A DNA stretch of 64,000 nucleotides from Negativicutes bacterium. GTDB taxonomy: Bacteria; Bacillota; JAAYKD01. A program made the translations under genes and the position numbers. Shown here in pieces: positions 1 to 64,000 of this stretch. A model generated the notes under the pieces. That model worked only from the letters and a program-made list of their open reading frames with translations, ran no database searches and had not been told where the DNA came from. The stretch spans positions 1-64,000 of the forward strand of contig JAJFTT010000023.1 in the NCBI GenBank assembly GCA_021372785.1, given 5' to 3'. Positions within the stretch are counted from its first letter, which is position 1. The number at the start of each line of letters is the position of its first letter.

Positions 1-60
1 TATTTCTTCTGCTAATTTCAGGGCTTCCTGCCGCACTTCTTTACTGTATGTTTGATTCAT
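1..60 (-). CDS. IS3-type transposase OrfA, N-terminal fragment cut by window edge
   Basis: Twenty codons are visible, starting at 60 on the minus strand and reading MNQTYSKEVRQEALKLAEEI. This resembles the N-terminal helix-turn-helix region of IS3-family OrfA proteins, which bind the element ends. An AAGGAG ribosome-binding site lies about 12 bases upstream, and a TATACT-like -10 lies in the AT-rich stretch at 80-105. The rest of the gene is outside the window, so it cannot be judged intact. The family call rests on the N-terminal pattern only. Confidence 0.6.
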   Translation of the reverse strand, partial: MNQTYSKEVRQEALKLAEEI

Positions 61-141
61 CTTCTATCGCTCTCCTTATACTTATACTTTTAGTATAGCA
101 TATCCTCGCGATTCAGACTCTACTTTTATCGTAGCACTCCA
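1..141 (-). mobile_element. End of an IS3-like insertion sequence nested in an IS21-type element
   Basis: Reading the minus strand, the istA start of an IS21-type element (from 168) stops matching after codon 9, and new sequence begins with TGGAGTGCTACG at 141. IS3-family ends begin with TG, and an IS3-type OrfA starts 80 bases further in. The junction at 141/142 is therefore the likely insertion point. The other end lies outside the window, so the target duplication cannot be checked. Confidence 0.5.
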
Positions 142-306
142 CCGTAAGATTTCGCGGTAATTGGTCATTCCTTTGACCTCCTTCATGTTTTCACACTGAT
201 TGTGTGTAACATGATTTTACCACGATTTATTGACTGCACTGGGTTCCGTTTTGACTGCACTCGTTTTCCGTCGCTGCTGCACTAACTTTCCGATCTAACT
301 GCACGG
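142..306 (-). mobile_element. IS21-family left end with istA start codons and 22-bp-spaced repeats
   Basis: The first nine codons of an IstA protein (MTNYREILR, 168 to 142 on the minus strand) follow an AAAGGA ribosome-binding site. Upstream, the hexamer CTGCAC recurs at 234, 255, 277 and 299, a spacing of 21-22 bases or two helical turns. Spaced terminal repeats of this sort are the transposase-binding sites of IS21-type elements. The element is truncated by the nested IS3-like insertion. Its outer boundary is near 306, judged only from the end of the repeats. Confidence 0.6.
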
Positions 307-325
307 TTTCAACCGACGTAATCAT

Positions 326-376
326 TTTGAATGCCTGTTACCACAGAATAAAAGAGTTGTTTGGCTGAGATCATAG
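326..376 (+). pseudogene. C-terminal remnant of a small ORF related to the one at 4439-4660
   Basis: Directly after the IS21 end an open frame reads FECLLPQNKRVVWLRS and stops at 376. Its first bases (325-354) match the end of the small gene at 4624-4652, where the protein reads FECLSPHSKAA, in the same frame and orientation. The simplest reading is that an IS21 element removed the 5' part of a paralogous small gene. The remnant ends 30 bases before the macro-domain gene, much as the intact ORF precedes the ABC-F gene. Confidence 0.45.
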
Positions 377-406
377 CGTAATCTTTCACTCTCGAGGAGG
401 TGCAAT

Positions 407-1417
407 ATGCCCTTTAGCATAGTCCGGCAGGACATCACAAAAATGAAGGTTGATGCAATCGTCAACGCCGCAAACACCGAGCTTCGGATGGGCGGCGGCG
501 TTTGTGCAGCGATATTCAATACGGCGGGCGTGTCCGAATTACAGGCAGTCTGCAACAAACGCGCACCTATTCAGACGGGCGATGCGGTCATAACGCCGGG
601 GTTCAAGCTTCCCGCCAAGTTTATTATCCAGACAGCGGGACCGGTTTACCGTGGCGGCAAGCGCGGCGAAGAAGAACAGCTCCGCTCCTGCTATCTCAAC
701 AGCCTGAAACGAGCGGTGGAGAATAAGTGCGGGAGCATTGCGTTTCCACTGATTTCAAGCGGCAGCTATGGCTATCCGAAAGACAAAGCTCTGCGCGTTG
801 CAGCCGGAGCAATTCGGGACTTCCTCGGCGAACACGACTTGCAAGTCTACCTCGTCGTATTCGACAAGGCGGCGTTTGCTGTCAGCAAAGAGTTGCTTGG
901 TGAAGTTGAAAGCTATATTGACGAGCATTATGTCACAGAACACCAAACCCAGCGTCGGGAGTTGCTTGAGACTGAGCTTCAAGTCCTGAAACAAGCCGAC
1001 CTGTTCCGCTATGAAGCGCCGGCGCCTGTGCGGACCAGGACGGTTCAGGCAGGCCTTGACGATTTGATAGGTAACCTCGACGAGTCGTTCTCGGCGGCGC
1101 TCCTGCGGCTGATTGACGCCAAAGGCAAGACGGATGTGGAAGTATATAAACGTGCCAACCTTGACCGAAAGTTGTTCTCCAAAATCAGAAGCGGCAAGGG
1201 CTACATGCCAGGCAAGCGCACCGCCGTTGCCCTCGCCGTTGCCCTGGAGTTGTCGCTTGCACAAACAGAAGACCTTTTGGAGCGAGCCGGCTATGCACTG
1301 TCACACAGCCAAAAGTTTGATGTGATTGTCGAATACTTTATCGTCAACAAAAAATACGATATTTTCGAGATTAATGAGGTGCTGTTTCAATACGATCAGC
1401 CACTGTTGGGAGGGTGA
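407..1417 (+). CDS. Macro-domain protein with C-terminal helix-turn-helix-like domain
   Basis: The 336-residue protein starts at ATG 407 behind GAGGAGG. Residues 1 to about 170 form a MacroD-type macro domain, with the NAAN motif near residue 22, the GGGV loop near 31 and the SSGSYGYP phosphate loop near 122. Domains of this class bind ADP-ribose and often remove it from proteins or from O-acetyl-ADP-ribose. After a linker, residues about 220-336 make a helical domain resembling an XRE-type DNA-binding fold (DRKLFSKIRSGKGYMPGKRT). That part is inferred from pattern alone. The gene opens a three-gene ADP-ribose cassette flanked by IS21 remnants. The fusion could be a regulator that senses ADP-ribose, or an antitoxin-like hydrolase. 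Confidence 0.85.
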   Translation: MPFSIVRQDITKMKVDAIVNAANTELRMGGGVCAAIFNTAGVSELQAVCNKRAPIQTGDAVITPGFKLPAKFIIQTAGPVYRGGKRGEEEQLRSCYLNSLKRAVENKCGSIAFPLISSGSYGYPKDKALRVAAGAIRDFLGEHDLQVYLVVFDKAAFAVSKELLGEVESYIDEHYVTEHQTQRRELLETELQVLKQADLFRYEAPAPVRTRTVQAGLDDLIGNLDESFSAALLRLIDAKGKTDVEVYKRANLDRKLFSKIRSGKGYMPGKRTAVALAVALELSLAQTEDLLERAGYALSHSQKFDVIVEYFIVNKKYDIFEINEVLFQYDQPLLGG

Positions 1418-1786
1418 GAAGGCGGAACGGATAGGACGGAAGCGTCGGGGGATTTTGAAAATTATTTTTACTTAGGCAATTCAGAAGTTCACAGCTTGAC
1501 AATGGTGTAAACCGGTATCCGGCTCCCGCTGCGAGCCATCATGCAGACGGTAAACATATCGGGCAGCAAACAGACACAGGATCAGATGGGTGGGATGACT
1601 CGCTGAGAAATAGCCGGTCCACGCGGCAAGGATCAAGGGAAGCCTGGCTCATCGGTTGCAAAGTTCCCGGGGAGAGCGCTTCGCAAAACCCGATTTATGC
1701 CGTTGATTTGTCGCTTGCCAAGCGACCGGCTGCCCTGCCGAAATTGTTATCCTTAAGTCATCATAAAACTTGAGGAGGGCATGGCA
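1418..1786 (+). other. 369-bp gap with a decayed coding tail
   Basis: No complete gene is visible. A short open frame from ATG 1532 (MQTVNISGSKQTQ...) ends in TGA near 1605 and may be the tail of a lost gene. A small inverted repeat with arms GTCGCTTG and AAGCGAC lies near 1710-1727. GAGGAGGG at 1772-1779 is the ribosome-binding site of the VWA gene. The gap separates the macro gene from the VWA and glycohydrolase genes, so the three may not share one transcript. Confidence 0.35.
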
Positions 1787-2440
1787 ATGAAAAAAGGATT
1801 GACGGAACTAGTATTCATACTCGACAAGAGCGGCTCGATGAGCGGACTGGAAACCGATACGATAGGCGGCTACAATGCTATGCTTAAAAAGCAGCAGACA
1901 GTCGCCGGCGAATGCCATATCACAACGGTGCTTTTTGATAACAACTATGAGCTGCTCCACGACCGTATAGACATCAAGGCGGTCAGCCCGATCACCGAAA
2001 AGGAGTACCAAGCCGGCGGATCGACTGCGCTTCTGGATGCCATAGGCAGGACGATACATAAAATCGGCAGCGCCCGGCAGCACACCGCCGACGATTACCG
2101 TGCCGAAAAGGTCTTGTTCGTCATCGTCACCGACGGCGAGGAGAACAGCAGCCGCACGTATAGCGCGGACAAAGTCAAGGCGCAGATCGAGCGGCAGAAG
2201 GCAAAATACGGTTGGGAATTTCTCTTTCTCGGCGCGAATATCGACGCTGTGCAGACAGCTTCGCGCTTCGGCATCGCACCCGACCGCGCTCAGAATTATC
2301 ACGCTGACAGCGAGGGTGTGGAGCTCAGCTTCTGCGTGATGAGCGAAGCTGTTGCCAAATTCCGGGAAAGCGCCGCCATGCCGGAGGACTGGAAGGAAGA
2401 GATACAGAAAGATTTTAAATGCAGAGGGGGTCGAAAATAA
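1787..2440 (+). CDS. VWA-domain protein (TerY/YegL-like)
   Basis: The 217-residue protein is almost entirely one von Willebrand A domain. The metal-ion-dependent adhesion site is complete: DKSGSMS near residue 12, a conserved threonine near GGSTALLDA and TDGEENSS near residue 115. There is no signal peptide or membrane segment, so it acts in the cytoplasm. Such proteins usually serve as Mg-dependent protein-binding scaffolds. ATG 1787 is preferred over ATG 1781 because GAGGAGGG (1772-1779) is then seven bases away. The stop overlaps the next start (TAATG), a sign of translational coupling with the ADP-ribosylglycohydrolase. Related stand-alone VWA proteins occur in tellurite/stress (Ter) systems. 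The partner here is not known. Confidence 0.85.
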   Translation: MKKGLTELVFILDKSGSMSGLETDTIGGYNAMLKKQQTVAGECHITTVLFDNNYELLHDRIDIKAVSPITEKEYQAGGSTALLDAIGRTIHKIGSARQHTADDYRAEKVLFVIVTDGEENSSRTYSADKVKAQIERQKAKYGWEFLFLGANIDAVQTASRFGIAPDRAQNYHADSEGVELSFCVMSEAVAKFRESAAMPEDWKEEIQKDFKCRGGRK

Positions 2441-3276
2441 TGCTGGGTGCTATAATCGGCGATATCGCAGGTTCCATCTACGAGTGGCATAATATCAAGA
2501 CGAAAGATTTTCCTTTGTTCAGCGACGACTGCTTTTTTACGGACGATACCGTTATGACCGTTGCCACTGCCGACGCGCTGATGAACGGCGGTAAAAAGGA
2601 CGATTTTATTGATGCTTATAAGAAATGGGGACGCCTGTATCCCAACGCCGGTTACGGCGGCAGATTTGGCAGTTGGTTGAACTCGGAGGATCGCGAGCCG
2701 TATCACAGCTGGGGCAACGGCTCGGCGATGCGCGTATCACCCTGTGCATGGGTCATGAACTGCGGATTCTACGGCAGAACCGGCTGCCGACCGTCAAACG
2801 GTTGGGCTACGGTTACTTGCTCCGCCGAGGTAACACACAACCATCCCGAAGGAATTAAAGGGGCGCAAGCCACGGCAGCAGCAATATTCTTGTGCCGGTT
2901 CTATGCCGAAGCTCACGCTTTTGCCAGCCTTGACGAATTGAAAGACGAAATAAAAAAACGGATAGAGAGTAATTTTGGCTATGACCTGTCCCGGACACTG
3001 GACGAAATACGTCCGACCTATCGCTTTTACGAAAGCTGTCAAGACACCGTACCGCAGGCAATCAGAGCTTTTCTCGAAAGCAGCGATTTTGAGGATGCCA
3101 TTCGGAACGCCGTCTCGTTGGGCGGCGATAGCGACACGCTCGCGGCGATAACCGGCAGCATTGCCGAAGCCGCCTACGGTATTCCGCAGTGGATCAAGCA
3201 GAAGGCATGGACTTACCTCGACGAGCCGCTCCGCGATGTTTGCTGCCGCTGGCACCAGTTTAGGCACGAAACCTAA
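2440..3276 (+). CDS. ADP-ribosylglycohydrolase (DraG/ARH family)
   Basis: The 278-residue protein begins GDIAGSIYEWHN and carries the family's two metal-binding motifs. FFTDDTVMT lies near residue 32 and GGDSDTLAAITGSIAEA near 232. These hold the two Mg ions that cleave ADP-ribose from arginine or other side chains, or from nucleotides. The length and full set of acidic ligands indicate an active enzyme. The start is ATG 2440, sharing a base with the stop of the VWA gene, with GAGGGGG as ribosome-binding site. Together with the macro protein it gives the locus two independent ADP-ribose erasers. The substrate is unknown, and no ADP-ribosyltransferase is visible in the window. Confidence 0.9.
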   Translation: MLGAIIGDIAGSIYEWHNIKTKDFPLFSDDCFFTDDTVMTVATADALMNGGKKDDFIDAYKKWGRLYPNAGYGGRFGSWLNSEDREPYHSWGNGSAMRVSPCAWVMNCGFYGRTGCRPSNGWATVTCSAEVTHNHPEGIKGAQATAAAIFLCRFYAEAHAFASLDELKDEIKKRIESNFGYDLSRTLDEIRPTYRFYESCQDTVPQAIRAFLESSDFEDAIRNAVSLGGDSDTLAAITGSIAEAAYGIPQWIKQKAWTYLDEPLRDVCCRWHQFRHET

Positions 3277-3468
3277 CGCCGGCGATGCGGTGCAGACCCG
3301 CTAACGATTTATACTTGCGCTAACGGAACTGCAACCCGCGCCTGCGGTTTGTCCGGCTAACATACCCTGTCTCAAAAAAAGCAAGGCGTTTCAGCACTTA
3401 ATCGTTTCTTTTCCGATCTCCGCACATGCTGTCTGCAGTAGCTGATATCTCCAAAGCAGCGCCTTTAC

Positions 3469-3893
3469 CTATACTCGCGCCGGCGCTGGGCAGAAAGGGT
3501 GTTCATCGTCGCTAACGATATGCTGCAGCTCCTCGTATTCACGCCGCGGTGCTTCTACTTTTGTTATGCCGTGTTTTTCGCGCAACCCTGCCACGAAGCG
3601 TCTTACCGTTCGGTCGGCGGCGTCAATCTTATATTTCTCACACAGCAAATCCCCGACCTGAGCTGCCGACATACCAGGGTAGCTTTCAAGCCAGTGTAAA
3701 ACCGGCGGTTCATAGGCTGCCAGCGCGGACAGCTTATTCACAGAGGCTAGTGTTTGCGCGTATTCATCCGGAGACATGTCCCAATATTTCCTTGCGGTTT
3801 TCGGCTCACCCGCAGCATATGTGCTACCTGCCGCATGCTGAAGCCCTTTTCTTTTTGTGCCTGAATTTCACTATACATTTGCCATCCCTTCAT
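3469..3893 (-). pseudogene. IS21-family istA transposase fragment, frameshifted and truncated
   Basis: Reading leftward from ATG 3893 the frame gives MYSEIQAQKEKGFSMRQVAH, a helix-turn-helix typical of IstA. It must then change frame near 3798-3801 to continue as ARKYWDMSPDEYAQTL and on to LREKHGITKVEAPRREYEE. Restoring one base in the T-run at 3798-3801 (an A-run on the coding strand) joins both halves. The catalytic DDE part of IstA and all of IstB are missing, so this is a dead remnant. The protein matches the family's N-terminal DNA-binding region over about 140 residues. Confidence 0.7.
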
Positions 3894-3964
3894 TTCTGCT
3901 CATACCTCCCGCATCTGTTTTAACAAGCGTTCGGTTCTGGCTGCTTTCCTCGGGGTGGCTCAAT

Positions 3965-4105
3965 TTGTGGCCAAAACTGGTTCACTTCGTTTGACCATTT
4001 TTGGATGTAAGTGGTAACATAAAGTATACCATTTTCGGACACGAGAAATAGGCCAAATCTCGCCACAAAGTATACCAGTCCTCGCCAGAAAATAGGCCAT
4101 CTTTG
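3965..4105 (-). repeat. IS21-type terminal repeats at about 22-bp spacing
   Basis: On the minus strand two motifs alternate: TGGCCTATTT (from 4099 and 4055) and TGGTATACTTT (from 4077 and 4031). Steps are 22, 22 and 24 bases. Further related TGGTC/TGGCC copies lie at about 3970-4000. This is the arrangement of transposase-binding sites at an IS21 left end. It lies directly upstream of the istA fragment that reads leftward from 3893. Confidence 0.65.
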
Positions 4106-4161
4106 GTCTGTAATGGGTTACACCTTTTGAAGTAAAGCAAATTCAGAAAGGAACTTAACAG

Positions 4162-4287
4162 ATGAAGGAGTTAGAAATGTATAGCAGAATCAACGAACTA
4201 CTGCACAAAGGTTTTTCCGAGCGCAGGACCGCAAAGATTCTGGGAGTCAACCGCGGAACCGTGAAGAAGTATAAGGAAAAGCATTGA
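4162..4287 (+). pseudogene. Second IstA N-terminal fragment (41 codons), divergent from the first
   Basis: The short frame reads MYSRINELLHKGFSERRTAK and ends shortly after VNRGTVKKYKEKH. It shares the MYS-I-x-GFS-x-R-x-A pattern with the minus-strand istA fragment at 3469-3893. An AAAGGA ribosome-binding site precedes it. It encodes only the first helix-turn-helix, with no catalytic part. It is probably a remnant of another IS21-type element pointing the other way and sharing the repeat block between them. Confidence 0.5.
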
Positions 4288-4374
4288 ATGCGAAAATGTC
4301 ATCCCCGAACGGTTCGTTGTGCGCCTGCTCTCATAAAGGTGACGCGCTGAAGTCGTTCCTTATGGTTTTAATTC

Positions 4375-4403
4375 TTGACTCGTACACAAAAAGAGGGTAT
4401 ACT
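4375..4403 (+). promoter_or_regulatory. Promoter of the leader ORF / ABC-F unit
   Basis: TTGACT at 4375-4380 and TATACT at 4398-4403 are separated by exactly 17 bases, close to the sigma-A consensus. Transcription would start near 4410, some 30 bases before the small leader ORF. Confidence 0.75.
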
Positions 4404-4438
4404 ATTACTCAATAGGGAACAGAAGGGTGGTGATCAGC

Positions 4439-4660
4439 ATGAAGCAATCTAGATTTTTACGTGCGAAGGAGCTTTTTCCAGGCAGTGACATCGTGCGTAG
4501 ATATTCATTCAAAACAATCGGCAGATGGGATCACTATGCCCTTTTAGCAAGAGCAAACCATCGTCTTGCAATGGGTTTTGCCATTACAGGGGACCAGTCT
4601 GTTCTTTTTGAAGGTAAAGATTGTTTTGAATGCCTGTCACCACATAGTAAAGCGGCATAA
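4439..4660 (+). CDS. Small 73-residue protein of unknown function upstream of ABC-F gene
   Basis: ATG 4439 follows GGGTGGTGA and lies just downstream of a good promoter. The basic, tryptophan-containing product begins MKQSRFLRAKELFPGSD and ends FECLSPHSKAA. It has no membrane segment and no domain I recognise. A C-terminal remnant of a related ORF lies at 326-376, which argues that the frame is really coding and belongs to a family. Its stop is 24 bases before a hairpin terminator in the leader of the ABC-F gene, so translating it could also influence read-through. At 73 codons it is long for a pure attenuation peptide. Confidence 0.5.
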   Translation: MKQSRFLRAKELFPGSDIVRRYSFKTIGRWDHYALLARANHRLAMGFAITGDQSVLFEGKDCFECLSPHSKAA

Positions 4661-4684
4661 ATTCGCTTCTTTATGTTTGGTCGG

Positions 4685-4722
4685 CCCTGTGCAGTCAAAG
4701 CGATCTGCTCAGGGTATTTTTA
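4685..4722 (+). terminator. Hairpin attenuator in the ABC-F leader
   Basis: CCCTGTGCAG at 4685-4694 pairs with CTGCTCAGGG at 4705-4714 (one internal mismatch), followed by a short U-rich tract TATTTTTA. It lies between the leader ORF and the ABC-F ribosome-binding site (AAAGGAG, 4734-4740). Many antibiotic-responsive ABC-F genes are controlled by such premature terminators. An upstream CATAAA/TTTATG pairing at about 4653-4676 could compete with it. Confidence 0.5.
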
Positions 4723-4749
4723 TGTCCAACGATAAAGGAGTTTTTAATC

Positions 4750-6645
4750 ATGATTGAGATTGCAATGAATGAGTTGAATCAGTATTACGGTGCAAATCAG
4801 GTGCTGAAGGGCATTTCGTTTGAAATTTACAGCGGTGAGAAAGTCGGACTGTTGGGTAAAAACGGTTCGGGTAAAACGACGCTGTTTAAAACAATCACCG
4901 GTGAAGAACCCTTTGAGAGCGGAAGCATCGCCAAAGCAACGGGTAAAAAGATCGAAATGCTGGCACAAATTCCTGTCTTTGGCGCAAACGAGACAGCGGA
5001 GGATATTTTACGCTCGTCGTTTGCGGAAATCACAGAGGTTTTTCAAGCGATGAAAGCAATCGAGGGAGATGCCACCCCGGCCATCCTCGCACGCTATGGG
5101 CGGCTGATGGAGCGCTATGAACAGCTTGGCGGCTATGAAACCGAGGTCAGGATCGATAAAATCTGTGCCGGCATGCAGATCGACGCTAAGGTGCGCCAGA
5201 GCCTTTTCGAGCAATTAAGCGGCGGTGAGAAGTCAAGAGTGAACTTGGCGCGTATCCTGCTGCGCGAGTGCGACATTCTCCTGCTGGATGAACCGACCAA
5301 TCATCTCGATTTGGCTTCTCTGCAATGGCTGGAAGACTTTCTGCATAACTTCCCCGGCACGGTGGTTGTCGTATCGCACGACCGGGTCTTTCTCGACCAT
5401 GTGGTGACGCGAATCATCGAAATTGAGGATGGCAAGGCAAACTTCTATGCGGGGAACTATTCGTATTATCTGGAAGAGCGTCAGCAACGTTACCTGACCC
5501 AGGCGGAACAGTATAAACAACAACAACATAAAATCAGCCAGCTGGAAGAAGCGGTAAAAAGGCAGCGCATTTGGGCAGATATCAATAAGAATAACTCCAG
5601 TCTGGCGAAACGCGCCCTGGCCATGGAAAAACGGATTGAACAAATGGACAAGGTCGCAAAACCTGTCACGGCAAGAAAGCTGGCGGCAGGGTTTGACAGC
5701 GGCGGCTATGCGTCAAAAGAAATCGTGTCGTTTGCTTTGGTATGCAAGCGTTACGGCGAGAAAGTTCTGCTGCATAATCTGAATTTGAAAATCCTCCGCA
5801 ACGAGCGGATCGCCTTTGTAGGAGCCAATGGCTGCGGTAAGTCCACGCTCCTAAAAATGCTGATGGGGGAAGAAGCGCTTGACAGCGGTGAAATCAGTAT
5901 CAGCAGCAATGTTAAAATCGGTTATCTGCCGCAAATCATCCGCTTTGAGGATGACAATGCCACAATTTTGGAGCTCTTTCGCGCTGAGACCAACCGGTCT
6001 GAGGAAAATTCCCGTAGCATACTGGCAAAGTTTCATTTTTCCGCGGCCGATGTCGTTAAAAAAGTCCGTGTTCTTTCCGGCGGAGAAAAAAGCAGATTAA
6101 AACTTTGTTTGATGATGCAGAAAAATATCAATTTTCTGCTGCTGGATGAGCCAACCAATCATCTGGATATCGCTTCCAGGGAATGGATCGAAACTGCGCT
6201 CGCCGATTTTGAGGGGACGATGCTTCTTGTTTCCCACGACAGATACTTTCTCAATAAATTCACGGAGAAAGTCTGGAATATGGAAAATGGCACGATCACC
6301 CCGTACGATTGCGGCTTTGAGGCCTATCTTGCAGCCGTTCGTCAAGCCAAGGCTGCGGAAATTGTGCCAAAGAAATATAGCCCTCAGCCCACACAAAAAA
6401 GCAAAGAGAAAGCAGTTTCCCCAAAAGCAGAAGAGACGAGCATCGAGCAGCAAATCCTTGAGGCGGAAGCGGAGCTTGGCAAAATTGACGCGGCTATCGA
6501 AGCAGATTTAGCGAGGGAGGATTTCTCAAAAATGCATGAATTGCTGGCAAAAAAGCAGCAGCTGGCGCAGCATATCGATGCGTTGTATACCGAATGGCCA
6601 GAAAGCGGCGATCACACCAGAAAAGATACTGTAAAACCAAAATAA
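4750..6645 (+). CDS. ABC-F family ATPase, possible ribosome-protection protein
   Basis: The 631-residue protein has two ATP-binding cassettes and no membrane segments. Domain 1 has Walker A GKNGSGKTTL near residue 36, LSGGEKSR near 158 and LLLDEPTNHLD near 178. The interdomain linker, rich in Q, K and R (about 235-300), is the arm that reaches into the ribosomal P/E site in this family. Domain 2 has GANGCGKSTL near 359, LSGGEKSR near 440 and LLLDEPTNHLD near 463. A charged C-terminal coiled-coil tail (about 540-620) completes it. The leader with promoter, small ORF and attenuator resembles inducible antibiotic-resistance ABC-F genes. A housekeeping translation role cannot be excluded from sequence alone. 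Confidence 0.88.
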   Translation: MIEIAMNELNQYYGANQVLKGISFEIYSGEKVGLLGKNGSGKTTLFKTITGEEPFESGSIAKATGKKIEMLAQIPVFGANETAEDILRSSFAEITEVFQAMKAIEGDATPAILARYGRLMERYEQLGGYETEVRIDKICAGMQIDAKVRQSLFEQLSGGEKSRVNLARILLRECDILLLDEPTNHLDLASLQWLEDFLHNFPGTVVVVSHDRVFLDHVVTRIIEIEDGKANFYAGNYSYYLEERQQRYLTQAEQYKQQQHKISQLEEAVKRQRIWADINKNNSSLAKRALAMEKRIEQMDKVAKPVTARKLAAGFDSGGYASKEIVSFALVCKRYGEKVLLHNLNLKILRNERIAFVGANGCGKSTLLKMLMGEEALDSGEISISSNVKIGYLPQIIRFEDDNATILELFRAETNRSEENSRSILAKFHFSAADVVKKVRVLSGGEKSRLKLCLMMQKNINFLLLDEPTNHLDIASREWIETALADFEGTMLLVSHDRYFLNKFTEKVWNMENGTITPYDCGFEAYLAAVRQAKAAEIVPKKYSPQPTQKSKEKAVSPKAEETSIEQQILEAEAELGKIDAAIEADLAREDFSKMHELLAKKQQLAQHIDALYTEWPESGDHTRKDTVKPK

Positions 6646-7035
6646 CGTTGCGCGCTCAGAACCAAGGTATACCAAAGAACGCGGTGTAGATGGCTTCTCA
6701 GATCAATGGGAAAACGTCAGGTGGCAGCTGAACTGACAGATCGCCACCCGACGGAGACATCCTCGTGGTGGTCAATCAATGATACCGCAAGGCGGGAAGC
6801 GACTGGAACACATCATAAAATTTAAAACAAACGCGGCTGATTTTCAAAATAGCCGCGTTTGTTTTAAAATCTCTTGAACTCGACCTTGTTTTTAGTTGCA
6901 TATCGAGTAGCAACAAACATTTGAGATGGTTTCCCATACCAATCAAATCAAATTAGTTGGAGCTTTATCTGTCAATAGATTTCCAATAATAGTAGATATA
7001 ATTTATACTTCTTTCGTTTCAGAGGGAATGTTTCA
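6646..7035. other. 390-bp gap between convergent genes
   Basis: The gap holds one strong hairpin (listed separately) and otherwise no convincing frame. Positions 6646-6815 contain unassigned mixed-GC sequence. Positions 6871-7035 are AT-rich. Confidence 0.4.
6820..6870. terminator. Bidirectional intrinsic terminator
   Basis: The arms ATTTAAAACAAACGCGGCT (from 6820) and AGCCGCGTTTGTTTTAAAAT (6851-6870) are perfectly complementary around a 12-base loop. The A/T ends give a U-tract in either direction. It ends the ABC-F gene and probably also the minus-strand gene at 7036. Confidence 0.85.
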
Positions 7036-7545
7036 CTATTTCACTTTCTCCGCCACTTCAATCACGCAGCAGCCGTCGCCGTCCATCACGTGTTTTGAGT
7101 GCTTCATGGTATGCGTGGGGTCGTAAGCCTCATACTTGGCAGGGTCCACCAGGCAGTAGGAGCGGGCCAGGGGTGTGTTGTACTGCGAGAATACATCGGC
7201 AATGGGGCAGTAAGCAACGCAAGGCTGCGTTTTGCCGTCCGCTGCCGTAGTCATGCCATTTTCCCAGCCTTTGCTTGGCAGGTCGGGGATAGAGCGAAAA
7301 TTCTCGTAGCTTAAGGCTTTGCCCTGGGTGAGCACGGCATCGCGGGTAGCTTCACCGCAGAGGGTGCCGTAGTCCCAAACGATTTTTTCGGTCAGACGTT
7401 TGGCTTCCGCTTCGCCGAATTCGGTAATCAGGCTGGTGGTCATGGCATGGTAAAAAAGCGATAAGCGCCGCACTGCCAGGCGGACATCCTGCGTCCAGGC
7501 TTGTTCAATTTCAGGGCTGATCGCTAATTGCTTCTGATCCGGCAT
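7036..7545 (-). CDS. L-2-amino-thiazoline-4-carboxylic acid hydrolase-like protein
   Basis: The 169-residue soluble protein resembles the family named after the Pseudomonas enzyme that opens L-2-amino-thiazoline-4-carboxylate to N-carbamoyl-L-cysteine. The N-terminal half is helical and the C-terminal half holds conserved cysteines in QPCVAYCPIADVF and DGDGCCVIEVAEKV. The broad family is often annotated this way without proof of activity. It is divergent from an M20 amidohydrolase, and hydrolysis of an N-carbamoyl amino acid would be the next step in that pathway. The neighbourhood therefore fits, but the reaction is inferred. Confidence 0.7.
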   Translation of the reverse strand: MPDQKQLAISPEIEQAWTQDVRLAVRRLSLFYHAMTTSLITEFGEAEAKRLTEKIVWDYGTLCGEATRDAVLTQGKALSYENFRSIPDLPSKGWENGMTTAADGKTQPCVAYCPIADVFSQYNTPLARSYCLVDPAKYEAYDPTHTMKHSKHVMDGDGCCVIEVAEKVK

Positions 7546-7619
7546 GAAAATTCACTCCTCTTTTTTTGATCTGCGCTCCAATTTGTTGTTTATTTCGGCA
7601 TTCCAGCGGAAAAAACCTG

Positions 7620-7675
7620 CCTGCCGCTCCATTCTGTCCTCTAAAAAATCAGAATCTGCTGCCACGAGCGGCAGG
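7620..7675. repeat. Nested inverted repeat between divergent genes
   Basis: CCTGCCGCTC (7620-7629) is matched by GAGCGGCAGG (7666-7675). Inside, ATTCTG (7631-7636) pairs with CAGAAT (7650-7655). It lies between the ATC-hydrolase-like gene (minus) and the M20 gene (plus) and could be an operator for both, or an RNA structure in the M20 leader. Confidence 0.4.
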
Positions 7676-7731
7676 AAATCGAGGGGTGAAAAGCAAAGTA
7701 AGAAAGAGAATTTGAGAGTGGAGGGATTAGC

Positions 7732-9129
7732 ATGCAGAAAGCATTACAGGCAATTGAAAACAACCGCAGTGAACTCATCCAATTGAGTGATACGATCTAG
7801 GGTTTTGCCGAGACTTCGTTAAAAGAATACCGTTCTGCCGGGGCGAGCAGAGATTATTTGGCTGCCAGGGGATTTCGGATTGAAGAGAATGTGGCAGGCG
7901 TGCCGACTGCCTTTACTGCTACCTGGGGCAGCGGCAAACCGGTGATCGGATTTTTAGCCGAATACGACGCCTTGCCCGGCTTGAGCAACCTGCCGGCCTC
8001 CAGTAAAAAAGTACCGCTGAAAGAAGGGGCACCCGGTCATGGCTGCGGTCATAATCTGCTGGGTGTCGCCTGCGCCGGCGCCGTGCTGGGTCTGAAAGCG
8101 GAGATGGAAGCCGGCAATCTGCCCGGAACCATCGTTTATTTTGGCTGTCCGGCCGAAGAAAACTACAGCGCCAAGGCCATGATGGCCAAATACGGCTGCT
8201 TTAAAGAGGTTGATATTGCCATCGCATATCATCCCGGCAACAAAAATGGCGTGCAGCTGAACAGCTCCAACGCCAATAATTCTTTAAAATTCACCTTCCA
8301 TGGCCGCACCGCCCATGCCGGCGGCGATCCGCATAACGGCCGCAGCGCCTTGGACGCGGTGGAACTGATGGATATCGGCAGCAACTATCTCAGAGAACAT
8401 ATCATCAGCCAGGCCAGAATTCACTATGTCATCACCGAAGGCGGTATGGCTCCCAATATAGTGCCGGACCGGGCCCAGGTTTGGTATTTTGTGCGGGCAC
8501 CGCAAGTGCAGGTTTTGCGCGAGATCGTCGAGCGGGTCAAGAAAATCGCGCACGGCGCCGCCTTGATGACGGAAACCGAAGTGGATATTTTATTGGAGAG
8601 CGGCGTTTACAACACGCTGCCCAATGAAGTGGTCAGCCAAGTCATGCACGAAGCTTTAGTTGCAGTTGGTCCCGAGCCTTGGGACGCGGCCGATCTGCAG
8701 TTTGCCGCGGACTTAGCAGACAACGTCGATCCGGAAGAGCGCAAGACCAAAGCCGCCATGATGAAGATAGACGCCAGCGTTCCTTTGCTCAGCGGAGTTG
8801 GGGAACCTGCCGGCAAAGGTACTGCCATGGCCGGTTCCACCGATGTGGCCGATGTCAGTTGGAACTGTCCGACTTGCATGTTCGGCACCGTCACCATTCC
8901 CTGGGCGATTCCCGGCCATTCCTGGATGGTCGCTTCTTCTTCCGCCAGCTCCATCGGGCACAAAGGCATGATCTATGCCGCCAAAGCCATGGCGGCGGCC
9001 GGTTTGCGTTTCCTGCAGGACGAAACCCTGGTCCAGGCAGCCAAAGCGGAATTCCACAAAGCCATCGAGGGTGTGGTTTACGAATCGTTCCTGCAGCAGC
9101 CCTACCCGGTTTTTCCCAGAGAGGAATAA
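7732..9129 (+). pseudogene. M20 family amidohydrolase interrupted by in-frame UAG
   Basis: The frame opens at ATG 7732 behind GGAGGGA, encodes 22 codons (MQKALQAIENNRSEL...) and hits TAG at 7798-7800. It then continues without another stop to 9129. The TAG stands where relatives typically have tryptophan (DTI-W-GFAETS), one base from TGG. The rest is a full-length M20D peptidase/amidohydrolase of the AbgB type, with metal motifs GHGCGHNLLG, FGCPAEEN and HAGGDP and the C-terminal SSIGHKGM. These enzymes hydrolyse N-acyl or N-carbamoyl amino acids or p-aminobenzoyl-glutamate. Restart at TTG 7858 is possible but would lose part of the fold. UAG is a common normal stop in this window, so recoding is unlikely. 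Confidence 0.75.
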
Positions 9130-9196
9130 TCGTCGTTCCGGCGGGCTTTTTTAGTAATCCTATAGGAATTTAACTTAACTAGGAGGTCAAGCAGTT

Positions 9197-10297
9197 TTGA
9201 GTAAAGTTTATTTTAGCAATTTGCGCACCGAACCGGGCTGGAATCTGCAGCAAAAGCTGACCAAACTGATGCAGCAGGCGGGTATCGGGCAGATCGATTT
9301 TGCCGGTAAGTTTACCGCCATTAAAATTCACTTCGGAGAGCCGGGCAACCTGGCTTATCTGCGGCCCAATTATGCCAAAACGGTGGCCGATTTGGTCAAG
9401 TCGCTGGGCGGCAAACCTTTTTTGACCGATGCCAACACGCTCTATGTCGGCCGCCGCAAGGATGCCCTGGAGCATATTGAAGCCGCCTACGAAAATGGCT
9501 TCAGTCCCTTTTCCACCGGCTGCCATATTCTGATTGCCGATGGCCTCAAGGGCAATGACGAAGTTCTGGTCCCCATTGAGGGCGATTATGTCAAAGCAGC
9601 CAAAATCGGCCGCGCCGTCATGGATGCCGACGTTTTTATGTCTCTCACCCATTTCAAAGGTCACGAGAGCACCGGTTTTGGCGGTACTCTGAAAAACATC
9701 GGCATGGGCTGCGGCTCCCGCGCCGGCAAGATGGAAATGCATAACAGCGGCAAGCCGTTTGTGCGGCAGGAACTCTGCATCGGCTGCGGCAAGTGCACAA
9801 CGGTTTGCGCCCAGCAGGCGGTGACGGTCACGAACCGGAAGGCCCTGCTGAACGAAGATCAATGCGTTGGCTGCGGCCGCTGCATCTCCGTTTGCCCCCA
9901 AGATGCCATCGCCGTCAAATGGGACGAAGCGAACGATATTCTCAATCGGAAAATCGCCGAGTATGCCTGGGCGGTCGTTAAAGATCGTCCGCAGTTCCAT
10001 ATCAGTCTGGTCGTGGATGTTTCTCCTTTCTGCGATTGCCACTCCGAAAATGATGCGGCCGTCATCCCCGATGTCGGCATGTTCGCTTCCTTTGACCCTG
10101 TCGCTTTGGACGTGGCCTGCGCCGATGCCTGCAACCGTCAGGCCGCTTTGCTGGGCAGCTACCTTGAGCCGCGGGCAGAGCCTGGTCACGATCATTTTCA
10201 TGCCATGTTCCCGGATACAAATTGGCAGACTTGTGTTGAGCAAGCCGCAAAACTCGGTATGGGCAGCCTGCAATACGAATTGATCGAAGTAGAATAG
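9197..10297 (+). CDS. DUF362 protein with two 4Fe-4S clusters
   Basis: The 366-residue protein starts at TTG 9197 behind AGGAGGT. Residues 1-185 and 285-366 form the DUF362 domain, and a dicluster ferredoxin module sits at about 190-245. Its cysteine sets CIGCGKCTTVC and CVGCGRCISVCP are each followed by the usual isolated C-P. The family occurs in many anaerobes, and its reaction is not established. It follows the M20 gene by 67 bases and precedes an MFS carrier, suggesting a unit for importing and processing a small organic compound. No signal peptide is visible, so it is cytoplasmic. Confidence 0.88.
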   Translation: MSKVYFSNLRTEPGWNLQQKLTKLMQQAGIGQIDFAGKFTAIKIHFGEPGNLAYLRPNYAKTVADLVKSLGGKPFLTDANTLYVGRRKDALEHIEAAYENGFSPFSTGCHILIADGLKGNDEVLVPIEGDYVKAAKIGRAVMDADVFMSLTHFKGHESTGFGGTLKNIGMGCGSRAGKMEMHNSGKPFVRQELCIGCGKCTTVCAQQAVTVTNRKALLNEDQCVGCGRCISVCPQDAIAVKWDEANDILNRKIAEYAWAVVKDRPQFHISLVVDVSPFCDCHSENDAAVIPDVGMFASFDPVALDVACADACNRQAALLGSYLEPRAEPGHDHFHAMFPDTNWQTCVEQAAKLGMGSLQYELIEVE

Positions 10298-10355
10298 ACC
10301 GCTGAGCAGACCGCGTGATTTTTTGCTCCGGTTACACTGGGAGGTGAGTCTCGTC

Positions 10356-11573
10356 GTGCAGAAAAAGAGTTCTTTGCGCAAGGTGTTATTCTATGTCACA
10401 GCCGTTCTGTTCAATCTGGCAGCCAGTTTTGCTCATCCGGTAACGCCAACGATTTTTACGAATTTGCATTTGGGCAGTTATATGTTCGGCGTGGCTTTGG
10501 GCTCCATGATGATTGTCAATTTTATGTTTTCTCCCTTCTGGGGCAAAATCATCACTTATATTTCCAGCCGGAAATGTCTTTTGCTCAATTGCGCCGGTTA
10601 TGCGCTCGGGCAGGTCTTTTTTGGCCTGGCGCGGACCGAGAGCGGTTTTATTGCCGCCCGCATGTTTACCGGCTTGTTCGTCAGCGGTTCGTTTGTGGGT
10701 TTGCTGACTTATGTGGTCAATACCGCCAAGGATGAGCGGCAGCGCGGCCGCGATCTGACGGTGATCGCCACCATTCAGTCGGTCGGCGGCGCCTTTGGGT
10801 ATATGATCGGCGGACTCTTGGGTGAAATTTCCACTTATTATGCCATCTGGGCGCAGGCTGCCTTGCTGTTCAGCTGCGGTATCTTCTTCTACTTGGTCTG
10901 CGAAGACGATACGCAGGTGTCATTCCGCAGCCTGAAGCTATCAAAACTTGTCAAAGAGGTCAATCCTTTTTCTGCATTCCTGGCCAGCCGCCAGTTTATG
11001 ACCCTCACCTTTGCGCTGTTGTTTGGCATCTGCGCTCTGCAGAATCTGGGCGGCACCGCTTTTGACCAGTCGTTCAATTATTACATTAAGGATCAGTTCC
11101 AGTTTACTTCCGGCTACAACGGCGTCCTTAAGGGGATCATGGGTCTGATTACGCTGATCGCCAATGCCACTATCGGTCTCTGGATGATCAACCGCACCGA
11201 TGTCCGGCGTTCCATTATCGGCGTGCTGGCGGTTTGTACCGTCACCATGCTGGGCATTGTACTGACCGGCAGTGTGCTGCCGTTTATTCTGATCAACATC
11301 GTATTCTATGCCTGCAGCGCGGTCAGCATTCCGGTGCTGCAGTCGATGGTAGCCAAGAAAGCGCACGGCGGCGAAAGCAATCTGATCATGGGCTTTTATA
11401 ATTCCATGAAATCGCTGGGCGGCATCATCGGCGCCTTTGCTTCCGGCGCGCTGTATACCTTTGCGCCCAAAGCACCTTTTGTGCTGTGTCTGGCAGTCTT
11501 TGCTCTGGCTGCGGTCTGCGCTGTTATCTATCAGCGGCGCAGCCAAAAAGAAGAGGAGACGACGGCTGCTTAA
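10356..11573 (+). CDS. MFS transporter
   Basis: The 405-residue protein has about 12 hydrophobic segments in two halves joined by a charged loop near residue 185-205 (EDDTQVSFRSLKLSKLV). GTG 10356 is preferred because GGGAGGTGAG lies 6-15 bases upstream; an in-frame TTG at 10323 has no such site. It fits the drug:proton antiporter-like branch of the major facilitator superfamily. The substrate cannot be told from sequence. It follows the DUF362 gene by 58 bases and may be co-transcribed with it and the broken M20 gene. Confidence 0.85.
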   Translation: MQKKSSLRKVLFYVTAVLFNLAASFAHPVTPTIFTNLHLGSYMFGVALGSMMIVNFMFSPFWGKIITYISSRKCLLLNCAGYALGQVFFGLARTESGFIAARMFTGLFVSGSFVGLLTYVVNTAKDERQRGRDLTVIATIQSVGGAFGYMIGGLLGEISTYYAIWAQAALLFSCGIFFYLVCEDDTQVSFRSLKLSKLVKEVNPFSAFLASRQFMTLTFALLFGICALQNLGGTAFDQSFNYYIKDQFQFTSGYNGVLKGIMGLITLIANATIGLWMINRTDVRRSIIGVLAVCTVTMLGIVLTGSVLPFILINIVFYACSAVSIPVLQSMVAKKAHGGESNLIMGFYNSMKSLGGIIGAFASGALYTFAPKAPFVLCLAVFALAAVCAVIYQRRSQKEEETTAA

Positions 11574-11896
11574 GGGCAAGTTGATTGAGGTCGGGAAGCC
11601 GTTTTCCCGGCAGGTTTTCTCTCAACAGCGGGGCTCGGCAGCGGGACGGCGGCAATCCGGTCCCGCTGTTTGTTCCGTTGCGCCGGGTGAGCGCAGATTC
11701 GAAAAACCGGACTGCATCAGAAGCATTTAGCAAAGACATAAAGACCTGGAGAAAGAAAACTTCAGATCCGGATAGGAAGCATCCGATTGCTATCAATCGG
11801 TGTATGTGCTATATTGATCAATAGATCGCTGAACAGACCCGCCTGGCGCAGTGAGGGTTGGTTGGTGGATTTCACAGCAAAGGAGATAGGTTTGCC
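11574..11896 (+). other. 323-bp gap: MFS terminator and leader of the GGDEF-EAL gene
   Basis: AGCGGGAC (11640-11647) pairs with GTCCCGCT (11660-11667), followed by GTTTGTTC, a probable terminator for the MFS unit. Downstream, a weak promoter may lie in the AT-rich stretch near 11780-11825. I looked for the conserved core of a cyclic-di-GMP riboswitch and did not find it. Confidence 0.4.
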
Positions 11897-14233
11897 TTGC
11901 CTGCAAAAACGCGCTCACTCCTGGTTATCGTCAGCCTTTATTTCAGCCTTTACGCGCTCTCCATCTGGGCGGAACAGCAGCTGCTCACCGCGCTTTTGGC
12001 TCCCATCGGCGGCTTGCTTTGCTTTGTGATCCTGCTCGGCGCTTTTTTTCGCTCGCCAAAACAAGGAAGGATACGTTACGCCTGGCTGCTGCTGAGTTTT
12101 GCCGGTCTCTGCTGGCTGCTGGGCGATCTGCTTTGGCTGCTGGATGAACAGGTATTGCAGCAGAATGCGGCCGGCAATACTTTTATCGCCCTGCTCTACC
12201 TGGGGACCAATGTGTTTCTCTTGGCTGCTTTAGCGGTTTACGGCATGGACAATTTTGGTAAATGGAGCAAGATCCAGCTGATTTTGGATGCCGCCATCGT
12301 GACAATTACCACCTTGCTCTTAACCTGGCATATTTTTTTCAAAGAAAGTTACGAATTGTTTGACCAATTCGGCGGCAGCGGCCTGGTCACGATTCTGACC
12401 ATTTTTCTTGACTTCGTTTTAAGCATAGGGGCTGCCGTCTGGTTTGTCTCTTACCGGGACAACAAACCGGCCTTACCAATCCGGATCACGGCATTTGGTG
12501 TTATGCTGTATCTGATTACGGATATCTGCTGGATCTATCTGGATCTGAACCGGCTCTATATGCCGGATGGCCTGGTAGATGCTGCGTATATGGCTGCTTT
12601 GTTGATCATCGCCTTCAGCGCGGCGGTTCATCTGCAGGATCCGGAAGAATTGCAGTACGGCGAAGCGTATTCCGCCAAACGTAACTTTTGGAGTAAAATC
12701 GTTTATATTTGCATTGCCCCTCTGATGACGCTGTTTTTCCGCGGTTTTGATCTGTTTGTCCTGATCAATTTTCTTTTGCTCGGCCTGTTTTATATCAGCG
12801 CTTCCGCTTATATTCAAGTCTCGATTAAAAATGAAAAGATTTTGCGTGATCAGAATCGGGAGTTGGCGCTGCGCATCCGAGAGCGTACGCAGGAATTGGA
12901 GGAAAAGAACCGGCAGCTGGATTACTTGTCCAATCATGATACGGTGACAAATCTCTTCAACCGGCGCTATTTCTTGAGAACCCTGGAAGAAATACTGCAA
13001 AGTATCGCGCCAAATGAGACGCTGGCCTTGCTGTTTATCGATCTGGACCGCTTTAAAACCATCAACGATACCTATGGCCATTCCATCGGCGACCGGGTCC
13101 TGGTGGAATTGTCCAAACGCCTGCAGGCTCTGATCGGCGAGAAGCAAACGCTGGCGCGTTTTGGCGGCGACGAGTTTATTCTGGCGGTGCATTCCGGTTC
13201 TGCTTACGCAGAAATCGAGTCGATTGCCGGGAAGATCATCAGGGAATGCAGCCGGGCGATCCGGATTGATCAATATACTTTTTATCTGACCGTCAGCATC
13301 GGCATTTCTATTTTCCCTCTGGATGCCAAGAACGTCGATACGCTGCTGAAGAATGCCGATATGGCCATGTATCAGGCAAAAAAACAAGGCTGCAACGAAT
13401 ATGTTACCTTCAGCCGGCAATTGCAGGATCTTGTGCAGCGCAAAAATGAAATTGAAATGCTGCTCAAGCATGCCGATTATGAGCACGAAATGACGCTTTA
13501 TTTCCAACCGCAATTTACTCTGAGGGAAAAGAAGTTAATCGGCATGGAAGCTCTGCTGCGCTGGAACAGTCCGCAAAAAGGCTGCCTCGAACCGGCGGAG
13601 TTTATTCCCATTGCGGAAGAGACGAACGACATCATCCCGCTCGGCGGTTGGGTATTGAAAAAAGCGATGCAGCGCATCGCGGTTTGGAATGAGACCTTTG
13701 CTCTGGATTTGAAAATGTCGGTCAATGTCTCTCCCAAACAACTGAATCAAATTGATTTTATCGAGCGGCTGCAGGCATTGCTGACCGATTGTGCCATCCG
13801 GCCCGCCTGGCTGGATCTGGAGATCACAGAAAATGTTGCCTGGGAGGGAAGGTTCCCTTTCAGTAAAACAGCCGGTCAGCTCAAACAGCTGGGAGTCAAT
13901 ATTTCAATTGATGATTTTGGCACCGGTTATTCTTCTCTCAGTTCGCTCAAGTTGTTTCCCATTGATAAAATCAAGATCGCCAAGCCGCTGATCGATGCTG
14001 TCAGCCGGGAGAATCTCGGCCAGAGCATCGCGAAATATACAATTCAGCTGGCTAACGCAATGGGAATCAAAACGATTGCCGAAGGGGTGGAGACGAAAGA
14101 ACAAATGGAGTTGCTGCTGGAACTGGGCTGCGAGCAGGTACAGGGCTATTATCTGGGTAAGCCGCTGCCAGCGGAGCAATTTGAGCAAGCTTTTTTAATA
14201 GCCGGTCTCCGGCAAAACAACACGGATCCCTGA
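11897..14233 (+). CDS. Membrane GGDEF-EAL protein (cyclic-di-GMP turnover)
   Basis: The protein has 778 residues from TTG 11897 (AAAGGAGAT 9 bases upstream); TTG 11858 is an alternative. Residues 1 to about 300 hold eight or nine membrane helices, then a coiled coil (RERTQELEEKNRQLDYLSNH). The GGDEF domain follows, with an intact RFGGDEF near 420 and no upstream inhibitory RxxD site. The EAL domain (about 530-770) has EALLRW, SVNVS, EITEN, DDFGTGYSS and AEGVE, but the usual K-I-D triad reads K-I-A at residue 695. That aspartate helps bind metal in active phosphodiesterases. The protein may therefore be mainly a diguanylate cyclase, with the EAL part weakened or regulatory. Confidence 0.85.
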   Translation: MPAKTRSLLVIVSLYFSLYALSIWAEQQLLTALLAPIGGLLCFVILLGAFFRSPKQGRIRYAWLLLSFAGLCWLLGDLLWLLDEQVLQQNAAGNTFIALLYLGTNVFLLAALAVYGMDNFGKWSKIQLILDAAIVTITTLLLTWHIFFKESYELFDQFGGSGLVTILTIFLDFVLSIGAAVWFVSYRDNKPALPIRITAFGVMLYLITDICWIYLDLNRLYMPDGLVDAAYMAALLIIAFSAAVHLQDPEELQYGEAYSAKRNFWSKIVYICIAPLMTLFFRGFDLFVLINFLLLGLFYISASAYIQVSIKNEKILRDQNRELALRIRERTQELEEKNRQLDYLSNHDTVTNLFNRRYFLRTLEEILQSIAPNETLALLFIDLDRFKTINDTYGHSIGDRVLVELSKRLQALIGEKQTLARFGGDEFILAVHSGSAYAEIESIAGKIIRECSRAIRIDQYTFYLTVSIGISIFPLDAKNVDTLLKNADMAMYQAKKQGCNEYVTFSRQLQDLVQRKNEIEMLLKHADYEHEMTLYFQPQFTLREKKLIGMEALLRWNSPQKGCLEPAEFIPIAEETNDIIPLGGWVLKKAMQRIAVWNETFALDLKMSVNVSPKQLNQIDFIERLQALLTDCAIRPAWLDLEITENVAWEGRFPFSKTAGQLKQLGVNISIDDFGTGYSSLSSLKLFPIDKIKIAKPLIDAVSRENLGQSIAKYTIQLANAMGIKTIAEGVETKEQMELLLELGCEQVQGYYLGKPLPAEQFEQAFLIAGLRQNNTDP

Positions 14234-14336
14234 GAGGCGAGTCTTGCTGAATCAGGCTGCGGTCGGACAGAACAATCCGTCCAATCAGCACGGCAGTTCG
14301 GCTTGATGGCCGGCCGGGGGGGGAGTAAAATAGAAG

Positions 14337-14821
14337 ATGAAGCTGACAACACTGTGTTATCTTGAACAAAATGACTGCTACTTGATGCTGCACCGGATCA
14401 TCAAAGTGAACGATGCCAACCAAGACAAATGGATTGGCGTCGGCGGACGTTTTGAAGCGGGTGAAAGTCCGGAAGAATGTTTGCTGCGCGAAGTGAAAGA
14501 AGAAACCGGGCTGACGCTGCTGTCCTATCAATTCAGAGGGCTGATCACCTTTGTCTCCGATCAATGGTCAACAGACAATGGTCAACAGAATATATGTGCC
14601 TTTTTACGGCGGATCGTTTTAGCGGCGAGCAGATCGACTGTGATGAAGGCGAGCTGCAATGGGTGGAGAAAAAACAGCTGCAGCATTTCAATTTATGGGC
14701 CGGGGATCGCATTTTTCTGCGGTTGCTGGCAGAGCAGTCGCCCTTTTTTTCCTTAAAATTGAGCTATGAGGGTGAAACTCTCAAAAGCGCCTGTCTGGAC
14801 GGGAAAAACTTGCCGCTATAA
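14337..14821 (+). pseudogene. Nudix hydrolase broken by a 14-bp tandem duplication
   Basis: ATG 14337 opens an MTH1/MutT-like protein with a complete Nudix box (GRFEAGESPEECLLREVKEE, then TGL) near residues 38-60. This motif binds Mg and hydrolyses nucleoside diphosphates linked to another moiety, for example oxidised dNTPs. At 14562-14589 the bases CAATGGTCAACAGA occur twice in direct tandem. The extra copy shifts the frame by two and the product would end early in foreign sequence. Removing one copy restores SDQWSTEYMCLFTADRFSG and a full protein of about 156 residues ending at 14821. A run of eight G at 14316-14323 lies in the leader just upstream. Confidence 0.85.
14562..14589 (+). repeat. 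Perfect 14-bp tandem duplication
   Basis: CAATGGTCAACAGA is present at 14562-14575 and again at 14576-14589 with no spacer. Because 14 is not a multiple of three it frameshifts the Nudix gene. It looks like a recent slippage event, reversible in principle by deletion of one copy. Confidence 0.95.
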
Positions 14822-14844
14822 AAATAGAAAAGCTTATACGACAG

Positions 14845-14895
14845 CAAAACAGCACGGCAGCCACCGGATCAAACGGTGAGCGCTGTGCTGTTTTG
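14845..14895. terminator. Bidirectional terminator between convergent genes
   Basis: CAAAACAGCAC (14845-14855) pairs with GTGCTGTTTTG (14885-14895), and an inner CCACCG/CGGTG pairing closes the loop. It separates the Nudix pseudogene (plus) from the UPF0182 gene (minus). Confidence 0.75.
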
Positions 14896-14928
14896 ATAAA
14901 ACGGCGGTGAGCCGTTTGCTGCGATAGG

Positions 14929-17715
14929 TTAGGGTGTTACGGTTGGCAGTGAAATGATCTGGGCAGCCAAATCCTCATTGCCCAATTCGGCGAGCATGGC
15001 CTCCAAAGCATCCAGAGCGGCGCCATACTCGGTCCAATTGCCAGCTTTGCGCTGCTCGGTCACAATGGCATATTGCGCCAGAATGTCCTGAATCAGGGTG
15101 GTCAAGCTGCGGTCATCACCGCTGGTGCCGGAAGGCACTTCTGCGCCGCCTTCGCCGTCACGGCTGCCGAAGATGGCGGCCAAAGCCTGTTCTAAGTTAT
15201 CTTTCATCACAACATTGCTGCCATAGGTGACGATGACTTTTTTTAATTCCGGCAAGGAGCTGGAGTCGGAAGTGATGTAGAGCGGGATGATGTAGATCAG
15301 GGAATCTTTCAGCGGTACGGTAATCGTATGTCCTTTGGTTACCGTAGAGCCGCCCTGATCCCAGAGGGAAAGGTCTTTGGAAATTTCCGCCTGCTGATTG
15401 ATTCTGGCTTCAATCTGCGCCGGGCCGTAAACCAGTTTGTCTTTCGGGAAGATATAGACAGAAAGTTTACCGGTTCCGTCTTCACCCACAGCGCCGGCCA
15501 GGAAAGCCACCATGTTGTCTTTCTGCGCCGGTGTCAGAGGATAGAGATTCATAAATTCAGCGGTATCGGAGCCGGGGAATTCCAGGATATCATAATAGGG
15601 CTGCACGGTCACATCATTGGTGGTCGCCACCGCCCAGGCGTCTTCCCGGTTATAGAACACCTTGGCATCGGTCATATGATAGTTGAGGAACATAGAGGTT
15701 TGCACGGTGAAAAAGTCTTCCGGGTAACGTATATGATCTTTCAATCCCTGCGGCATTGCGGCATAAGGGATAAAGAGGTTGGGGAAAATCTTGGCATAAG
15801 TTTGGATAATCGGGTCTGTTTCATTGTAGAGATAAAATATCGTCGTACCGTCATAGGCATCGACGGTGACTTTGACGCTGTTGCGCAGGTAGTTGGCGCC
15901 TTTGCTCTGTCCGTCCAACTGCCAGGATTGTGCGTAGGGGAATTGGCTGCTGACGGTGTAAGCGTCAATGATCCACAGTAAGCGGCCTTCATTGATGACC
16001 AGATAAGGATCTTTATCATAGGAGAGGAAAGGAGCCAGCGTCTGGACGCGCTCCGTGATTTCGCGGTGCAGCAGGATCTTGGAATCGGGCGTAATTTCAT
16101 TGGTCAGCAGCGGATTGACGGTATTCAAACGGATACTGAACAGAATACGGGCGAAGAAAGAATTGATGGGAAGACCGTCTTTGCCTTGATAGCTGGTTTC
16201 GGCATTGGCGTCGCCTTGCGGATAGTCGAATTCCTGCGATTTGGTGCCGACAATTACATAATCTTGGGTCAATTCGCCAAAATAAATTTCCGGGCGGCTA
16301 ACAGCCAGTTCCGCTACCTCAGTGCGCGGCGGGATATCCTTAACAATCAATTTTGGCTGTCCGTCACTGGTGATCTCGTTGCTGGGCGCTACCACAGCGC
16401 CGTAACCATGGGTATATTTCAAATGCCGGTTAACCCAGGTATCCGCTTCGGTTTGCAGCGCGTCAACCGGCAGTTCGCGGGCGCTGATCATCACAGGTAC
16501 CAGTTTGCCGCCGATCTGATAGCGGTCAACATCCACATCATTGAAACGGTAATACAGTCGCATTCCCTGCAATTGGCTGAAGGCTTCATGCGTTTGCTGG
16601 TAGTTGAGCAAAGGCGCCGTATCCAGGCTGGTTGAGTATTCCTCCAGTTCGGTCCAGTTGGCCGTGCTGTTGTTCGCAATCGGGAAATTGATCTCATTGG
16701 TGTTGTCTAAGTCATAGGCCATGCGGGTATAGGCAATATTATAATTGAGATACTCTTCTTCCATGGTGAATTCGTTGGGATTGACCTGCAGGTTTTGGAT
16801 CAGCGCCGGGACGATACTTTCGCCTAGCACAGCAACCAGAGCCACCATCGCCAGAGGCACCCAGGCGGTTTTTAAACGCGGCTTGACAATTTGTGACAGC
16901 ATCAAGAGAGCGCTGAAAACGCTGAGACCCATGCAGACATAGAGAGCCGGTAGGGTGACATGCACATCGGTATAACTGGCGCCAAAAGCAACCCCTTTGG
17001 GTGAGTAAACCAGGTTGTACATACTCATCAGGAAGTTGCCGCCTTGCAGCAGAAAAGCGATGGCGCCCAGAATGCCCAGATGTGTGTAGGGGCGGCGGTC
17101 CAGCGGCGCTCGCCGGAAACCGCCGTTGCTGAAATAGAAGAAAGCGCAGATGGCAAATAAGAAAAGCACCAAGCCAAACAGCACTTGCAGAACCAATTCA
17201 TAAATCGGCAGGGAAAACAGATAGAAGCTGATATCTTTGTTGAAAATAGGATCTGTCACACCATAGGCGGTTTGTTTGAAATAAGACTGGATCGCCAGCC
17301 AATGAGCGGCAAAAGCCAGACCGTTGCTGATGCCGACCACTGCGGAGAAGAGGAAAATAATCCAGCTCAAAAGAGGGCTGCGGGCAATGACCCGTCCCCA
17401 CTCGGAAAAGTTATTCTGCACTCTCTGGCGTTGACCGCTGAAATCCACTTGGATGACTTCCGGTTCATTATTATCTTCCGGCACAGCTCTGGCCAACCAT
17501 TTTTGCAGCCACTTCAGGTTGAGAAATACAAACAGAAAGGTGAGAACCGCCGCCGCAACACCGATGCTGATTTTAGAGAAAAGAATAGTGGTAAACACTT
17601 GCTGGTAGTCCAGAGACCGGAACCACTGCCATTCGGTAAAATAATAGGCGAGGGTTCCGGTACTACCCACGAGAAGGAATAAAACCGCTAACAGCCATAG
17701 CAATTTTTTCTTCAT
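14929..17715 (-). CDS. UPF0182 family large membrane protein
   Basis: This 928-residue protein is of the usual length for UPF0182. Residues 1 to about 320 contain seven membrane helices. A large extracytoplasmic domain follows, beginning near NPNEFTMEEEYLNYNIAYTR and including family-typical blocks such as YTHGYGAVVAPSNE and PEIYFGELTQDYVIVGTKSQ. The C-terminal 100 residues are low-complexity and acidic, ending in a short helical segment. The family is found in Clostridia, Cyanobacteria and Actinobacteria; its function is unknown. It is a single-gene unit with GGAGGCGCC upstream of ATG 17715, divergent from the amidohydrolase gene at 17859. Confidence 0.92.
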   Translation of the reverse strand: MKKKLLWLLAVLFLLVGSTGTLAYYFTEWQWFRSLDYQQVFTTILFSKISIGVAAAVLTFLFVFLNLKWLQKWLARAVPEDNNEPEVIQVDFSGQRQRVQNNFSEWGRVIARSPLLSWIIFLFSAVVGISNGLAFAAHWLAIQSYFKQTAYGVTDPIFNKDISFYLFSLPIYELVLQVLFGLVLFLFAICAFFYFSNGGFRRAPLDRRPYTHLGILGAIAFLLQGGNFLMSMYNLVYSPKGVAFGASYTDVHVTLPALYVCMGLSVFSALLMLSQIVKPRLKTAWVPLAMVALVAVLGESIVPALIQNLQVNPNEFTMEEEYLNYNIAYTRMAYDLDNTNEINFPIANNSTANWTELEEYSTSLDTAPLLNYQQTHEAFSQLQGMRLYYRFNDVDVDRYQIGGKLVPVMISARELPVDALQTEADTWVNRHLKYTHGYGAVVAPSNEITSDGQPKLIVKDIPPRTEVAELAVSRPEIYFGELTQDYVIVGTKSQEFDYPQGDANAETSYQGKDGLPINSFFARILFSIRLNTVNPLLTNEITPDSKILLHREITERVQTLAPFLSYDKDPYLVINEGRLLWIIDAYTVSSQFPYAQSWQLDGQSKGANYLRNSVKVTVDAYDGTTIFYLYNETDPIIQTYAKIFPNLFIPYAAMPQGLKDHIRYPEDFFTVQTSMFLNYHMTDAKVFYNREDAWAVATTNDVTVQPYYDILEFPGSDTAEFMNLYPLTPAQKDNMVAFLAGAVGEDGTGKLSVYIFPKDKLVYGPAQIEARINQQAEISKDLSLWDQGGSTVTKGHTITVPLKDSLIYIIPLYITSDSSSLPELKKVIVTYGSNVVMKDNLEQALAAIFGSRDGEGGAEVPSGTSGDDRSLTTLIQDILAQYAIVTEQRKAGNWTEYGAALDALEAMLAELGNEDLAAQIISLPTVTP

Positions 17716-17858
17716 ATCCGGCGCCTCCTTTACATTGAGCGTAATTCATTATAGCAAATCCACTGTGAAAAAGAAACATAAATTTTATTTCTGCGGCAGG
17801 AAAAATCTTTAGCTTGGCGAAATGATAGGCAAGCAATATTCTAAAGGAGGCGTTTTCT

Positions 17859-19016
17859 TTGGCTAAGTATGCGATTCAGGGCGGCTCTGTGTGGACCATT
17901 ACCCATGGCAAAATTGAAAACGGTGTGGTCTTGGTAGAAGATACGAAGATTGTTCAGGTCGGCGACGCCGGAACGAAGATCCCTGCCGATTATACCGTGA
18001 TTGATGCAACCGGTAAAATCGTGCTGCCCGGCTTCATTGATGCCCATACGCATCTTTCCTTATTTGGAGATCCTTCGGTTTGGGCGGCCGGCGACGGCAA
18101 TGAAAAGAGCGGCGCCATTCAGGCGCGTTTGCGCGGGATCGATTCTCTCAATCCGCAGGATCCTGCCATTCCGGTCGTACGGGAAGGCGGCTTTACCGCT
18201 GTTTATACCGGTCCGGGCAGTTCCAATTTAATTGGCGGCACCGGCTTTGTCATGAAATTACGCGGCCGCAGTGTGGAAGAAATGGTTATCCCCGGTACGG
18301 AAGGGATGAAAATGGCTTTGGGTGAGAATCCCAAACGCAATTATGAAGGTAAATCCAATGGCACCCGCATGGGTAATGCGGCCGTTCTGCGCGATGCTTT
18401 GATGAAAGCCACCGATTATATGCGAAAAGTGGAAACCGCCAAAGCGGAAGGAAAACCGGCTCCCGACCACGATCTCAATTCCGAAGCGCTGATCCCGGTC
18501 TTGAAACGTCAGATGAAAGCCCGTATCCATGCGCATCGCGCCGATGATATTCTGACGGCTATTCGCATTGCCGAAGAGTTCAATCTCGATTATATTATCG
18601 AACACTGCACCGAAGGTTATAAAATTGCCGATATCCTGGCGGCAAAACATGTCCGCGCAACGGTCGGTCCGCTCAACATGGGCCATAGCAAACAGGAATT
18701 GTGGGAAGTATCCTGGACCAATCCGGCTGTTTTAGCCGAAGCCGGTGTGATGGTTGCTTTACAGAATGATACTGCCGCCAATACGCGTTACCTGCCCATC
18801 ATGGCCGGTATCGCCGTCCGGGAAGGCATGAAATATGACGACGCTCTTCGCGGCATGACCATCATCCCCGCCGAAATGCTGGGCGTGGGCGAGCGTATGG
18901 GCTCTCTGGAAGTCGGCAAAGACGCCGATATTGTCATCTTCACGGGAGATCCGCTGAGCAATCTGAGCAAGTGCTGTTTTACGATGATCGACGGCGAGAT
19001 TTACCACCAAATCTAG
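17859..19016 (+). CDS. Amidohydrolase (imidazolonepropionase-like family)
   Basis: The 385-residue cytoplasmic enzyme starts at TTG 17859 behind AAAGGAGGCG. The metal-binding H-x-H is in GFIDAHTHLSLFG near residue 63. Further ligands lie in RIHAHRADD, IIEHCTEGY and ALQNDTA. The small beta-sandwich formed by both chain ends, including GSLEVGKDADIVIFTGDPL, is typical of this branch. Members hydrolyse cyclic amides, dipeptides or related C-N bonds, and the substrate of this one is unknown. It is monocistronic, ending in a strong terminator. Confidence 0.88.
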   Translation: MAKYAIQGGSVWTITHGKIENGVVLVEDTKIVQVGDAGTKIPADYTVIDATGKIVLPGFIDAHTHLSLFGDPSVWAAGDGNEKSGAIQARLRGIDSLNPQDPAIPVVREGGFTAVYTGPGSSNLIGGTGFVMKLRGRSVEEMVIPGTEGMKMALGENPKRNYEGKSNGTRMGNAAVLRDALMKATDYMRKVETAKAEGKPAPDHDLNSEALIPVLKRQMKARIHAHRADDILTAIRIAEEFNLDYIIEHCTEGYKIADILAAKHVRATVGPLNMGHSKQELWEVSWTNPAVLAEAGVMVALQNDTAANTRYLPIMAGIAVREGMKYDDALRGMTIIPAEMLGVGERMGSLEVGKDADIVIFTGDPLSNLSKCCFTMIDGEIYHQI

Positions 19017-19029
19017 TTTTTAGCGTACA

Positions 19030-19077
19030 AGAGCTGCCGCAGTGACCGGATGGTCTGAACTGCGGCAGCTCTTTTTC
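19030..19077 (+). terminator. Intrinsic terminator after the amidohydrolase
   Basis: AGAGCTGCCGCAGT (19030-19043) pairs perfectly with ACTGCGGCAGCTCT (19059-19072), followed by TTTTT. Confidence 0.9.
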
Positions 19078-19088
19078 CGTCGGAAGTT

Positions 19089-19280
19089 TCAGCGCGGGAT
19101 GTAGTCGAGGTGAATGCTCAGTTGGCTTAAACTGGAGAAACTGTCCGGACCGCTGGCGACGATCACGTCCTCTGCGGAAAAATAAGTGATTTCCGCAACC
19201 GGCGGCAAAAACGGTTTGCGCTTTGACGGCGGGTTCATTGTTTTTGGATTTTTTTCTTGTACAAAACTCAGGTTTGTCAT
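19089..19280 (-). CDS. Small 63-residue protein downstream of a secreted protein
   Basis: ATG 19280 has GGAGACG upstream and follows the stop of the 712-residue secreted protein by 11 bases, so the two are co-transcribed. The product (MTNLSFVQEKNPKTM... to SIHLDYIPR) has no signal peptide or membrane segment and no domain I know. A proline-rich middle (RKPFLPPVAEITYFSAEDVI) resembles the short linear tails of clostridial natural products and exported peptides, but this is only an impression. It may act with its neighbour. Confidence 0.5.
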   Translation of the reverse strand: MTNLSFVQEKNPKTMNPPSKRKPFLPPVAEITYFSAEDVIVASGPDSFSSLSQLSIHLDYIPR

Positions 19281-19291
19281 AGTCGTCTCCT

Positions 19292-21430
19292 TTATTCCAG
19301 GCCGTGAGCCGGAGAACAGACCATTGCGCTGAAAACGGTCTGCTCTGTGCCGGCTGAATCCAGGCAGATTAAATAAGAACGGGCGTAGAGCGTTTCGGTT
19401 GGCATGGCGGAAGTGCTGACAATGTAGGTGCCGCCGGCTGTGTTGGGCGTATGGCTGCGCTGAAATTGAACCGCTGCCGAACCGGGAAACAAATCGGCCG
19501 GATTTGGTTCCGCGGCGCTGAATGTCAGCAGAACGCCGCATTCCAGCGGAGTGAAACCGGCGGGAATCTCATATTCCGTAATCAGATGCAGCGGTTCGGC
19601 AGCGGCTGCCGAATCACCTGTATCTCTTTGTAAAAAGGGCAGACTAACCAGCGGCAGCGGTGAAGGCGCCGCCACCGCATAGAGCGGCGTCAGAAGGACG
19701 GCATGGCTGACGATAAAACGATAGGGATTTTGATACGAAACGATTTGACCGTTCGCCTGCCAGCCGGCGAAGACCTGCCCGGCAACGGCGGCAGCGGCGG
19801 TTGCGCTGACGCCGGCGGCGTAGGGATACAGGGTTGGTCCGCCGGCTGTTGTGATTTCACCGTTATTGGTGACTGCAACGGCAAAGGGACCGGCGACGCG
19901 GCTGTACTGCGCTTCCAGCAGCGTGTGATCGCTGATCTGCCGCAAATCCTGCGACCAGGCGGCAAAACGATATCCATAGTAATGGGGAATTTGCGCCGGT
20001 GCGTCCACACTGCCCGCGACAGCTGTTTTTGTGGCGATGATTTGTCCGTCCAAAGCAAGGAAAACAACGCGGAACGGCTCACCGCTTGGCTTTTCAACGG
20101 CTTGCAAAAAAGTATCGCGGTAAAGCGTCGCCCGGTAGGTAGGCTGCAGAGAAACCACGCGCCGATTCAAACTGTCATACCAATACCAAAAGCGCTCTCC
20201 TTCGGCGGTAAGGCAGAATTCGGTGTTGCACGGGTGCGTTTGCGTATAGACGGCGGCAGCCTCAGGCGCAGCCGCCAGACTGTTGCGGAATAAATCGGTT
20301 GCCGAAGCGCTGACGTGCAGCAGCGGCTCCGCTACGGCTGTCATAGCATGAGAAGTGGAAAGTTCGGAACGGAAGGCGGTGTTCAGCCGGTAGGTTTGGC
20401 CGCCTGCCCGCAGGATGATTTCACTTTGCCCCAGCGGCAGCCATAAATAGAGATAACCGCTGGCTTCTGTGGCGCTGGTGCGGGTAAAAGCGTAATGGTA
20501 AGGGTAGACAGAACCGGCAGAGCAGACGGCTAAAAAATCGACGCTGCTTGCTTTGGGTAAGCCCGTGAGTACGCGCCGGTAGAGCGCCATGGTTTCGTTC
20601 GGCGCCGCAGCGGTGGCCAGGCAGTTGGTCGAGGCACGTAAGCTGCCGCCGCTGATCCGAAAGCGCTGATAATTGCTGATGCCGGTAGAGATATTCGCCG
20701 CGGCAGTCACGCTGCCGTCGCTCATCGTAAAATCAGAGCCGCCGCCGCTGCCGTTGCCTTGGAAGCCGTTGGCTTTGTTGCCGTCGCCGATCAGATCAAT
20801 CCGGCCGCCTTCGATACTCAGGTGCTGCCTATCGTTGCTGCCCTTGCTGGTCACCACTGCGCTGCCGGCGCTGCACTGCAGCGTCAGACCGCCTTCGCCT
20901 TGAATCGTCAGGGCAGCGTCGCAAGCGGACAGCAAACCGCGGCCAAACTGCACCGCAGCAGCAGCAGCTGAGAAAGTATTCAGACTATCTTTGGCCAGAA
21001 TCAGCGTCAGTGAGGCATCCCCCGTAATTTGCAGGGCGGCGCTGTCGGCGGCCGTCAGGGAGATCAGACAACCCTGCAGTTCCAGGCGATGCCGGCCGCC
21101 GGTTACCGTAATGCCGCTGGTCAGCAAGTCGGAGTTTAAGCTGCCTGTGAGGCGATAACCAAACTGATTGAGGGCGGTGACTTCGTTTCCGGCGGCATCC
21201 CAACCGCGGATCCCGTCGGCACTCAGCGTGATGGCGCCCTGCGATAGATCCAGTTCGGTCAGACTTTCCTCCGCCGCCTGAGCGCTAAGCGGAAGCTGGA
21301 GCAGAATGAGAAACAGACAGCCGGCCAGGCAGAGCCTGAGCCGAGGCGTGAAGGCGAAGTCAGGCAGGCGCGCGAAGCGTCCGCCGGCTCGCCGGGCAGG
21401 TAAAATACAGCTTTGCCGTTGAGCGGTCAT
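19292..21430 (-). CDS. Secreted beta-helix-like / carbohydrate-binding-type protein
   Basis: The 712-residue protein starts at ATG 21430 behind GGAGGGGG. A long basic N-region leads into a hydrophobic core and a probable cleavage after SAQA, near residue 53. Residues about 55-290 consist of short irregular repeats rich in G, S, T and L (DLSQGAITLSADGIRGWDAA, LSIEGGRIDLIGDGN), typical of a right-handed beta helix and of the Cthe_2159-type carbohydrate-binding domain. Residues about 470-590 hold two modules like the Listeria-Bacteroides repeat (GYRFAAWSQD, GQVFAGWQANGQIV). No LPXTG or other anchor is visible. A role in binding cell-surface or plant polysaccharide is plausible. Confidence 0.65.
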   Translation of the reverse strand: MTAQRQSCILPARRAGGRFARLPDFAFTPRLRLCLAGCLFLILLQLPLSAQAAEESLTELDLSQGAITLSADGIRGWDAAGNEVTALNQFGYRLTGSLNSDLLTSGITVTGGRHRLELQGCLISLTAADSAALQITGDASLTLILAKDSLNTFSAAAAAVQFGRGLLSACDAALTIQGEGGLTLQCSAGSAVVTSKGSNDRQHLSIEGGRIDLIGDGNKANGFQGNGSGGGSDFTMSDGSVTAAANISTGISNYQRFRISGGSLRASTNCLATAAAPNETMALYRRVLTGLPKASSVDFLAVCSAGSVYPYHYAFTRTSATEASGYLYLWLPLGQSEIILRAGGQTYRLNTAFRSELSTSHAMTAVAEPLLHVSASATDLFRNSLAAAPEAAAVYTQTHPCNTEFCLTAEGERFWYWYDSLNRRVVSLQPTYRATLYRDTFLQAVEKPSGEPFRVVFLALDGQIIATKTAVAGSVDAPAQIPHYYGYRFAAWSQDLRQISDHTLLEAQYSRVAGPFAVAVTNNGEITTAGGPTLYPYAAGVSATAAAAVAGQVFAGWQANGQIVSYQNPYRFIVSHAVLLTPLYAVAAPSPLPLVSLPFLQRDTGDSAAAAEPLHLITEYEIPAGFTPLECGVLLTFSAAEPNPADLFPGSAAVQFQRSHTPNTAGGTYIVSTSAMPTETLYARSYLICLDSAGTEQTVFSAMVCSPAHGLE

Positions 21431-21605
21431 GCCGGTTCCCCCTCCGTGCTGGATTCACATAAATTACCATATCGATTATATATTTAAAACAGAATTAATT
21501 CAATAAAAAATTATGGGCAATATTGGAAACATCCGGTCGTATTCTGTCGAATGAACCGTTAACCTGTGCAAAACCGGTCGTTGCCGAAAGCAGCCTGACA
21601 AAAAA

Positions 21606-21643
21606 GGCATACGGCGGGACCTTTTACGATCCCGCCGTATGCC
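21606..21643 (-). terminator. Intrinsic terminator of the PTS-like permease gene
   Basis: GGCATACGGCGGGA (21606-21619) pairs perfectly with TCCCGCCGTATGCC (21630-21643). The A-run just left of it supplies a U-tract on the minus strand. Confidence 0.9.
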
Positions 21644-21670
21644 CTCTTGGCTGACCCAAATAACCAGCGC

Positions 21671-22690
21671 CTAGTCGAGGGTATTCAGTTTCATGTCACC
21701 CGGTCTGACCCAACCCAGTTTGAGAAAAATGCGATGAAAGAACAGCGTAAAGAGGGCCGGCAGAATAAAGCAGATCAATAAGACTTTCAGCAGAACATCC
21801 CAGGAATAGCCCATGCTTTCAAAGGTTCCCAGCTGGCCAACCAGACCGCTGGTGCCCATGCCGGCGCCGTAGGAGGTGTTGCTCATCGCAAATACCTTGG
21901 TCGCCAAGGGTCCGGTAATAGCGGAAGCCAGGGTGGGAGCCAGCCAGATCTGCGGCCGCCGCATGATATTCGGCATTTGCAGCATGGAAGTGCCCAGGCC
22001 TTGCGCCAGTAAACCATTGATGCCGTTATCCTGAAAACTCGCCACGGCAAAGCCGATCATTTGCGCGCAGCAGCCCGCCGTGGCAGCGCCCGCCGCCAGA
22101 CCGGATAAGCCCAGCATGATGCTCAGGGCAGCCGAACTGATGGGCAGAGTCAGCACGATGCCCATGATTACAGAGACCAGGATCCCCATCGGAACCGGAG
22201 CTAAGGCAGTCGCTTCATTGACAATGCTGCCGATATAGGTCGTTGCCTGCTGCACCGTGGGACCGCACCAGACACCCGCCAAACCGCCGCTGACGATCGT
22301 GGCGAAGGGAACCATGATGATATCAGCCGGCGTATGTCCAATCACCAAACCGCCGATTTCCGTGCCGATCACCGCCGCAACATAAGCGCCGACCGGACCG
22401 CCGGCGAGATAACCAACCGCCCCGACGGCGGCATTGGAGAAGAGAACCAGGGATTTGGCTTTTAAACTCCAGGCTATGGCCACGCCAATGGCACAGCCGG
22501 TCACCGGGGAAGCCGCTGAGAGAGCGGCGCCAATCGGCTGCAACAGGCTCAGGCCGGGTAATCTGGCCAGCTGAGAGATGATCAAGCCAATAATCAGTGA
22601 AGAAAACAGACCCAATGCCATGGCGCCCATAGCATCAATGAAGTAACGCTTTCCTGCTTTTTTCAGAAGCGCTTGCGGTGAGGAATGCAT
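21671..22690 (-). CDS. PTS_EIIC_2-family membrane permease
   Basis: The 339-residue protein has nine or ten hydrophobic segments and glycine-rich blocks (AASPVTGCAIGVAIAW, GGPVGAYVAAVIGTEIGGLV, SNTSYGAGMGTSGLVGQ). These match the PTS_EIIC_2 family annotated as phosphotransferase system IIC permeases. No IIA, IIB, HPr or EI gene is nearby, and members of this family often stand alone, so true PTS sugar transport is doubtful. It is a single-gene minus-strand unit with AAGGTTG upstream of ATG 22690 and a strong terminator behind it. Confidence 0.8.
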   Translation of the reverse strand: MHSSPQALLKKAGKRYFIDAMGAMALGLFSSLIIGLIISQLARLPGLSLLQPIGAALSAASPVTGCAIGVAIAWSLKAKSLVLFSNAAVGAVGYLAGGPVGAYVAAVIGTEIGGLVIGHTPADIIMVPFATIVSGGLAGVWCGPTVQQATTYIGSIVNEATALAPVPMGILVSVIMGIVLTLPISSAALSIMLGLSGLAAGAATAGCCAQMIGFAVASFQDNGINGLLAQGLGTSMLQMPNIMRRPQIWLAPTLASAITGPLATKVFAMSNTSYGAGMGTSGLVGQLGTFESMGYSWDVLLKVLLICFILPALFTLFFHRIFLKLGWVRPGDMKLNTLD

Positions 22691-22797
22691 GACTCAAAAC
22701 AACCTTTCCTTCTAATTTCATATCTCAACTGCGTCTGCTCAGGCGAAGCGGGAACAAAACTACGCAATTGGCAGGGGGAGTGTTCGGCGGGCATCTT

Positions 22798-23628
22798 TCA
22801 TTCCGGCAGTTCATCGGTCATATGATGCAAAAAAGCCTGGGGATTCTGTAAAAAGTCTTTGGTAAAGCGGACATGTTCCAAATCCTGATAGGCAGTTTCT
22901 GTTAATCTGCCGCTGTCAAATTGAAAAATCTGTGCCCCGGGATAGGAGAGGATAATGGGGGAGTGAGTGGCAATGATAAACTGGCTGCCTTTTTGCACTC
23001 CCTGCAGCAGCAGATCCAGAAAAGCCAGCTGCCGCATCGGTGAGAGCGCGGCTTCCGGTTCATCCAGCAGATAGATGCCGTTCGGGCTGAGGCGGGAGCG
23101 GAATAAGTGCAAAAAGCTTTCACCGTGGGACATACCGTCGGGATTTTCACCGTAGCTTTTCGTGACGGCGTTGAGGTTGCCGCGCATGGAACCGGTGGCC
23201 AGCCCGATGCCGTAGGCGGAGGAACCGAGCTCGCTCATTTGCCGCCTGATGTCCTCTTCTTCCGCTGCCAATTCCTGACGCATACGGTCCATCCCCTGAA
23301 TGAAACCGAAAAAATCTTCCGCCCGTAAGAAAAAACCGCGGTGGACCACTTTGCTCTGCCAGACAGGACGCAGATACTGCGCCAGATTGCGTGCCGCCGC
23401 CAGGCTGGGATCCGTGCTGACCGGCCTGGCGCCGACCGTCGGCAGGTTCAATTTAGCGGCTAAGCCCTCCAACAGGGTGGATTTACCGCTGCCGTTTTCC
23501 CCCACCCAAAAACAAACCGGCGCGCGAAAGGTCAGCGCCTGCAAGTTGCGAATCACGGCAACGCTGAACGGATATTCCGCCGGCTGCGTCGCTGTATTCT
23601 GTTTTTGCAGTCCGATCAGCTGCAACAT
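22798..23628 (-). CDS. AAA-type ATPase, ABC-like stand-alone
   Basis: The 276-residue soluble protein has Walker A GENGSGKST near residue 43, an ABC-like signature SHGES near 168, Walker B GIYLLDEPEAALS near 183 and a switch histidine in IIATHSP. The short insert between the motifs (about 60-160) is helical and charged, as in the AAA_23/OLD-like group rather than in transporter ATPases. It begins six bases after the stop of the MATE gene at 23635, so the two form a transcript. What it drives is unknown. Confidence 0.8.
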   Translation of the reverse strand: MLQLIGLQKQNTATQPAEYPFSVAVIRNLQALTFRAPVCFWVGENGSGKSTLLEGLAAKLNLPTVGARPVSTDPSLAAARNLAQYLRPVWQSKVVHRGFFLRAEDFFGFIQGMDRMRQELAAEEEDIRRQMSELGSSAYGIGLATGSMRGNLNAVTKSYGENPDGMSHGESFLHLFRSRLSPNGIYLLDEPEAALSPMRQLAFLDLLLQGVQKGSQFIIATHSPIILSYPGAQIFQFDSGRLTETAYQDLEHVRFTKDFLQNPQAFLHHMTDELPE

Positions 23629-23634
23629 CTCAAA

Positions 23635-25035
23635 TCACCTCACAGTATCGTTAATTTCTCTGGTTAGATTGCGTATCCATTTTGTGCCGTTGCTGCGCCG
23701 GTAAATCAGCAGCAGTTTGACCGGTTCGTCAATCTTGAGCAGCACATAGACCCAAACGACGGGAAGATGCCAGACTTGCGCGGCGAGGATGCCCAGGGGC
23801 AGTCCGAGCACCCACATGAAGGAGACGTCGGTCAGCAAGACAAAGCGCGTATCGCCGCCCGCCCGCAACGCCCCCAAGCTGATCGGCGAATAAATACATT
23901 GCAGTAAGGCAACGATCGCCACGATGAGCATGAATTGATTGGTCAGCAGCTTGGTGGAAGCGTCAATTTGATAAAACGCGATGATCGGATTCTTAAAGAG
24001 TAAGATCGAGCCGGCAGCCAGCAGTCCGAGCAGCAGAGAGAGCAGCTTCATCGTGTTCAGATAAGGTTGGATCTTTTCGGTTTGGTTGGCGCCCAGGGCT
24101 TTGCCGAAGATCACACTGGAGGCGCTGACCATGCCATACATGAATACCATGGCCATTTGCTGGACTGCGGAGGCAATGCTGTAGGCGGTAACGCCTTCTT
24201 TGCCCAGATGACCTAAGATCATGTTCTGCGCGGCAGAGCCGAGACCCCAGAGAAATTCGTTCAGGATGACCGGGCTGCAGTGCCGTAAAAAATCAGCGGT
24301 CAGCAGTGCGTCCTGCAGAAAGATATCTTTGATGCGGAAAGAGATTTGTTTCTCCCGGACCAGCAGGTAATAAAGCACCAATAAAAAAGCCAGGACACGG
24401 GCTGAAACATTGGCCCAGGCTGCGCCGACAACTCCCAACGGCGGAAAACCCAGCTTGCCGAAGATCAGCAGCCAATTCAAGGCAATGGTGGTAATAAAGG
24501 TAACGATGGTGACCCAGAAGCTCATCCAAACCTTTTCCACACTGCGCAGAATATAAAGGATGGTATTGGTCAGTCCAAAGAAGGGATAAGAAAAAGCGCT
24601 GATGCGCAGGTAGCGCACTCCTTCGGCAATCACATCCTGCTCTGAGGAGAACAGCCGCATGACCGGTTCCGGGAAAACTCCCACGAGGAAAGCAAAAACC
24701 AGAGAGGCAAAAAAAGCGAAGCGCAGCACGATTGCCACCACATGGCGGATGGCGGTCATCTCATTTTTGCCCCAATATTGTGCCGTCAGGACGGTTGCGC
24801 CGCTGGCTAAGCCGGTGGTGAGCAGCATAAAAATAAAATTCGGTTGGTTGCCCAAAGACACCGCGGCAATCTGCGTGCTGCCCAACTGGCCCAGCATCAG
24901 ACTGTTGATCAGACCGACTCCATTGGAGATGATGTTCTGCAGCGCAATGGGGAAGGTGATTGCCAGCAGAAGGCGGTAAAAATCGGAATTTCGTTCGAGC
25001 TTAACCAATTGATTCACCAACCGTTTCTTTTTCAA
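23635..25035 (-). CDS. MATE family efflux transporter
   Basis: The 466-residue protein has 12 membrane segments in two related halves, as in Na- or H-coupled MATE drug exporters. Blocks such as FPIALQNIISNGVGLINSLMLG and the second-half counterpart FLWGLGSAAQNMILGHLG support the assignment. It is followed directly by the AAA ATPase gene. A -10 (TATACT) is visible on the minus strand near 25050. It belongs to a different MATE subgroup from the three tandem genes on the other strand. Confidence 0.9.
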   Translation of the reverse strand: MKKKRLVNQLVKLERNSDFYRLLLAITFPIALQNIISNGVGLINSLMLGQLGSTQIAAVSLGNQPNFIFMLLTTGLASGATVLTAQYWGKNEMTAIRHVVAIVLRFAFFASLVFAFLVGVFPEPVMRLFSSEQDVIAEGVRYLRISAFSYPFFGLTNTILYILRSVEKVWMSFWVTIVTFITTIALNWLLIFGKLGFPPLGVVGAAWANVSARVLAFLLVLYYLLVREKQISFRIKDIFLQDALLTADFLRHCSPVILNEFLWGLGSAAQNMILGHLGKEGVTAYSIASAVQQMAMVFMYGMVSASSVIFGKALGANQTEKIQPYLNTMKLLSLLLGLLAAGSILLFKNPIIAFYQIDASTKLLTNQFMLIVAIVALLQCIYSPISLGALRAGGDTRFVLLTDVSFMWVLGLPLGILAAQVWHLPVVWVYVLLKIDEPVKLLLIYRRSNGTKWIRNLTREINDTVR

Positions 25036-25200
25036 TCTGATGACTATAGTATAGCATGAATCAATAGGGCTGGTAAATGAAAATAGTGCGGTTTTGCAAA
25101 TTCAGCTGAATTCAGATATTTTCTGCAACTCTCTTGCGCAGGGGAAAAGTGCATGTTATGCTATCAGCATGAAGAAATGCGCGGAGAGGGCGTTGATGAA

Positions 25201-26592
25201 ATGCGGAATCCTGTAAAAATCAGCCCGGAAAATAAAAAACTGTTTTCCCTGTTTTGGCCGATTCTGATTGAACAAGCCCTCACCATTCTGGTGGGTATGG
25301 TTTCCACCATTTTGGTTTCCAATGTTGGTGATTATGCCGTAGCCGGCGTGAATTTGGTCGATACAATCAATCAACTCATCATTATTTTGTTTAATTCTTT
25401 GGCGGTCGGCGCGTCTGTGATGACAGCGCAGCATATCGGAGCCGGCCGCAATCAGCAGGCCGGTCAAACGGCTGCGCAGTCGATTGTCCTGGTCGTGGGA
25501 GCCTCGGTTTTATTGGGCGTCGCCGCCTTTTGTTTTGCGGAACCGCTGCTCCATCTGCTTTACGGTTCGGCAGCGGGTAATGTTTTGCAAGTGGGTGTCA
25601 TTTACTTGCGCTTTTCCGCCGTCAGTTACATTTTTCTGGCCCTGTTCAGCGTTTCGGCCGGAGTTACGCGCGCTTCCGGCAATTCGCGTAAGCCGATGAT
25701 GGCTGCGCTGCTGTCCAACCTGGTCAATATCAGCATTGCGGTTGTTTTGATTTATATTTTCCATCTGGAAGTTTATGCGGTATCGATTGCCGTACTGGCT
25801 GCCCGCATGGTGAGCGGTTTATTTATGTATTTCTCCGTCAAAAAAGAAAAACACGGACCCTTGCTGCTGCCGGCTTTACGACTCAAGCTTGATTTTAACT
25901 TACTGCGCCCGGTGTTGAATATTGGCGTTCCCTCCGGCGTGGATAATTTGATTTTTCAGGGAGCCAAGGTTTTGATTTCGGTTTTCATTGCCGGCATGGG
26001 TACCGCCGCGCTGCAGGCCAACGCGATCTGCAATTCAGCGGGCGGCTATCTTTGGCTGACCGGCAATGCGATGCAGGTGGCTGCGGTCACCATGGTAGGA
26101 CAAGCATACGGCGCTAGATTATATCATACCGCTAAGCTTTGGATGCGCAGATTGAACCTCTATACAGCGGCAATCCAATTGCTGCTGCTGCCGCCTTATC
26201 TTCTGATTCTGAAAGGGCTCATCTCTTTTTACGGGGCATCTGCCGAAAGTGCGGCGCTGGCTTATCGGATTCTGATGATTTGCGCCATTGTGCAGCCGTT
26301 TATTTATGCCTGGGCCTTTGTTTTACCGCAATGTCTGCGTGCGACCGGGGATGCCCGCTATACGATGGTGGTTTCGATCATCAGCTTATTCGGTATGCGG
26401 CTGCTGGTGGGTTGGTTCCTGGGGATTTATCTGGGTTGGGGTGTGTTTGGGATTTGGATGGGTATGCTGGCCGACTGGCTGGGACGCGCCATCGGCTTCA
26501 CCTGGCGCTTTGAGAAGAATAAATGGCATGGCGGCAGACTGCCGCTTGACGAAGGACTTCCGCAAGGACAACCGGACAGCCTGCCGCGCTAG
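25201..26592 (+). CDS. MATE family efflux transporter, tandem copy 1
   Basis: The 463-residue protein has 12 predicted membrane segments. ATG 25201 is preferred over the in-frame ATG 25153 because GGAGAGGG lies ten bases upstream and the tandem paralogues align from here. The opening FWPILIEQALTILVGMVSTI and the block NVGDYAVAGVNLVDTINQL are shared with the two next genes. C-terminally it ends with GRAIGFTWRFEKNKWHGGRL, again conserved. Substrate unknown; drug or metabolite export is the family role. Confidence 0.9.
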   Translation: MRNPVKISPENKKLFSLFWPILIEQALTILVGMVSTILVSNVGDYAVAGVNLVDTINQLIIILFNSLAVGASVMTAQHIGAGRNQQAGQTAAQSIVLVVGASVLLGVAAFCFAEPLLHLLYGSAAGNVLQVGVIYLRFSAVSYIFLALFSVSAGVTRASGNSRKPMMAALLSNLVNISIAVVLIYIFHLEVYAVSIAVLAARMVSGLFMYFSVKKEKHGPLLLPALRLKLDFNLLRPVLNIGVPSGVDNLIFQGAKVLISVFIAGMGTAALQANAICNSAGGYLWLTGNAMQVAAVTMVGQAYGARLYHTAKLWMRRLNLYTAAIQLLLLPPYLLILKGLISFYGASAESAALAYRILMICAIVQPFIYAWAFVLPQCLRATGDARYTMVVSIISLFGMRLLVGWFLGIYLGWGVFGIWMGMLADWLGRAIGFTWRFEKNKWHGGRLPLDEGLPQGQPDSLPR

Positions 26593-26769
26593 ATTTTATC
26601 GGCCGCAAAGAAGGAACGGGAGCTGTTGTCAGAGAGGCCCTTTCTAGCGGATTTGCTTTCAGGCAGTGTTTTTTAAGCCGCAATCGGCAAAACAGATAGA
26701 AATCAGATAGAATTTGACAGAAAGCGAACAATTTCCCTGAACAAATTGGATTGCAGGAAAGAGGGGAAC

Positions 26770-26859
26770 ATGGTATTCTTAAAGTTATCTTTACGCTCTT
26801 CATTTTTTCCGGCAAAGCAAAGTCTGGCAAAGATTAGTTGCCGATCCCGGCCGGTCTGA
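26770..26859 (+). CDS. Possible 29-residue leader peptide before MATE copy 2
   Basis: ATG 26770 follows a good ribosome-binding site (AAAGAGGGG) and encodes MVFLKLSLRSSFFPAKQSLA and nine more residues, ending at TGA 26857. It ends 29 bases before the MATE start at 26889. A short, well-initiated frame directly before an efflux gene could be a translation-sensing leader. No clear terminator hairpin was found after it, so this remains weak. Confidence 0.3.
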   Translation: MVFLKLSLRSSFFPAKQSLAKISCRSRPV

Positions 26860-26888
26860 AGGGCGGGAGCGGCTACGGAGGCACTGAA

Positions 26889-28262
26889 ATGCAGATAAAG
26901 CAAAAGCTTGCGCCGGAAAACAGAAAATTCCTGCAGCTGTTTTGGCCTGTCTTGATCGAGCAGGGACTCACTATTTTGGTAGGTATTTTTTCTACGATTT
27001 TAGTCTCCAATGTGGGTGATTATGCGGTTGCCGGTGTGAACCTCGTAGATTCCATCAATAATATGATCATTATTTTTTTCAATGCCCTGGCATCCGGCGC
27101 TACGGTTGTGGTGGCGCAGCGCATCGGCGCCCGGCGCAATCAGGAAGCCGGCGAAACGGCGGCACAGGCTATCGTATTGGTGGTTGGCATCGCTGCGGTC
27201 GTGGGGCTGGCGGCCGGCTGCTTCGCCGGACCGATTTTACAGGGCTTGTATGGCAAATCGGCTGCCAATGTGCTGCAAATGGGTCGGATTTATTTGTATT
27301 TTTCCGGCGCCAGCTATCTGTTTCTCGGTTTGTCCAGTGTTTGCGCCGGTGTGACGCGGGCAGCCGGCAATTCAAAAACACCGATGATCGCCGCTTTGCT
27401 GGCGAATCTCATCAACATCTCTGTGGCAGTCATTCTGATTTATGGCTTCCATATGGGCATCTATGCGGTAGCCGTTGCCATGTTGGCTGCCCGAATCAGC
27501 GCGGCGGCGTTTATGTTGTGGGCGGTTCGGAGCAGAACAGAAGGATCTTTGGTTTTACCCAAGATTCGTCTGAAGTTGGATATGGCTTTGATCCGGCCGA
27601 TCCTGGATATCGGCATCCCTTCCGGCCTGGATTCTTTGATTTTTCAGGGAGCCAAAGTAGTCGTGGCGGTTTTGCTTTCCGGGATGGGTACGGCGGCGAT
27701 GCAGACCAATGCCATTGTCGGCTCGTTATCCAACTTTTTCTCTTTACCCGGCAACGCCTTTTCCATTGTTGGCGTGACGGTAGTCGGTCAGTCTTATGGC
27801 GCCGGTCTGTATCGGCAGACGAAAAAACTGATGGCGAAGCTGTGCCTCTATTCTTCCGCGGTGATGACCGCGCTGATTCCGCCTTTTTTACTCCTGTTGG
27901 ATCGCATGATCGCTTCCTATGGCCCTTCTCTGGAGAGCGCCGCTCAGGCAAAGCTGATTCTGACGATTTGTCTGCTTGTGAATCCACTGCTCTATCCCAC
28001 CGCTTTTGTGCTGCCGCAGTCGCTGCGGGCTGTTGGGGATGCGAAGAAGACAATGGTCATTTCGATCGTCAGCTTATTCGGTCTGCGGTTGTTTGGTTCC
28101 TGGTTTTTGGGTGTCAGACTGGGCTACGGTGTGCTCGGTCTCTGGCTTTCCATGTTTGCCGATTGGGGCGGCCGGACAATCGGCTTTGTCTATCGCTGGA
28201 AGCGCAACCGATGGCATCATGGCGAAGAACCGCTGGACGAAGGGGCTTTGCCTCCTTTTTAA
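26889..28262 (+). CDS. MATE family efflux transporter, tandem copy 2
   Basis: This 457-residue 12-segment transporter is closely related to its neighbours on both sides over the whole length (FWPVLIEQGLTILVGIFSTI; NVGDYAVAGVNLVDSINNM; IPSGLDSLIFQGAKVV). ATG 26889 has GGAGG eight bases upstream. The gene follows copy 1 by 296 bases and precedes copy 3 by 208, so each copy may have its own promoter. It probably arose by tandem duplication. Confidence 0.9.
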   Translation: MQIKQKLAPENRKFLQLFWPVLIEQGLTILVGIFSTILVSNVGDYAVAGVNLVDSINNMIIIFFNALASGATVVVAQRIGARRNQEAGETAAQAIVLVVGIAAVVGLAAGCFAGPILQGLYGKSAANVLQMGRIYLYFSGASYLFLGLSSVCAGVTRAAGNSKTPMIAALLANLINISVAVILIYGFHMGIYAVAVAMLAARISAAAFMLWAVRSRTEGSLVLPKIRLKLDMALIRPILDIGIPSGLDSLIFQGAKVVVAVLLSGMGTAAMQTNAIVGSLSNFFSLPGNAFSIVGVTVVGQSYGAGLYRQTKKLMAKLCLYSSAVMTALIPPFLLLLDRMIASYGPSLESAAQAKLILTICLLVNPLLYPTAFVLPQSLRAVGDAKKTMVISIVSLFGLRLFGSWFLGVRLGYGVLGLWLSMFADWGGRTIGFVYRWKRNRWHHGEEPLDEGALPPF

Positions 28263-28470
28263 GCGCTGCCAAGCTTCGCGAGGACCGGTTTTTTTCTGCG
28301 GGCGGCTTTTCTCTTAGGCCTGCGGCATCTTGCGGAAAAAGACGGTTCATCTTATGCTGACCGAAAAGATGCAAGTTTCCCTCGAATCCAGTTCATCTTT
28401 GCAGTTGCCGACAAGTTATTCATACGAAGGTATTTTTGTCAGCAAGCGATCATCCGGGAGGGGCCGTGGC

Positions 28471-29889
28471 ATGCGAAAGCAGAGAATTTTAGGAACCGAG
28501 AATAAACGATTTTTACAGTTGTTTTGGCCGATCCTGATCGAACAGGGTTTAACTATTTTGGTCGGTGTCATTTCCACCCTATTGGTTTCCAACGTCGGCG
28601 ATTATGCGGTTGCCGGCGTCAACTTGGTCGACACCATCAATAACATGATCATTATTTTTTTCAACGCTTTGGCTTCCGGTGCGACGGTTGTGGTTGCGCA
28701 GCATATCGGAGCCCGCCGGAATAAGGAAGCGGGAGAGACGGCAGCGCAGGCGATCGTCCTGGTCGTGGGCATAGCTGTGCTGGTAGGCGCTTTGACAACT
28801 TGCTTTGCCGGTCAAATCCTGCGCGGCCTTTATGGCCAATCGGCTGCCAATGTCTTGACAACCGGTGAAATCTATATGCGCTTTTCCGGTGTCAGCTATG
28901 CTTTCTTAGGGGTTTTCAGTGTTTGTGCCGGGGTGACCAGAGCCGCCGGCAATTCGAAAACGCCGATGATGGGAGCTTTGGTTTCCAATCTGATTAATGT
29001 GACGGTGGCAGCTGTCTTAATTTATGTCTTCCGTTTGGGTGTTTATGCCGTTGCGATTGCCATGCTGGCGGCACGGATCGGCGCGGCGGCCTTTATGTTT
29101 TCGATGGTGCGGCGCAAAACGGCCGACACGAGCTTGCAGCTGCCGAAGCTGCGCTTGAAACTGGATCGGGAGCTGCTGCGTCCGATCTTAAAAATCGGTA
29201 TTCCTTCCGGCGTGGATTCTTTGATTTTTCAGGGAGCCAAGGTATTGCTGGCTGTCTTTATGTCCGGCATGGGTACCGCGGCGCTGCAGGCCAATGCCAT
29301 CGTTACTTCTCTCAGCAGCTTTATCAATTTGCCGGGTAACGCCTTTTCCATTGTCAGTGTGACGGTGGTTGGTCAGTCTTACGGAGCGAAACTCTATCGT
29401 CAGGCAAAATCCCTGATGCGCAGGATGTGTCTTTATACGTCGGTAATGCAGGCTGCCATCGGTCTGCCGATGCTCTTATTTCTGGAACCGATGATCGCCG
29501 GCTATGGCCCTTCCGCTGAAAGCGCCGCGACAGCAAAACTCATACTCACCATCAGCGTGCTGATTCATCCCTTCCTCTATGCGACAGCGTTTGTGCTGCC
29601 GCAGTCGCTGCGCGCGGTAGGCGATGCCCGCCAGCCGATGATCATTTCGATTATCAGTCTGCTGACCTTGCGAATTTTTGGTTCCTGGCTGTTGGGCGTC
29701 AGGCTGGGTTACGGAGTCTTAGGGATCTGGTTATCGATGTTTGCCGATTGGGTTGGGCGTTCGGCCGGCTTCGTTTATCGCATGGAAAGGAATCTGTGGC
29801 ATCAGGGCAGGGAACCTGTCGATGAAGGAGAACTCGATACCCTGACCGGTAAACGCCTGACGGAAAATGGAATCATACCCCCAGATTAA
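28471..29889 (+). CDS. MATE family efflux transporter, tandem copy 3
   Basis: The 472-residue protein is the third tandem paralogue, nearest in sequence to copy 2 (NVGDYAVAGVNLVDTINNM; RAVGDARQPMIISIISLLTL). It differs mainly in a longer C-terminal tail after WHQGREPVDEGE. ATG 28471 follows GGGAGGGG; the frame is open further upstream to 28330, but that part does not match the paralogues. A large hairpin at 29919-29974 lies just downstream and may end the array. Confidence 0.9.
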   Translation: MRKQRILGTENKRFLQLFWPILIEQGLTILVGVISTLLVSNVGDYAVAGVNLVDTINNMIIIFFNALASGATVVVAQHIGARRNKEAGETAAQAIVLVVGIAVLVGALTTCFAGQILRGLYGQSAANVLTTGEIYMRFSGVSYAFLGVFSVCAGVTRAAGNSKTPMMGALVSNLINVTVAAVLIYVFRLGVYAVAIAMLAARIGAAAFMFSMVRRKTADTSLQLPKLRLKLDRELLRPILKIGIPSGVDSLIFQGAKVLLAVFMSGMGTAALQANAIVTSLSSFINLPGNAFSIVSVTVVGQSYGAKLYRQAKSLMRRMCLYTSVMQAAIGLPMLLFLEPMIAGYGPSAESAATAKLILTISVLIHPFLYATAFVLPQSLRAVGDARQPMIISIISLLTLRIFGSWLLGVRLGYGVLGIWLSMFADWVGRSAGFVYRMERNLWHQGREPVDEGELDTLTGKRLTENGIIPPD

Positions 29890-29918
29890 AAATCCCGCAT
29901 CTGTCCTGGATTTGAGAG

Positions 29919-29974
29919 GCTCCCCATCGGGCAGACACTCGAAATGAAATAATTCGAGACTGCGCGATGGGGAG
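29919..29974. repeat. Long nested hairpin after the MATE array
   Basis: GCTCCCCATCG (29919-29929) pairs with CGATGGGGAGC (29964-29974). Within it GCAG pairs with CTGC, and CTCGAA pairs with TTCGAG around a nine-base loop. There is no U-run behind it, so it is not a classic terminator. It may protect the mRNA end or be a remnant of a small mobile repeat. Confidence 0.55.
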
Positions 29975-30007
29975 CTATCAGACTGTACAAAACGAAAGTG
30001 GGTAAAG

Positions 30008-30136
30008 GTGTATCCTGATCAGAAAAAATTACGCGCTTGCGGCGGTAAAGAGAGCGAACTTTATCTGACTGTGTTTGGTCAGGAAGAAATCCCGGAACAG
30101 ATTTGGACTATTTTGTCAAACCCCCTGCGCTTTTGA
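30008..30136 (+). CDS. Possible 42-codon ORF, unassigned
   Basis: GTG 30008 opens a frame reading VYPDQKKLRACGGKESELYL and 22 further residues to TGA 30134. The frame is also open further upstream into the hairpin, so this may be the tail of a lost gene. The ribosome-binding site is weak. No family recognised. Confidence 0.2.
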   Translation: MYPDQKKLRACGGKESELYLTVFGQEEIPEQIWTILSNPLRF

Positions 30137-30144
30137 AGTAATTT

Positions 30145-31596
30145 TTATTGCTTCCTCATTGTTAAGTTATCTCTTGAAGTTCTGAGAATTTTAATACTTT
30201 CCTCTTCGGATAATATAAGATCGGTTCCCTCCAGCCAGAGCAGATAATCTTGGAAGGCGGCTGTTAAATTTGCCTCAGTAATATAGGACGCTCTCATTTC
30301 CTCATCGGGCAAATTATAGGCGGCAATGTTTAAGCCATCTCTGCCAAAGCTGGTTATCGAAATAGATTCAGAGATATCCGACATTGACGGAGTTAATAAT
30401 CTGGCACATATAGTACGCTTTTCAGCTTCTTCAATAAAATGGTTCAACAGGTATAAACGATCCTCTATCGAATAAGGAAGATCGTATTTGGGGATTGTAT
30501 TGACGACCACACCTGTTTGACAGAATTTGTTTAAACCATCCAGGGTAAAGTAGGTATGGAACTTTTCACGCCGGTTACGTATGAGATTGAATCGGACGGC
30601 AACATTTTCAACGACCTGGTCGCGATTGATCATGTCTTCCCGTATCCTTCGGCGGACAAAGGCTTCATCCATGACACAGGAAAAATTCGGGCTGTGTTCA
30701 TAAAAGCAAATTGAACCGTTGCTGCTTTGTAAAATATCGATGAAGTATTGGACGATGGAAATTGCGTTATCTTTCCGAGTGCTCAAGGGTAATGTGTTTT
30801 TTTGGATGCGGAAAAATTCATCGGTGTAATATTCTATTATTTTGGAGTTTTTGGTCAATAAAGCGGATTTAAAATCGTAGTTTAACTGTAAAAGGTACTC
30901 GGAAGTAATGATGAAAAAAGGCAAGGTTTGCATTTCATCTTCTTTGTGTTCTTTTGTTTCATAGAAGTAGTAAGGCTGATAATGTAAGTTATCCAGAAAA
31001 CAATAGGGTAAAATGCTTTTTAATAATTCGAGGTTTTCGTTTTGATTGATAAGACTGTTTTCGGAGTCGAAGCCAACTATGTGAAGCCAATCTACTTTTT
31101 CAGGCCCGTCGGCACAAGTGGTTGCTATGACCGGAATATCAATTAGTTCACAGGGGGGGACTTTCATTAATATTTTTGGATTCGAATGCGTGTATGCTTC
31201 TCTCTCAACCATTTCCTTAATGGCTAAACGAATCGATTGGGTTCCCCGCAAAATTTGCAATCTATCCTCGGAATGATGGAAAGAGAAGCTGACGGTGTTA
31301 TGGCTTAAACTTAATTGCATTAAGTCCGAAATAATTGCTTTTACTTTTTTGCGCCTTTCATAGATGTCCGGCCCATCGCAGCAAATTTGGTGTTTTTCCA
31401 GAAGCAGTTTTTTTTCTATAGGAGTAACGGGTAAATAACGCAAAAGCTTTTCTAAGAATGCTCTATTTGGGATGCGACTTCCTGAAGCAACTTTATGAAT
31501 GGTTGAACGGTCAACATCCGCCTGAAGAGCCAGGTTATAAATATTAATTTTCTTTGAAGTCAGGATTGCTTTAAAGTAATCGCTAAACTCAGACAT
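30145..31596 (-). CDS. Large XRE-type regulator (N-terminal helix-turn-helix, unknown C-terminal domain)
   Basis: ATG 31596 has AAGGAGGG upstream; the open frame extends further but without a better site. Residues 1 to about 65 form an XRE-like helix-turn-helix (LALQADVDRSTIHKVASGSR). The remaining 415 residues form one or two unknown domains with many isolated aromatic residues and no membrane segment. The gene is divergent from the four-gene membrane cluster starting at 31860. It is AT-richer than most of the window. A ligand-sensing repressor or activator of that cluster is the natural guess. Confidence 0.7.
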   Translation of the reverse strand: MSEFSDYFKAILTSKKINIYNLALQADVDRSTIHKVASGSRIPNRAFLEKLLRYLPVTPIEKKLLLEKHQICCDGPDIYERRKKVKAIISDLMQLSLSHNTVSFSFHHSEDRLQILRGTQSIRLAIKEMVEREAYTHSNPKILMKVPPCELIDIPVIATTCADGPEKVDWLHIVGFDSENSLINQNENLELLKSILPYCFLDNLHYQPYYFYETKEHKEDEMQTLPFFIITSEYLLQLNYDFKSALLTKNSKIIEYYTDEFFRIQKNTLPLSTRKDNAISIVQYFIDILQSSNGSICFYEHSPNFSCVMDEAFVRRRIREDMINRDQVVENVAVRFNLIRNRREKFHTYFTLDGLNKFCQTGVVVNTIPKYDLPYSIEDRLYLLNHFIEEAEKRTICARLLTPSMSDISESISITSFGRDGLNIAAYNLPDEEMRASYITEANLTAAFQDYLLWLEGTDLILSEEESIKILRTSRDNLTMRKQ

Positions 31597-31859
31597 GAGT
31601 CGCCCTCCTTGATTGATGTGGCAGCAAGAATTGTTTACACAAAAAACTATAGCATTAGTTTGCCACAAAAGCAAGAACATATTGATATTAATTATAATAG
31701 CAGTAAGATTCAATCAGGCTTTGTAACAATTCTATCTAACGGTGCCGATTTTGAAAGGGGGGTAATTTGAGCAGTGCCAATGAGCAAAACTTCCATCGTT
31801 CTAAATCAAATCCCAATGTTATTGACAATTCTAGATCAAATCAGATTGGAGGGATTCTA
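31597..31859. promoter_or_regulatory. Divergent control region of the regulator and membrane cluster
   Basis: This 263-bp AT-rich interval holds outward signals for both units. TATAAT at 31693-31698 is a -10 for the rightward operon. The AAGGAGGG site of the regulator lies at the left end. A second ribosome-binding site (AAAGGGGGG before TTG 31767) would extend the first membrane protein by 31 polar residues; GTG 31860 with GGAGGG (31848-31853) is preferred because the membrane segment then follows at once. Confidence 0.5.
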
Positions 31860-32645
31860 GTGACTTTTTCCTTTTCAGCTCAAGGAATCAATACCCTTTT
31901 TATTGTACTATTAATTGGATATTTGGGCGTCTTTTTTTACAATAAAGCGCGAAAAGGCGAATTACCAAAAATGAGGAGAATTGTTGGGCTCGACGTAATT
32001 GCAGAAGCCACAGGACGCGCCACAGAATTAGGCCGCCCCGTCCATTTTTCTCCGGGAATCGGAGGTATCACCAACGATGTTGCTCCTCAAACTATGGCTG
32101 CTCTGGCGTTGATGAGTTATGTGGCGAATTTAACGGCGAAATATGATACGGGTTTAGTCGTAACAATCCGTCAAGGTGTTGTTTTCCCACTTGCTGAAGA
32201 AACGGTACGTGTGAGTTATGTGAATGCCGGTAAGGCGGATGCATATAATCAAAATATGGTTCGATTCATATCCGATCAACAATTTGCTTATGCTGCCGGC
32301 GTCATGGGTATATTTGCCCGGGAAAAGATAGCGGCCAATATTATGATGGGTGCTTTCTGGGCAGAGTCACTGCTGCTTGCGGAAGCCGGCTCGCAAGTCG
32401 GGGCAATTCAGGTTGCCGGAACGGCTAACATGACAGAAATCCCCAATTTTGTTGTTGGCTGCGATTACACACTCATCGGAGAAGAATTATATGCCGGAGG
32501 AGCTTACTTATCTCAGGATCCAAATCGTTTGGGAAGTATCAGAGCCCAGGATATTATCAAATTGGCTGTGGTCATTTTGATTCCCATTGGTGTAATTTTG
32601 GCGACAGCTAATATAACCTTCCTTAAAACATTATTAACTTATTAA
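31860..32645 (+). CDS. Membrane protein with central soluble domain, DUF6754-like
   Basis: The 261-residue protein has one membrane helix at about 10-28 and another at about 235-255. Between them is a soluble domain that starts MRRIVGLDVIAEATGRATEL and contains GRPVHFSPGIGGITNDVAPQ, EETVRVSYVNAG and AYAAGVMGIFAREK. It resembles proteins annotated as DUF6754; this is recognition by pattern, not by search. No catalytic motif is evident. It opens a compact operon of four membrane proteins with gaps of 26, 12 and 18 bases. The tight spacing implies a joint complex. Confidence 0.7.
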   Translation: MTFSFSAQGINTLFIVLLIGYLGVFFYNKARKGELPKMRRIVGLDVIAEATGRATELGRPVHFSPGIGGITNDVAPQTMAALALMSYVANLTAKYDTGLVVTIRQGVVFPLAEETVRVSYVNAGKADAYNQNMVRFISDQQFAYAAGVMGIFAREKIAANIMMGAFWAESLLLAEAGSQVGAIQVAGTANMTEIPNFVVGCDYTLIGEELYAGGAYLSQDPNRLGSIRAQDIIKLAVVILIPIGVILATANITFLKTLLTY

Positions 32646-32671
32646 GCTTAAGTCGGGAATGGAGGGATACT

Positions 32672-33316
32672 GTGAAACGTCAAGTGCCTTTACTCATAAC
32701 TTTGTTGGTGGGTGTGATCGTATTCTTATCCGGCGTGATGACCTTGAAGATTGGTTTCTTTGATTTAAAAACCGTTTCATCAACCATGACCGGTTGGGGG
32801 ACGCTTGTTTCCGCCTTTGCGGCATTTATCGCGGCAATGAGTTTGGTTTTAGTTCATGTGAAAAGAATTCAGGCCGTGAAAAAGAATCCTATGGCAGTAA
32901 TCAATAGTTTGGCTTTGCTCATCAGCATGGGTCTGATGGCAGTATTGGGAATTGCCGGGCAGCTCACTCAAGGAAGACCTCTGCCCTTATTTGTTTTGAT
33001 TTTCAATAACGTGATTAATCCAGCCGGCGCCGCTATTTTTGCAATGTTGGGCTTCTTTATCACGTCGGCTTCCTATCGGGCATTTCGCGCAAGAAGTTTG
33101 GAAGCTACAATATTATTGGTGTCTGCGCTTTTGATCATGTTAGGGCGCATTCCTGTTGGCGAACAATTATGGTCCCAATTCCCGGCACTGGCCGATTGGT
33201 TATCAAACGTACCCAATGCAGCGGCTCAACGCGGAATCTTGATTGGGGCCGCCGTCGGAGCAATTGCAACCAGCGTTCGAACCATTCTTGGTTTCGAACG
33301 TGGTCACTTAAATTAG
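32672..33316 (+). CDS. Polytopic membrane protein, unknown function (cluster gene 2)
   Basis: GTG 32672 follows GGAGGG. The 214-residue product has about six membrane segments, joined by short loops with a positive cluster HVKRIQAVKKNP near residue 67 and a loop ending in VPNAAAQRGILIGAAVGAIA. No known transporter motif is present. It always seems to need its neighbours, judging by the tight operon, and could be a channel or scaffold subunit. Confidence 0.7.
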   Translation: MKRQVPLLITLLVGVIVFLSGVMTLKIGFFDLKTVSSTMTGWGTLVSAFAAFIAAMSLVLVHVKRIQAVKKNPMAVINSLALLISMGLMAVLGIAGQLTQGRPLPLFVLIFNNVINPAGAAIFAMLGFFITSASYRAFRARSLEATILLVSALLIMLGRIPVGEQLWSQFPALADWLSNVPNAAAQRGILIGAAVGAIATSVRTILGFERGHLN

Positions 33317-33328
33317 GAGGGTGAGCGG

Positions 33329-34135
33329 ATGGAAAAACTGTTAAAAATTGACAAGAAAATCATCTATAGCTTGTTAATATTTTTCTTGATCTTACCCATG
33401 TTCCTGCCGCTGAATATTCCTCTTTCTATCAGTTCGAACACAAAGGCCGTTTATGACTATATCGAGGCTTTACCTGCCGGAAGTAAAGTTTTGCTGGCAC
33501 TCGATTTGGCGGTAACGAGTCGTGCCGAACTTTCCGGACAAATTTTCGCTATTGCCGAACACTGTGTTATGAAGAACCATAAAATATATATGGTCGCTCT
33601 TTGGGATGCAGGGCCGATGTTTGGCGAACAAGTCGTAGATGCCTTCCCACAACTAACCTATGGTGAAGATATTGTAAATCTGGGGTACACAGCCGGTGGT
33701 GAAACCGGCGTTGCCTTTATCGCCTCAAACATCCTCAATGCTTATCCTGTGGATTATCGCGGCAATCAAACTAAGGACCTTCCGATGATGAAAGAGATTG
33801 GCGATATCAATACGATGGATTTTATCTATTGCTTTGGCGCCGGATCCCCAGGACCGCGGGAATGGATACGTCAGGTTGTGACCAATTATCAAACACCCTT
33901 TGCTGCCGGGGTCTTAACGACCAGCGCTGCCGAATATGCTCCTTATGTGCAAGCGGGACAAATGGTCGGTGTATTGGGTGGATTACGTGGCGGCGCCGAG
34001 TATGAACTTCTTATCGGAAAGCCGGGTGCTTCTTTAGCCAAAATGGATTCGGAATCTATTGGTCATCTGTACATCATCGCATTGATTGTGATTGGCAACA
34101 TTGGATATTTTGCCACTAAAAAAAATAAAAAGTAA
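33329..34135 (+). CDS. Membrane-anchored protein with extracytoplasmic domain (cluster gene 3)
   Basis: The 268-residue protein has a membrane helix at about 11-30 and another at about 243-262, with a 210-residue soluble domain between them. The domain has a Rossmann-like alternation (GSKVLLALDLAVTSRAELSG, HKIYMVALWDAG, FIYCFGAGSPGP, GVLGGLRGGAEYELL). It may lie outside the membrane, since both ends are anchored, with a short cytoplasmic KKNKK tail. The topology mirrors cluster gene 1. AGGAGGGTGAG precedes ATG 33329. Confidence 0.7.
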   Translation: MEKLLKIDKKIIYSLLIFFLILPMFLPLNIPLSISSNTKAVYDYIEALPAGSKVLLALDLAVTSRAELSGQIFAIAEHCVMKNHKIYMVALWDAGPMFGEQVVDAFPQLTYGEDIVNLGYTAGGETGVAFIASNILNAYPVDYRGNQTKDLPMMKEIGDINTMDFIYCFGAGSPGPREWIRQVVTNYQTPFAAGVLTTSAAEYAPYVQAGQMVGVLGGLRGGAEYELLIGKPGASLAKMDSESIGHLYIIALIVIGNIGYFATKKNKK

Positions 34136-34153
34136 CTAATGGGGGTGATATAA

Positions 34154-34780
34154 ATGGCAGTATTTTGGTCTTGGGTTGCAGGTCTGATTACGCTGGCAAT
34201 TCTTTCTTTTGTGTTTAAGGAAAATCCGGTGTATCGTCTGGTTGAGCATCTTTATGTCGGAGCCAGTGCCGGCTATTCAATATCTGTGAACTTTGGTTAT
34301 ATTAGAAATTTAGGCTTTTCTAAACTTGGCAACGGGGTTTATATTACGATTATCCCGATCGCCCTGGGATTACTTCTCTTTACGCGCTATTCAAAAAAAT
34401 TGAACTATTTATCCAGATGGACGACAGCTTTTTTGGTAGCACTTGGTTCAGGGTTAGCTCTTTATGGTATTGCAAAATCACAATTAATCACACAAGTATC
34501 GGCAACCTTTTTACCAGTTGTTGTTATGAAGGACGGATCATTTAATTTCCTGAGTTCCATGAACAACTGGATAATGATCTTAGGGGTGCTCAGTGTGTTA
34601 ATTTACTTCTTCTTTACGACCAATATACGCAATCCGGTTTTTTCGACTGCCAGTAAATTTGGCCGCTATCTCATGATGGTCTCCTTTGGTGTGGCCTTCG
34701 GTAATTCTATTATGATGAATATATCTTTACTGTTAGGAACATTCGATACCGTCCTGAAGGATATGCTGCATATCTTCTAG
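34154..34780 (+). CDS. Polytopic membrane protein, unknown function (cluster gene 4)
   Basis: The 208-residue protein has about six membrane segments, starting WSWVAGLITLAILSFVFKEN and containing an early loop PVYRLVEHLYVGASAGYSIS. GGGGGTGAT lies upstream of ATG 34154. It ends the four-gene cluster. Two polytopic and two doubly anchored subunits suggest a membrane complex. What it does cannot be read from sequence. Confidence 0.7.
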   Translation: MAVFWSWVAGLITLAILSFVFKENPVYRLVEHLYVGASAGYSISVNFGYIRNLGFSKLGNGVYITIIPIALGLLLFTRYSKKLNYLSRWTTAFLVALGSGLALYGIAKSQLITQVSATFLPVVVMKDGSFNFLSSMNNWIMILGVLSVLIYFFFTTNIRNPVFSTASKFGRYLMMVSFGVAFGNSIMMNISLLLGTFDTVLKDMLHIF

Positions 34781-35206
34781 ACAGTCAGGTCCAAAAAATT
34801 GTGTTTTTTGCCCGGCACAAATGCAGAGCACCGGCGCAGCGTTTATGCCGCGAAAGGTGGTTTCTCTTGCGAAGGGATACGTCCGGTCAAGCGGCCGGGC
34901 GGATCCTTTCGCTGCCGGCTCAGGCATCAGGCGCTCTATGACCGTTCCGGCGCCGAGCAGAGCAGCCGCTTCCTGTCCTTCGCGAATGTTCTCTTTTCGC
35001 TGAGCTTGCGCTGCTTTCGTTGTATGGTCCGGCAGATTTCCGGAGATACGAGTTGGGCAATGCCGCGGGGAAATTGAGCCATGAAATTCAGCTTCTCCGG
35101 TTTCTGTATTTGACATTACAATTACCTGATAACCGGGCTTGAGTTTTTAATTTTTCCAATTTACACCATGATACGGACTCTATCCAAAGTGAGAAGGGAA
35201 TTAATT
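34781..35206. other. 426-bp GC-rich gap between membrane cluster and amidase
   Basis: The interval 34790-35110 is clearly more GC-rich than the AT-rich genes on both sides and holds a 127-codon open frame on the minus strand (35116 to 34733) that overlaps the end of cluster gene 4. That frame matches nothing I recognise and may be open only because of base composition. The last 90 bases are AT-rich and hold the promoter and the GAGAAGGGA ribosome-binding site of the amidase. Confidence 0.35.
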
Positions 35207-36667
35207 ATGGAAATATTAAAATTAACACTGAAGGAATTACGCAGCGCACTGGATGAAGGAAAAATTACTACATCAGAGCTGGTTCATTTTTACTTGGACC
35301 GGGTTGCCAAATTGAATCATGAGGGTGCCAATATCAACGCTATTTTGGAATTAAATCCTGAGCTTGAACTTTTGGCTCAGGCAAAGGATCACGAAAGAAA
35401 AATTGGCAAAGCAAAAGGTGCCTTGCACGGGATTCCGGTTTTAGTTAAAGATAACATTGATACTTTCGATATGATGCACACCTCGGCAGGTTCACTGGCA
35501 CTGAAGAATCATTATGCTTCTAAGGATGCTTTCGTTGCGCATAAGTTAAAGGAAGCGGGCGCTATCATATTTGGCAAAGCGAACATGACCGAGTGGGCAA
35601 ATTTTATGACCCGGAATATGCGAAATGGATATAGTTCACGTGGCGGACAGGTTTTGAACCCTTATGGTCCCAATGTTTTCGACGTCAGCGGTTCCAGTGC
35701 AGGTTCAGCGGCAGGAGTCGCTTCTCGAATGGTTCCGGTTGCAGTCGGAACTGAAACAAGCGGATCGGTGCTCAGTCCTGCGAATATGAACAGTTTGGTT
35801 GGCATTAAACCAACCGTCGGTTTGGTTAGTCGTACAGGGATTATTCCGATTATGTTTAGTCAGGATACGGCAGGTCCGTTAGCCATTTGTGTTGAAGACG
35901 CCGCTTATTTGCTGAATTCAATGATTGGCATCGATGAGAATGATTCAGCTACCTTGAGTGCGGAAGGTCATTTTGAGAGTGATTATACGAAATTTATTAA
36001 TCCGACCGGTTTACAGGGTAAACGCTTAGGGTTTGTTACTCAAATGAATGAGCGGCTCACTCCGGAGAAACTGGAAGTCATGGAACGTGTCAGAAAAGAA
36101 ATGAGCGAAAACGGCGCTGAGGTAATTATGATCTCGGATATTCCGGGGCTTCTGGAACTCAATAAGAAGCCGTGGTATGCCAGCAGTACAATGAGCTTTG
36201 AATTTAAACCGGCTTTGAATAAGTATTTGTCAACTGTGGAACCTCATTTACCCGTGCATCATCTGACTGATGTGATCTGTTTTAATCAGCAGAATGCTGA
36301 GCAGTGCTTAAAATATGGACAAATTCATTTTATTGAATCACAGTCCCGAAGCGGTTCTTTGTCGGAGAGCGAATACATCGAAGACCGGAAAGCGGATCTC
36401 AAATACAGTCGGGAAATGGGAATCGATTGGGCTTTGGGGAAATACAAAGTAGATGCGCTTGTTTTCCCGGCTTCCAGTGTAGCTTCTATTGCTGCCAAAG
36501 CGGGCTACCCATCCATAGCAATACCAGCCGGATACTTAGAGGGCGGTGAACCTTTTGGCATCTCAATGACAGCCGGAGCATGGCAGGAAGGTCTGTTAAT
36601 TGAAATTGCCTCGGGATATGAATCTGCAACACATCATCGTAACGATCCCGAGTGTGCGAAGTTTTGA
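35207..36667 (+). CDS. Amidase-signature family amidase
   Basis: The 486-residue protein from ATG 35207 has the full amidase-signature triad: lysine in VLVKDNIDTF (about residue 80), the cis-serine in GSSAGSAAGVAS and the nucleophile serine in GTETSGSVLSPAN. The GTETSGS-LSP form is typical of the peptide-amidase-like Gram-positive and Stenotrophomonas group that removes C-terminal or side-chain amides. There is no signal peptide, so the enzyme is cytoplasmic. It follows the four-gene membrane cluster on the same strand after 426 bases, ending in a strong terminator. Whether it belongs to that cluster is uncertain. Confidence 0.88.
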   Translation: MEILKLTLKELRSALDEGKITTSELVHFYLDRVAKLNHEGANINAILELNPELELLAQAKDHERKIGKAKGALHGIPVLVKDNIDTFDMMHTSAGSLALKNHYASKDAFVAHKLKEAGAIIFGKANMTEWANFMTRNMRNGYSSRGGQVLNPYGPNVFDVSGSSAGSAAGVASRMVPVAVGTETSGSVLSPANMNSLVGIKPTVGLVSRTGIIPIMFSQDTAGPLAICVEDAAYLLNSMIGIDENDSATLSAEGHFESDYTKFINPTGLQGKRLGFVTQMNERLTPEKLEVMERVRKEMSENGAEVIMISDIPGLLELNKKPWYASSTMSFEFKPALNKYLSTVEPHLPVHHLTDVICFNQQNAEQCLKYGQIHFIESQSRSGSLSESEYIEDRKADLKYSREMGIDWALGKYKVDALVFPASSVASIAAKAGYPSIAIPAGYLEGGEPFGISMTAGAWQEGLLIEIASGYESATHHRNDPECAKF

Positions 36668-36730
36668 TTATTGATAGAAAACAGTGCCGAGTTAAAAGCG
36701 CAGGGATTATTCCATAATAAGGATTAGATT

Positions 36731-36817
36731 TGCTAAAAAAAGGCTGCGGCAACACAGCCTAAAAAGCAGAGCCGGGCGGCTGCCCTAAGCAGACACAAGG
36801 CTCTGCTTTTTTTTTAG
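36731..36817 (+). terminator. Compound terminator after the amidase gene
   Basis: AAAAAGCAGAGCC (36761-36773) pairs with GGCTCTGCTTTTT (from 36799), followed by more T. The flanking TGCTAAAAAAA at 36731 can pair with the T-run and AGCA beyond it, giving a larger nested structure. Confidence 0.85.
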
Positions 36818-36881
36818 CAGGTCCGGATTACATCGTGAAAACTCCAATACAGCATGCACAAGGATCCCTGCGCATTAAAAA

Positions 36882-36945
36882 AAGGAGCCGCCGCAATTTC
36901 CCGTTTTGCTGCAGCTCCTTGCCACAGCGCCTGGCGCTGTGGTTC
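36882..36945 (-). terminator. Paired hairpins downstream of the lipoprotein gene
   Basis: On the minus strand CCACAGCGCC/GGCGCTGTGG (36922-36942) is followed by an imperfect GGAGC-GC-GCAA/TTGC-GC-GCTCC stem and then a run of T. The second structure is the probable terminator of the lipoprotein gene. The rest of 36818-37039 shows no gene. Confidence 0.65.
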
Positions 36946-37039
36946 CGAAGAATTTTTTGGCTATTTTTTCTGTCTGCTTGACAGGGAGCAGTTCGCCTGG
37001 TTTCCAACCTGCAAAGAGACGCGGGGATTATTGTTGTAC

Positions 37040-37555
37040 TCAATCGGGCAGCGTAAGCAAAACCTCATAGATGTTGCCGAGATAATCGTCGGCATAGACT
37101 TCCTGATAGCGCAGGATGAAACGGTCAATTGTTTTGGGAACCTGATAAATCAGTTGGCCGCTGCGCTGCTCGGAAGCGGCTAAACGGTAGCTGTCGGGAA
37201 ATTGCGTATCACAGAAGAGCTGTAATGGGTAAGCGCTGACGGTTTGATCGCCTTCCTGCCATAATAAGAGAAAATCACTGTAGTCCATCGGCACAATTTC
37301 TTCTCCTTCGTTGCGGACTGTTAGATCCAGAGAAAGCAAGAGGGCGTCCTCTGCTTGCGGCAGATAATTGTGCAGCGTGCGCGAAACCAATACCTGATCG
37401 ACAGAATAAGCAAAGAAAGCAGTATGAATCGTCTCTTCGGCGGCAGCCGTGATGGTTTTGCCGCCGGGCCGTTTTTCTGTCGGCGCCACAGGTTGACAGG
37501 CGGTGAGAAACAAACAAGTAAGCAGCAAGAGCAGAGCGAATTTTCTATATGGCAT
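37040..37555 (-). CDS. Lipoprotein of DUF4352-like type
   Basis: ATG 37555 is preferred (GGGTGAT upstream); GTG 37564 is in frame. A type II signal peptide ends at the lipobox LTAC, so the mature protein would be lipid-anchored from Cys near residue 20. The remaining 150 residues form a beta-sandwich resembling DUF4352 (LLSLDLTVRNEGEEIVPMDY, RSGQLIYQVPKTIDRFILRY), a domain common in Gram-positive lipoproteins and thought to bind partners or ligands. It follows the 311-residue zinc-ribbon gene by 29 bases on the same strand and may be co-transcribed. Confidence 0.75.
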   Translation of the reverse strand: MPYRKFALLLLLTCLFLTACQPVAPTEKRPGGKTITAAAEETIHTAFFAYSVDQVLVSRTLHNYLPQAEDALLLSLDLTVRNEGEEIVPMDYSDFLLLWQEGDQTVSAYPLQLFCDTQFPDSYRLAASEQRSGQLIYQVPKTIDRFILRYQEVYADDYLGNIYEVLLTLPD

Positions 37556-37584
37556 CGATATCACCCGTTCCTGATTTGCCGGAA

Positions 37585-38520
37585 TTAAAGCTGCGGTTCC
37601 GGTTTTTCAGGTTTCTGATCAGAAGCGGTTTTGCGCGAACGAAAGTAAGCGTTGGAACGTTTTTCCGGCAGGCTGGCGGCAGGAATTGGCGCCGCTTTGC
37701 TGGTTTCCGAAGCTAATTTTTTAATTTGTTCGCCCGGTAATTTGGTGACCAGCGGTCTGCTTTTGCCTGCAGGCGGCTGCGGGCGTTCGCCAGCGGGTCT
37801 GCGCTCCTCCTGACGATTTTTAGACCGATTGAGGTTTTGTGATGGATGTTCCGTAACGGCTGCGCGAGCAACGGATTCGCTGCGGTTGCCGGCGGGACGC
37901 TCGCTGCGCTCATTGTACTGAACGCGTTCATGCGGACGGCTCTGCTTCTCGGTCCGCGGCCGCTCTGCCTGACGTTCCGCTCTTTCTATTTGGTTCGTTT
38001 CGCTGTCATGTTCCGGACGGTTTTTGCGGCCGCTGTCCCGATTGTCTTTCGCACCGCGGTCGGCGGTACTGCGTTCACCGCGGTCGGCGGCGGCTAAATT
38101 GGGAACCGGTGTGGGTTTTTCAATCTGGATTTTTTCACCCAGATTCATTTCCGGCAGGTCGACTTTTTGAGCGGGGGTGAGAAACTGTACCACCGTATGG
38201 GCGCCGCAGCCTTCACATTGGTAAAGGATCCGGATCGCTTTTTGATATCGGCTGCCCTCATGGCTGACCAACAGCATACGGCGATGACAATAAGGGCAGG
38301 TTAGATTGTGATCGTAACCGATGGGGCCGACCTTAACCCCGAATTCCATATCCCATTGCACCACTTCTTCGATTTTCATCATACGGGCCGGACTTTTATT
38401 GAGACCGGAACCGGGATATACTTTGGGCAGAGTTTCTTCCGTCACTTCTTTTTCGCTCACGGCGGCCGGAGATTCCACAGGTTTTTCCTGCGGCGGGTTG
38501 GGTTGTTTTACTTCTTCCAT
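37585..38520 (-). CDS. Zinc-ribbon protein with long disordered charged tail
   Basis: The 311-residue protein starts at ATG 38520 behind GGAGGATT. Residues about 72-110 form a four-cysteine ribbon, CPYCHRRM and CEGCGAH, that should bind one zinc. Residues 135-290 are strongly biased toward R, E, N, P, S and A (RPAGNRSESVARAAVTEHPS), so they are probably unfolded. There is no signal peptide. The design, a small zinc domain plus a basic-acidic tail, is seen in RNA- or DNA-binding proteins, but no partner can be named. Confidence 0.65.
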   Translation of the reverse strand: MEEVKQPNPPQEKPVESPAAVSEKEVTEETLPKVYPGSGLNKSPARMMKIEEVVQWDMEFGVKVGPIGYDHNLTCPYCHRRMLLVSHEGSRYQKAIRILYQCEGCGAHTVVQFLTPAQKVDLPEMNLGEKIQIEKPTPVPNLAAADRGERSTADRGAKDNRDSGRKNRPEHDSETNQIERAERQAERPRTEKQSRPHERVQYNERSERPAGNRSESVARAAVTEHPSQNLNRSKNRQEERRPAGERPQPPAGKSRPLVTKLPGEQIKKLASETSKAAPIPAASLPEKRSNAYFRSRKTASDQKPEKPEPQL

Positions 38521-38729
38521 CTATCCATAATCCTCCTTAGGTGATTGTTTTCCTTCAGAAACGCATGCCGGCTGTCGGCACGCGCAGTTGATAGCATCAG
38601 GCTGAATCATCCCGATCTATAATCATATTATATCAGATTTACGGGCGTCATGCCAGTAGCAAAGAGAAATATTTAGATTTTCCTCTAAAAAACGATCCGC
38701 ATTGCCTAAAAAACAAGGCGGATGAGGTT

Positions 38730-39707
38730 TTAAAGTTTGTTTTGAATCATTTGCATCAATTCGGGGGCATATCTGAGAGAAGTCAGGCTGACCGGTATGC
38801 CGAGTTCCTGACAAATCCCGCTCAGGATGGTACGGGCCATTTCACTGCCGGTCTTGATTTCCGAAGGCCGGCAGCCGGCTTTTTGCAGCACACGCAACAG
38901 GCTCATGCTGATTGCGGCAAAATTTTCTGCTTTACTGGTGAGCTGGTAATCAATCAGCCGGCCGTTCCCGGCATCGATTAAGAGAAAAATCCAAGGATAG
39001 AACGGGCGTTCTCCCTCTTTGAGCCGGATCGGTTTGAGACTCAAAACCAAACTGCATTCAAAAATCAGGTCCGGTTTGCTGGGCAGGCTTTGAATCACCT
39101 CTGGGTTTTCCGGACGCAGATAACTTAACAGCTGCCGTTCTTTTGGCATTATTGCCTGATAATCGTCCTGCCAGATGCCATGCAGCAGGCGGCGGATCAG
39201 ACAGCCCTTAGCAGAGTCGATCAGAGCCCGATCCTTTTCCGCCCTGACGATCACTTGCCGCACTTGCGGCAGCAAGCGGCAAAGCAGGGCTGCGTCAGTA
39301 TCATTAATCAGCCAGGGCAGATACTCCGGCGTGTAATCTTTGAAGCGCGGGTAGCCTTTGGCAGTCGCCGTCATGCTGCCGGCTTTCTGCAGGAGCCGCC
39401 AATCGGCATCGGTCATCTCGCGAAACCCGGCCAATTGCATCAGATAAAGAGCCAGTTGATTCGGTTTGATTTTCTCATCGGTCTGACTCAGCCATTCCTG
39501 CAGATTCAGATAAGCTTCATACCCTTTGGCAAGAGAAAAGCCATAGTCCAGACCATTTTGACCAAAGATACTGACAAAATAGAGCAGATGTGTTTTTGGA
39601 TGTTCAATCGCGAAAACATCGCTTTCCCTGAATTGATTCCAGGGTTGCAAGGCGACAATCACCGCGGTCTCATGCAGCAGTTGTTCATATGAATTTGTTT
39701 GCGGCAC
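38730..39707 (-). CDS. Conserved hypothetical protein, DUF6930/DUF7309-like
   Basis: The 325-residue protein starts at GTG 39707 (GGAAGG 11 bases upstream). It lacks membrane segments. Two halves appear: residues 1-190 (HPKTHLLYFVSIFGQNGLDY, TDADWRLLQKAGSMTATAKG) and 195-325 (WIFLLIDAGNGRLIDYQL and a helical end SEMARTILSGICQELGIP). The arrangement recalls proteins annotated with DUF7309 and DUF6930, whose function is unknown; this is from memory of the pattern. It is a single-gene unit. Confidence 0.55.
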   Translation of the reverse strand: MPQTNSYEQLLHETAVIVALQPWNQFRESDVFAIEHPKTHLLYFVSIFGQNGLDYGFSLAKGYEAYLNLQEWLSQTDEKIKPNQLALYLMQLAGFREMTDADWRLLQKAGSMTATAKGYPRFKDYTPEYLPWLINDTDAALLCRLLPQVRQVIVRAEKDRALIDSAKGCLIRRLLHGIWQDDYQAIMPKERQLLSYLRPENPEVIQSLPSKPDLIFECSLVLSLKPIRLKEGERPFYPWIFLLIDAGNGRLIDYQLTSKAENFAAISMSLLRVLQKAGCRPSEIKTGSEMARTILSGICQELGIPVSLTSLRYAPELMQMIQNKL

Positions 39708-40140
39708 AGCAAATCATTCCTTCCAAAAAGTAGCTTTATTTTTAGTTCACCATAACCTTCGCCGAATCCTGTCGGGAGCCGCGGAGGAATGCAGTTGGTT
39801 TTGTTATTCCGCGGGGAAAAAAGCGACAAGCGTCAATCCTGGTCCGCTCTGCCTGCCCGCAGCGGCGCCGAAGACAAATTCGCCGTCATCCTGTTTCATT
39901 TTCAATTCCTTTTTCAATGGAACAGCTGGAGCGGATTGCCGGAATGAGCGGAGTTCACGGGTATTTCGGTATCGGTGATGTGCTCTGCGGTTGTCTGATC
40001 ACCTCTTTGCTTTGAAATGAGTGCTGTTTTGATTTAAAACAATGAGTTTGTCAGGGGAGTTTTGCGATGCATGCAAAAAAAACTTGCTGCCGTGTTCTGC
40101 GGCAGCAAGGCGGATTCATTCGCTGAGGATGGTTGCCAAA
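39708..40140. other. 433-bp gap
   Basis: Two tiny open frames are present, one on the minus strand (39899 to 39804, MKQDDGEFVFGAAAG...) and one on the plus strand near 39915-40015. Neither has enough length or a clear family. The minus-strand one has a fair ribosome-binding site (AAAGGAATT) and could be the tail of a lost gene. The right part holds the terminator of the MATE gene. Confidence 0.35.
40083..40109 (-). terminator. Intrinsic terminator of the MATE gene at 40141
   Basis: CTTGCTGCCG (from 40083) pairs with CGGCAGCAAG (to 40109) around a short loop. The preceding A-run gives a U-tract on the minus strand. Confidence 0.9.
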
Positions 40141-41532
40141 CTACATAATCTCAATCGCGGGTTTTTCTTCGTCTTTAATCACTCCCTGCGTTTTCCAGTG
40201 TCCGGTGCGATAGTAGCCGAAGAGCATAACAAACTGCATGATTATGGAGAAGACCATCGCCCAGAACAAACCATATTGGTTCTGCGGCCGTACGGCAATG
40301 AAATAAGCCACCGGGATCCTTAAGAGATTACCGAGGATGGAAACGGCCATCGGCGCATAGGAGGCGCCGGCGCCGCGCATGGCGCCGCTCAAATTCTGAT
40401 TGAGACCCATGATGAAATAGAAGAAAGCGAGAATACGAATACCCTGCCCGGCAATGCTGAGTACATTTTGATTGTCGGTGAAAATGCGCATCACATTGCC
40501 GCCAAAAAACCAGAGGATAACACCCAGGACAAGACCAAAACCGACAATGATACGAAGAGCGGTATTGATCGCATCATGAGCCCGGTCGAGCCTGCGGGCA
40601 CCCACATTCTGCCCGACAAAGGTACTCAAAGCCATACCGAAAGACATCATAGGGATGACGACAAAACCATCAACCTTCTGCACTATCGCATTGGCGGCGA
40701 TATAGTTGGAACCAAATCCGTTGGCGAATGACTGGATGACAACAGATCCCAAAGACATGGCGACGTTCTGAATGGCGGAGGGGACACCAAGACGCAGGAT
40801 GGTTTTAGCCAGCGGTTTGTCAATCCGCATACTTTTGGGAGAAACATGGACCGGATAAGCGCCGGAATTGATGCGGATATGCACCAAGGCGCCTGAAACA
40901 AAGTGCGAGATGAGGGTAGCGATGGCCACACCGGCCACAGCCCAATGAAAAACAACAACAAAGAGCAGATCCAGAAGAATATTCAGCACGGCGGCAACGC
41001 TGAGAAAGATCAGCGGATAACGGGAATCACCCATGCCGCGTAAGATGCCGCCGCCAACATTGTAGGCGATATTACCCAGCGTGCCGGCAAAAATAATGGC
41101 TAAATAAGTTGTGGAATCGCCTATGATATTGGCTGGCGTTCCCAATAATTCCAACATCGGTCTGGATAAAGCCAAACCGGCGACCGTGATGAGCGCACCG
41201 GCGATATAAATTAAAGTAAAGGCAGTATTGATGGTTTTATTGACGGTTTCCAAACGCTTGGCCCCATAATTTTGAGCAACAACAATACTGGCACCAATGG
41301 AAATACCGAAGAATAAGCTATTGAACAGCATCATCAGCGGAAAGCTGGCGCTGACGGCAGCGACTGCATCAGAGCTGACAAAATTGCCTACCACGATGGT
41401 ATCAACTACATTGTAGAGCTGTGAGATCAGATTGCCGGCAATCATCGGCAGAGAAAAAATCAGCAATTTTTTGGTGATGCTGCCCTCGGTTAAATCGCCG
41501 CGTAAGTGCTTTGCCTGAGTGTTGTCACTCAT
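40141..41532 (-). CDS. MATE family efflux transporter (fifth in the window)
   Basis: The 463-residue protein starts at ATG 41532, with AAGGAG 12 bases upstream; the in-frame ATG 41544 would abut the site and is less likely. The sequence has 12 membrane segments and typical blocks (LPMIAGNLISQLYNVVDTIV, FVGQNVGARRLDRAHDAINT, AMRGAGASYAPMAVSILGNL), nearest to the NorM/DinF-like clostridial group. A consensus promoter lies 50 bases upstream. It is unrelated in detail to the tandem copies at 25-30 kb. Confidence 0.9.
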   Translation of the reverse strand: MSDNTQAKHLRGDLTEGSITKKLLIFSLPMIAGNLISQLYNVVDTIVVGNFVSSDAVAAVSASFPLMMLFNSLFFGISIGASIVVAQNYGAKRLETVNKTINTAFTLIYIAGALITVAGLALSRPMLELLGTPANIIGDSTTYLAIIFAGTLGNIAYNVGGGILRGMGDSRYPLIFLSVAAVLNILLDLLFVVVFHWAVAGVAIATLISHFVSGALVHIRINSGAYPVHVSPKSMRIDKPLAKTILRLGVPSAIQNVAMSLGSVVIQSFANGFGSNYIAANAIVQKVDGFVVIPMMSFGMALSTFVGQNVGARRLDRAHDAINTALRIIVGFGLVLGVILWFFGGNVMRIFTDNQNVLSIAGQGIRILAFFYFIMGLNQNLSGAMRGAGASYAPMAVSILGNLLRIPVAYFIAVRPQNQYGLFWAMVFSIIMQFVMLFGYYRTGHWKTQGVIKDEEKPAIEIM

Positions 41533-41581
41533 AAACTGTAACATCTCCTTGTTATCTTATCAATTGATAGTAAGCTAACTG

Positions 41582-41610
41582 ATAGTATCATGAAGCGTAT
41601 TTCTTGTCAA
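41582..41610 (-). promoter_or_regulatory. Promoter of the MATE gene with TACTATCA repeats
   Basis: On the minus strand TTGACA (41610-41605) and TACTAT (41587-41582) are 17 bases apart. TACTATCA occurs again downstream, followed by the palindrome TATCAATTGATA near 41559-41570. Such palindromes are used by MarR-type repressors, but no regulator gene is adjacent. Confidence 0.65.
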
Positions 41611-41617
41611 CGCAAAG

Positions 41618-41645
41618 CCCCGCAGAAGCGGAATTTTCTGCGGGG
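41618..41645 (-). terminator. Probable terminator of the copA-csoR operon
   Basis: CCCCGCAGAA (41618-41627) pairs with TTCTGCGGGG (41636-41645). On the minus strand it is followed by CTTTGCG, a poor U-tract. Confidence 0.55.
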
Positions 41646-41774
41646 TATCAGAAATCTTTTCTTTTCGGAAAATAAGTAATTCGTTAGGTTAACGCGGAAC
41701 AGCTTAGTAAAAAGAAATACTGAGTTAAAATAAGACAAAAACTCTTATCAGGGTGCCTTTGCCTGCGGTTGGAC

Positions 41775-42038
41775 TCAGCGCGTCAATTTATCCAGCAGCG
41801 CCAGGATTTCATCGATTTTTTCCTGATCGTTGCCTTCCGCCACCGCCTGACGGACACAGCTGCCCAAATGGGCTTTGATGATCGCTTTGTTGGTTTTATT
41901 CAGGATGGAGACGGTAGCCAGGACTTGGTTAGAAATATCGATGCAGTAGCGATCTTCTTCCACCATTTTCAGGATGCCGTCGATTTGGCCGCGGGCCGTT
42001 TTAAGCAAAGTACTGACTTCAGATCGATCGGCTTTCAT
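41775..42038 (-). CDS. csoR: Copper-sensing repressor CsoR
   Basis: The 87-residue all-helical protein is the right length for the CsoR/RcnR family. The Cu(I) ligands are present: Cys in DRYCIDISNQ near residue 32, His in IIKAHLGSC near 57 and Cys four residues later. In the family, metal binding releases DNA and opens copper-efflux genes. The gene lies 18 bases downstream of copA in the same operon. A GC-rich pseudo-palindrome at 44668-44689, upstream of copA, is the likely operator, giving negative autoregulation. AAAGGG precedes ATG 42038. Confidence 0.9.
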   Translation of the reverse strand: MKADRSEVSTLLKTARGQIDGILKMVEEDRYCIDISNQVLATVSILNKTNKAIIKAHLGSCVRQAVAEGNDQEKIDEILALLDKLTR

Positions 42039-42056
42039 GCATCGGACCCTTTCTGT

Positions 42057-42280
42057 CTAAACCAGAGAGACAACTTCATAACCGGCTTTGCTGACGGCGG
42101 CTATTAAGACAGCATCATCAATGGGGGCGGAAAGGGTGATGACGGCGGTTTTACTGGCCAGATCCACTTGAGCGGACACACCGGCAATCGCATTCAGCGC
42201 CTTTTCTACTCTGCCGACACAATGCATGCAACTCATGCCTTCAATTATCATTTTTTTGGTCATGATGAACACTCCTTTTT
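42057..42280 (-). promoter_or_regulatory. copZ: Internal ribosome-binding site and ATG that could yield free CopZ
   Basis: Within the copA frame, on the minus strand, AAAAAGGAG (42280-42272) lies eight bases before ATG 42263. From this ATG to the stop at 42057 is a complete 68-residue CopZ-like protein beginning MTKKMIIEGMSCMHC. No stop codon separates it from the upstream linker. Both a fusion and a free chaperone could be made from one mRNA. Confidence 0.6.
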
Positions 42281-44654
42281 CATTTTCTTTTATCTTCAGC
42301 ACTCTGTCAATGTTCTGCACAAACAGAGGTTCTGACTTCGCCGGGGCTTCGCTGTTTTCTGCGGTCAGTTGCCGTGCGACCAGCTGCGGTCGGAACAACT
42401 TGAGACGAAGCGCATTGGTCACAACACTGACGGAACTGAAACTCATGGCTGCGGCAGCAAACATCGGGTTCAGTTTCCAGCCCAAAAGGCTGTAAAAGAC
42501 ACCGGCAGCCAGAGGAATTCCGAGAATGTTATAGAAGAAAGCCCAGAATAAATTTTGTTTGATATTGCGGATCACGGCTTTGCTTAATTCGATGGCGGTG
42601 ACTGCATCCAAGAGATCGCTTTTCATCAGCACGATATCGGCCGATTCGATGGCGACATCGGTACCGGCTCCAATGGCGATACCCACATCGGCTCGCGCCA
42701 AAGCAGGGGCATCGTTGATGCCGTCGCCGATCATGGCCACCACTTTGCCTTGCGCTTGCAGTTTACGGATTTCCAGTTCTTTATCCTGCGGCAGGACTTC
42801 CGCTACGACCCGGTCGATGCCGGTTTTACGTTGGATGGCAGCGGCCGTTCTTTGATTGTCGCCGGTCAGCATGATCACGTCGATACCCAGTTTTTTCAAG
42901 GCGGCAATCGCCGCTGTGCTGGTGGGTTTGACCACATCGGCTGCGGCGATGATGCCGAGCAGCCGGTGATCTTCCGCGAAGTAGAGCGGGGTTTTGCCAT
43001 CTTCCGCGAAGGCATCGGCCTGCGAGACCAGTTCCGCCGTTTCAATCGCTAAGGTCTGCATCATTTTTAAGTTGCCCGCAGAAACCGTTTTGCCGTTGAC
43101 AACAGCGCTGATCCCCTGACCGGGGATGACTTGAAAATCGGCGGCATTGGGGATTGAAATTCCTTTTTCTTTGCTTAAGAGCAGAATGGCTTCAGCCAGG
43201 GGATGTTCGGATTTTGCTTCTACGGCAGCCGCTTTCTGCAACAATTCTTCGCTGCTGACAGAACCTAAGGTCAAAAAGTCGGTCACTCTCGGTTTCCCTT
43301 CCGTGACAGTGCCGGTTTTATCCAGGATGACGGTATCGATCGTATGAGCCATTTCCAGCGCTTCCGCCGATTTGATCAGGATACCGTTTTCGGCGCCCTT
43401 GCCGGTACCGACCATGATGGCGACCGGCGTGGCCAAACCCAAAGCGCAGGGACAGGAGATGACCAAAACGGCAATACCGATGGAGAGAGCAAAATCAAAG
43501 GGATAGCCCAGCAGCAGCCAAACAAGCGTTGCTAAGAGCGAGATGGCCATGACGGTCGGCACAAAAATGCCGGACACCTTATCGGCCAGTTTGGAAATCG
43601 GCGCTTTGGAGGAACTTGCTTCTTCCACCAGACGGATAATCTGGGCCAGGGTGGTATCGTCGCCCACCCGGGTGGCGCGGAACTGCAGATAACCGTTTTT
43701 ATTGACCGTGGCCGCGATCAGCTTATCGCCGGTTTGCTTTTCCACCGGCATGCTTTCACCGGTCAGAGCCGCTTCGTCCACGGCGGAATTGCCTTCCGTG
43801 ATGATACCGTCCACCGGCACGCTTTGTCCCGGGCGAACAATGACGATATCGCCGGGAACCACATCGGAGACGGAGATCTCTGTTTCCAACCCGTCGCGCA
43901 GCACGGTGGCTGTCTTGGGAGTCAGATCCATCAGTTTAGAAATGGCTTCGGAGGTTCTGCTCTTGGAGCGGGCTTCCAGCCATTTGCCCATGGTGATCAA
44001 GGTCAGGATGGTGGCGGCCGATTCAAAATAGAGATCCATGGCAAACTGCATGGCGGTTTCGTGATTGCCGCTGCCAAGCGCGAAACCGATTTGATAGATG
44101 GCATAGATGCCATAAAGCAGGGCGGCGGAGGAACCGACAGCGATCAGGGAATCCATGTTGGGAGAGCGATGCCATAGGGTCTTAAAACCGGTGATAAAGT
44201 AATTCCGATTGAAGTAGACAATCGGCAGGCTCAGCAAAAACTGCGTGAAGACAAACGGTAAAAGATTGGGCATCCCGCTGAAGAATGAGGGGAAGGGCAA
44301 TCCCAGCATTTTTGCCATGGTGATGTAGAGCAGAGGCAGCAAGAAAATCAGAGAAGAGAAGAATTGCCGCTTTTTTTCCTGCGCTTCTTTGGCGGAAAGA
44401 TTTTCCCGCGGGGCAGCGCTTTCCGGCAGGGCTTTTGCCTTTGTGGCAGGTGCGGCAGTATAACCGGCATCTTCCACCAGACGGGAAATATCCTGCTCCG
44501 ATAATTTGGTTTCATCATAATCGATCTGCATATTGTTGGCGAGCAGATTGACCGCGATCTGACGCACGCCATCCGTTTTGCTTAAACTTTTTTCGATATG
44601 GGCCGAACAGGCAGAGCAGGTCATGCCCGTGATATTGAATTTTTGTTTCATCAT
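42057..44654 (-). CDS. copA: Copper-exporting P1B ATPase CopA with fused C-terminal CopZ-like domain
   Basis: The 865-residue membrane ATPase has an N-terminal heavy-metal domain (GMTCSACSAH, residue 10), eight membrane helices, TGES, the transport motif SCPCALG, the phosphorylation site DKTGT, SEHPLAEA and GDGINDAPA. This marks a Cu(I) exporter that moves cytoplasmic copper outward. Unusually a second heavy-metal domain of 68 residues (GMSCMHCVGR) follows the last helix after a linker. It begins with its own ATG at 42263 and ribosome-binding site. It looks like a copZ chaperone gene fused in frame to copA. ATG 44654 follows GGAGG and is preceded by a CsoR-type operator and consensus promoter. 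Confidence 0.92.
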   Translation of the reverse strand: MMKQKFNITGMTCSACSAHIEKSLSKTDGVRQIAVNLLANNMQIDYDETKLSEQDISRLVEDAGYTAAPATKAKALPESAAPRENLSAKEAQEKKRQFFSSLIFLLPLLYITMAKMLGLPFPSFFSGMPNLLPFVFTQFLLSLPIVYFNRNYFITGFKTLWHRSPNMDSLIAVGSSAALLYGIYAIYQIGFALGSGNHETAMQFAMDLYFESAATILTLITMGKWLEARSKSRTSEAISKLMDLTPKTATVLRDGLETEISVSDVVPGDIVIVRPGQSVPVDGIITEGNSAVDEAALTGESMPVEKQTGDKLIAATVNKNGYLQFRATRVGDDTTLAQIIRLVEEASSSKAPISKLADKVSGIFVPTVMAISLLATLVWLLLGYPFDFALSIGIAVLVISCPCALGLATPVAIMVGTGKGAENGILIKSAEALEMAHTIDTVILDKTGTVTEGKPRVTDFLTLGSVSSEELLQKAAAVEAKSEHPLAEAILLLSKEKGISIPNAADFQVIPGQGISAVVNGKTVSAGNLKMMQTLAIETAELVSQADAFAEDGKTPLYFAEDHRLLGIIAAADVVKPTSTAAIAALKKLGIDVIMLTGDNQRTAAAIQRKTGIDRVVAEVLPQDKELEIRKLQAQGKVVAMIGDGINDAPALARADVGIAIGAGTDVAIESADIVLMKSDLLDAVTAIELSKAVIRNIKQNLFWAFFYNILGIPLAAGVFYSLLGWKLNPMFAAAAMSFSSVSVVTNALRLKLFRPQLVARQLTAENSEAPAKSEPLFVQNIDRVLKIKENEKGVFIMTKKMIIEGMSCMHCVGRVEKALNAIAGVSAQVDLASKTAVITLSAPIDDAVLIAAVSKAGYEVVSLV

Positions 44655-44667
44655 TAAACCTCCAAGA

Positions 44668-44689
44668 ATACCCCCACCCGGAGGGGGTG
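44668..44689 (-). promoter_or_regulatory. CsoR-type operator
   Basis: ATACCCCCACCCGGAGGGGG followed by TGT has two G/C tracts in opposite orientation, the usual form of CsoR sites. It covers the region just downstream of the copA -10, where a bound repressor would block transcription. Confidence 0.75.
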
Positions 44690-44700
44690 TCTGCAGATTC

Positions 44701-44729
44701 AGTATAGGCGCTCTTTAGAAAAATGTCAA
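44701..44729 (-). promoter_or_regulatory. copA promoter
   Basis: On the minus strand TTGACA (44729-44724) and TATACT (44706-44701) are separated by 17 bases, a perfect spacing and near-consensus pair. Confidence 0.85.
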
Positions 44730-44820
44730 GAGCAAAATGTAAAAATATTTTTCCTGAAAATGCGAAAAGCAAAAAGCCCTGCCGAATCTCTCAGCAAGGG
44801 GGCTCTGCCGGGTAAGAAAG

Positions 44821-44852
44821 ACCCGCAGCGCCGTTGCGCACTGCGGGTTTTA
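44821..44852. terminator. Terminator of the gene at 44876
   Basis: ACCCGCAG (44821-44828) pairs with CTGCGGGT (44841-44848), with CGC/GCG inside. On the minus strand it is followed by a pyrimidine-rich CTTTCTT. It also isolates the copA promoter. Confidence 0.7.
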
Positions 44853-44875
44853 ACGAGGCTGCAGAGCCGGTAAAT

Positions 44876-45895
44876 TCATTGGAGGCGATAAGTTTGACTG
44901 GGTGTTTTGATCGTGTTGATCCCTTCCAGTACAAAATGGGCAACGGGGTCTTTTTTCAGGCTGGGAGCAGAAAGGCAGGCATAGAGCGGCAAACCATGCG
45001 GACCGCGGGAACGCTGCCTTTCGGCTGTGAGCAGAAGGCAGCCAGGATCAGCGGCGCCGCCGATGATCCCGATTGCAGCGGCTCCTTCCGGGTTGCCTGC
45101 TTGCTGAATCGATTTCATCAATTGGCTGTCGCTGCCAAACTGCAGACTGTCGGCGGCAGGCAAAGCCGGTTCGATTTCATAGGAGCCCTGAAAGGCGTAA
45201 AAATTGCGCATGCCCTGATTGCCAAAAGGGATTTCAATCTCCTGCGGTTCCCGGTAATAGAGCGTGTGCCGGACACCGGTGGTCGGGTGGGTAAAACAAA
45301 CGGTTCTGCTTTCCGGCGCGGCGGTGATATCGAATTTTAGCTCCAGCAGAGAAAACCATTGCTCCGGCAGGGTGACCAGCCGCAGCTCCTGAATTCGGTT
45401 CAGCCGCAGTCCGCGCGCCAATTTTTGCCATAAAGATTTGGTTTTTGGATAGGGCAGACAAACGCGCGTACAGGCAAAGCAGCGGTGCTGCCGCAAAATT
45501 GAGGCATAAGCTTTCCGTTGCGGCAGCAGTAGATCATCCTCCTGCTGCCAGGGAACGCAGAGACGGCTGGAGGAGGTATCATTCTGTTCTGCTTTTTGCC
45601 CGTTGAGCCAGATTTCCTGCCAATGCAGCGGTTGGTACGGATGCTCCTGTTCGGCGCAGCGGCGCAGTAAGGGAGTCAGCTTGTCATCGATATTTTCGTA
45701 CTTGGCGACGAACTCGGCAAGCTTTGCTTCATCCAGAAAGGTAATCAAATCAAACACGATACCCCGAGGGAAGCGGTAGATGACCGGAATCCAATGCGTA
45801 TGACCGGCATGTTCAAATTGCCAATTGATTTTCTGCGGCAATCCGCGCGTCCCTTTTTTCTTGCGCCACAGACTGGCATCATAATATACTTTCAT
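44876..45895 (-). CDS. Conserved hypothetical protein, 339 residues
   Basis: ATG 45895 follows GAGGTG. The soluble product starts MKVYYDASLWRKKKGTRGLP and contains several short blocks (WIPVIYRFPRGIVFDLITFL, TVCFTHPTTGVRHTLYYREP) with many tryptophan, histidine and arginine residues. Three cysteines lie close together in RQHRCFACTRVCLPYP near residue 140, a possible metal site. No domain recognised. It is a single-gene unit, convergent with nothing and unrelated to the adjacent copper operon as far as can be seen. Confidence 0.6.
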   Translation of the reverse strand: MKVYYDASLWRKKKGTRGLPQKINWQFEHAGHTHWIPVIYRFPRGIVFDLITFLDEAKLAEFVAKYENIDDKLTPLLRRCAEQEHPYQPLHWQEIWLNGQKAEQNDTSSSRLCVPWQQEDDLLLPQRKAYASILRQHRCFACTRVCLPYPKTKSLWQKLARGLRLNRIQELRLVTLPEQWFSLLELKFDITAAPESRTVCFTHPTTGVRHTLYYREPQEIEIPFGNQGMRNFYAFQGSYEIEPALPAADSLQFGSDSQLMKSIQQAGNPEGAAAIGIIGGAADPGCLLLTAERQRSRGPHGLPLYACLSAPSLKKDPVAHFVLEGINTIKTPSQTYRLQ

Positions 45896-46055
45896 TGCCG
45901 CACCTCATTCTAAATAATAAATCAACTTTCGCACTTGATGTCAGCTTGTCGCTTCCGGCGGCTAAAAAAAGCGGGCGGCAGAGCCGTATTTGATCTGACG
46001 CCGATTTTTCTGTATTTTGAATACCAATGCAAAATTGCTTCACCCCCAGTGCCAA

Positions 46056-47831
46056 TCATGCCGTTTGCAGCTTGAGAGACGGTAGATTGGTAAGATCAAC
46101 CTCAAATGTCATTTCGAAGCTGCGATACCAGGGAAAGCGGAAACCGGAAACGGAAATTTCAGCGAAGGATTTCACGCTGACTTCCGTATATTGATCATAT
46201 AATGAAACAATGTAACTGCCCGAGTTTAAGTTCGCGATGATATTGCTGCCGGAAGCGCCGCCTGTGCCATCCATCACAGCTTTTTCCAACGCACCGTTGA
46301 TTTTATGAATCCATAAATCGCTGGCGCCGGGGTAGAAATTATTGCTGTTGCCGTCCCTGTTGATCAATTCTGACATGTAGTTTCTGCCGGTGCTGCAATA
46401 AGCAAGGTCCTCGATATATTGGAAGGCGGCATATTTCAGAAAACCTTCGGACGCACTGCCTGTCGGCTTTGCTTCATTTTTCAGGTAATTATAGCGTGCC
46501 AGGCCAAACCCGACTGAAAAGCCGATCCGGTTGCCGGTAGTGTTCCAGTTGCTGTAACCAATGATTTCTGCCAGGTTGACCTTATTGACCAAGTTCAACC
46601 CGAACGCCGGATTTCCGTCGTTGGTTCCGGTCGATGCATCCAGAATGATGGTTGGAATCTGCTGTTCGGTATTGTATTTTGCTTTTTCGATTAAATCTGT
46701 GATAGATTGGCTTTCCATGTCCGGCCTGTCCGGCTGCGTCAAGACCAGAATATCGATTTCACCGCTGTGATCAGCAGCAACGCTACAGCCTGCGCTGCTA
46801 AGATGATACTCGATGTTTTCTTGCAGTGTATTGACATCAAAGAAGTCGGCGATCCCGTCTGCCCGGCCGCCGAAATAAAAGACATTTGCCGTTACTGCCG
46901 CGGCATATTTTTCGCAACTCAATTTGGCAAGCGACATAATGGCCAGTTCATCTGCGCCGGAAAAAATGGAGCCATTCTCATGGATAAGCGATTTGATGAA
47001 TGCAATCTCGCTGGTCTGGACAGAGGCGCTGCTGCTGGCGTCATCGATTCCAATGTAATAATATAAATTGCCGTTGCTTGCTGCCTGAATCATCCGACAG
47101 AGCAGCCGCAGCTTACGTTCGCGCACAGCAACGATATTGTCGATCATCTCATCGGTCAGGTATCCTCCGAAGGCTGCAAGATCGTCTGCGGTGATTTTGC
47201 TGCCATCGGCTTTGTTCCGATAGTTTTTGATGATATTATCGATTGTCAGTTCAGAGCCGCTCAGGGTCGGACGAGGTATCAGATTATAGTAATACAGCGC
47301 GTAATAATCGTCGGTGGTAGCGCCCTGATATCCCGGAGTAGAATAAGCCAGACGCGTCAGGGTGCTTAAAATGATTACGCGATTTTTTTTCGCCAAGGCA
47401 GTCAGGGAGTCGATGATGGCATTTTCTTCACTGAGATCGGCATCACTCATGATGCGTGACTGAACCAATCCGCCGGACATCATCTGGTCGAAAGAGATCA
47501 CATAAAAATCACAGCCTGCCTGGTCCTGCTTCCAGATCCAGTCAAGCAGTGCTTCCCGGTCGCCGTATTGCGTCCCATTGCAATTCTTGGGCTGCCCATC
47601 CAGCACGGTTGCATAGAGATCTTCTTCAGGCAGCAGAAGATCAAAACCGGTGGCTTTGGCCGCCATGATCATTCTTTCTTTGTTGCAGGGTCTGTTATCC
47701 AGCGGAACATATGCGATTTTGCCGGGGTTCGAAGCGACGGCATGCGGTATGAGTCCGCAGTTTGATAAAAACAGACTTGCACAGAGCAGGTATCCGGTCA
47801 GAACCAGAAACTTACGCAGAGGATGGTTCAT
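46056..47831 (-). CDS. DUF4127 lipoprotein
   Basis: ATG 47831 (AAGGAG nine bases upstream) gives 591 residues with a type II signal peptide ending LSNC, so the protein should be lipid-anchored outside the cell. The mature part has the DUF4127 start KIAYVPLDNRPCNKERMIMA and later blocks ISFDQMMSGGLVQSR and GIDDASSSASVQTSEIAF. The family occurs in Bacillota and Actinobacteria and is of unknown function; the acidic and serine motifs suggest a hydrolase. The C-terminal 110 residues form an extra beta domain. It is a single-gene unit. Confidence 0.85.
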   Translation of the reverse strand: MNHPLRKFLVLTGYLLCASLFLSNCGLIPHAVASNPGKIAYVPLDNRPCNKERMIMAAKATGFDLLLPEEDLYATVLDGQPKNCNGTQYGDREALLDWIWKQDQAGCDFYVISFDQMMSGGLVQSRIMSDADLSEENAIIDSLTALAKKNRVIILSTLTRLAYSTPGYQGATTDDYYALYYYNLIPRPTLSGSELTIDNIIKNYRNKADGSKITADDLAAFGGYLTDEMIDNIVAVRERKLRLLCRMIQAASNGNLYYYIGIDDASSSASVQTSEIAFIKSLIHENGSIFSGADELAIMSLAKLSCEKYAAAVTANVFYFGGRADGIADFFDVNTLQENIEYHLSSAGCSVAADHSGEIDILVLTQPDRPDMESQSITDLIEKAKYNTEQQIPTIILDASTGTNDGNPAFGLNLVNKVNLAEIIGYSNWNTTGNRIGFSVGFGLARYNYLKNEAKPTGSASEGFLKYAAFQYIEDLAYCSTGRNYMSELINRDGNSNNFYPGASDLWIHKINGALEKAVMDGTGGASGSNIIANLNSGSYIVSLYDQYTEVSVKSFAEISVSGFRFPWYRSFEMTFEVDLTNLPSLKLQTA

Positions 47832-48013
47832 TTGCTTTTTCTCCTTGTTTGCTCTGCTGCCTTCTGCCGTTTTTGCCTGACCCAAGAAGTCACTCCCCTT
47901 TCCGGATTGTCAGGTCTCTGACATTAGAGAAAAAGGTTGTGACTTTATCAAGCGTTTGGCGGCAGTCAGACAAAAAATGGCAGTGAGCGATTCAAAAAGT
48001 GCGAATAGTCCAG

Positions 48014-48907
48014 CTATGGTTCGATTTTCTCTTTGCATTCTTCCAGATAATTGAGAACCACAGCGCGGATTTCCTGTAGAATTGCCAAATTTTCCAGGCG
48101 GGAGAAGCCGTCGGTCGTATCGCTGATCTGTTTGAGCACCCCGTCCACCGCGCCGCTTTGCAGCATGCTATCGGTAACAGCCAGGTCGGTCTCATCCTCA
48201 TAGAGCAGATTTTGCTTGCAGAGCAGACTCAGGATGCCAACCAGACCATAGCCACCCCAATTGGATACCCCGCAGGAAAGCAAATGATCGGCTGCGAAAG
48301 CGGCGCAGATGATGTCGCCTTGCGGAACTTGGTTTTGAATCTGGACCGACACTTTACCCATGCCGACTTCATTGCCGCCGTCTCCGATGCAGCTGATCGG
48401 GATTTGCATTTCTCTGGCGCGCACGAAGAGAGGGTCGGTATCGGGACAGAAATCGGTGATATCAACGGCATGCATGGAATAGGCGCGGCCGTCAAAGGCA
48501 CGGCCGCAGCGTTCCAGACCGATCAGATGCTGCGGCTGAAACGCTTCCAGACAGGTCAGTAATTCTTTGATATCATCCGAGCTGCGGTGAATATACAAAT
48601 CCGCTTTTAACTGCAGCAGCGTGATTAAATTCCGCAGAATGGTTTCGCTGTAGGGATCGCTGACCAGGCAGACTTGTTTGCCCAAACGTTCCAAAGCGTT
48701 CGCCAGGCAAATACTTCCCAAAGGACCGTCGGTTTCACCGATACCGCAGTCTGGAATGCAAAACCCGGTGACGATCATCACTTTTTCGGCAGCCAGCAGT
48801 TGTTCTGCGGTATCGTAAAATTCATGCCAGTCGGAAGTTCCCTGTATCCCCCGTTCGGTTGTATAACGGGAACAGATCTCCGCGATTTTTTCCACCGCGT
48901 ACCGCAT
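48014..48907 (-). CDS. DUF4392 protein, D-glutamate cyclase C-terminal part
   Basis: The 297-residue protein matches the DUF4392 domain, which forms the C-terminal half of vertebrate DGLUCY (D-glutamate cyclase). Conserved blocks are VMIVTGFCIPDCGIGETDGP, HLIGLERCGRAFDGRAYSMH and SCIGDGGNEVGMGK. DGLUCY turns D-glutamate into 5-oxo-D-proline. The gene follows the DUF1445 gene by 27 bases in the same direction, so the two halves are encoded separately here but together. The substrate is inferred from the eukaryotic fusion. Confidence 0.85.
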   Translation of the reverse strand: MRYAVEKIAEICSRYTTERGIQGTSDWHEFYDTAEQLLAAEKVMIVTGFCIPDCGIGETDGPLGSICLANALERLGKQVCLVSDPYSETILRNLITLLQLKADLYIHRSSDDIKELLTCLEAFQPQHLIGLERCGRAFDGRAYSMHAVDITDFCPDTDPLFVRAREMQIPISCIGDGGNEVGMGKVSVQIQNQVPQGDIICAAFAADHLLSCGVSNWGGYGLVGILSLLCKQNLLYEDETDLAVTDSMLQSGAVDGVLKQISDTTDGFSRLENLAILQEIRAVVLNYLEECKEKIEP

Positions 48908-48934
48908 AGTACTTCTACCTCTTATTCTTTCGTT

Positions 48935-49726
48935 TCAGATTGCTAAATCGGCGTTTTTTATGTCGGTGATAAACATATGTCCGGGAGCATGGGTGATCAC
49001 CAAAGGCAGCTTGGCCTGCTCGATTACCGCCTGTGGCGTGACGCCGCAGGCCCAGAAGACAGGAATTTCACCCGCGCGGATTTCTACGGCATCGCCGTAA
49101 TCCGGTTTACTTAAATCTGCGATACCGATGGCGGCGGGATCGCCTAAATGCAGCGGGGCGCCATGAACTCTGGGGAAGTGACCGGTGATTTCTACCGCTC
49201 TTTCGGCATTTTCCGGTGTCATCGGCCGCATGCTGACTACGGTCGGTCCGGCAAAGCAGCCGACCGGCCGGCAGGCGATGTTTGTTTTGTACATCGGAAC
49301 ATTGCAACCCATACTGATATGCCGGATTTCAATCCCGGCCTGCAGCAAAGCTTCTTCAAAAGAGAAACTGCAGCCGATCAAAAAGCCTACGAAGTCGTCC
49401 TGCCAGAGTTCGCGGATATTCAATAATTCAGCCGTCTTGACACCATAGCGGTAAACAAAATAACGGGGTAAGTCCGTTCTCAAATCGGCTTTGGCTACGC
49501 TCGTCACCAGAGGACTGCCGGTGGCTGTGATTTCCAGCACAGGGCAAGGCCTGGGATTCTGTTCGGTAAATTGCTGAAAATCCTGCGCATATCGCTGCGG
49601 CAAAATGACTAAGTTTGCCTGCGCATAGCCGCCGCACAGGCCGGCAGTAGGTGAGGTGATGATTTCCCGGCGGATTTTCTGACGAACCTCAGCCGGAGTG
49701 GGCTGTGAATTTTTGTTTTGCATCAT
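48935..49726 (-). CDS. DUF1445 putative hydro-lyase, D-glutamate cyclase N-terminal part
   Basis: The 263-residue protein is full length for the DUF1445/YcsI family. Typical motifs are GLCGGYAQANLVILP, FLIGCSFSFEEAL, GCNVPMYKTNIAC, PVFWACGVTPQ and ITHAPGHMFITD. The family forms the N-terminal half of mammalian D-glutamate cyclase. ATG 49726 starts the operon with the DUF4392 gene. A divergent promoter with a T-box leader for valS lies upstream. In a bacterium that eats peptides it may scavenge D-glutamate from peptidoglycan. Confidence 0.88.
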   Translation of the reverse strand: MMQNKNSQPTPAEVRQKIRREIITSPTAGLCGGYAQANLVILPQRYAQDFQQFTEQNPRPCPVLEITATGSPLVTSVAKADLRTDLPRYFVYRYGVKTAELLNIRELWQDDFVGFLIGCSFSFEEALLQAGIEIRHISMGCNVPMYKTNIACRPVGCFAGPTVVSMRPMTPENAERAVEITGHFPRVHGAPLHLGDPAAIGIADLSKPDYGDAVEIRAGEIPVFWACGVTPQAVIEQAKLPLVITHAPGHMFITDIKNADLAI

Positions 49727-49872
49727 AACGCTGCCTGCCTTTCAAAGCTAAGAAGTTTGCTGTCACCCGTCTGTTTAGACGGAACATTGCTTTATTATAC
49801 GGTGTGCAGTAAGAAACGTCAAGGGAATCTCTCTTTGCAGAGCAATATTGTCCGGGAACGAGCCGGAGAGGC

Positions 49873-49901
49873 TTGACATTATTCAGTCCGCTTGCTATAC
49901 T
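49873..49901 (+). promoter_or_regulatory. Promoter of the T-box/valS unit
   Basis: TTGACA (49873-49878) and TATACT (49896-49901) with a 17-base spacer, a near-perfect promoter. Confidence 0.85.
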
Positions 49902-49904
49902 GAG

Positions 49905-50223
49905 ACTAATTTGATCAATGCAGAGAAGAGCCATGAGAAAGAGGAGTAAGTGCATCGCCAAAGCGCAGAGAGAAGATGGCTGCTGTAAATCTTCCTGAGG
50001 CAGGTGCTGAAGTAGCTTTTGAGCTGCTGATCTGAAAAACGGGGCAACCCGCTCGTAAGATCTGCCGGGTTTTCCGCCGTTATCAGGAAAGAGGCGTTCG
50101 CTGCTGTCGGCAGCGAGCCTTCCAAGTGCGAAGCAGGCAGCTTCGAAATTAGGTGGTACCGCGGATCGGCGTTCTATTCGTCCTAAAAGATACAAGGTGA
50201 TGGTATCTTTTAGGACGTTTTTC
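49905..50223 (+). promoter_or_regulatory. T-box riboswitch with valine specifier GUA
   Basis: The leader has the expected order. The apical part of stem I carries AGAGAG and a GGCTGCTGTAA loop closed by AAGAT/ATCTT near 49964-49994. The specifier is GAA-GUA-GC with GUA at 50012-50014. The conserved T-box core AGGTGGTACCGCGG lies at 50151-50164. The terminator is GTCCTAAAAGATAC (50180-50193) paired with GTATCTTTTAGGAC (50203-50216) plus U-run. Uncharged tRNA-Val (anticodon UAC) should stabilise the antiterminator and switch on the synthetase gene. GUA as specifier agrees with the downstream gene. Confidence 0.9.
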
Positions 50224-50283
50224 TTTTCGGCGGGCGGGCAGAGCATCCCGTACTTAGCCCAATCAGTGAGGAGGCTTTTTGAG

Positions 50284-52701
50284 ATGATGGATCAGAAATA
50301 CGATTTTAAAGTGATCGAACCACAGATGCAGAAATTCTGGCAGGAAGAAGCAATCTATACTTACGCCAAGGCAGATCGGCAGGCGCCGCTCTATTCCATC
50401 GATACGCCGCCGCCTACCGTGAGCGGCAGCCTGCATATCGGGCATATCTTTTCTTATACCCAGGCAGAGATGATTGCCCGCTTTCAGAGAATGCAGGGCA
50501 AACGGGTCTTTTACCCCTTTGGTTTTGACGACAATGGTCTGCCCACCGAACGGCTGGTGGAAAAAGAGGAGAACATTTATGCCAAGAATGTTTCCCGCAG
50601 CGAATTTATCAAAAAATGCACGGTCACCGCGCAGAAATACGAGGCTGAATTCAAACAGCTTTGGCAAAACATGGGTTTTTCCGTGGACTGGAGCCTGCAG
50701 TATACCACGATCAGTCCCCTGGTACAGCGCATTTCCCAGCGTTCTTTCCTGGATCTGGTGAGAAAAGAGAAAGCTTACCTGAAGGAATCACCGGTGCTCT
50801 GGTGTACGGAATGCCAGACTGCCATCGCACAGTCGGAGCTGGACAGTCAGGAAATCCCCTCCACGTTTAATTATCTGAATTTCATGGTGGACGGCGAAGC
50901 GCTGGTGGTCGCCACCACCCGACCGGAGCTGTTGGCTGCCTGCGTTTGCCTCTTTGTTCATCCCGAGGATGAACGCTATCAGAAGTACATTGGCAGGCAG
51001 GCTGTCGTTCCGCTCTATGATTATGCGATCCCGATTTATGCGGACGAAAAAGTCAGTCGAGACAAAGGTACCGGGGTGGTCATGTGCGCCACCTTTGGCG
51101 ATACGACCGACAGCGAATGGTATCTGCAGTATCAGCTGCCCTACCGGAAAGTGATTCTGGCGGACGGCCGGATTGCGCCGGACGTAGCCTATATCGCCGG
51201 TTTGAAAGTCAACCCGGCGCGCAAAGAAATCATCCGCCTGCTTATGGAAAAAGGGCTGCTGCTCAAATCGGAAGAGATTCTGCATACGGTTGCCACCCAT
51301 GAACGCTGCGGCAAGCCGATTGAGATTATCCCTTCCAAACAGTGGTATATTGAGGTGCTCAGCCAGAAAGAGCGCTTTCTCAAGGCTGCAGACGAAATCA
51401 ACTGGTATCCCGAATCGATGAAATACCGCTATACTTCCTGGGTAGAAAATCTGAAATGGGATTGGTGCATTTCGCGTCAGCGTTATTTTGGCGTGCCGTT
51501 CCCGGTTTGGTACTGCAAAGAGTGCGGTCAGCCGGTCTTTGCCGGCGAGGAGATGCTGCCGGTCAATCCGCTCGAGACGCCCTATCAGGGTCAATGTGCC
51601 TGCGGCTGCCGGGAATTTGTGCCGGAAACCGCGGTATTCGACACCTGGCATACCTCTTCCACCACGCCGATGATCAATGCCCACTTTGGCGAAGCGGACA
51701 GTATCGCGGATGAACTGCTGCCGATGTCGATGCGGACACAGGCGCACGAAATTATCCGGACCTGGGCTTTCTACACCATTGTCAAGAGCCTGTATCATCT
51801 CGATCAGCTGCCCTGGAAAGATATTATGATCAGCGGTTTTGTGTTGGCCAAGAAAGGGGAGAAAATCAGTAAATCCAAAGGCAATGCGACCATGTCGCCG
51901 CCGGTGCTGATCGAGACTTATTCAGCCGATATTCTGCGCTATTGGACCGCCAATTCCCGTCTCGGTATGGATACCTTCTTCTCGACGGATGAATTGACCA
52001 TTGCCCGCCGTTTTATCACCAAATTATGGAACGCAGCCAAATTTGCCATATCGCACCTCGGTGATATCGACCCCGGCTGCCAACCGGACTTGCTGCCGAT
52101 TGACCGCTGGATGGTGGAACGGACCAACCAGACCATCCGGAACGTCACCGATTTGCTGAATCAATACGAAATCGGCTCGGCCAGGCACGAGATCGATGAT
52201 CTCTTTTGGAAAGATTTTTGTGATTATTATCTGGAGATCGTCAAAGAACGGCTTTACCAGCCGGAAGTACATGGCGAAGAGCAGCGCAAATCGGCTCAAT
52301 ACGCGCTTTACTATGCGCTGCTCAATTTGCTGAAGCTTTATGCGCCTTATGTGCCGCATATTACAGAGTATATCTATCAGGAATTCTTCCGGCAGCATGA
52401 AAAAACGCTTTCTCTGCACAATACGCTCTGGCTGAAGCCGGAGCAGATCGATCAGAAAGTAATCACTTTCGGTGAAATGGTCAAGGATGAGGTTGCTCTG
52501 GTACGCAAAGGCAAATCGGAGAATCATCTGTCCTTGAAGACCGAAGTGGAATTGGTGCGGATCGAAACCACGCCTGAATTCTTTGACTGGTACGAACAGA
52601 CCCTGAAGGATCTGCAGGCCTGCTGTAACGCCAAGGAGGTAAAGCTGATTGTGGTGGATCACCTGCAGGCGAAGACCCCGGCGGAGAATCCGCAGCAATA
52701 G
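50284..52701 (+). CDS. valS: Valyl-tRNA synthetase, archaeal-type short form
   Basis: The 805-residue class I synthetase has the HIGH motif in PTVSGSLHIGHIFSYTQ near residue 37 and KISKSKGN near 525. An editing domain lies at about 160-350, including the substrate-binding ATTRPELLAACVC, and the TWHTSSTTP block is the valine-specific pocket region. It lacks the long C-terminal coiled coil of the usual bacterial enzyme and resembles the archaeal-like ValRS found in some Bacillota, Rickettsia and Archaea. ATG 50284 follows GAGGAGG. A T-box leader with a valine codon controls it. Confidence 0.92.
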   Translation: MMDQKYDFKVIEPQMQKFWQEEAIYTYAKADRQAPLYSIDTPPPTVSGSLHIGHIFSYTQAEMIARFQRMQGKRVFYPFGFDDNGLPTERLVEKEENIYAKNVSRSEFIKKCTVTAQKYEAEFKQLWQNMGFSVDWSLQYTTISPLVQRISQRSFLDLVRKEKAYLKESPVLWCTECQTAIAQSELDSQEIPSTFNYLNFMVDGEALVVATTRPELLAACVCLFVHPEDERYQKYIGRQAVVPLYDYAIPIYADEKVSRDKGTGVVMCATFGDTTDSEWYLQYQLPYRKVILADGRIAPDVAYIAGLKVNPARKEIIRLLMEKGLLLKSEEILHTVATHERCGKPIEIIPSKQWYIEVLSQKERFLKAADEINWYPESMKYRYTSWVENLKWDWCISRQRYFGVPFPVWYCKECGQPVFAGEEMLPVNPLETPYQGQCACGCREFVPETAVFDTWHTSSTTPMINAHFGEADSIADELLPMSMRTQAHEIIRTWAFYTIVKSLYHLDQLPWKDIMISGFVLAKKGEKISKSKGNATMSPPVLIETYSADILRYWTANSRLGMDTFFSTDELTIARRFITKLWNAAKFAISHLGDIDPGCQPDLLPIDRWMVERTNQTIRNVTDLLNQYEIGSARHEIDDLFWKDFCDYYLEIVKERLYQPEVHGEEQRKSAQYALYYALLNLLKLYAPYVPHITEYIYQEFFRQHEKTLSLHNTLWLKPEQIDQKVITFGEMVKDEVALVRKGKSENHLSLKTEVELVRIETTPEFFDWYEQTLKDLQACCNAKEVKLIVVDHLQAKTPAENPQQ

Positions 52702-53209
52702 ACCGGCGCTGCGGCGCGCGCTCAGAACCTCTCAAGGAATATTATAGCAAAATAGCCTCAAAATGCAGAAATTCCTGTGTTTTAAGGCTGTTTTGCGCTT
52801 TGATCGTCAATTCTTGCCGGGTGTGCAGCGGCTGTGTCTGACGTGGGGGTTTCTTGCCGGGTGTGCGGCGGCATGCAAGTCGGATCAAGCGGCCGCATAG
52901 CCGGTGATGCGGCGCCCAGGAGCAAGGTTCGTGCTGCTGCTGCCCGCGCAGCCGCAAAACATTGCTTCGATTGGGCAGAATCGGAATTATATGCATATGA
53001 AGACTTAAATATACCTGAACACCTAAAAAAAATCGAAATGGTATTCTTTTATCTCGATTTACATCGTGGTATGCTGCCCGTTATTGAGGAGGATTCAGCG
53101 AAGGAAAGCACGAATTTCATGTCAGTTAGTGAATCTTTTCACCGGGTGAAGCGATTGCCGTCTGTCCTTTTGCAAAATCGCTTTTCCCGCTAGTAGGAGG
53201 AGGGAGTCT
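52702..53209. other. 508-bp gap upstream of the redox operon
   Basis: A 119-codon frame (ATG 52834 to 53193) is open on the plus strand, but no family or clear ribosome-binding site supports it, and its first part lies in a GC-rich stretch with a direct repeat. Its later part (HCFDWAESELYAYEDLNIPE) looks more protein-like. The AT-rich segment 52980-53130 may hold the promoter of the five-gene operon. AGGAGGAGGG at 53193-53202 is the ribosome-binding site of the next gene. Confidence 0.35.
52811..52871. repeat. Direct repeat, 20 of 21 bases, 40 apart
   Basis: TTCTTGCCGGGTGTGC is present at 52811 and 52851, and the match extends to 20 of 21 bases. A single tandem duplication of 40 bases with divergence in the spacer would explain it. 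Confidence 0.8.
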
Positions 53210-53530
53210 ATGCGTCTTGAGGAACATCCGATACTGAATTTCTGCCGCGGCCCGGAAGTGACCATTACGTTCAACGGTCAGTCGCTGTTGGCGTATGAAG
53301 GAGAAACGGTTGCCGCCGCTCTGCATGCGGCAGGCGTCTATCATCTGAGCGACAGTCACAATCTGCACCGCCCGCGCGGCTTATTCTGTGCAATCGGGCA
53401 ATGCTCGTCCTGCATGATGGTGGTTGACGGCAGACCCAATGTGAAGATCTGTATAACCAAGGTGCGTGACGGTATGACGGTGGCGAATCAGAAAGGGAAA
53501 GGAGACCTGGGATGGTACGAAAAGAAATAG
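53210..53530 (+). CDS. [2Fe-2S] subunit of amino-acid dehydrogenase complex (HcnA-like)
   Basis: The 106-residue ferredoxin-like protein has the Fer2_4 pattern, with cysteines in LFCAIGQCSSCMMVV and a fourth in PNVKICITKV, and a preceding beta-grasp core (VTITFNGQSLLAYEGETVAA). It corresponds to the N-terminal part of sarcosine oxidase alpha or the HcnA subunit of HcnABC-like amino-acid dehydrogenases. AGGAGGAGGG lies upstream. It begins a five-gene operon whose members overlap or nearly touch, so the products act as one electron-transfer complex. Confidence 0.85.
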   Translation: MRLEEHPILNFCRGPEVTITFNGQSLLAYEGETVAAALHAAGVYHLSDSHNLHRPRGLFCAIGQCSSCMMVVDGRPNVKICITKVRDGMTVANQKGKGDLGWYEKK

Positions 53531-54591
53531 TCATCGTAGGCGGTGGGCCGGCCGGTCTCTGTGCCGCGCTGCAGGCAGGCCGCCTGGGTGCCCAAGTGAC
53601 TCTGCTCGAAGGAGACGATTTGTTGGGCGGCCAATTGGTCAAGCAGACCCATATGTTTTTCGGCTCACAAAAACAACATGCCGGAATCCGCGGCATTGAT
53701 ATCGCGGCGATGTTGCAGGAAGAGCTGCGCCGGCTGCCCAATGTAGAAATCAAAACCAATGCCATGGTCCTGGGGCGTTATGAAGACGGTTCGGTTACCA
53801 TAGACGACAGGGATCAATTTAAAGTGATCCATCCCCAAAAAATGGTCATCGCTACCGGAGCCAGCGAAAAAATGCTTGCTTTTCCCAACAATGATCTGCC
53901 CGGTGTTTATGGCGCCGGAGCGCTGCAGACCCTGATGAATGTATATGGCGTCAAACCCGCGCGGCGGGTGCTGATGGTCGGAGCCGGTAATATCGGCTTA
54001 ATTGTCAGCTATCAGTTACTGCAGGCCGGTGTGGAAGTCGCCGCTGTTTTGGATGCCAGCCCGCGTATCGGCGGCTATCTGGTGCACGCCGCAAAAATTC
54101 GGCGTACCGGTGTTCCTATTCTTGTGCGTCACTCCGTCCGGACAGCGTTGGGGAAAGAAAGCGTAACCGGTGCGGTGATTCAACAATTGGACGAGAAATG
54201 GCAGCCGATTGCCGGTACGGAACAAACCATTGACTGTGACGCCATTTGTTTGGCGGTTGGCCTGACTCCGTTTGCCGATCTGCTCTGGCAGTGCGGCTGC
54301 GAGATGAAATTCATCCCGGAGTTGGGCGGTCATACGGCGGTGCGCGGCAGGGATCTGCAGACCAGTGTGGAAGGCATCTATCTGGCCGGCGATGTGGCCG
54401 GTATCGAGGAGGCTTCTTCTGCTATGGTGGAAGGTTCTTTGGCCGGCCTGAACGCTGCCATCTCTCTGGGCTACGGCGATGAAACGGCGGAAAAACTGAG
54501 ATATGAATTTGAAGTTCAACTCAATGATTTGCGTTCCGGTCCCGTGGCTGAAAAAATCCGCTCCGGCTTGAGCAAAGTATCGGCGAACTAG
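53512..54591 (+). CDS. FAD/NAD(P)-dependent oxidoreductase subunit (HcnB-like)
   Basis: The 359-residue flavoprotein has two dinucleotide folds: FAD-binding EIVIVGGGPAGLCAA at the start and a second GAGNIGL near 162. The C-terminal FAD motif is GIYLAGDVAGIEEAS near 292. It overlaps the [2Fe-2S] gene by 19 bases. In HcnB and sarcosine-oxidase-alpha-like enzymes this subunit passes electrons between flavins and iron-sulfur subunits. Confidence 0.88.
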   Translation: MVRKEIVIVGGGPAGLCAALQAGRLGAQVTLLEGDDLLGGQLVKQTHMFFGSQKQHAGIRGIDIAAMLQEELRRLPNVEIKTNAMVLGRYEDGSVTIDDRDQFKVIHPQKMVIATGASEKMLAFPNNDLPGVYGAGALQTLMNVYGVKPARRVLMVGAGNIGLIVSYQLLQAGVEVAAVLDASPRIGGYLVHAAKIRRTGVPILVRHSVRTALGKESVTGAVIQQLDEKWQPIAGTEQTIDCDAICLAVGLTPFADLLWQCGCEMKFIPELGGHTAVRGRDLQTSVEGIYLAGDVAGIEEASSAMVEGSLAGLNAAISLGYGDETAEKLRYEFEVQLNDLRSGPVAEKIRSGLSKVSAN

Positions 54592-54606
54592 AAAGGAGGC
54601 AGACAA

Positions 54607-55104
54607 ATGTTACAAGAGAACGGGATCCCGACCGCAGAGGATTTAGCGAAGGTTATGCCGCCGGCGGAACGTTTGGCGAAAGGTCCCTGCGCGATATTGG
54701 AATGTTTCCAAAAAATCCCCTGCAATCCTTGTGCGACCAGCTGCCCCCTTGGCGCGATCGAACGTGGCAATGATATCAACGAATTACCGGTCATTCATTG
54801 GGAAAAATGCAGCGGCTGCGCTGTCTGTGTGGCAAATTGCCCGGGATTGGCTATTTTTGTGATTGACCTCAGCCAGCCGGACCGGGCTGTGGTTAAATTG
54901 CCTTACGAATTTCTGCCTTTGCCGGCGGTGGATGAAGTAGTCACAGCGCTCGGACGCGACGGTGCAGCGCTCGGAGAAGCGAAGGTATTGCGTGTGCAGG
55001 ACAGCAAAGCGCAGGACCGCACCCGTTTGGTCTGGCTGGAGGTTGAAAAACAACTGGCCATGCAAGTGCGCAATTTTCGCCGGAAGGAGGCGGTCAAATC
55101 ATGA
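54607..55104 (+). CDS. 4Fe-4S ferredoxin subunit
   Basis: The 165-residue protein has two cluster motifs. The first is CNPCATSCP near residue 39 (preceded by C in PCAILEC) and the second is CSGCAVCVANCPGLA near 68. The rest, about 60 residues after the clusters, has a beta-rich domain. It is placed between the HcnB-like and BFD-like genes and overlaps the latter by four bases. Its presence, absent from aerobic HcnABC, suggests that electrons are handed to a low-potential carrier, in keeping with an anaerobe. Confidence 0.85.
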   Translation: MLQENGIPTAEDLAKVMPPAERLAKGPCAILECFQKIPCNPCATSCPLGAIERGNDINELPVIHWEKCSGCAVCVANCPGLAIFVIDLSQPDRAVVKLPYEFLPLPAVDEVVTALGRDGAALGEAKVLRVQDSKAQDRTRLVWLEVEKQLAMQVRNFRRKEAVKS

Positions 55105-55409
55105 AAAATGTTCAACCCGATGATACCATTATCTGCCGCTGCGAAGATATTAGCCGTGCGGAAATCGATGCCTGGATCGAAAAAGGCATTACAACCATCG
55201 ACGAGATCAAGCGTTTAAGCCGGGCAACCATGGGTCCCTGCCAGGGCAGAACCTGCCGTCAGCTGATCATGCAGGAGATCGCTGCCAAAACCGGTCAACC
55301 GGTCAGTGAAATGAAAATGCCTACATTCCGTCAGCCATTAAGGGGAATCACGCTTGGTGCCATAGCGGATATGCAGCTTGACGAGGAGGGACAGCCCCGT
55401 GAAGAATAA
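55101..55409 (+). CDS. BFD-like [2Fe-2S] protein
   Basis: The 102-residue protein is a BFD-like domain. The four cysteines are in IICRCEDISRAEID near residue 12 and MGPCQGRTCRQL near 47, the pattern seen in the C-terminal part of HcnA and SoxA. It overlaps the ferredoxin gene by four bases and the next FAD gene by 11. In larger homologues this domain is fused to the HcnB part. Here the complex is split into small subunits. Confidence 0.85.
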   Translation: MKNVQPDDTIICRCEDISRAEIDAWIEKGITTIDEIKRLSRATMGPCQGRTCRQLIMQEIAAKTGQPVSEMKMPTFRQPLRGITLGAIADMQLDEEGQPREE

Positions 55410-56553
55410 AGCGGAAGTGGTCATTATCGGCGGCGGAGTCAACGGCTGCGCCATTGCTTATCATCTGGCCAAAAATGGCTGTAAAGATGTTGTCGTCCTG
55501 GAAAGAAGTTATCTGGCTTCCGGCTCGACCGGCCGCTGCGGCGCCGGTGTGCGTCAGCAATGGGGTACCGAGATGAACTGCCGTCTATCCACCGGTTCCT
55601 GCCGCGATCTGGAAAATATGAATGAAGAACTGGAATATGACGGAGATATCGAATTTCATCAGGGCGGCTATCTGCTGGTTGCTTACACGGAGCATCAGGT
55701 AGAGCAGTTCCGGCAAAATGTCAAGCTGCAAAACAGTCTGGGTATCGCCTCTCAGTTTCTTACTCCCCGGGAAGCCAAACAGATTGTACCCCATCTGAAC
55801 ATTGAACCGCTGATGGCGGCGACCTTCTATCAAAAAGACGGTCATTGCAATCCTTTTCATGTCACGCAGGCCTTCGCGGATGCCGCCCGCCGTTTGGGTG
55901 TGGAAATCAATACTTTTACCACCGTAACCGGCATAAAAACGGAAAACGGAGCGGTCAAAGGTGTTACTACCGATCAGGGTGAAATTTCTACCAATATCGT
56001 GGTGGACGCCGCCGGCGGTTATGCCGACGAGATTGCGGAAATGGCCGGAGTGAAGATCCCCAGCTATTCCGAACGGCATCAAATTTTGGTTACGGAGCCG
56101 GTGGAAGCTTTCCAGAGCTGTATGGTGATGAGTTTCCATCATAACACTTATTGCCAGCAGTCTCCGCAGGGGTCTTTCATCATGGGTTTGGGTGATTTTA
56201 ACGAGCCGCACAGTCACGATATCATGAGCAGCTGGGAATTTTTGAAAAACATGTCCGATAAGATCACCGCCATGCTGCCGCCGCTGCGCTACCTGCGGGT
56301 GGTGCGGCAATGGGCCGGACTCTATCATCTGACTCCCGATCGTACGCCGATCTTAGGCAGCACCAGTCAATTAAAGGGTTTTGAAATGGCGCTCGGGTTT
56401 TCCGGCCACGGCTTTATGATCGCCCCGATGACCGGCCGTCTGATGGCGGCTCATATTCTGGGACTTGACCATCCGGACCTGGATATTTTAAATACGCTGA
56501 ATATTGATCGTTTTGCCAAAGGGAATTTATTCGTGGAACCTTCTGTGGTATAA
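55399..56553 (+). CDS. FAD-dependent amino-acid dehydrogenase catalytic subunit (HcnC / DAO family)
   Basis: The 384-residue flavoprotein starts at GTG 55399 (GAGGAGGGA upstream), overlapping the previous gene. It has the FAD motif EVVIIGGGVNGCAIAYHL, ASGSTGRCGAGVRQQWG (the active-site region of sarcosine/proline oxidases) and a C-terminal RQWAGLYHLTPDRTPILG. This is the D-amino-acid oxidase fold. Plausible substrates are glycine derivatives, proline or hydroxyproline isomers. The substrate is not readable from sequence. A nearby Xaa-Pro peptidase makes an imino acid attractive. Confidence 0.88.
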   Translation: MKNKAEVVIIGGGVNGCAIAYHLAKNGCKDVVVLERSYLASGSTGRCGAGVRQQWGTEMNCRLSTGSCRDLENMNEELEYDGDIEFHQGGYLLVAYTEHQVEQFRQNVKLQNSLGIASQFLTPREAKQIVPHLNIEPLMAATFYQKDGHCNPFHVTQAFADAARRLGVEINTFTTVTGIKTENGAVKGVTTDQGEISTNIVVDAAGGYADEIAEMAGVKIPSYSERHQILVTEPVEAFQSCMVMSFHHNTYCQQSPQGSFIMGLGDFNEPHSHDIMSSWEFLKNMSDKITAMLPPLRYLRVVRQWAGLYHLTPDRTPILGSTSQLKGFEMALGFSGHGFMIAPMTGRLMAAHILGLDHPDLDILNTLNIDRFAKGNLFVEPSVV

Positions 56554-56560
56554 AACAAAA

Positions 56561-56598
56561 AAATAGCAGTTTCACCGTTTGGAGTGAGACTGCTATTT
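56561..56598. terminator. Bidirectional terminator
   Basis: AAATAGCAGT (56561-56570) pairs with ACTGCTATTT (56589-56598), with TCAC/GTGA inside. It ends the redox operon on the plus strand and the gene at 56633 on the minus strand. Confidence 0.85.
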
Positions 56599-56632
56599 TG
56601 ATTTGCGGCTGCCGAACCGGCAATTCCGATCC

Positions 56633-57286
56633 TTAAGCTGCCGCATGTTTGTTCAGGAATTTTTTCGCTTTGGCGGCGACTTTTTTGCGGCTGTTTTCCT
56701 GATTGGCTTGGACAAACAGCAGAATTTCCTTTTGCATGGCAGAGTTTTGATAAATGGTCTCAAAACAATCCAGGATTTGTTCTTTGGCCAGATTGGTACA
56801 TTCCGGCGAAGGCTCTCCCTTGAAGAGAAAGAGATGTTCGTCGACCTGCAGCAGTTTTGTGACCAGCTTTTTTTCGTACTCGGGGTAGCCGGCCAAAATC
56901 CGCGGAATCCCCGCAACCGCGCTGATATAGGTCACGACTGCGGAGGAGTCCAGCAAAGAGCAATAGCGGGCGCTGACGGCCGGCCATTTATGTTCCTGAT
57001 CAATCCGAATCAGACCGGGCAAACTTTGAATGAATCCCCATTTAATAAAGGAATTCTCACTGTAAAGCAATTTCGCCATGCGGTCAAAATAAGGATAGAG
57101 CAAAAGCGGATCGCTGCCGCTGAGGGAGCGGATGACTTTTTCGCAAACGAATTTCAGACTCGTTTTGTCCGTATCAATCAGATCGAATAGTAATGGAAGC
57201 AAGGCGGGATCTTCTTTGACTTGAGCAACATAATAGTTGATTTCTTTCTTTCGCTTTAATTCGCTGATGTATGCTTCTTTGTCCAT
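56633..57286 (-). CDS. HEAT-repeat-like protein, unknown function
   Basis: The 217-residue all-helical protein shows repeating pairs of amphipathic helices (DPALLPLLFDLIDTDKTSLK, NSFIKWGFIQSLPGLIRID) of the type found in HEAT or armadillo-like scaffolds. It is soluble, with a basic C-terminus (KKVAAKAKKFLNKHAAA). AGGAGGG precedes ATG 57286. No enzyme motif is present. Such proteins usually bind other proteins or nucleic acid. Confidence 0.65.
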   Translation of the reverse strand: MDKEAYISELKRKKEINYYVAQVKEDPALLPLLFDLIDTDKTSLKFVCEKVIRSLSGSDPLLLYPYFDRMAKLLYSENSFIKWGFIQSLPGLIRIDQEHKWPAVSARYCSLLDSSAVVTYISAVAGIPRILAGYPEYEKKLVTKLLQVDEHLFLFKGEPSPECTNLAKEQILDCFETIYQNSAMQKEILLFVQANQENSRKKVAAKAKKFLNKHAAA

Positions 57287-57487
57287 GCTGCAGCCCTCCT
57301 ACTTTTAATTGATAAACCAATTATAGCATAGATTCCTTTCGGTAAACAGCGAATTGACAAATTTTCCTGCGCGATCAGTCGGAATAAGACTTATCAGGCA
57401 GGCCGAATTGTGCTAGAATAGCAATGTTAAGGTTTTGCGCGGCGAAATGCCGGAGCAAAATCAAATGAGCAAAGGAGTGATTTTTCG

Positions 57488-58585
57488 ATGAGAAAGCAAT
57501 ATGTGGACAAACTGGTCGGGATGCTGAAAACAAGCGGCCTGGATGCCGTTCTGATTTGCCCTTCGGAAGAGCTGAAATTTCTGACCGGTTTTACACCCAT
57601 GATGTGCGAACGGTTCCAGGCAATGTTTCTCAAAAAAGACGGCACGCTGTTTTATCTTTGCAATCTGCTTTATGGAGATCAGATGCGTAAAATGCTGAAC
57701 AATGAGATACCGGTCTACACCTGGTTTGACGGCGACGGTATGACGGCCGCTATCAAACCGATCCTGGCAGAGCAAGGCCTGCTTGGCTGCAGCGTTGGCG
57801 TGAACTCTTCGGCACAGGCTTTTAATATCCTGGAGATTGCCGATCATATGGAGATCACCTTTAAAAACGCCAAACCGCTCCTGGAAGAATTGCGCATCCG
57901 GAAAACAGCGGCCGAGCAGCAGAGTTTGCGCCGCGCTGCGGCGATTGCCGATGCCGCCTATGAACCGGTGACTCATTTTATCAAACCCGGTCAAAAAGAA
58001 GCGGAGATCCGCGACTTCTTGTTCCGCGCAATGCAAAAAAACGGCGGGACAAAGCCGTGGGCGATTGTGGCTTCCGGACCCAATTCCAGCTTTCCGCATT
58101 ACAGTGAATTTGAGCGGACCATCGAAAAAGGCGATGCGATCGTGCTGGATTATGGCTGCGAATTTCAGGAGATGCAGTCTGACATGTCGCGGACGGTTTT
58201 TGTTGGCAGCGTCAGTGAGGAACAGCGTACTATTTACGATTTAGTCGACCGGGCGCAACTGGCAGCCCAAACCGCCGCGGTGGAAGGCGCCTGGATCCCG
58301 GATGTGGATCAGGCAGCCAGAACCGTGCTCGATGAACAGGGCTACGCCAAGACGCTGATCAATCGGGTCGGTCATGGGATTGGTTACATGATGCATGAAG
58401 CACCCGATCTTAAACAGTGCAACCCGCGCCGTCTGGAACGCGGCATGGCCTTCTCAATAGAACCGGGTGCTTATTTTCCCAATCGCTACGGCATACGGAT
58501 TGAAAACATCGTGCTGATCAATGACAAAGGGGAGACGGAAATTTTGAATCAGGCCCGCCGTGATTTGATTGTCACAGAAGGCTAG
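57488..58585 (+). CDS. Xaa-Pro dipeptidase / aminopeptidase (M24)
   Basis: The 365-residue protein has the creatinase-like N-terminal domain (residues 1-125) and the pita-bread metallopeptidase domain. The five metal ligands are seen in IVLDYGCEFQEMQSDMSRTV (two Asp), VGHGIGYMMHEAP (His), FSIEPGAYF (Glu) and RIENIVLI (Glu). It cleaves peptides before proline in the cytoplasm. AAAGGAG lies upstream of ATG 57488. A TAGAAT -10 preceded by TGTGC at about 57407-57418 suggests its own promoter. Confidence 0.92.
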   Translation: MRKQYVDKLVGMLKTSGLDAVLICPSEELKFLTGFTPMMCERFQAMFLKKDGTLFYLCNLLYGDQMRKMLNNEIPVYTWFDGDGMTAAIKPILAEQGLLGCSVGVNSSAQAFNILEIADHMEITFKNAKPLLEELRIRKTAAEQQSLRRAAAIADAAYEPVTHFIKPGQKEAEIRDFLFRAMQKNGGTKPWAIVASGPNSSFPHYSEFERTIEKGDAIVLDYGCEFQEMQSDMSRTVFVGSVSEEQRTIYDLVDRAQLAAQTAAVEGAWIPDVDQAARTVLDEQGYAKTLINRVGHGIGYMMHEAPDLKQCNPRRLERGMAFSIEPGAYFPNRYGIRIENIVLINDKGETEILNQARRDLIVTEG

Positions 58586-58678
58586 CCGCAAGATCGCCGG
58601 GGGTTTTCGTTTGCTGCAAAAGAGAGAATGGATGTTCCTGACAGGAGAGAAGAAGATAAACCGGACGGAGGCAAGACC

Positions 58679-59230
58679 ATGGACATGGAGCGGGAAGCCA
58701 GGCAAAAATTGACACAGTTGCAGCTTTGCTTTGCGGATAAACCGATTCTGATCGGCGGCAGTGCCATGCAATATTATGGACTGCGCCAGAAAGGCAAGGA
58801 TACCGATCTGGTGATTACGGACCGGGATTATCAAAGCCTGGCAGCGCGTTTTCCCGATCAGCGCAAGGATCTCTGGGGTGATTTGGGTTTTGTGATCGGT
58901 GAATTTGAAATCTGGCGCAGTATCGCTCTGTTCGATTACGATTTTTACCGGCAAGGCGCGGTCGAATGGACGGATTTTTATTTGCTTTCTTTGGAGAAAC
59001 TGCTCTTCACCCGCGTGATGGCGATGCATGTGGCGAAATATGCCAATGACCTGCAGCTGATCCTGCAGTATTATTATCACAATCTGCAAAATAGAGATTA
59101 TCAGAGAGCAGCGGTTCCCAATTACGATTTGTATGAAAAGATCCCGAGAGGGGAGGTTCTCGGCGGACGATATGAAGAAGCGAGAGCCAACCTGCAGCAG
59201 AAAACTGACCTGCCGAAAGTGCAATCATAA
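58679..59230 (+). CDS. Nucleotidyltransferase-fold protein
   Basis: ATG 58679 (GGAGG upstream) gives 183 residues. The motif ILIGGSAMQYYGLRQKGKDTDLVI near residue 20-43 is the core of the minimal nucleotidyltransferase fold, with GGSA and D-x-D. The later WGDLGFVIGEFEIWRSIALF gives the usual third acidic residue. There is no obvious partner with HEPN or AbiEi-like features beside it, so a toxin-antitoxin role is not supported. It follows the peptidase gene by 93 bases. Confidence 0.7.
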   Translation: MDMEREARQKLTQLQLCFADKPILIGGSAMQYYGLRQKGKDTDLVITDRDYQSLAARFPDQRKDLWGDLGFVIGEFEIWRSIALFDYDFYRQGAVEWTDFYLLSLEKLLFTRVMAMHVAKYANDLQLILQYYYHNLQNRDYQRAAVPNYDLYEKIPRGEVLGGRYEEARANLQQKTDLPKVQS

Positions 59231-59330
59231 AAATAAGCAGTACGGCTCCGGGAATAATCGGAGCGCAAACAAGGCTGTCCCGGTTTCATCCGAGGCGGCC
59301 TTTTGATATCCGGCAGGAATTCCTGCCGAT

Positions 59331-60734
59331 TCAATTTTCCTTGCGGTTTCTGGGCAGCAAAATGGTGAATTGGCTGCCAACCCCCGCTTCACTGCGGACG
59401 GATAAGCTGCCGTGCTGCGCTTCCACCAAAGACCTGGCGATGGTCAGTCCAATGCCGGAACCACCGGTGACTCTGCTGCGCGATTGATCCGCCCGGTAAA
59501 ACCGTTCAAATATAAAAGGCAGATCTGCCGGACTGATGCCAATGCCGGTGTCTGTCACTGTTATTTGTACCTGGTCTGCATCACTCGCAGTGGAAATCGT
59601 TACGCTTCCCCCGGTGGGAGTATATTTCAGCGCGTTCGAGAGCAGGTTGGTGAGTACCTGAGCAAGCAGATCTTTGTCGGCAAACAAGTCTTGTTCTTCT
59701 GTTTTGCACGAGAGCGTGACGTTTTTTTTGCGGAATTCATTCTCGAAGTTCAGGACGAGACCTTTCATGAAATCGGCGAGAGGGAAGCTGACTGGATGCA
59801 GGATCAGGTTCTCGCTTTCATAAATCGCTAAATTGCCCAAATCGTTGACGATTTTTGCCATTCTGAGTGTTTCTTCATGACAACTGATCAGCCGCTTGCG
59901 ATCCGCTTGCCAGATTCCGTCGATCATGGCTTCGAGGTGACTCTGCAGATTGGCAATCGGCGTCCTGAGTTCATGCGCTACATCGGCAGTCAGTCGTTTG
60001 CGTAGAATTTCCTGTTTCCCGAGCGTATCCGCCAGTGTGTTGATCGACTTTTCTAAATTAATGATTTCCCGCATATCTGATTTTTCTGTGATGCGGTCCT
60101 GATAATTGCCCTTGGCGATTTCTTCGGCGCTGTTGATCACACGGGCGATCGGTACCGAGAGACGTTTGGCCAGATAGGTCCCCGCTAAGAGCGAAAGCAA
60201 GCCCGCCAGGGCTGTCCCTAAAATCAGGATGCGATTCAGTGTGTTAAGAAAGTTGATATCATTGTCGGTATAAAAGTAAGGTCCATAATAACCGAGGGTT
60301 ACTGTCCCTGCCGGCTGACCCTGAACTGTCAGCGGATATGCTTTTTCCGTATAGCCGCCACGAAAAGCGGCATTCTGTCTTTTCATCTTGGCGGCCATAC
60401 CCTGCATAATTTCTGCGCAGAAATCACGGTTTTGCGTCATGGCGTCCCATAAAACCGTTCCGTCCCTGTCGCGAATTTGCAGCAGCAAACCATTGTTCAG
60501 GGCGCTGACCCCCAGAATTTCCAAACCCGTCAGATTCCATTGGTTGCCCCAGTCGCGATAGCGAGTTTCCAATGTGGTGATGATTTGCTCATTGCTATCA
60601 TTCAGGTTGTTCATCACGTAATTTTTAAACTGCCTCTGCAGTGTAATATTGGCGAAAAGACCGATCAGCAGAGAAAAAAGCAAAGTGATGAGCAGAAAAG
60701 CTGTCGTCAGTTTGAAGCGAAGCGTATACTTCAT
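59331..60734 (-). CDS. Sensor histidine kinase
   Basis: The 467-residue kinase starts at ATG 60734, one base after the stop of the response regulator. Two membrane segments (about 10-30 and 165-185) flank an extracellular sensor domain. A HAMP domain, the phospho-acceptor HisKA box DVAHELRTPIANLQ (His near 255), an N-box NLLSNALKYTPTGG and G-boxes DTGIGISPADLPFIFERFYR and GGSGIGLTIA follow. It is a complete orthodox kinase. The signal is unknown. Confidence 0.92.
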   Translation of the reverse strand: MKYTLRFKLTTAFLLITLLFSLLIGLFANITLQRQFKNYVMNNLNDSNEQIITTLETRYRDWGNQWNLTGLEILGVSALNNGLLLQIRDRDGTVLWDAMTQNRDFCAEIMQGMAAKMKRQNAAFRGGYTEKAYPLTVQGQPAGTVTLGYYGPYFYTDNDINFLNTLNRILILGTALAGLLSLLAGTYLAKRLSVPIARVINSAEEIAKGNYQDRITEKSDMREIINLEKSINTLADTLGKQEILRKRLTADVAHELRTPIANLQSHLEAMIDGIWQADRKRLISCHEETLRMAKIVNDLGNLAIYESENLILHPVSFPLADFMKGLVLNFENEFRKKNVTLSCKTEEQDLFADKDLLAQVLTNLLSNALKYTPTGGSVTISTASDADQVQITVTDTGIGISPADLPFIFERFYRADQSRSRVTGGSGIGLTIARSLVEAQHGSLSVRSEAGVGSQFTILLPRNRKEN

Positions 60735-60735
60735 T

Positions 60736-61434
60736 CTATTCGCCTCCAAACTTATAGCCTATGCCATGCACCGTCAGAATATAGCGCGGGTTTTTACTGT
60801 CGTCGCCTAGCTTTTGCCGGATATTTTTAATATGCGTATCGATGATGCGGTCATAACCTGCAAAGTCGTCACCCAGAGCAAAGCGGATCAATTCTTCCCG
60901 GGTAAACGTTTTTGTCGGATATTTAGCCATGATCATCAAGATTTGATATTCATTCGGTGTCAGACTAAGCTGTCGGCCATTTCTTCGTACCTCATGGCGC
61001 AGACCGTCAATGATTAATTCCCCGTCATTGAAAGAGAATTCATTTGCCAGCGGAATGGCTTCGGCAGTGACTCTGCGCAGCACAGCCTCGACCCGGGCAA
61101 CCAATTGTTTGGGGCTGAACGGCTTGATCATATAATCATCCGCTCCCATGGCCAGCCCGTTGATGATTTCCGCATCCTCCACTTTGGCTGTCAGCATGAT
61201 GATAGGCGTTCTCGATTTTTTCCGGATTGCCTTGCAAATTTCCTCACCGGAGATATCGGGCAGCATCAGGTCGAGAATCAGCATTGCCGGTGCGTTTTTC
61301 TCAAAGAGATCCATCGCCTGTCTGCCGGTGTTGGTGCAGATCACCCGGTAACCTGCATTCTCCAAATAGGATTTTACCACTTCGGTGATTTTAACTTCAT
61401 CGTCCACCAGAAGAATGGTCGGTTTTGCTGGCAT
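60736..61434 (-). CDS. OmpR-family response regulator
   Basis: The 232-residue regulator has a receiver domain with acidic pair DDE near residue 11, phospho-acceptor Asp in MLILDLMLPDISG near 55 and Lys in DYMIKPFSPKQL near 105. The C-terminal winged helix (SLTPNEYQILMIMAKYPTKT, GYDRIIDTHIKNIRQKLGDD) places it in the OmpR/PhoB class. It is first in a two-gene operon with the kinase. An inverted repeat at 61565-61605 (TGCAGCAGT/ACTGCTGCA) lies upstream and might be its own binding site. Confidence 0.92.
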   Translation of the reverse strand: MPAKPTILLVDDEVKITEVVKSYLENAGYRVICTNTGRQAMDLFEKNAPAMLILDLMLPDISGEEICKAIRKKSRTPIIMLTAKVEDAEIINGLAMGADDYMIKPFSPKQLVARVEAVLRRVTAEAIPLANEFSFNDGELIIDGLRHEVRRNGRQLSLTPNEYQILMIMAKYPTKTFTREELIRFALGDDFAGYDRIIDTHIKNIRQKLGDDSKNPRYILTVHGIGYKFGGE

Positions 61435-62147
61435 TGGCTTTTACCCCCTTCAATTTGAACTCCGGCGATTGATCCCAGACTGATGTTTGCCGGTTCAGCT
61501 GCTGATTCCGCTTACCTTAAACTGTGCGGCTATCTGCAGCAAAATTGATTCTCATTATAACATTTGCAGCAGTCGATTCATAGTCGAAACACAAAAACTG
61601 CTGCAGTAAGCGGACCGAACGTTGAGATTGGCAGAACAGAATTGCCCCAAAAGCAATCACCCGATTTTTATTTTACACAGAAGAAGTGAAGAAAAAGTGA
61701 AGAAACGGAGCGCATCAGCAATCGGGGGCCAATAAAAAACGGCAATGATTGGTTCGGTAATTTTCAGCAATAACGAGGCGCAGCCGATTGACTGCGCCTC
61801 GTCGGGGTGAGAGGGCAGCCCGTCCGATTCTTCTTTCACTTTTGGCAGGCACAGCGGGTCACCTATCATTCCGGATGCGTTTATTTGAAGGGTTCCGTTG
61901 AACGATGCCGATGGAGCTCCGGCGGCAAAATCAGGCAGTTGCCGCTTCCGGTCTCTGCGCGGCTGCGCCAGCCGGTGAAAGTTTCAATAGCACAGACCAA
62001 GTGATACCTGAAAACGCCCAATCATTCAGCTTGCATCATTATTTTTTTGTGTTATCATTATCTGCGAAAAACGCTTTTTTGAGACAAAACAGGCGGATTG
62101 TGCTATAATAAAAAACAAAAGTGAAAAGAAGGCAGAAGGTGACAGCC
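61435..62147. other. 713-bp intergenic region between divergent genes
   Basis: No gene is convincing. Visible elements are an inverted repeat TGCAGCAGT/ACTGCTGCA (61565-61605), a tandem pair GAAGTGAAGAAAAAGTGAAG near 61684, a strong hairpin ACGAGGCGCAG/CTGCGCCTCGT (61773-61802), and a promoter for the next gene near 62104. The GAAGTGAAG repeats fall in a purine-rich patch on the regulator side and could be a response-regulator box. This is only suggestive. Confidence 0.5.
62079..62109 (+). promoter_or_regulatory. Extended -10 promoter of the UPF0104 gene
   Basis: TATAAT at 62104-62109 is preceded by TGTGC, close to an extended -10. A weak -35 (TTGAGA at 62079) is 19 bases upstream, so the promoter may depend mainly on the extended -10. 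Confidence 0.55.
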
Positions 62148-63188
62148 ATGGCGGAGAAGAAGCCGAAAGACCATCAACTCAATCGAAGACGAATATACCG
62201 CTATCTGGTGCCTTTGCTGGTACTCGGTTTAGCCGTACATATCCTGCTGCCCAGTCTGGCAACCCTGGAAAGCTCCTTGCAGGTTTTATTGTCGATGCCA
62301 TTCTGGTTGGTCGGCCTGGCGATTTTGGCGGAAGTCAGCAGCTATTTGGGCAGCGGCTATTTATTGAAAGCGATCATCAATTTGGGAAAATCTAACTTCA
62401 CGGTTTTCCGGGGCGCCTTGATTACGCTTGCTTCCGCCAGCCTCGGTCTGATCGGAGGTTGGGTAACCGGTATGGCGACGACTTATTACTGGGTATCGAA
62501 AAACGAAGAACCATCGGATGCCTCCAAACTGACCGGCTTTTTGCCGGCACTGCTGAATAATTTGATTTTATTACTATTGGCAGAAATCAGCTTTCTCTAT
62601 CTGCTGTTGCTGCATCAGATCACGGATTTTCAGAAATTTCTCGCTATTTTGATTTTTGTTGTTTTAGCCGGCGGTACTGTTGTTCTGGTATTTGGTTTTC
62701 AGGTTCGCGGCAGAATTAAACAGCTGGTTTTACGGGCCATCGGATTTTTCCTTCGCCTGATCAAACGGCCGGCCAGGCTGGAAGGGATCAGCAACACACT
62801 GGACGAGCTCTTCAACGGCATGCTGCTGCTGCAAAAAAAAGGCTGGGTCAAGCCGGTCGCCGGATCCTGTCTGATGGTTGGTTTTGATATGCTTTCACTT
62901 TATTTCTGCTTTATTGCCGCGGGTCATCCGATTAATCCGATTCTCTTGATCACGGGTTACAGCATGGCGCTGTTGCTGCGCAATGTGGCCTTCTTTGTCC
63001 CGGGCGGGGTTGGTGTTGTGGAGGGCATCATGGTCAAAATGTATACCTCTTTGGGCGTCGCTATGGAGATCAGCGTCGTGGCGACTTTGAGTTATCGCCT
63101 GATTTCTTTTTGGATCCCGATCCTGCTTGGTTTTGCGGCCAATGTTTCTTTGGGAAGAGTGGCAGCAAAGCAGAATCAAAAAAAATAA
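62148..63188 (+). CDS. Flippase-like UPF0104 membrane protein
   Basis: The 346-residue protein from ATG 62148 has eight or nine membrane segments and the UPF0104/LPG synthase transmembrane pattern (LPALLNNLILLLLAEISFLY, AFFVPGGVGVVEGIMVKMYT). The family includes the flippase part of MprF-like lysyl-phosphatidylglycerol synthases and stand-alone lipid transporters. It lacks the cytoplasmic synthase domain, so it may move a lipid or polysaccharide precursor across the membrane. The upstream GTG 62121 would add nine residues. Confidence 0.85.
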   Translation: MAEKKPKDHQLNRRRIYRYLVPLLVLGLAVHILLPSLATLESSLQVLLSMPFWLVGLAILAEVSSYLGSGYLLKAIINLGKSNFTVFRGALITLASASLGLIGGWVTGMATTYYWVSKNEEPSDASKLTGFLPALLNNLILLLLAEISFLYLLLLHQITDFQKFLAILIFVVLAGGTVVLVFGFQVRGRIKQLVLRAIGFFLRLIKRPARLEGISNTLDELFNGMLLLQKKGWVKPVAGSCLMVGFDMLSLYFCFIAAGHPINPILLITGYSMALLLRNVAFFVPGGVGVVEGIMVKMYTSLGVAMEISVVATLSYRLISFWIPILLGFAANVSLGRVAAKQNQKK

Positions 63189-63207
63189 GCAGTTTTCTTT
63201 TCGATAT

Positions 63208-63272
63208 AAACGCTCTCTTTCGGGCGGTGCAGTGACTTTTCACTGCCCGTTCTTTCGGGAGCGTTGTTTTTT
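63208..63272 (+). terminator. Intrinsic terminator after the UPF0104 gene
   Basis: Outer arms AACGCTC (63208-63214) and GAGCGTT (63258-63264) enclose a strong inner stem CGGGC..GCAGTGA/TCACTGC..CCG, followed by a run of eight T. Confidence 0.85.
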
Positions 63273-63368
63273 TTCCATGTTTTCGCCATATTTTGAACAC
63301 AATTTCCTATTAAAATACAAACAAGCTTGGAAAACAAAATACCAAATGAAAATCTGGAGGTAGACAGC

Positions 63369-64000
63369 ATGACGCATGTGACAACAAATCCCCCGAACCG
63401 GAAACCGAGAAAATCTCAAATCAGAAGCTGGATACAAGGTTTCTTTTTGCTGTTGGTTTTCGCAATCAGCTTAAAGAAATACCTGACGGAATTAGGTTTC
63501 AATCTGGCTTTTCTGCCGAACGCTTCTCTGCATGCCATCTGTCCCTTTGGCGGTGTGGTATCGCTTTATCAGTTTTTCACCGTAGGCACTTTTGTGCAAA
63601 AAATTCACGAATCTTCTTTTGTCTTGATGCTGGCTGGCCTGGCGCTTGCCGTATTGGCAGGCCCGGTCATCTGCGGTTGGGTTTGCCCCTTCGGCACGGT
63701 TCAGGAGCTGATCGGCAAGCTTGGCAGGAAACTGAACGGCAAACGGTATAACCATTTTATTCCCGCCAAAATTGACAAAGTGCTGCGCTATCTCCGCTAT
63801 CTGGTGCTGGCGACTGTTGTTTATCAGACAGCCGTGACAGGGAAATTGATTTATCAGGGAATCGACCCTTACTACGCGCTTTTCAATCTCTGGACCGATG
63901 AATTGGCTCCAGCAGCCCTGTCCCTTCTAGCTATCACAGTCATCGCCTCTTTGTTTGTGGAACGTCCGTGGTGCAAATATGCCTGCCCCTACGGCGCCTT
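63369..64000 (+). CDS. Membrane 4Fe-4S protein, NapH/NosR-like, truncated by window edge
   Basis: ATG 63369 follows TGGAGG and the frame stays open to the window end (210 codons). At least four membrane segments are present, and cysteine pairs CPFGG, CGWVCPFG and CKYACPYG lie at their ends. This is the pattern of membrane-bound ferredoxin proteins that feed electrons to reductases (NapH and NosR-type, or FMN-binding 4Fe-4S proteins). The missing C-terminus probably holds classical ferredoxin clusters. It cannot be assigned to one system without the next genes. Confidence 0.8.
   Translation, partial: MTHVTTNPPNRKPRKSQIRSWIQGFFLLLVFAISLKKYLTELGFNLAFLPNASLHAICPFGGVVSLYQFFTVGTFVQKIHESSFVLMLAGLALAVLAGPVICGWVCPFGTVQELIGKLGRKLNGKRYNHFIPAKIDKVLRYLRYLVLATVVYQTAVTGKLIYQGIDPYYALFNLWTDELAPAALSLLAITVIASLFVERPWCKYACPYGA

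Follow-up and report, generated by a model that had tools for sequence, protein, structure and literature searches.

Among described membrane systems, the closest to the locus analysed here are TRAP and tripartite tricarboxylate (TctABC) transporters, in which the subunits are encoded together, expanded copies lie beside catabolic genes and an outer domain captures the substrate. Another parallel is offered by membrane protein pairs of inverted topology, such as those of the small multidrug resistance (SMR) family and RnfA/RnfE, in which related subunits are inserted into the membrane in opposite directions. In the window (i.e. the whole stretch of 64,000 nucleotides that was analysed) four consecutive genes, which we call A, B, C and D, encode membrane proteins that can be compared with each of these. 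With regard to TRAP and TctABC transporters the cassette is a work-alike only, in that the predicted outer domain of C might capture substrate. B, C and D have no sequence match to a permease or a binding protein in Pfam or NCBIfam, and instead of a separate periplasmic solute-binding protein there is C, which is anchored at both ends and has no significant fold match. Moreover, those systems have one large permease, where the cassette encodes a pair of six-helix subunits together with a predicted inner domain. ABC transporters possess a constant ATP-binding subunit, whereas the cassette contains no ABC ATPase, and ABC_tran was observed near only a few loci. As for SMR and RnfA/RnfE pairs, the probable mirror pair of the cassette consists of two-helix anchored domains (A and C), and no Rnf-Nqr Pfam match was found.

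Judged by these comparisons, the four proteins taken together fit no known kind of system, and for this reason we consider the system new, although a remote link from fuller profile or structure libraries could change that. For three of the four there is no family model; the remaining one belongs to a domain family of unknown function, DUF6754 (PF20539), which was not mentioned in the literature searched (5.39 million papers, without subscription articles and preprints), either by these names or as IPR046642, which we take to be the identifier for DUF6754.

The four-gene cassette and its distribution

The original prediction described four consecutive membrane genes at 31860-34780, two encoding polytopic proteins of about six segments and two encoding proteins in which a soluble domain of some 200 residues has one helix at either end. 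This description holds in every part: the genes all lie on the plus strand and are separated by exactly 26, 12 and 18 bases, B and D being the polytopic proteins and A and C the two-helix ones (Table 1). The start codon of A is GTG, preceded by a ribosome binding site, and a longer ORF is possible from TTG 31767; promoter and terminator scans gave sites no commoner than in shuffled sequences. The suggestion that the first protein recalls DUF6754 proved right, as A matches PF20539 at full length (positions 6-255 of the 257 of the profile) and far above the curated cut-off of 27 bits (299.5 bits, E 2.1e-89); A is a clear member of this family, whereas Pfam holds no model for any of its constant partners. 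B, C and D gave no significant Pfam or NCBIfam match; when single members of the B, C and D families were scanned, they gave scattered weak matches to no consistent family, and a profile search of PDB sequences returned nothing for these three and two chance-level matches for A.

Table 1. Position of the cassette genes and adjoining features in the window
Feature	Position	Strand	Basis
XRE-type regulator (HTH_3), 483 aa, divergent, start ATG 31596; not a conserved part	30145..31596	-	HTH_3 match
Ribosome binding site GGAGGG, 5' of A	31849..31854	+	Sequence
A: DUF6754 protein, 261 aa; alpha/beta domain flanked by two helices; start GTG 31860	31860..32645	+	PF20539 match
B: 214 aa, six membrane helices, without known family	32672..33316	+	Pfam/NCBIfam scans, charges
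C: 268 aa; alpha/beta domain flanked by two helices; probably distantly homologous to A	33329..34135	+	Model, profiles
D: 208 aa, polytopic (about six helices), without known family	34154..34780	+	Pfam/NCBIfam scans, charges
Hydrolase with amidase signature, 499 aa (486 aa if started at ATG 35207); not a fixed part	35168..36667	+	PF01425, NF005300

We searched loci of the window's phylum with an HMM for each of the four families; there, 146 of 161 A genes open an uninterrupted same-strand A-B-C-D cassette with median gaps of 22, 17.5 and 13 bases. The remaining 15 A genes comprise 12 that reach a contig end or the end of the extracted sequence and three that belong to split or degenerate copies (L038, L113 and L223); the one at L113, in Ca. 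Fermentithermobacillus, consists of A and D remnants close to an intact cassette. Gene order and strand are constant in every intact cassette seen, and the sequence distances of A, B, C and D co-vary over the 146 cassettes (pairwise Mantel r 0.73-0.80, compared with a maximum of 0.10 in permutations). Since the same four genes recur in the same order in 146 cassettes, the gene set is more than chance, and A-B-C-D is an inseparable four-gene unit. The earlier view of a self-contained set is thus strongly supported, and the four genes were not found scattered among unrelated neighbours.

Of 399 genomes sampled from the phylum, 31 contain DUF6754, compared with none of 14 control genomes. All four genomes from the order of the window genome contain it, and by class it was detected in 15 of 15 genomes (class of G311), 49 of 154 (class of G233) and 7 of 13 (class of G130). 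The window genome has four A loci, whereas Ca. Fermentithermobacillus carboniphilus (G416, CP062796.1) has 14 A copies and G454 at least 15 (15 of 33 candidates scored). Nine copies are present in G311, where seven consecutive A-B-C-D cassettes form a tandem array (L073 and L074) with a spacing of about 3.3 kb. A single genome of 1.5 Mb carries 15 A copies, and up to 15 gene sets in a genome of this size indicate that the system matters to its hosts. Copies from one genome are mostly dispersed over a midpoint-rooted tree, so much of the paralogy is old. The window cassette clusters with copies from the class of G311 (support 1.0) rather than with those of its sister genus, a position that could reflect horizontal transfer or loss. 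An origin from mobile elements or phages was rejected, as tblastn gave no match in plasmid and phage records and no relative was confirmed in viral contigs. A role in anti-phage defence was also considered and discarded, none of the six proteins having a match among PADLOC models.

Predicted membrane layout and the probable relationship of A and C

Membrane topology was derived from family-averaged charges, with 49 relatives in the case of A. By this measure B is N-in/C-in, with positive inner loops (+2.9 and +3.0); both outer ends of C are positive and the interior of its loop is negative. In A a charge of +4.0 directly follows the first helix, which places its soluble domain inside. The predicted orientation is therefore one in which the domain of A would be cytoplasmic and that of C outside. 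D can tentatively be drawn as six helices, N-out, an orientation that hinges on its weak second helix. In the structural model of C (pLDDT 90) two helices flank an alpha/beta domain that has about five main strands, and a Foldseek comparison with the PDB gave no significant match (best E 4e-3, TM about 0.3). The model of A is of low confidence (pLDDT 64), with a domain that looks alpha/beta. Assignment to a known fold was abandoned, the A model being too weak and the good C model having no significant match.

When profiles were compared, weak collinear matches between A and C were observed at two places. With 49 sequences the match was inseparable from the A-D control, but with 171 and 186 sequences the main match strengthened (from P 0.045 to P 0.0014), whereas P remained at 0.14-0.25 for the controls (A-D, A-B, B-C and C-D) with the added sequences. 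None of 150 locally shuffled decoys reached the A-C score of 30.2 (their mean was 15.6 and their maximum 25.5), nor did the reversed profiles (19) or any of 13 unrelated families (maximum 20.3). The matching stretches include E.GK..Y..D.V as well as AQ[DS]..[KH].....[LF]I..G at helix 2, a motif reading that is post hoc. A and C are probably distant homologues in opposite orientation; the HH-suite probability for the pair being 18%, their homology is probable rather than proven. The phrase "mirrored architecture" used in the original prediction was apt, in that A and C seem, from their charges, to face opposite sides of the membrane and, from their profiles, to share a distant ancestry. If this mirror pair is real, a two-sided complex could arise via duplication and inversion of an anchored domain. 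For B and D a first decoy test was positive as well, but the reversed profile scored as high (23.9 vs. 23.3) and homology between them was rejected.

Hydrolase neighbours and a possible role in transport

Pfam tallies of genes near the cassettes contained M20 peptidases, amidohydrolases, C26 peptidases, creatininases, S9 peptidases, a nitrilase-type hydrolase and TldD/PmbA, few of which are among the commonest families of the control tally. We tested M20, amidohydrolase, C26, amidase, nitrilase and beta-lactamase families, defining as near any gene within two genes of a cassette. Such hydrolases make up 27 of 288 near genes, compared with 13 of the 443 genes that are distant or serve as controls (p 2e-4). 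Since the hydrolase families had been picked from the first loci, only the held-out test is clean, and its p value of 0.018 is modest (11 of 153 near genes vs. 8 of 316, an odds ratio of 3.0). Amide and peptide hydrolases are thus about threefold enriched beside cassettes, with moderate statistical support, and about 91% of near neighbours fall outside the tested families. What survives of the proposed coupling to amide hydrolysis is this looser link, as the amidase of the window is no constant partner; the coupling may be better read as uptake of substrates that are degraded by differing neighbouring hydrolases.

The membrane genes come as inseparable multi-subunit sets, their copies are widely expanded, the catabolic neighbours vary and the hosts are fermenters. 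A transporter family fits this combination best, and our leading reading, held at somewhat under an even chance, is that A, B, C and D assemble into one membrane complex that acts as a solute transporter. The complex and the transport, with its direction, its substrate and its source of energy, are inferred from anatomy and context. In such a transporter a four-subunit complex of about 16 helices would move a solute along a path formed by B and D. The alpha/beta domain of C could capture or gate the substrate on the outer face, and the related domain of A on the inner face could release it or couple the complex to energy. Copies would have been duplicated and then diverged for different substrates, many of which would probably be peptides, N-acyl amino acids or amides, and the hydrolases adjoining several copies would degrade what comes in. 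Against this stand the lack of homology of A, B, C and D to any transporter, the fact that C cannot be recognised as a solute-binding protein, the large majority of neighbours outside the tested hydrolase families and the lack of an ATPase that is constant among the cassettes.

Ca. Fermentithermobacillus, with its 14 copies, is a predicted peptide and amino acid fermenter (PMC10215811). Passages of its genome paper attribute amino acid and peptide uptake to about six ABC transporters only, and the transporters named there are limited to ABC and 2-HCT types (PMC10215811). A bolder and more doubtful version of the transporter reading is that the cassette represents an unknown transporter class, with four proteins and two related alpha/beta domains on opposite faces around two six-helix subunits, which provides a major route of solute uptake in uncultured fermenting Bacillota. 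If this were true, a large share of nutrient uptake in these fermenters would have been overlooked.

Alternative functions and other neighbouring genes

An additional gene, encoding MutL/GlmL (PF13941), lies directly after D and on the same strand in at least 13 of 146 cassettes from several classes, a lower bound since many loci have little flanking sequence. At L094 it is divergent beside the cassette, and L077 is probably also MutL-linked, with a gene position that ORF calling leaves ambiguous. Where the sequence suffices, MutL is usually followed by a barrel-sandwich protein with a weak RnfC_N match, and the full order A-B-C-D-MutL-barrel-sandwich is kept in L075, L076, L078, L079, L080, L083 and L168. 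Some A-B-C-D-MutL loci have a small protein of about 95 aa before them and TsaE/TsaB/RimI-like genes after them. The MutL-linked cassettes do not form a single clade on the midpoint-rooted tree. They suggest an original role that was maybe other than transport. One rival reading is a membrane-bound enzyme or energy-coupling complex, in which A and C would each contribute a catalytic or cofactor domain, one on either face, B and D would serve as scaffold or ion path, and the MutL ATPase and barrel-sandwich protein would be the original partners. The invariant acidic residues of A (E169, D202, E208 and E209) and the alpha/beta appearance of both domains would suit an enzyme. We nevertheless consider this unlikely, since MutL is missing at most cassettes, including that of the window, we noted neither a conserved cysteine nor a cofactor motif in the consensus sequences, and 15 copies in 1.5 Mb would be unusual for a core enzyme.

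The putative domains on both faces and the many copies are also what one would expect if C sensed an outside solute, B and D transmitted the signal and A passed it on inside, and one related group (L085, L088 and L038) does have kinase and response-regulator neighbours. Such a sensory complex is rather improbable, as A has no known output domain, two six-helix proteins exceed the needs of a receptor and the neighbours are highly varied. We give about as little credence to an envelope, spore or structural assembly with no role in uptake: L037 follows spore germination genes and one group lies beside holin-like genes, but such neighbours are rare, and copy expansion and hydrolase enrichment suit catabolism better. 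Least probable by far is that regulator, four proteins and amidase constitute one system coupling membrane action to amide hydrolysis. The divergent XRE-type regulator and the downstream amidase-signature enzyme are indeed present where they had been predicted, and a second amidase of the same family is encoded a few genes upstream of the L109 cassette in the sister genus. However, the amidase gene begins 387 bases past D, adjoins the cassette of the window only and is absent at nearly all others, while a search of 21 related genomes for the regulator recovered only itself and one weak match elsewhere (21% identity). With no close relative in related genomes that have cassettes, the regulator is no member of the cassette, and it may control the window copy.

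A few other neighbours were recorded. C26 glutamine-amidotransferase-like peptidases precede the cassette at L007 (3671-6375) and, as tandem repeats, at L109 (5370-7643). In L007 a protein of 445 aa that has an unknown domain and a weak match to a winged helix is encoded between them, and just 3' of the cassette (10474-12073) there is a transposase-like pair which, by eye, we presume to resemble IS200/IS605 TnpA and TnpB. In the window, three consecutive related MATE-type efflux-like genes (25153-29889) lie upstream of the cassette, and a fourth MATE-type gene downstream (40141-41544) clusters with them by sequence (cluster c7).
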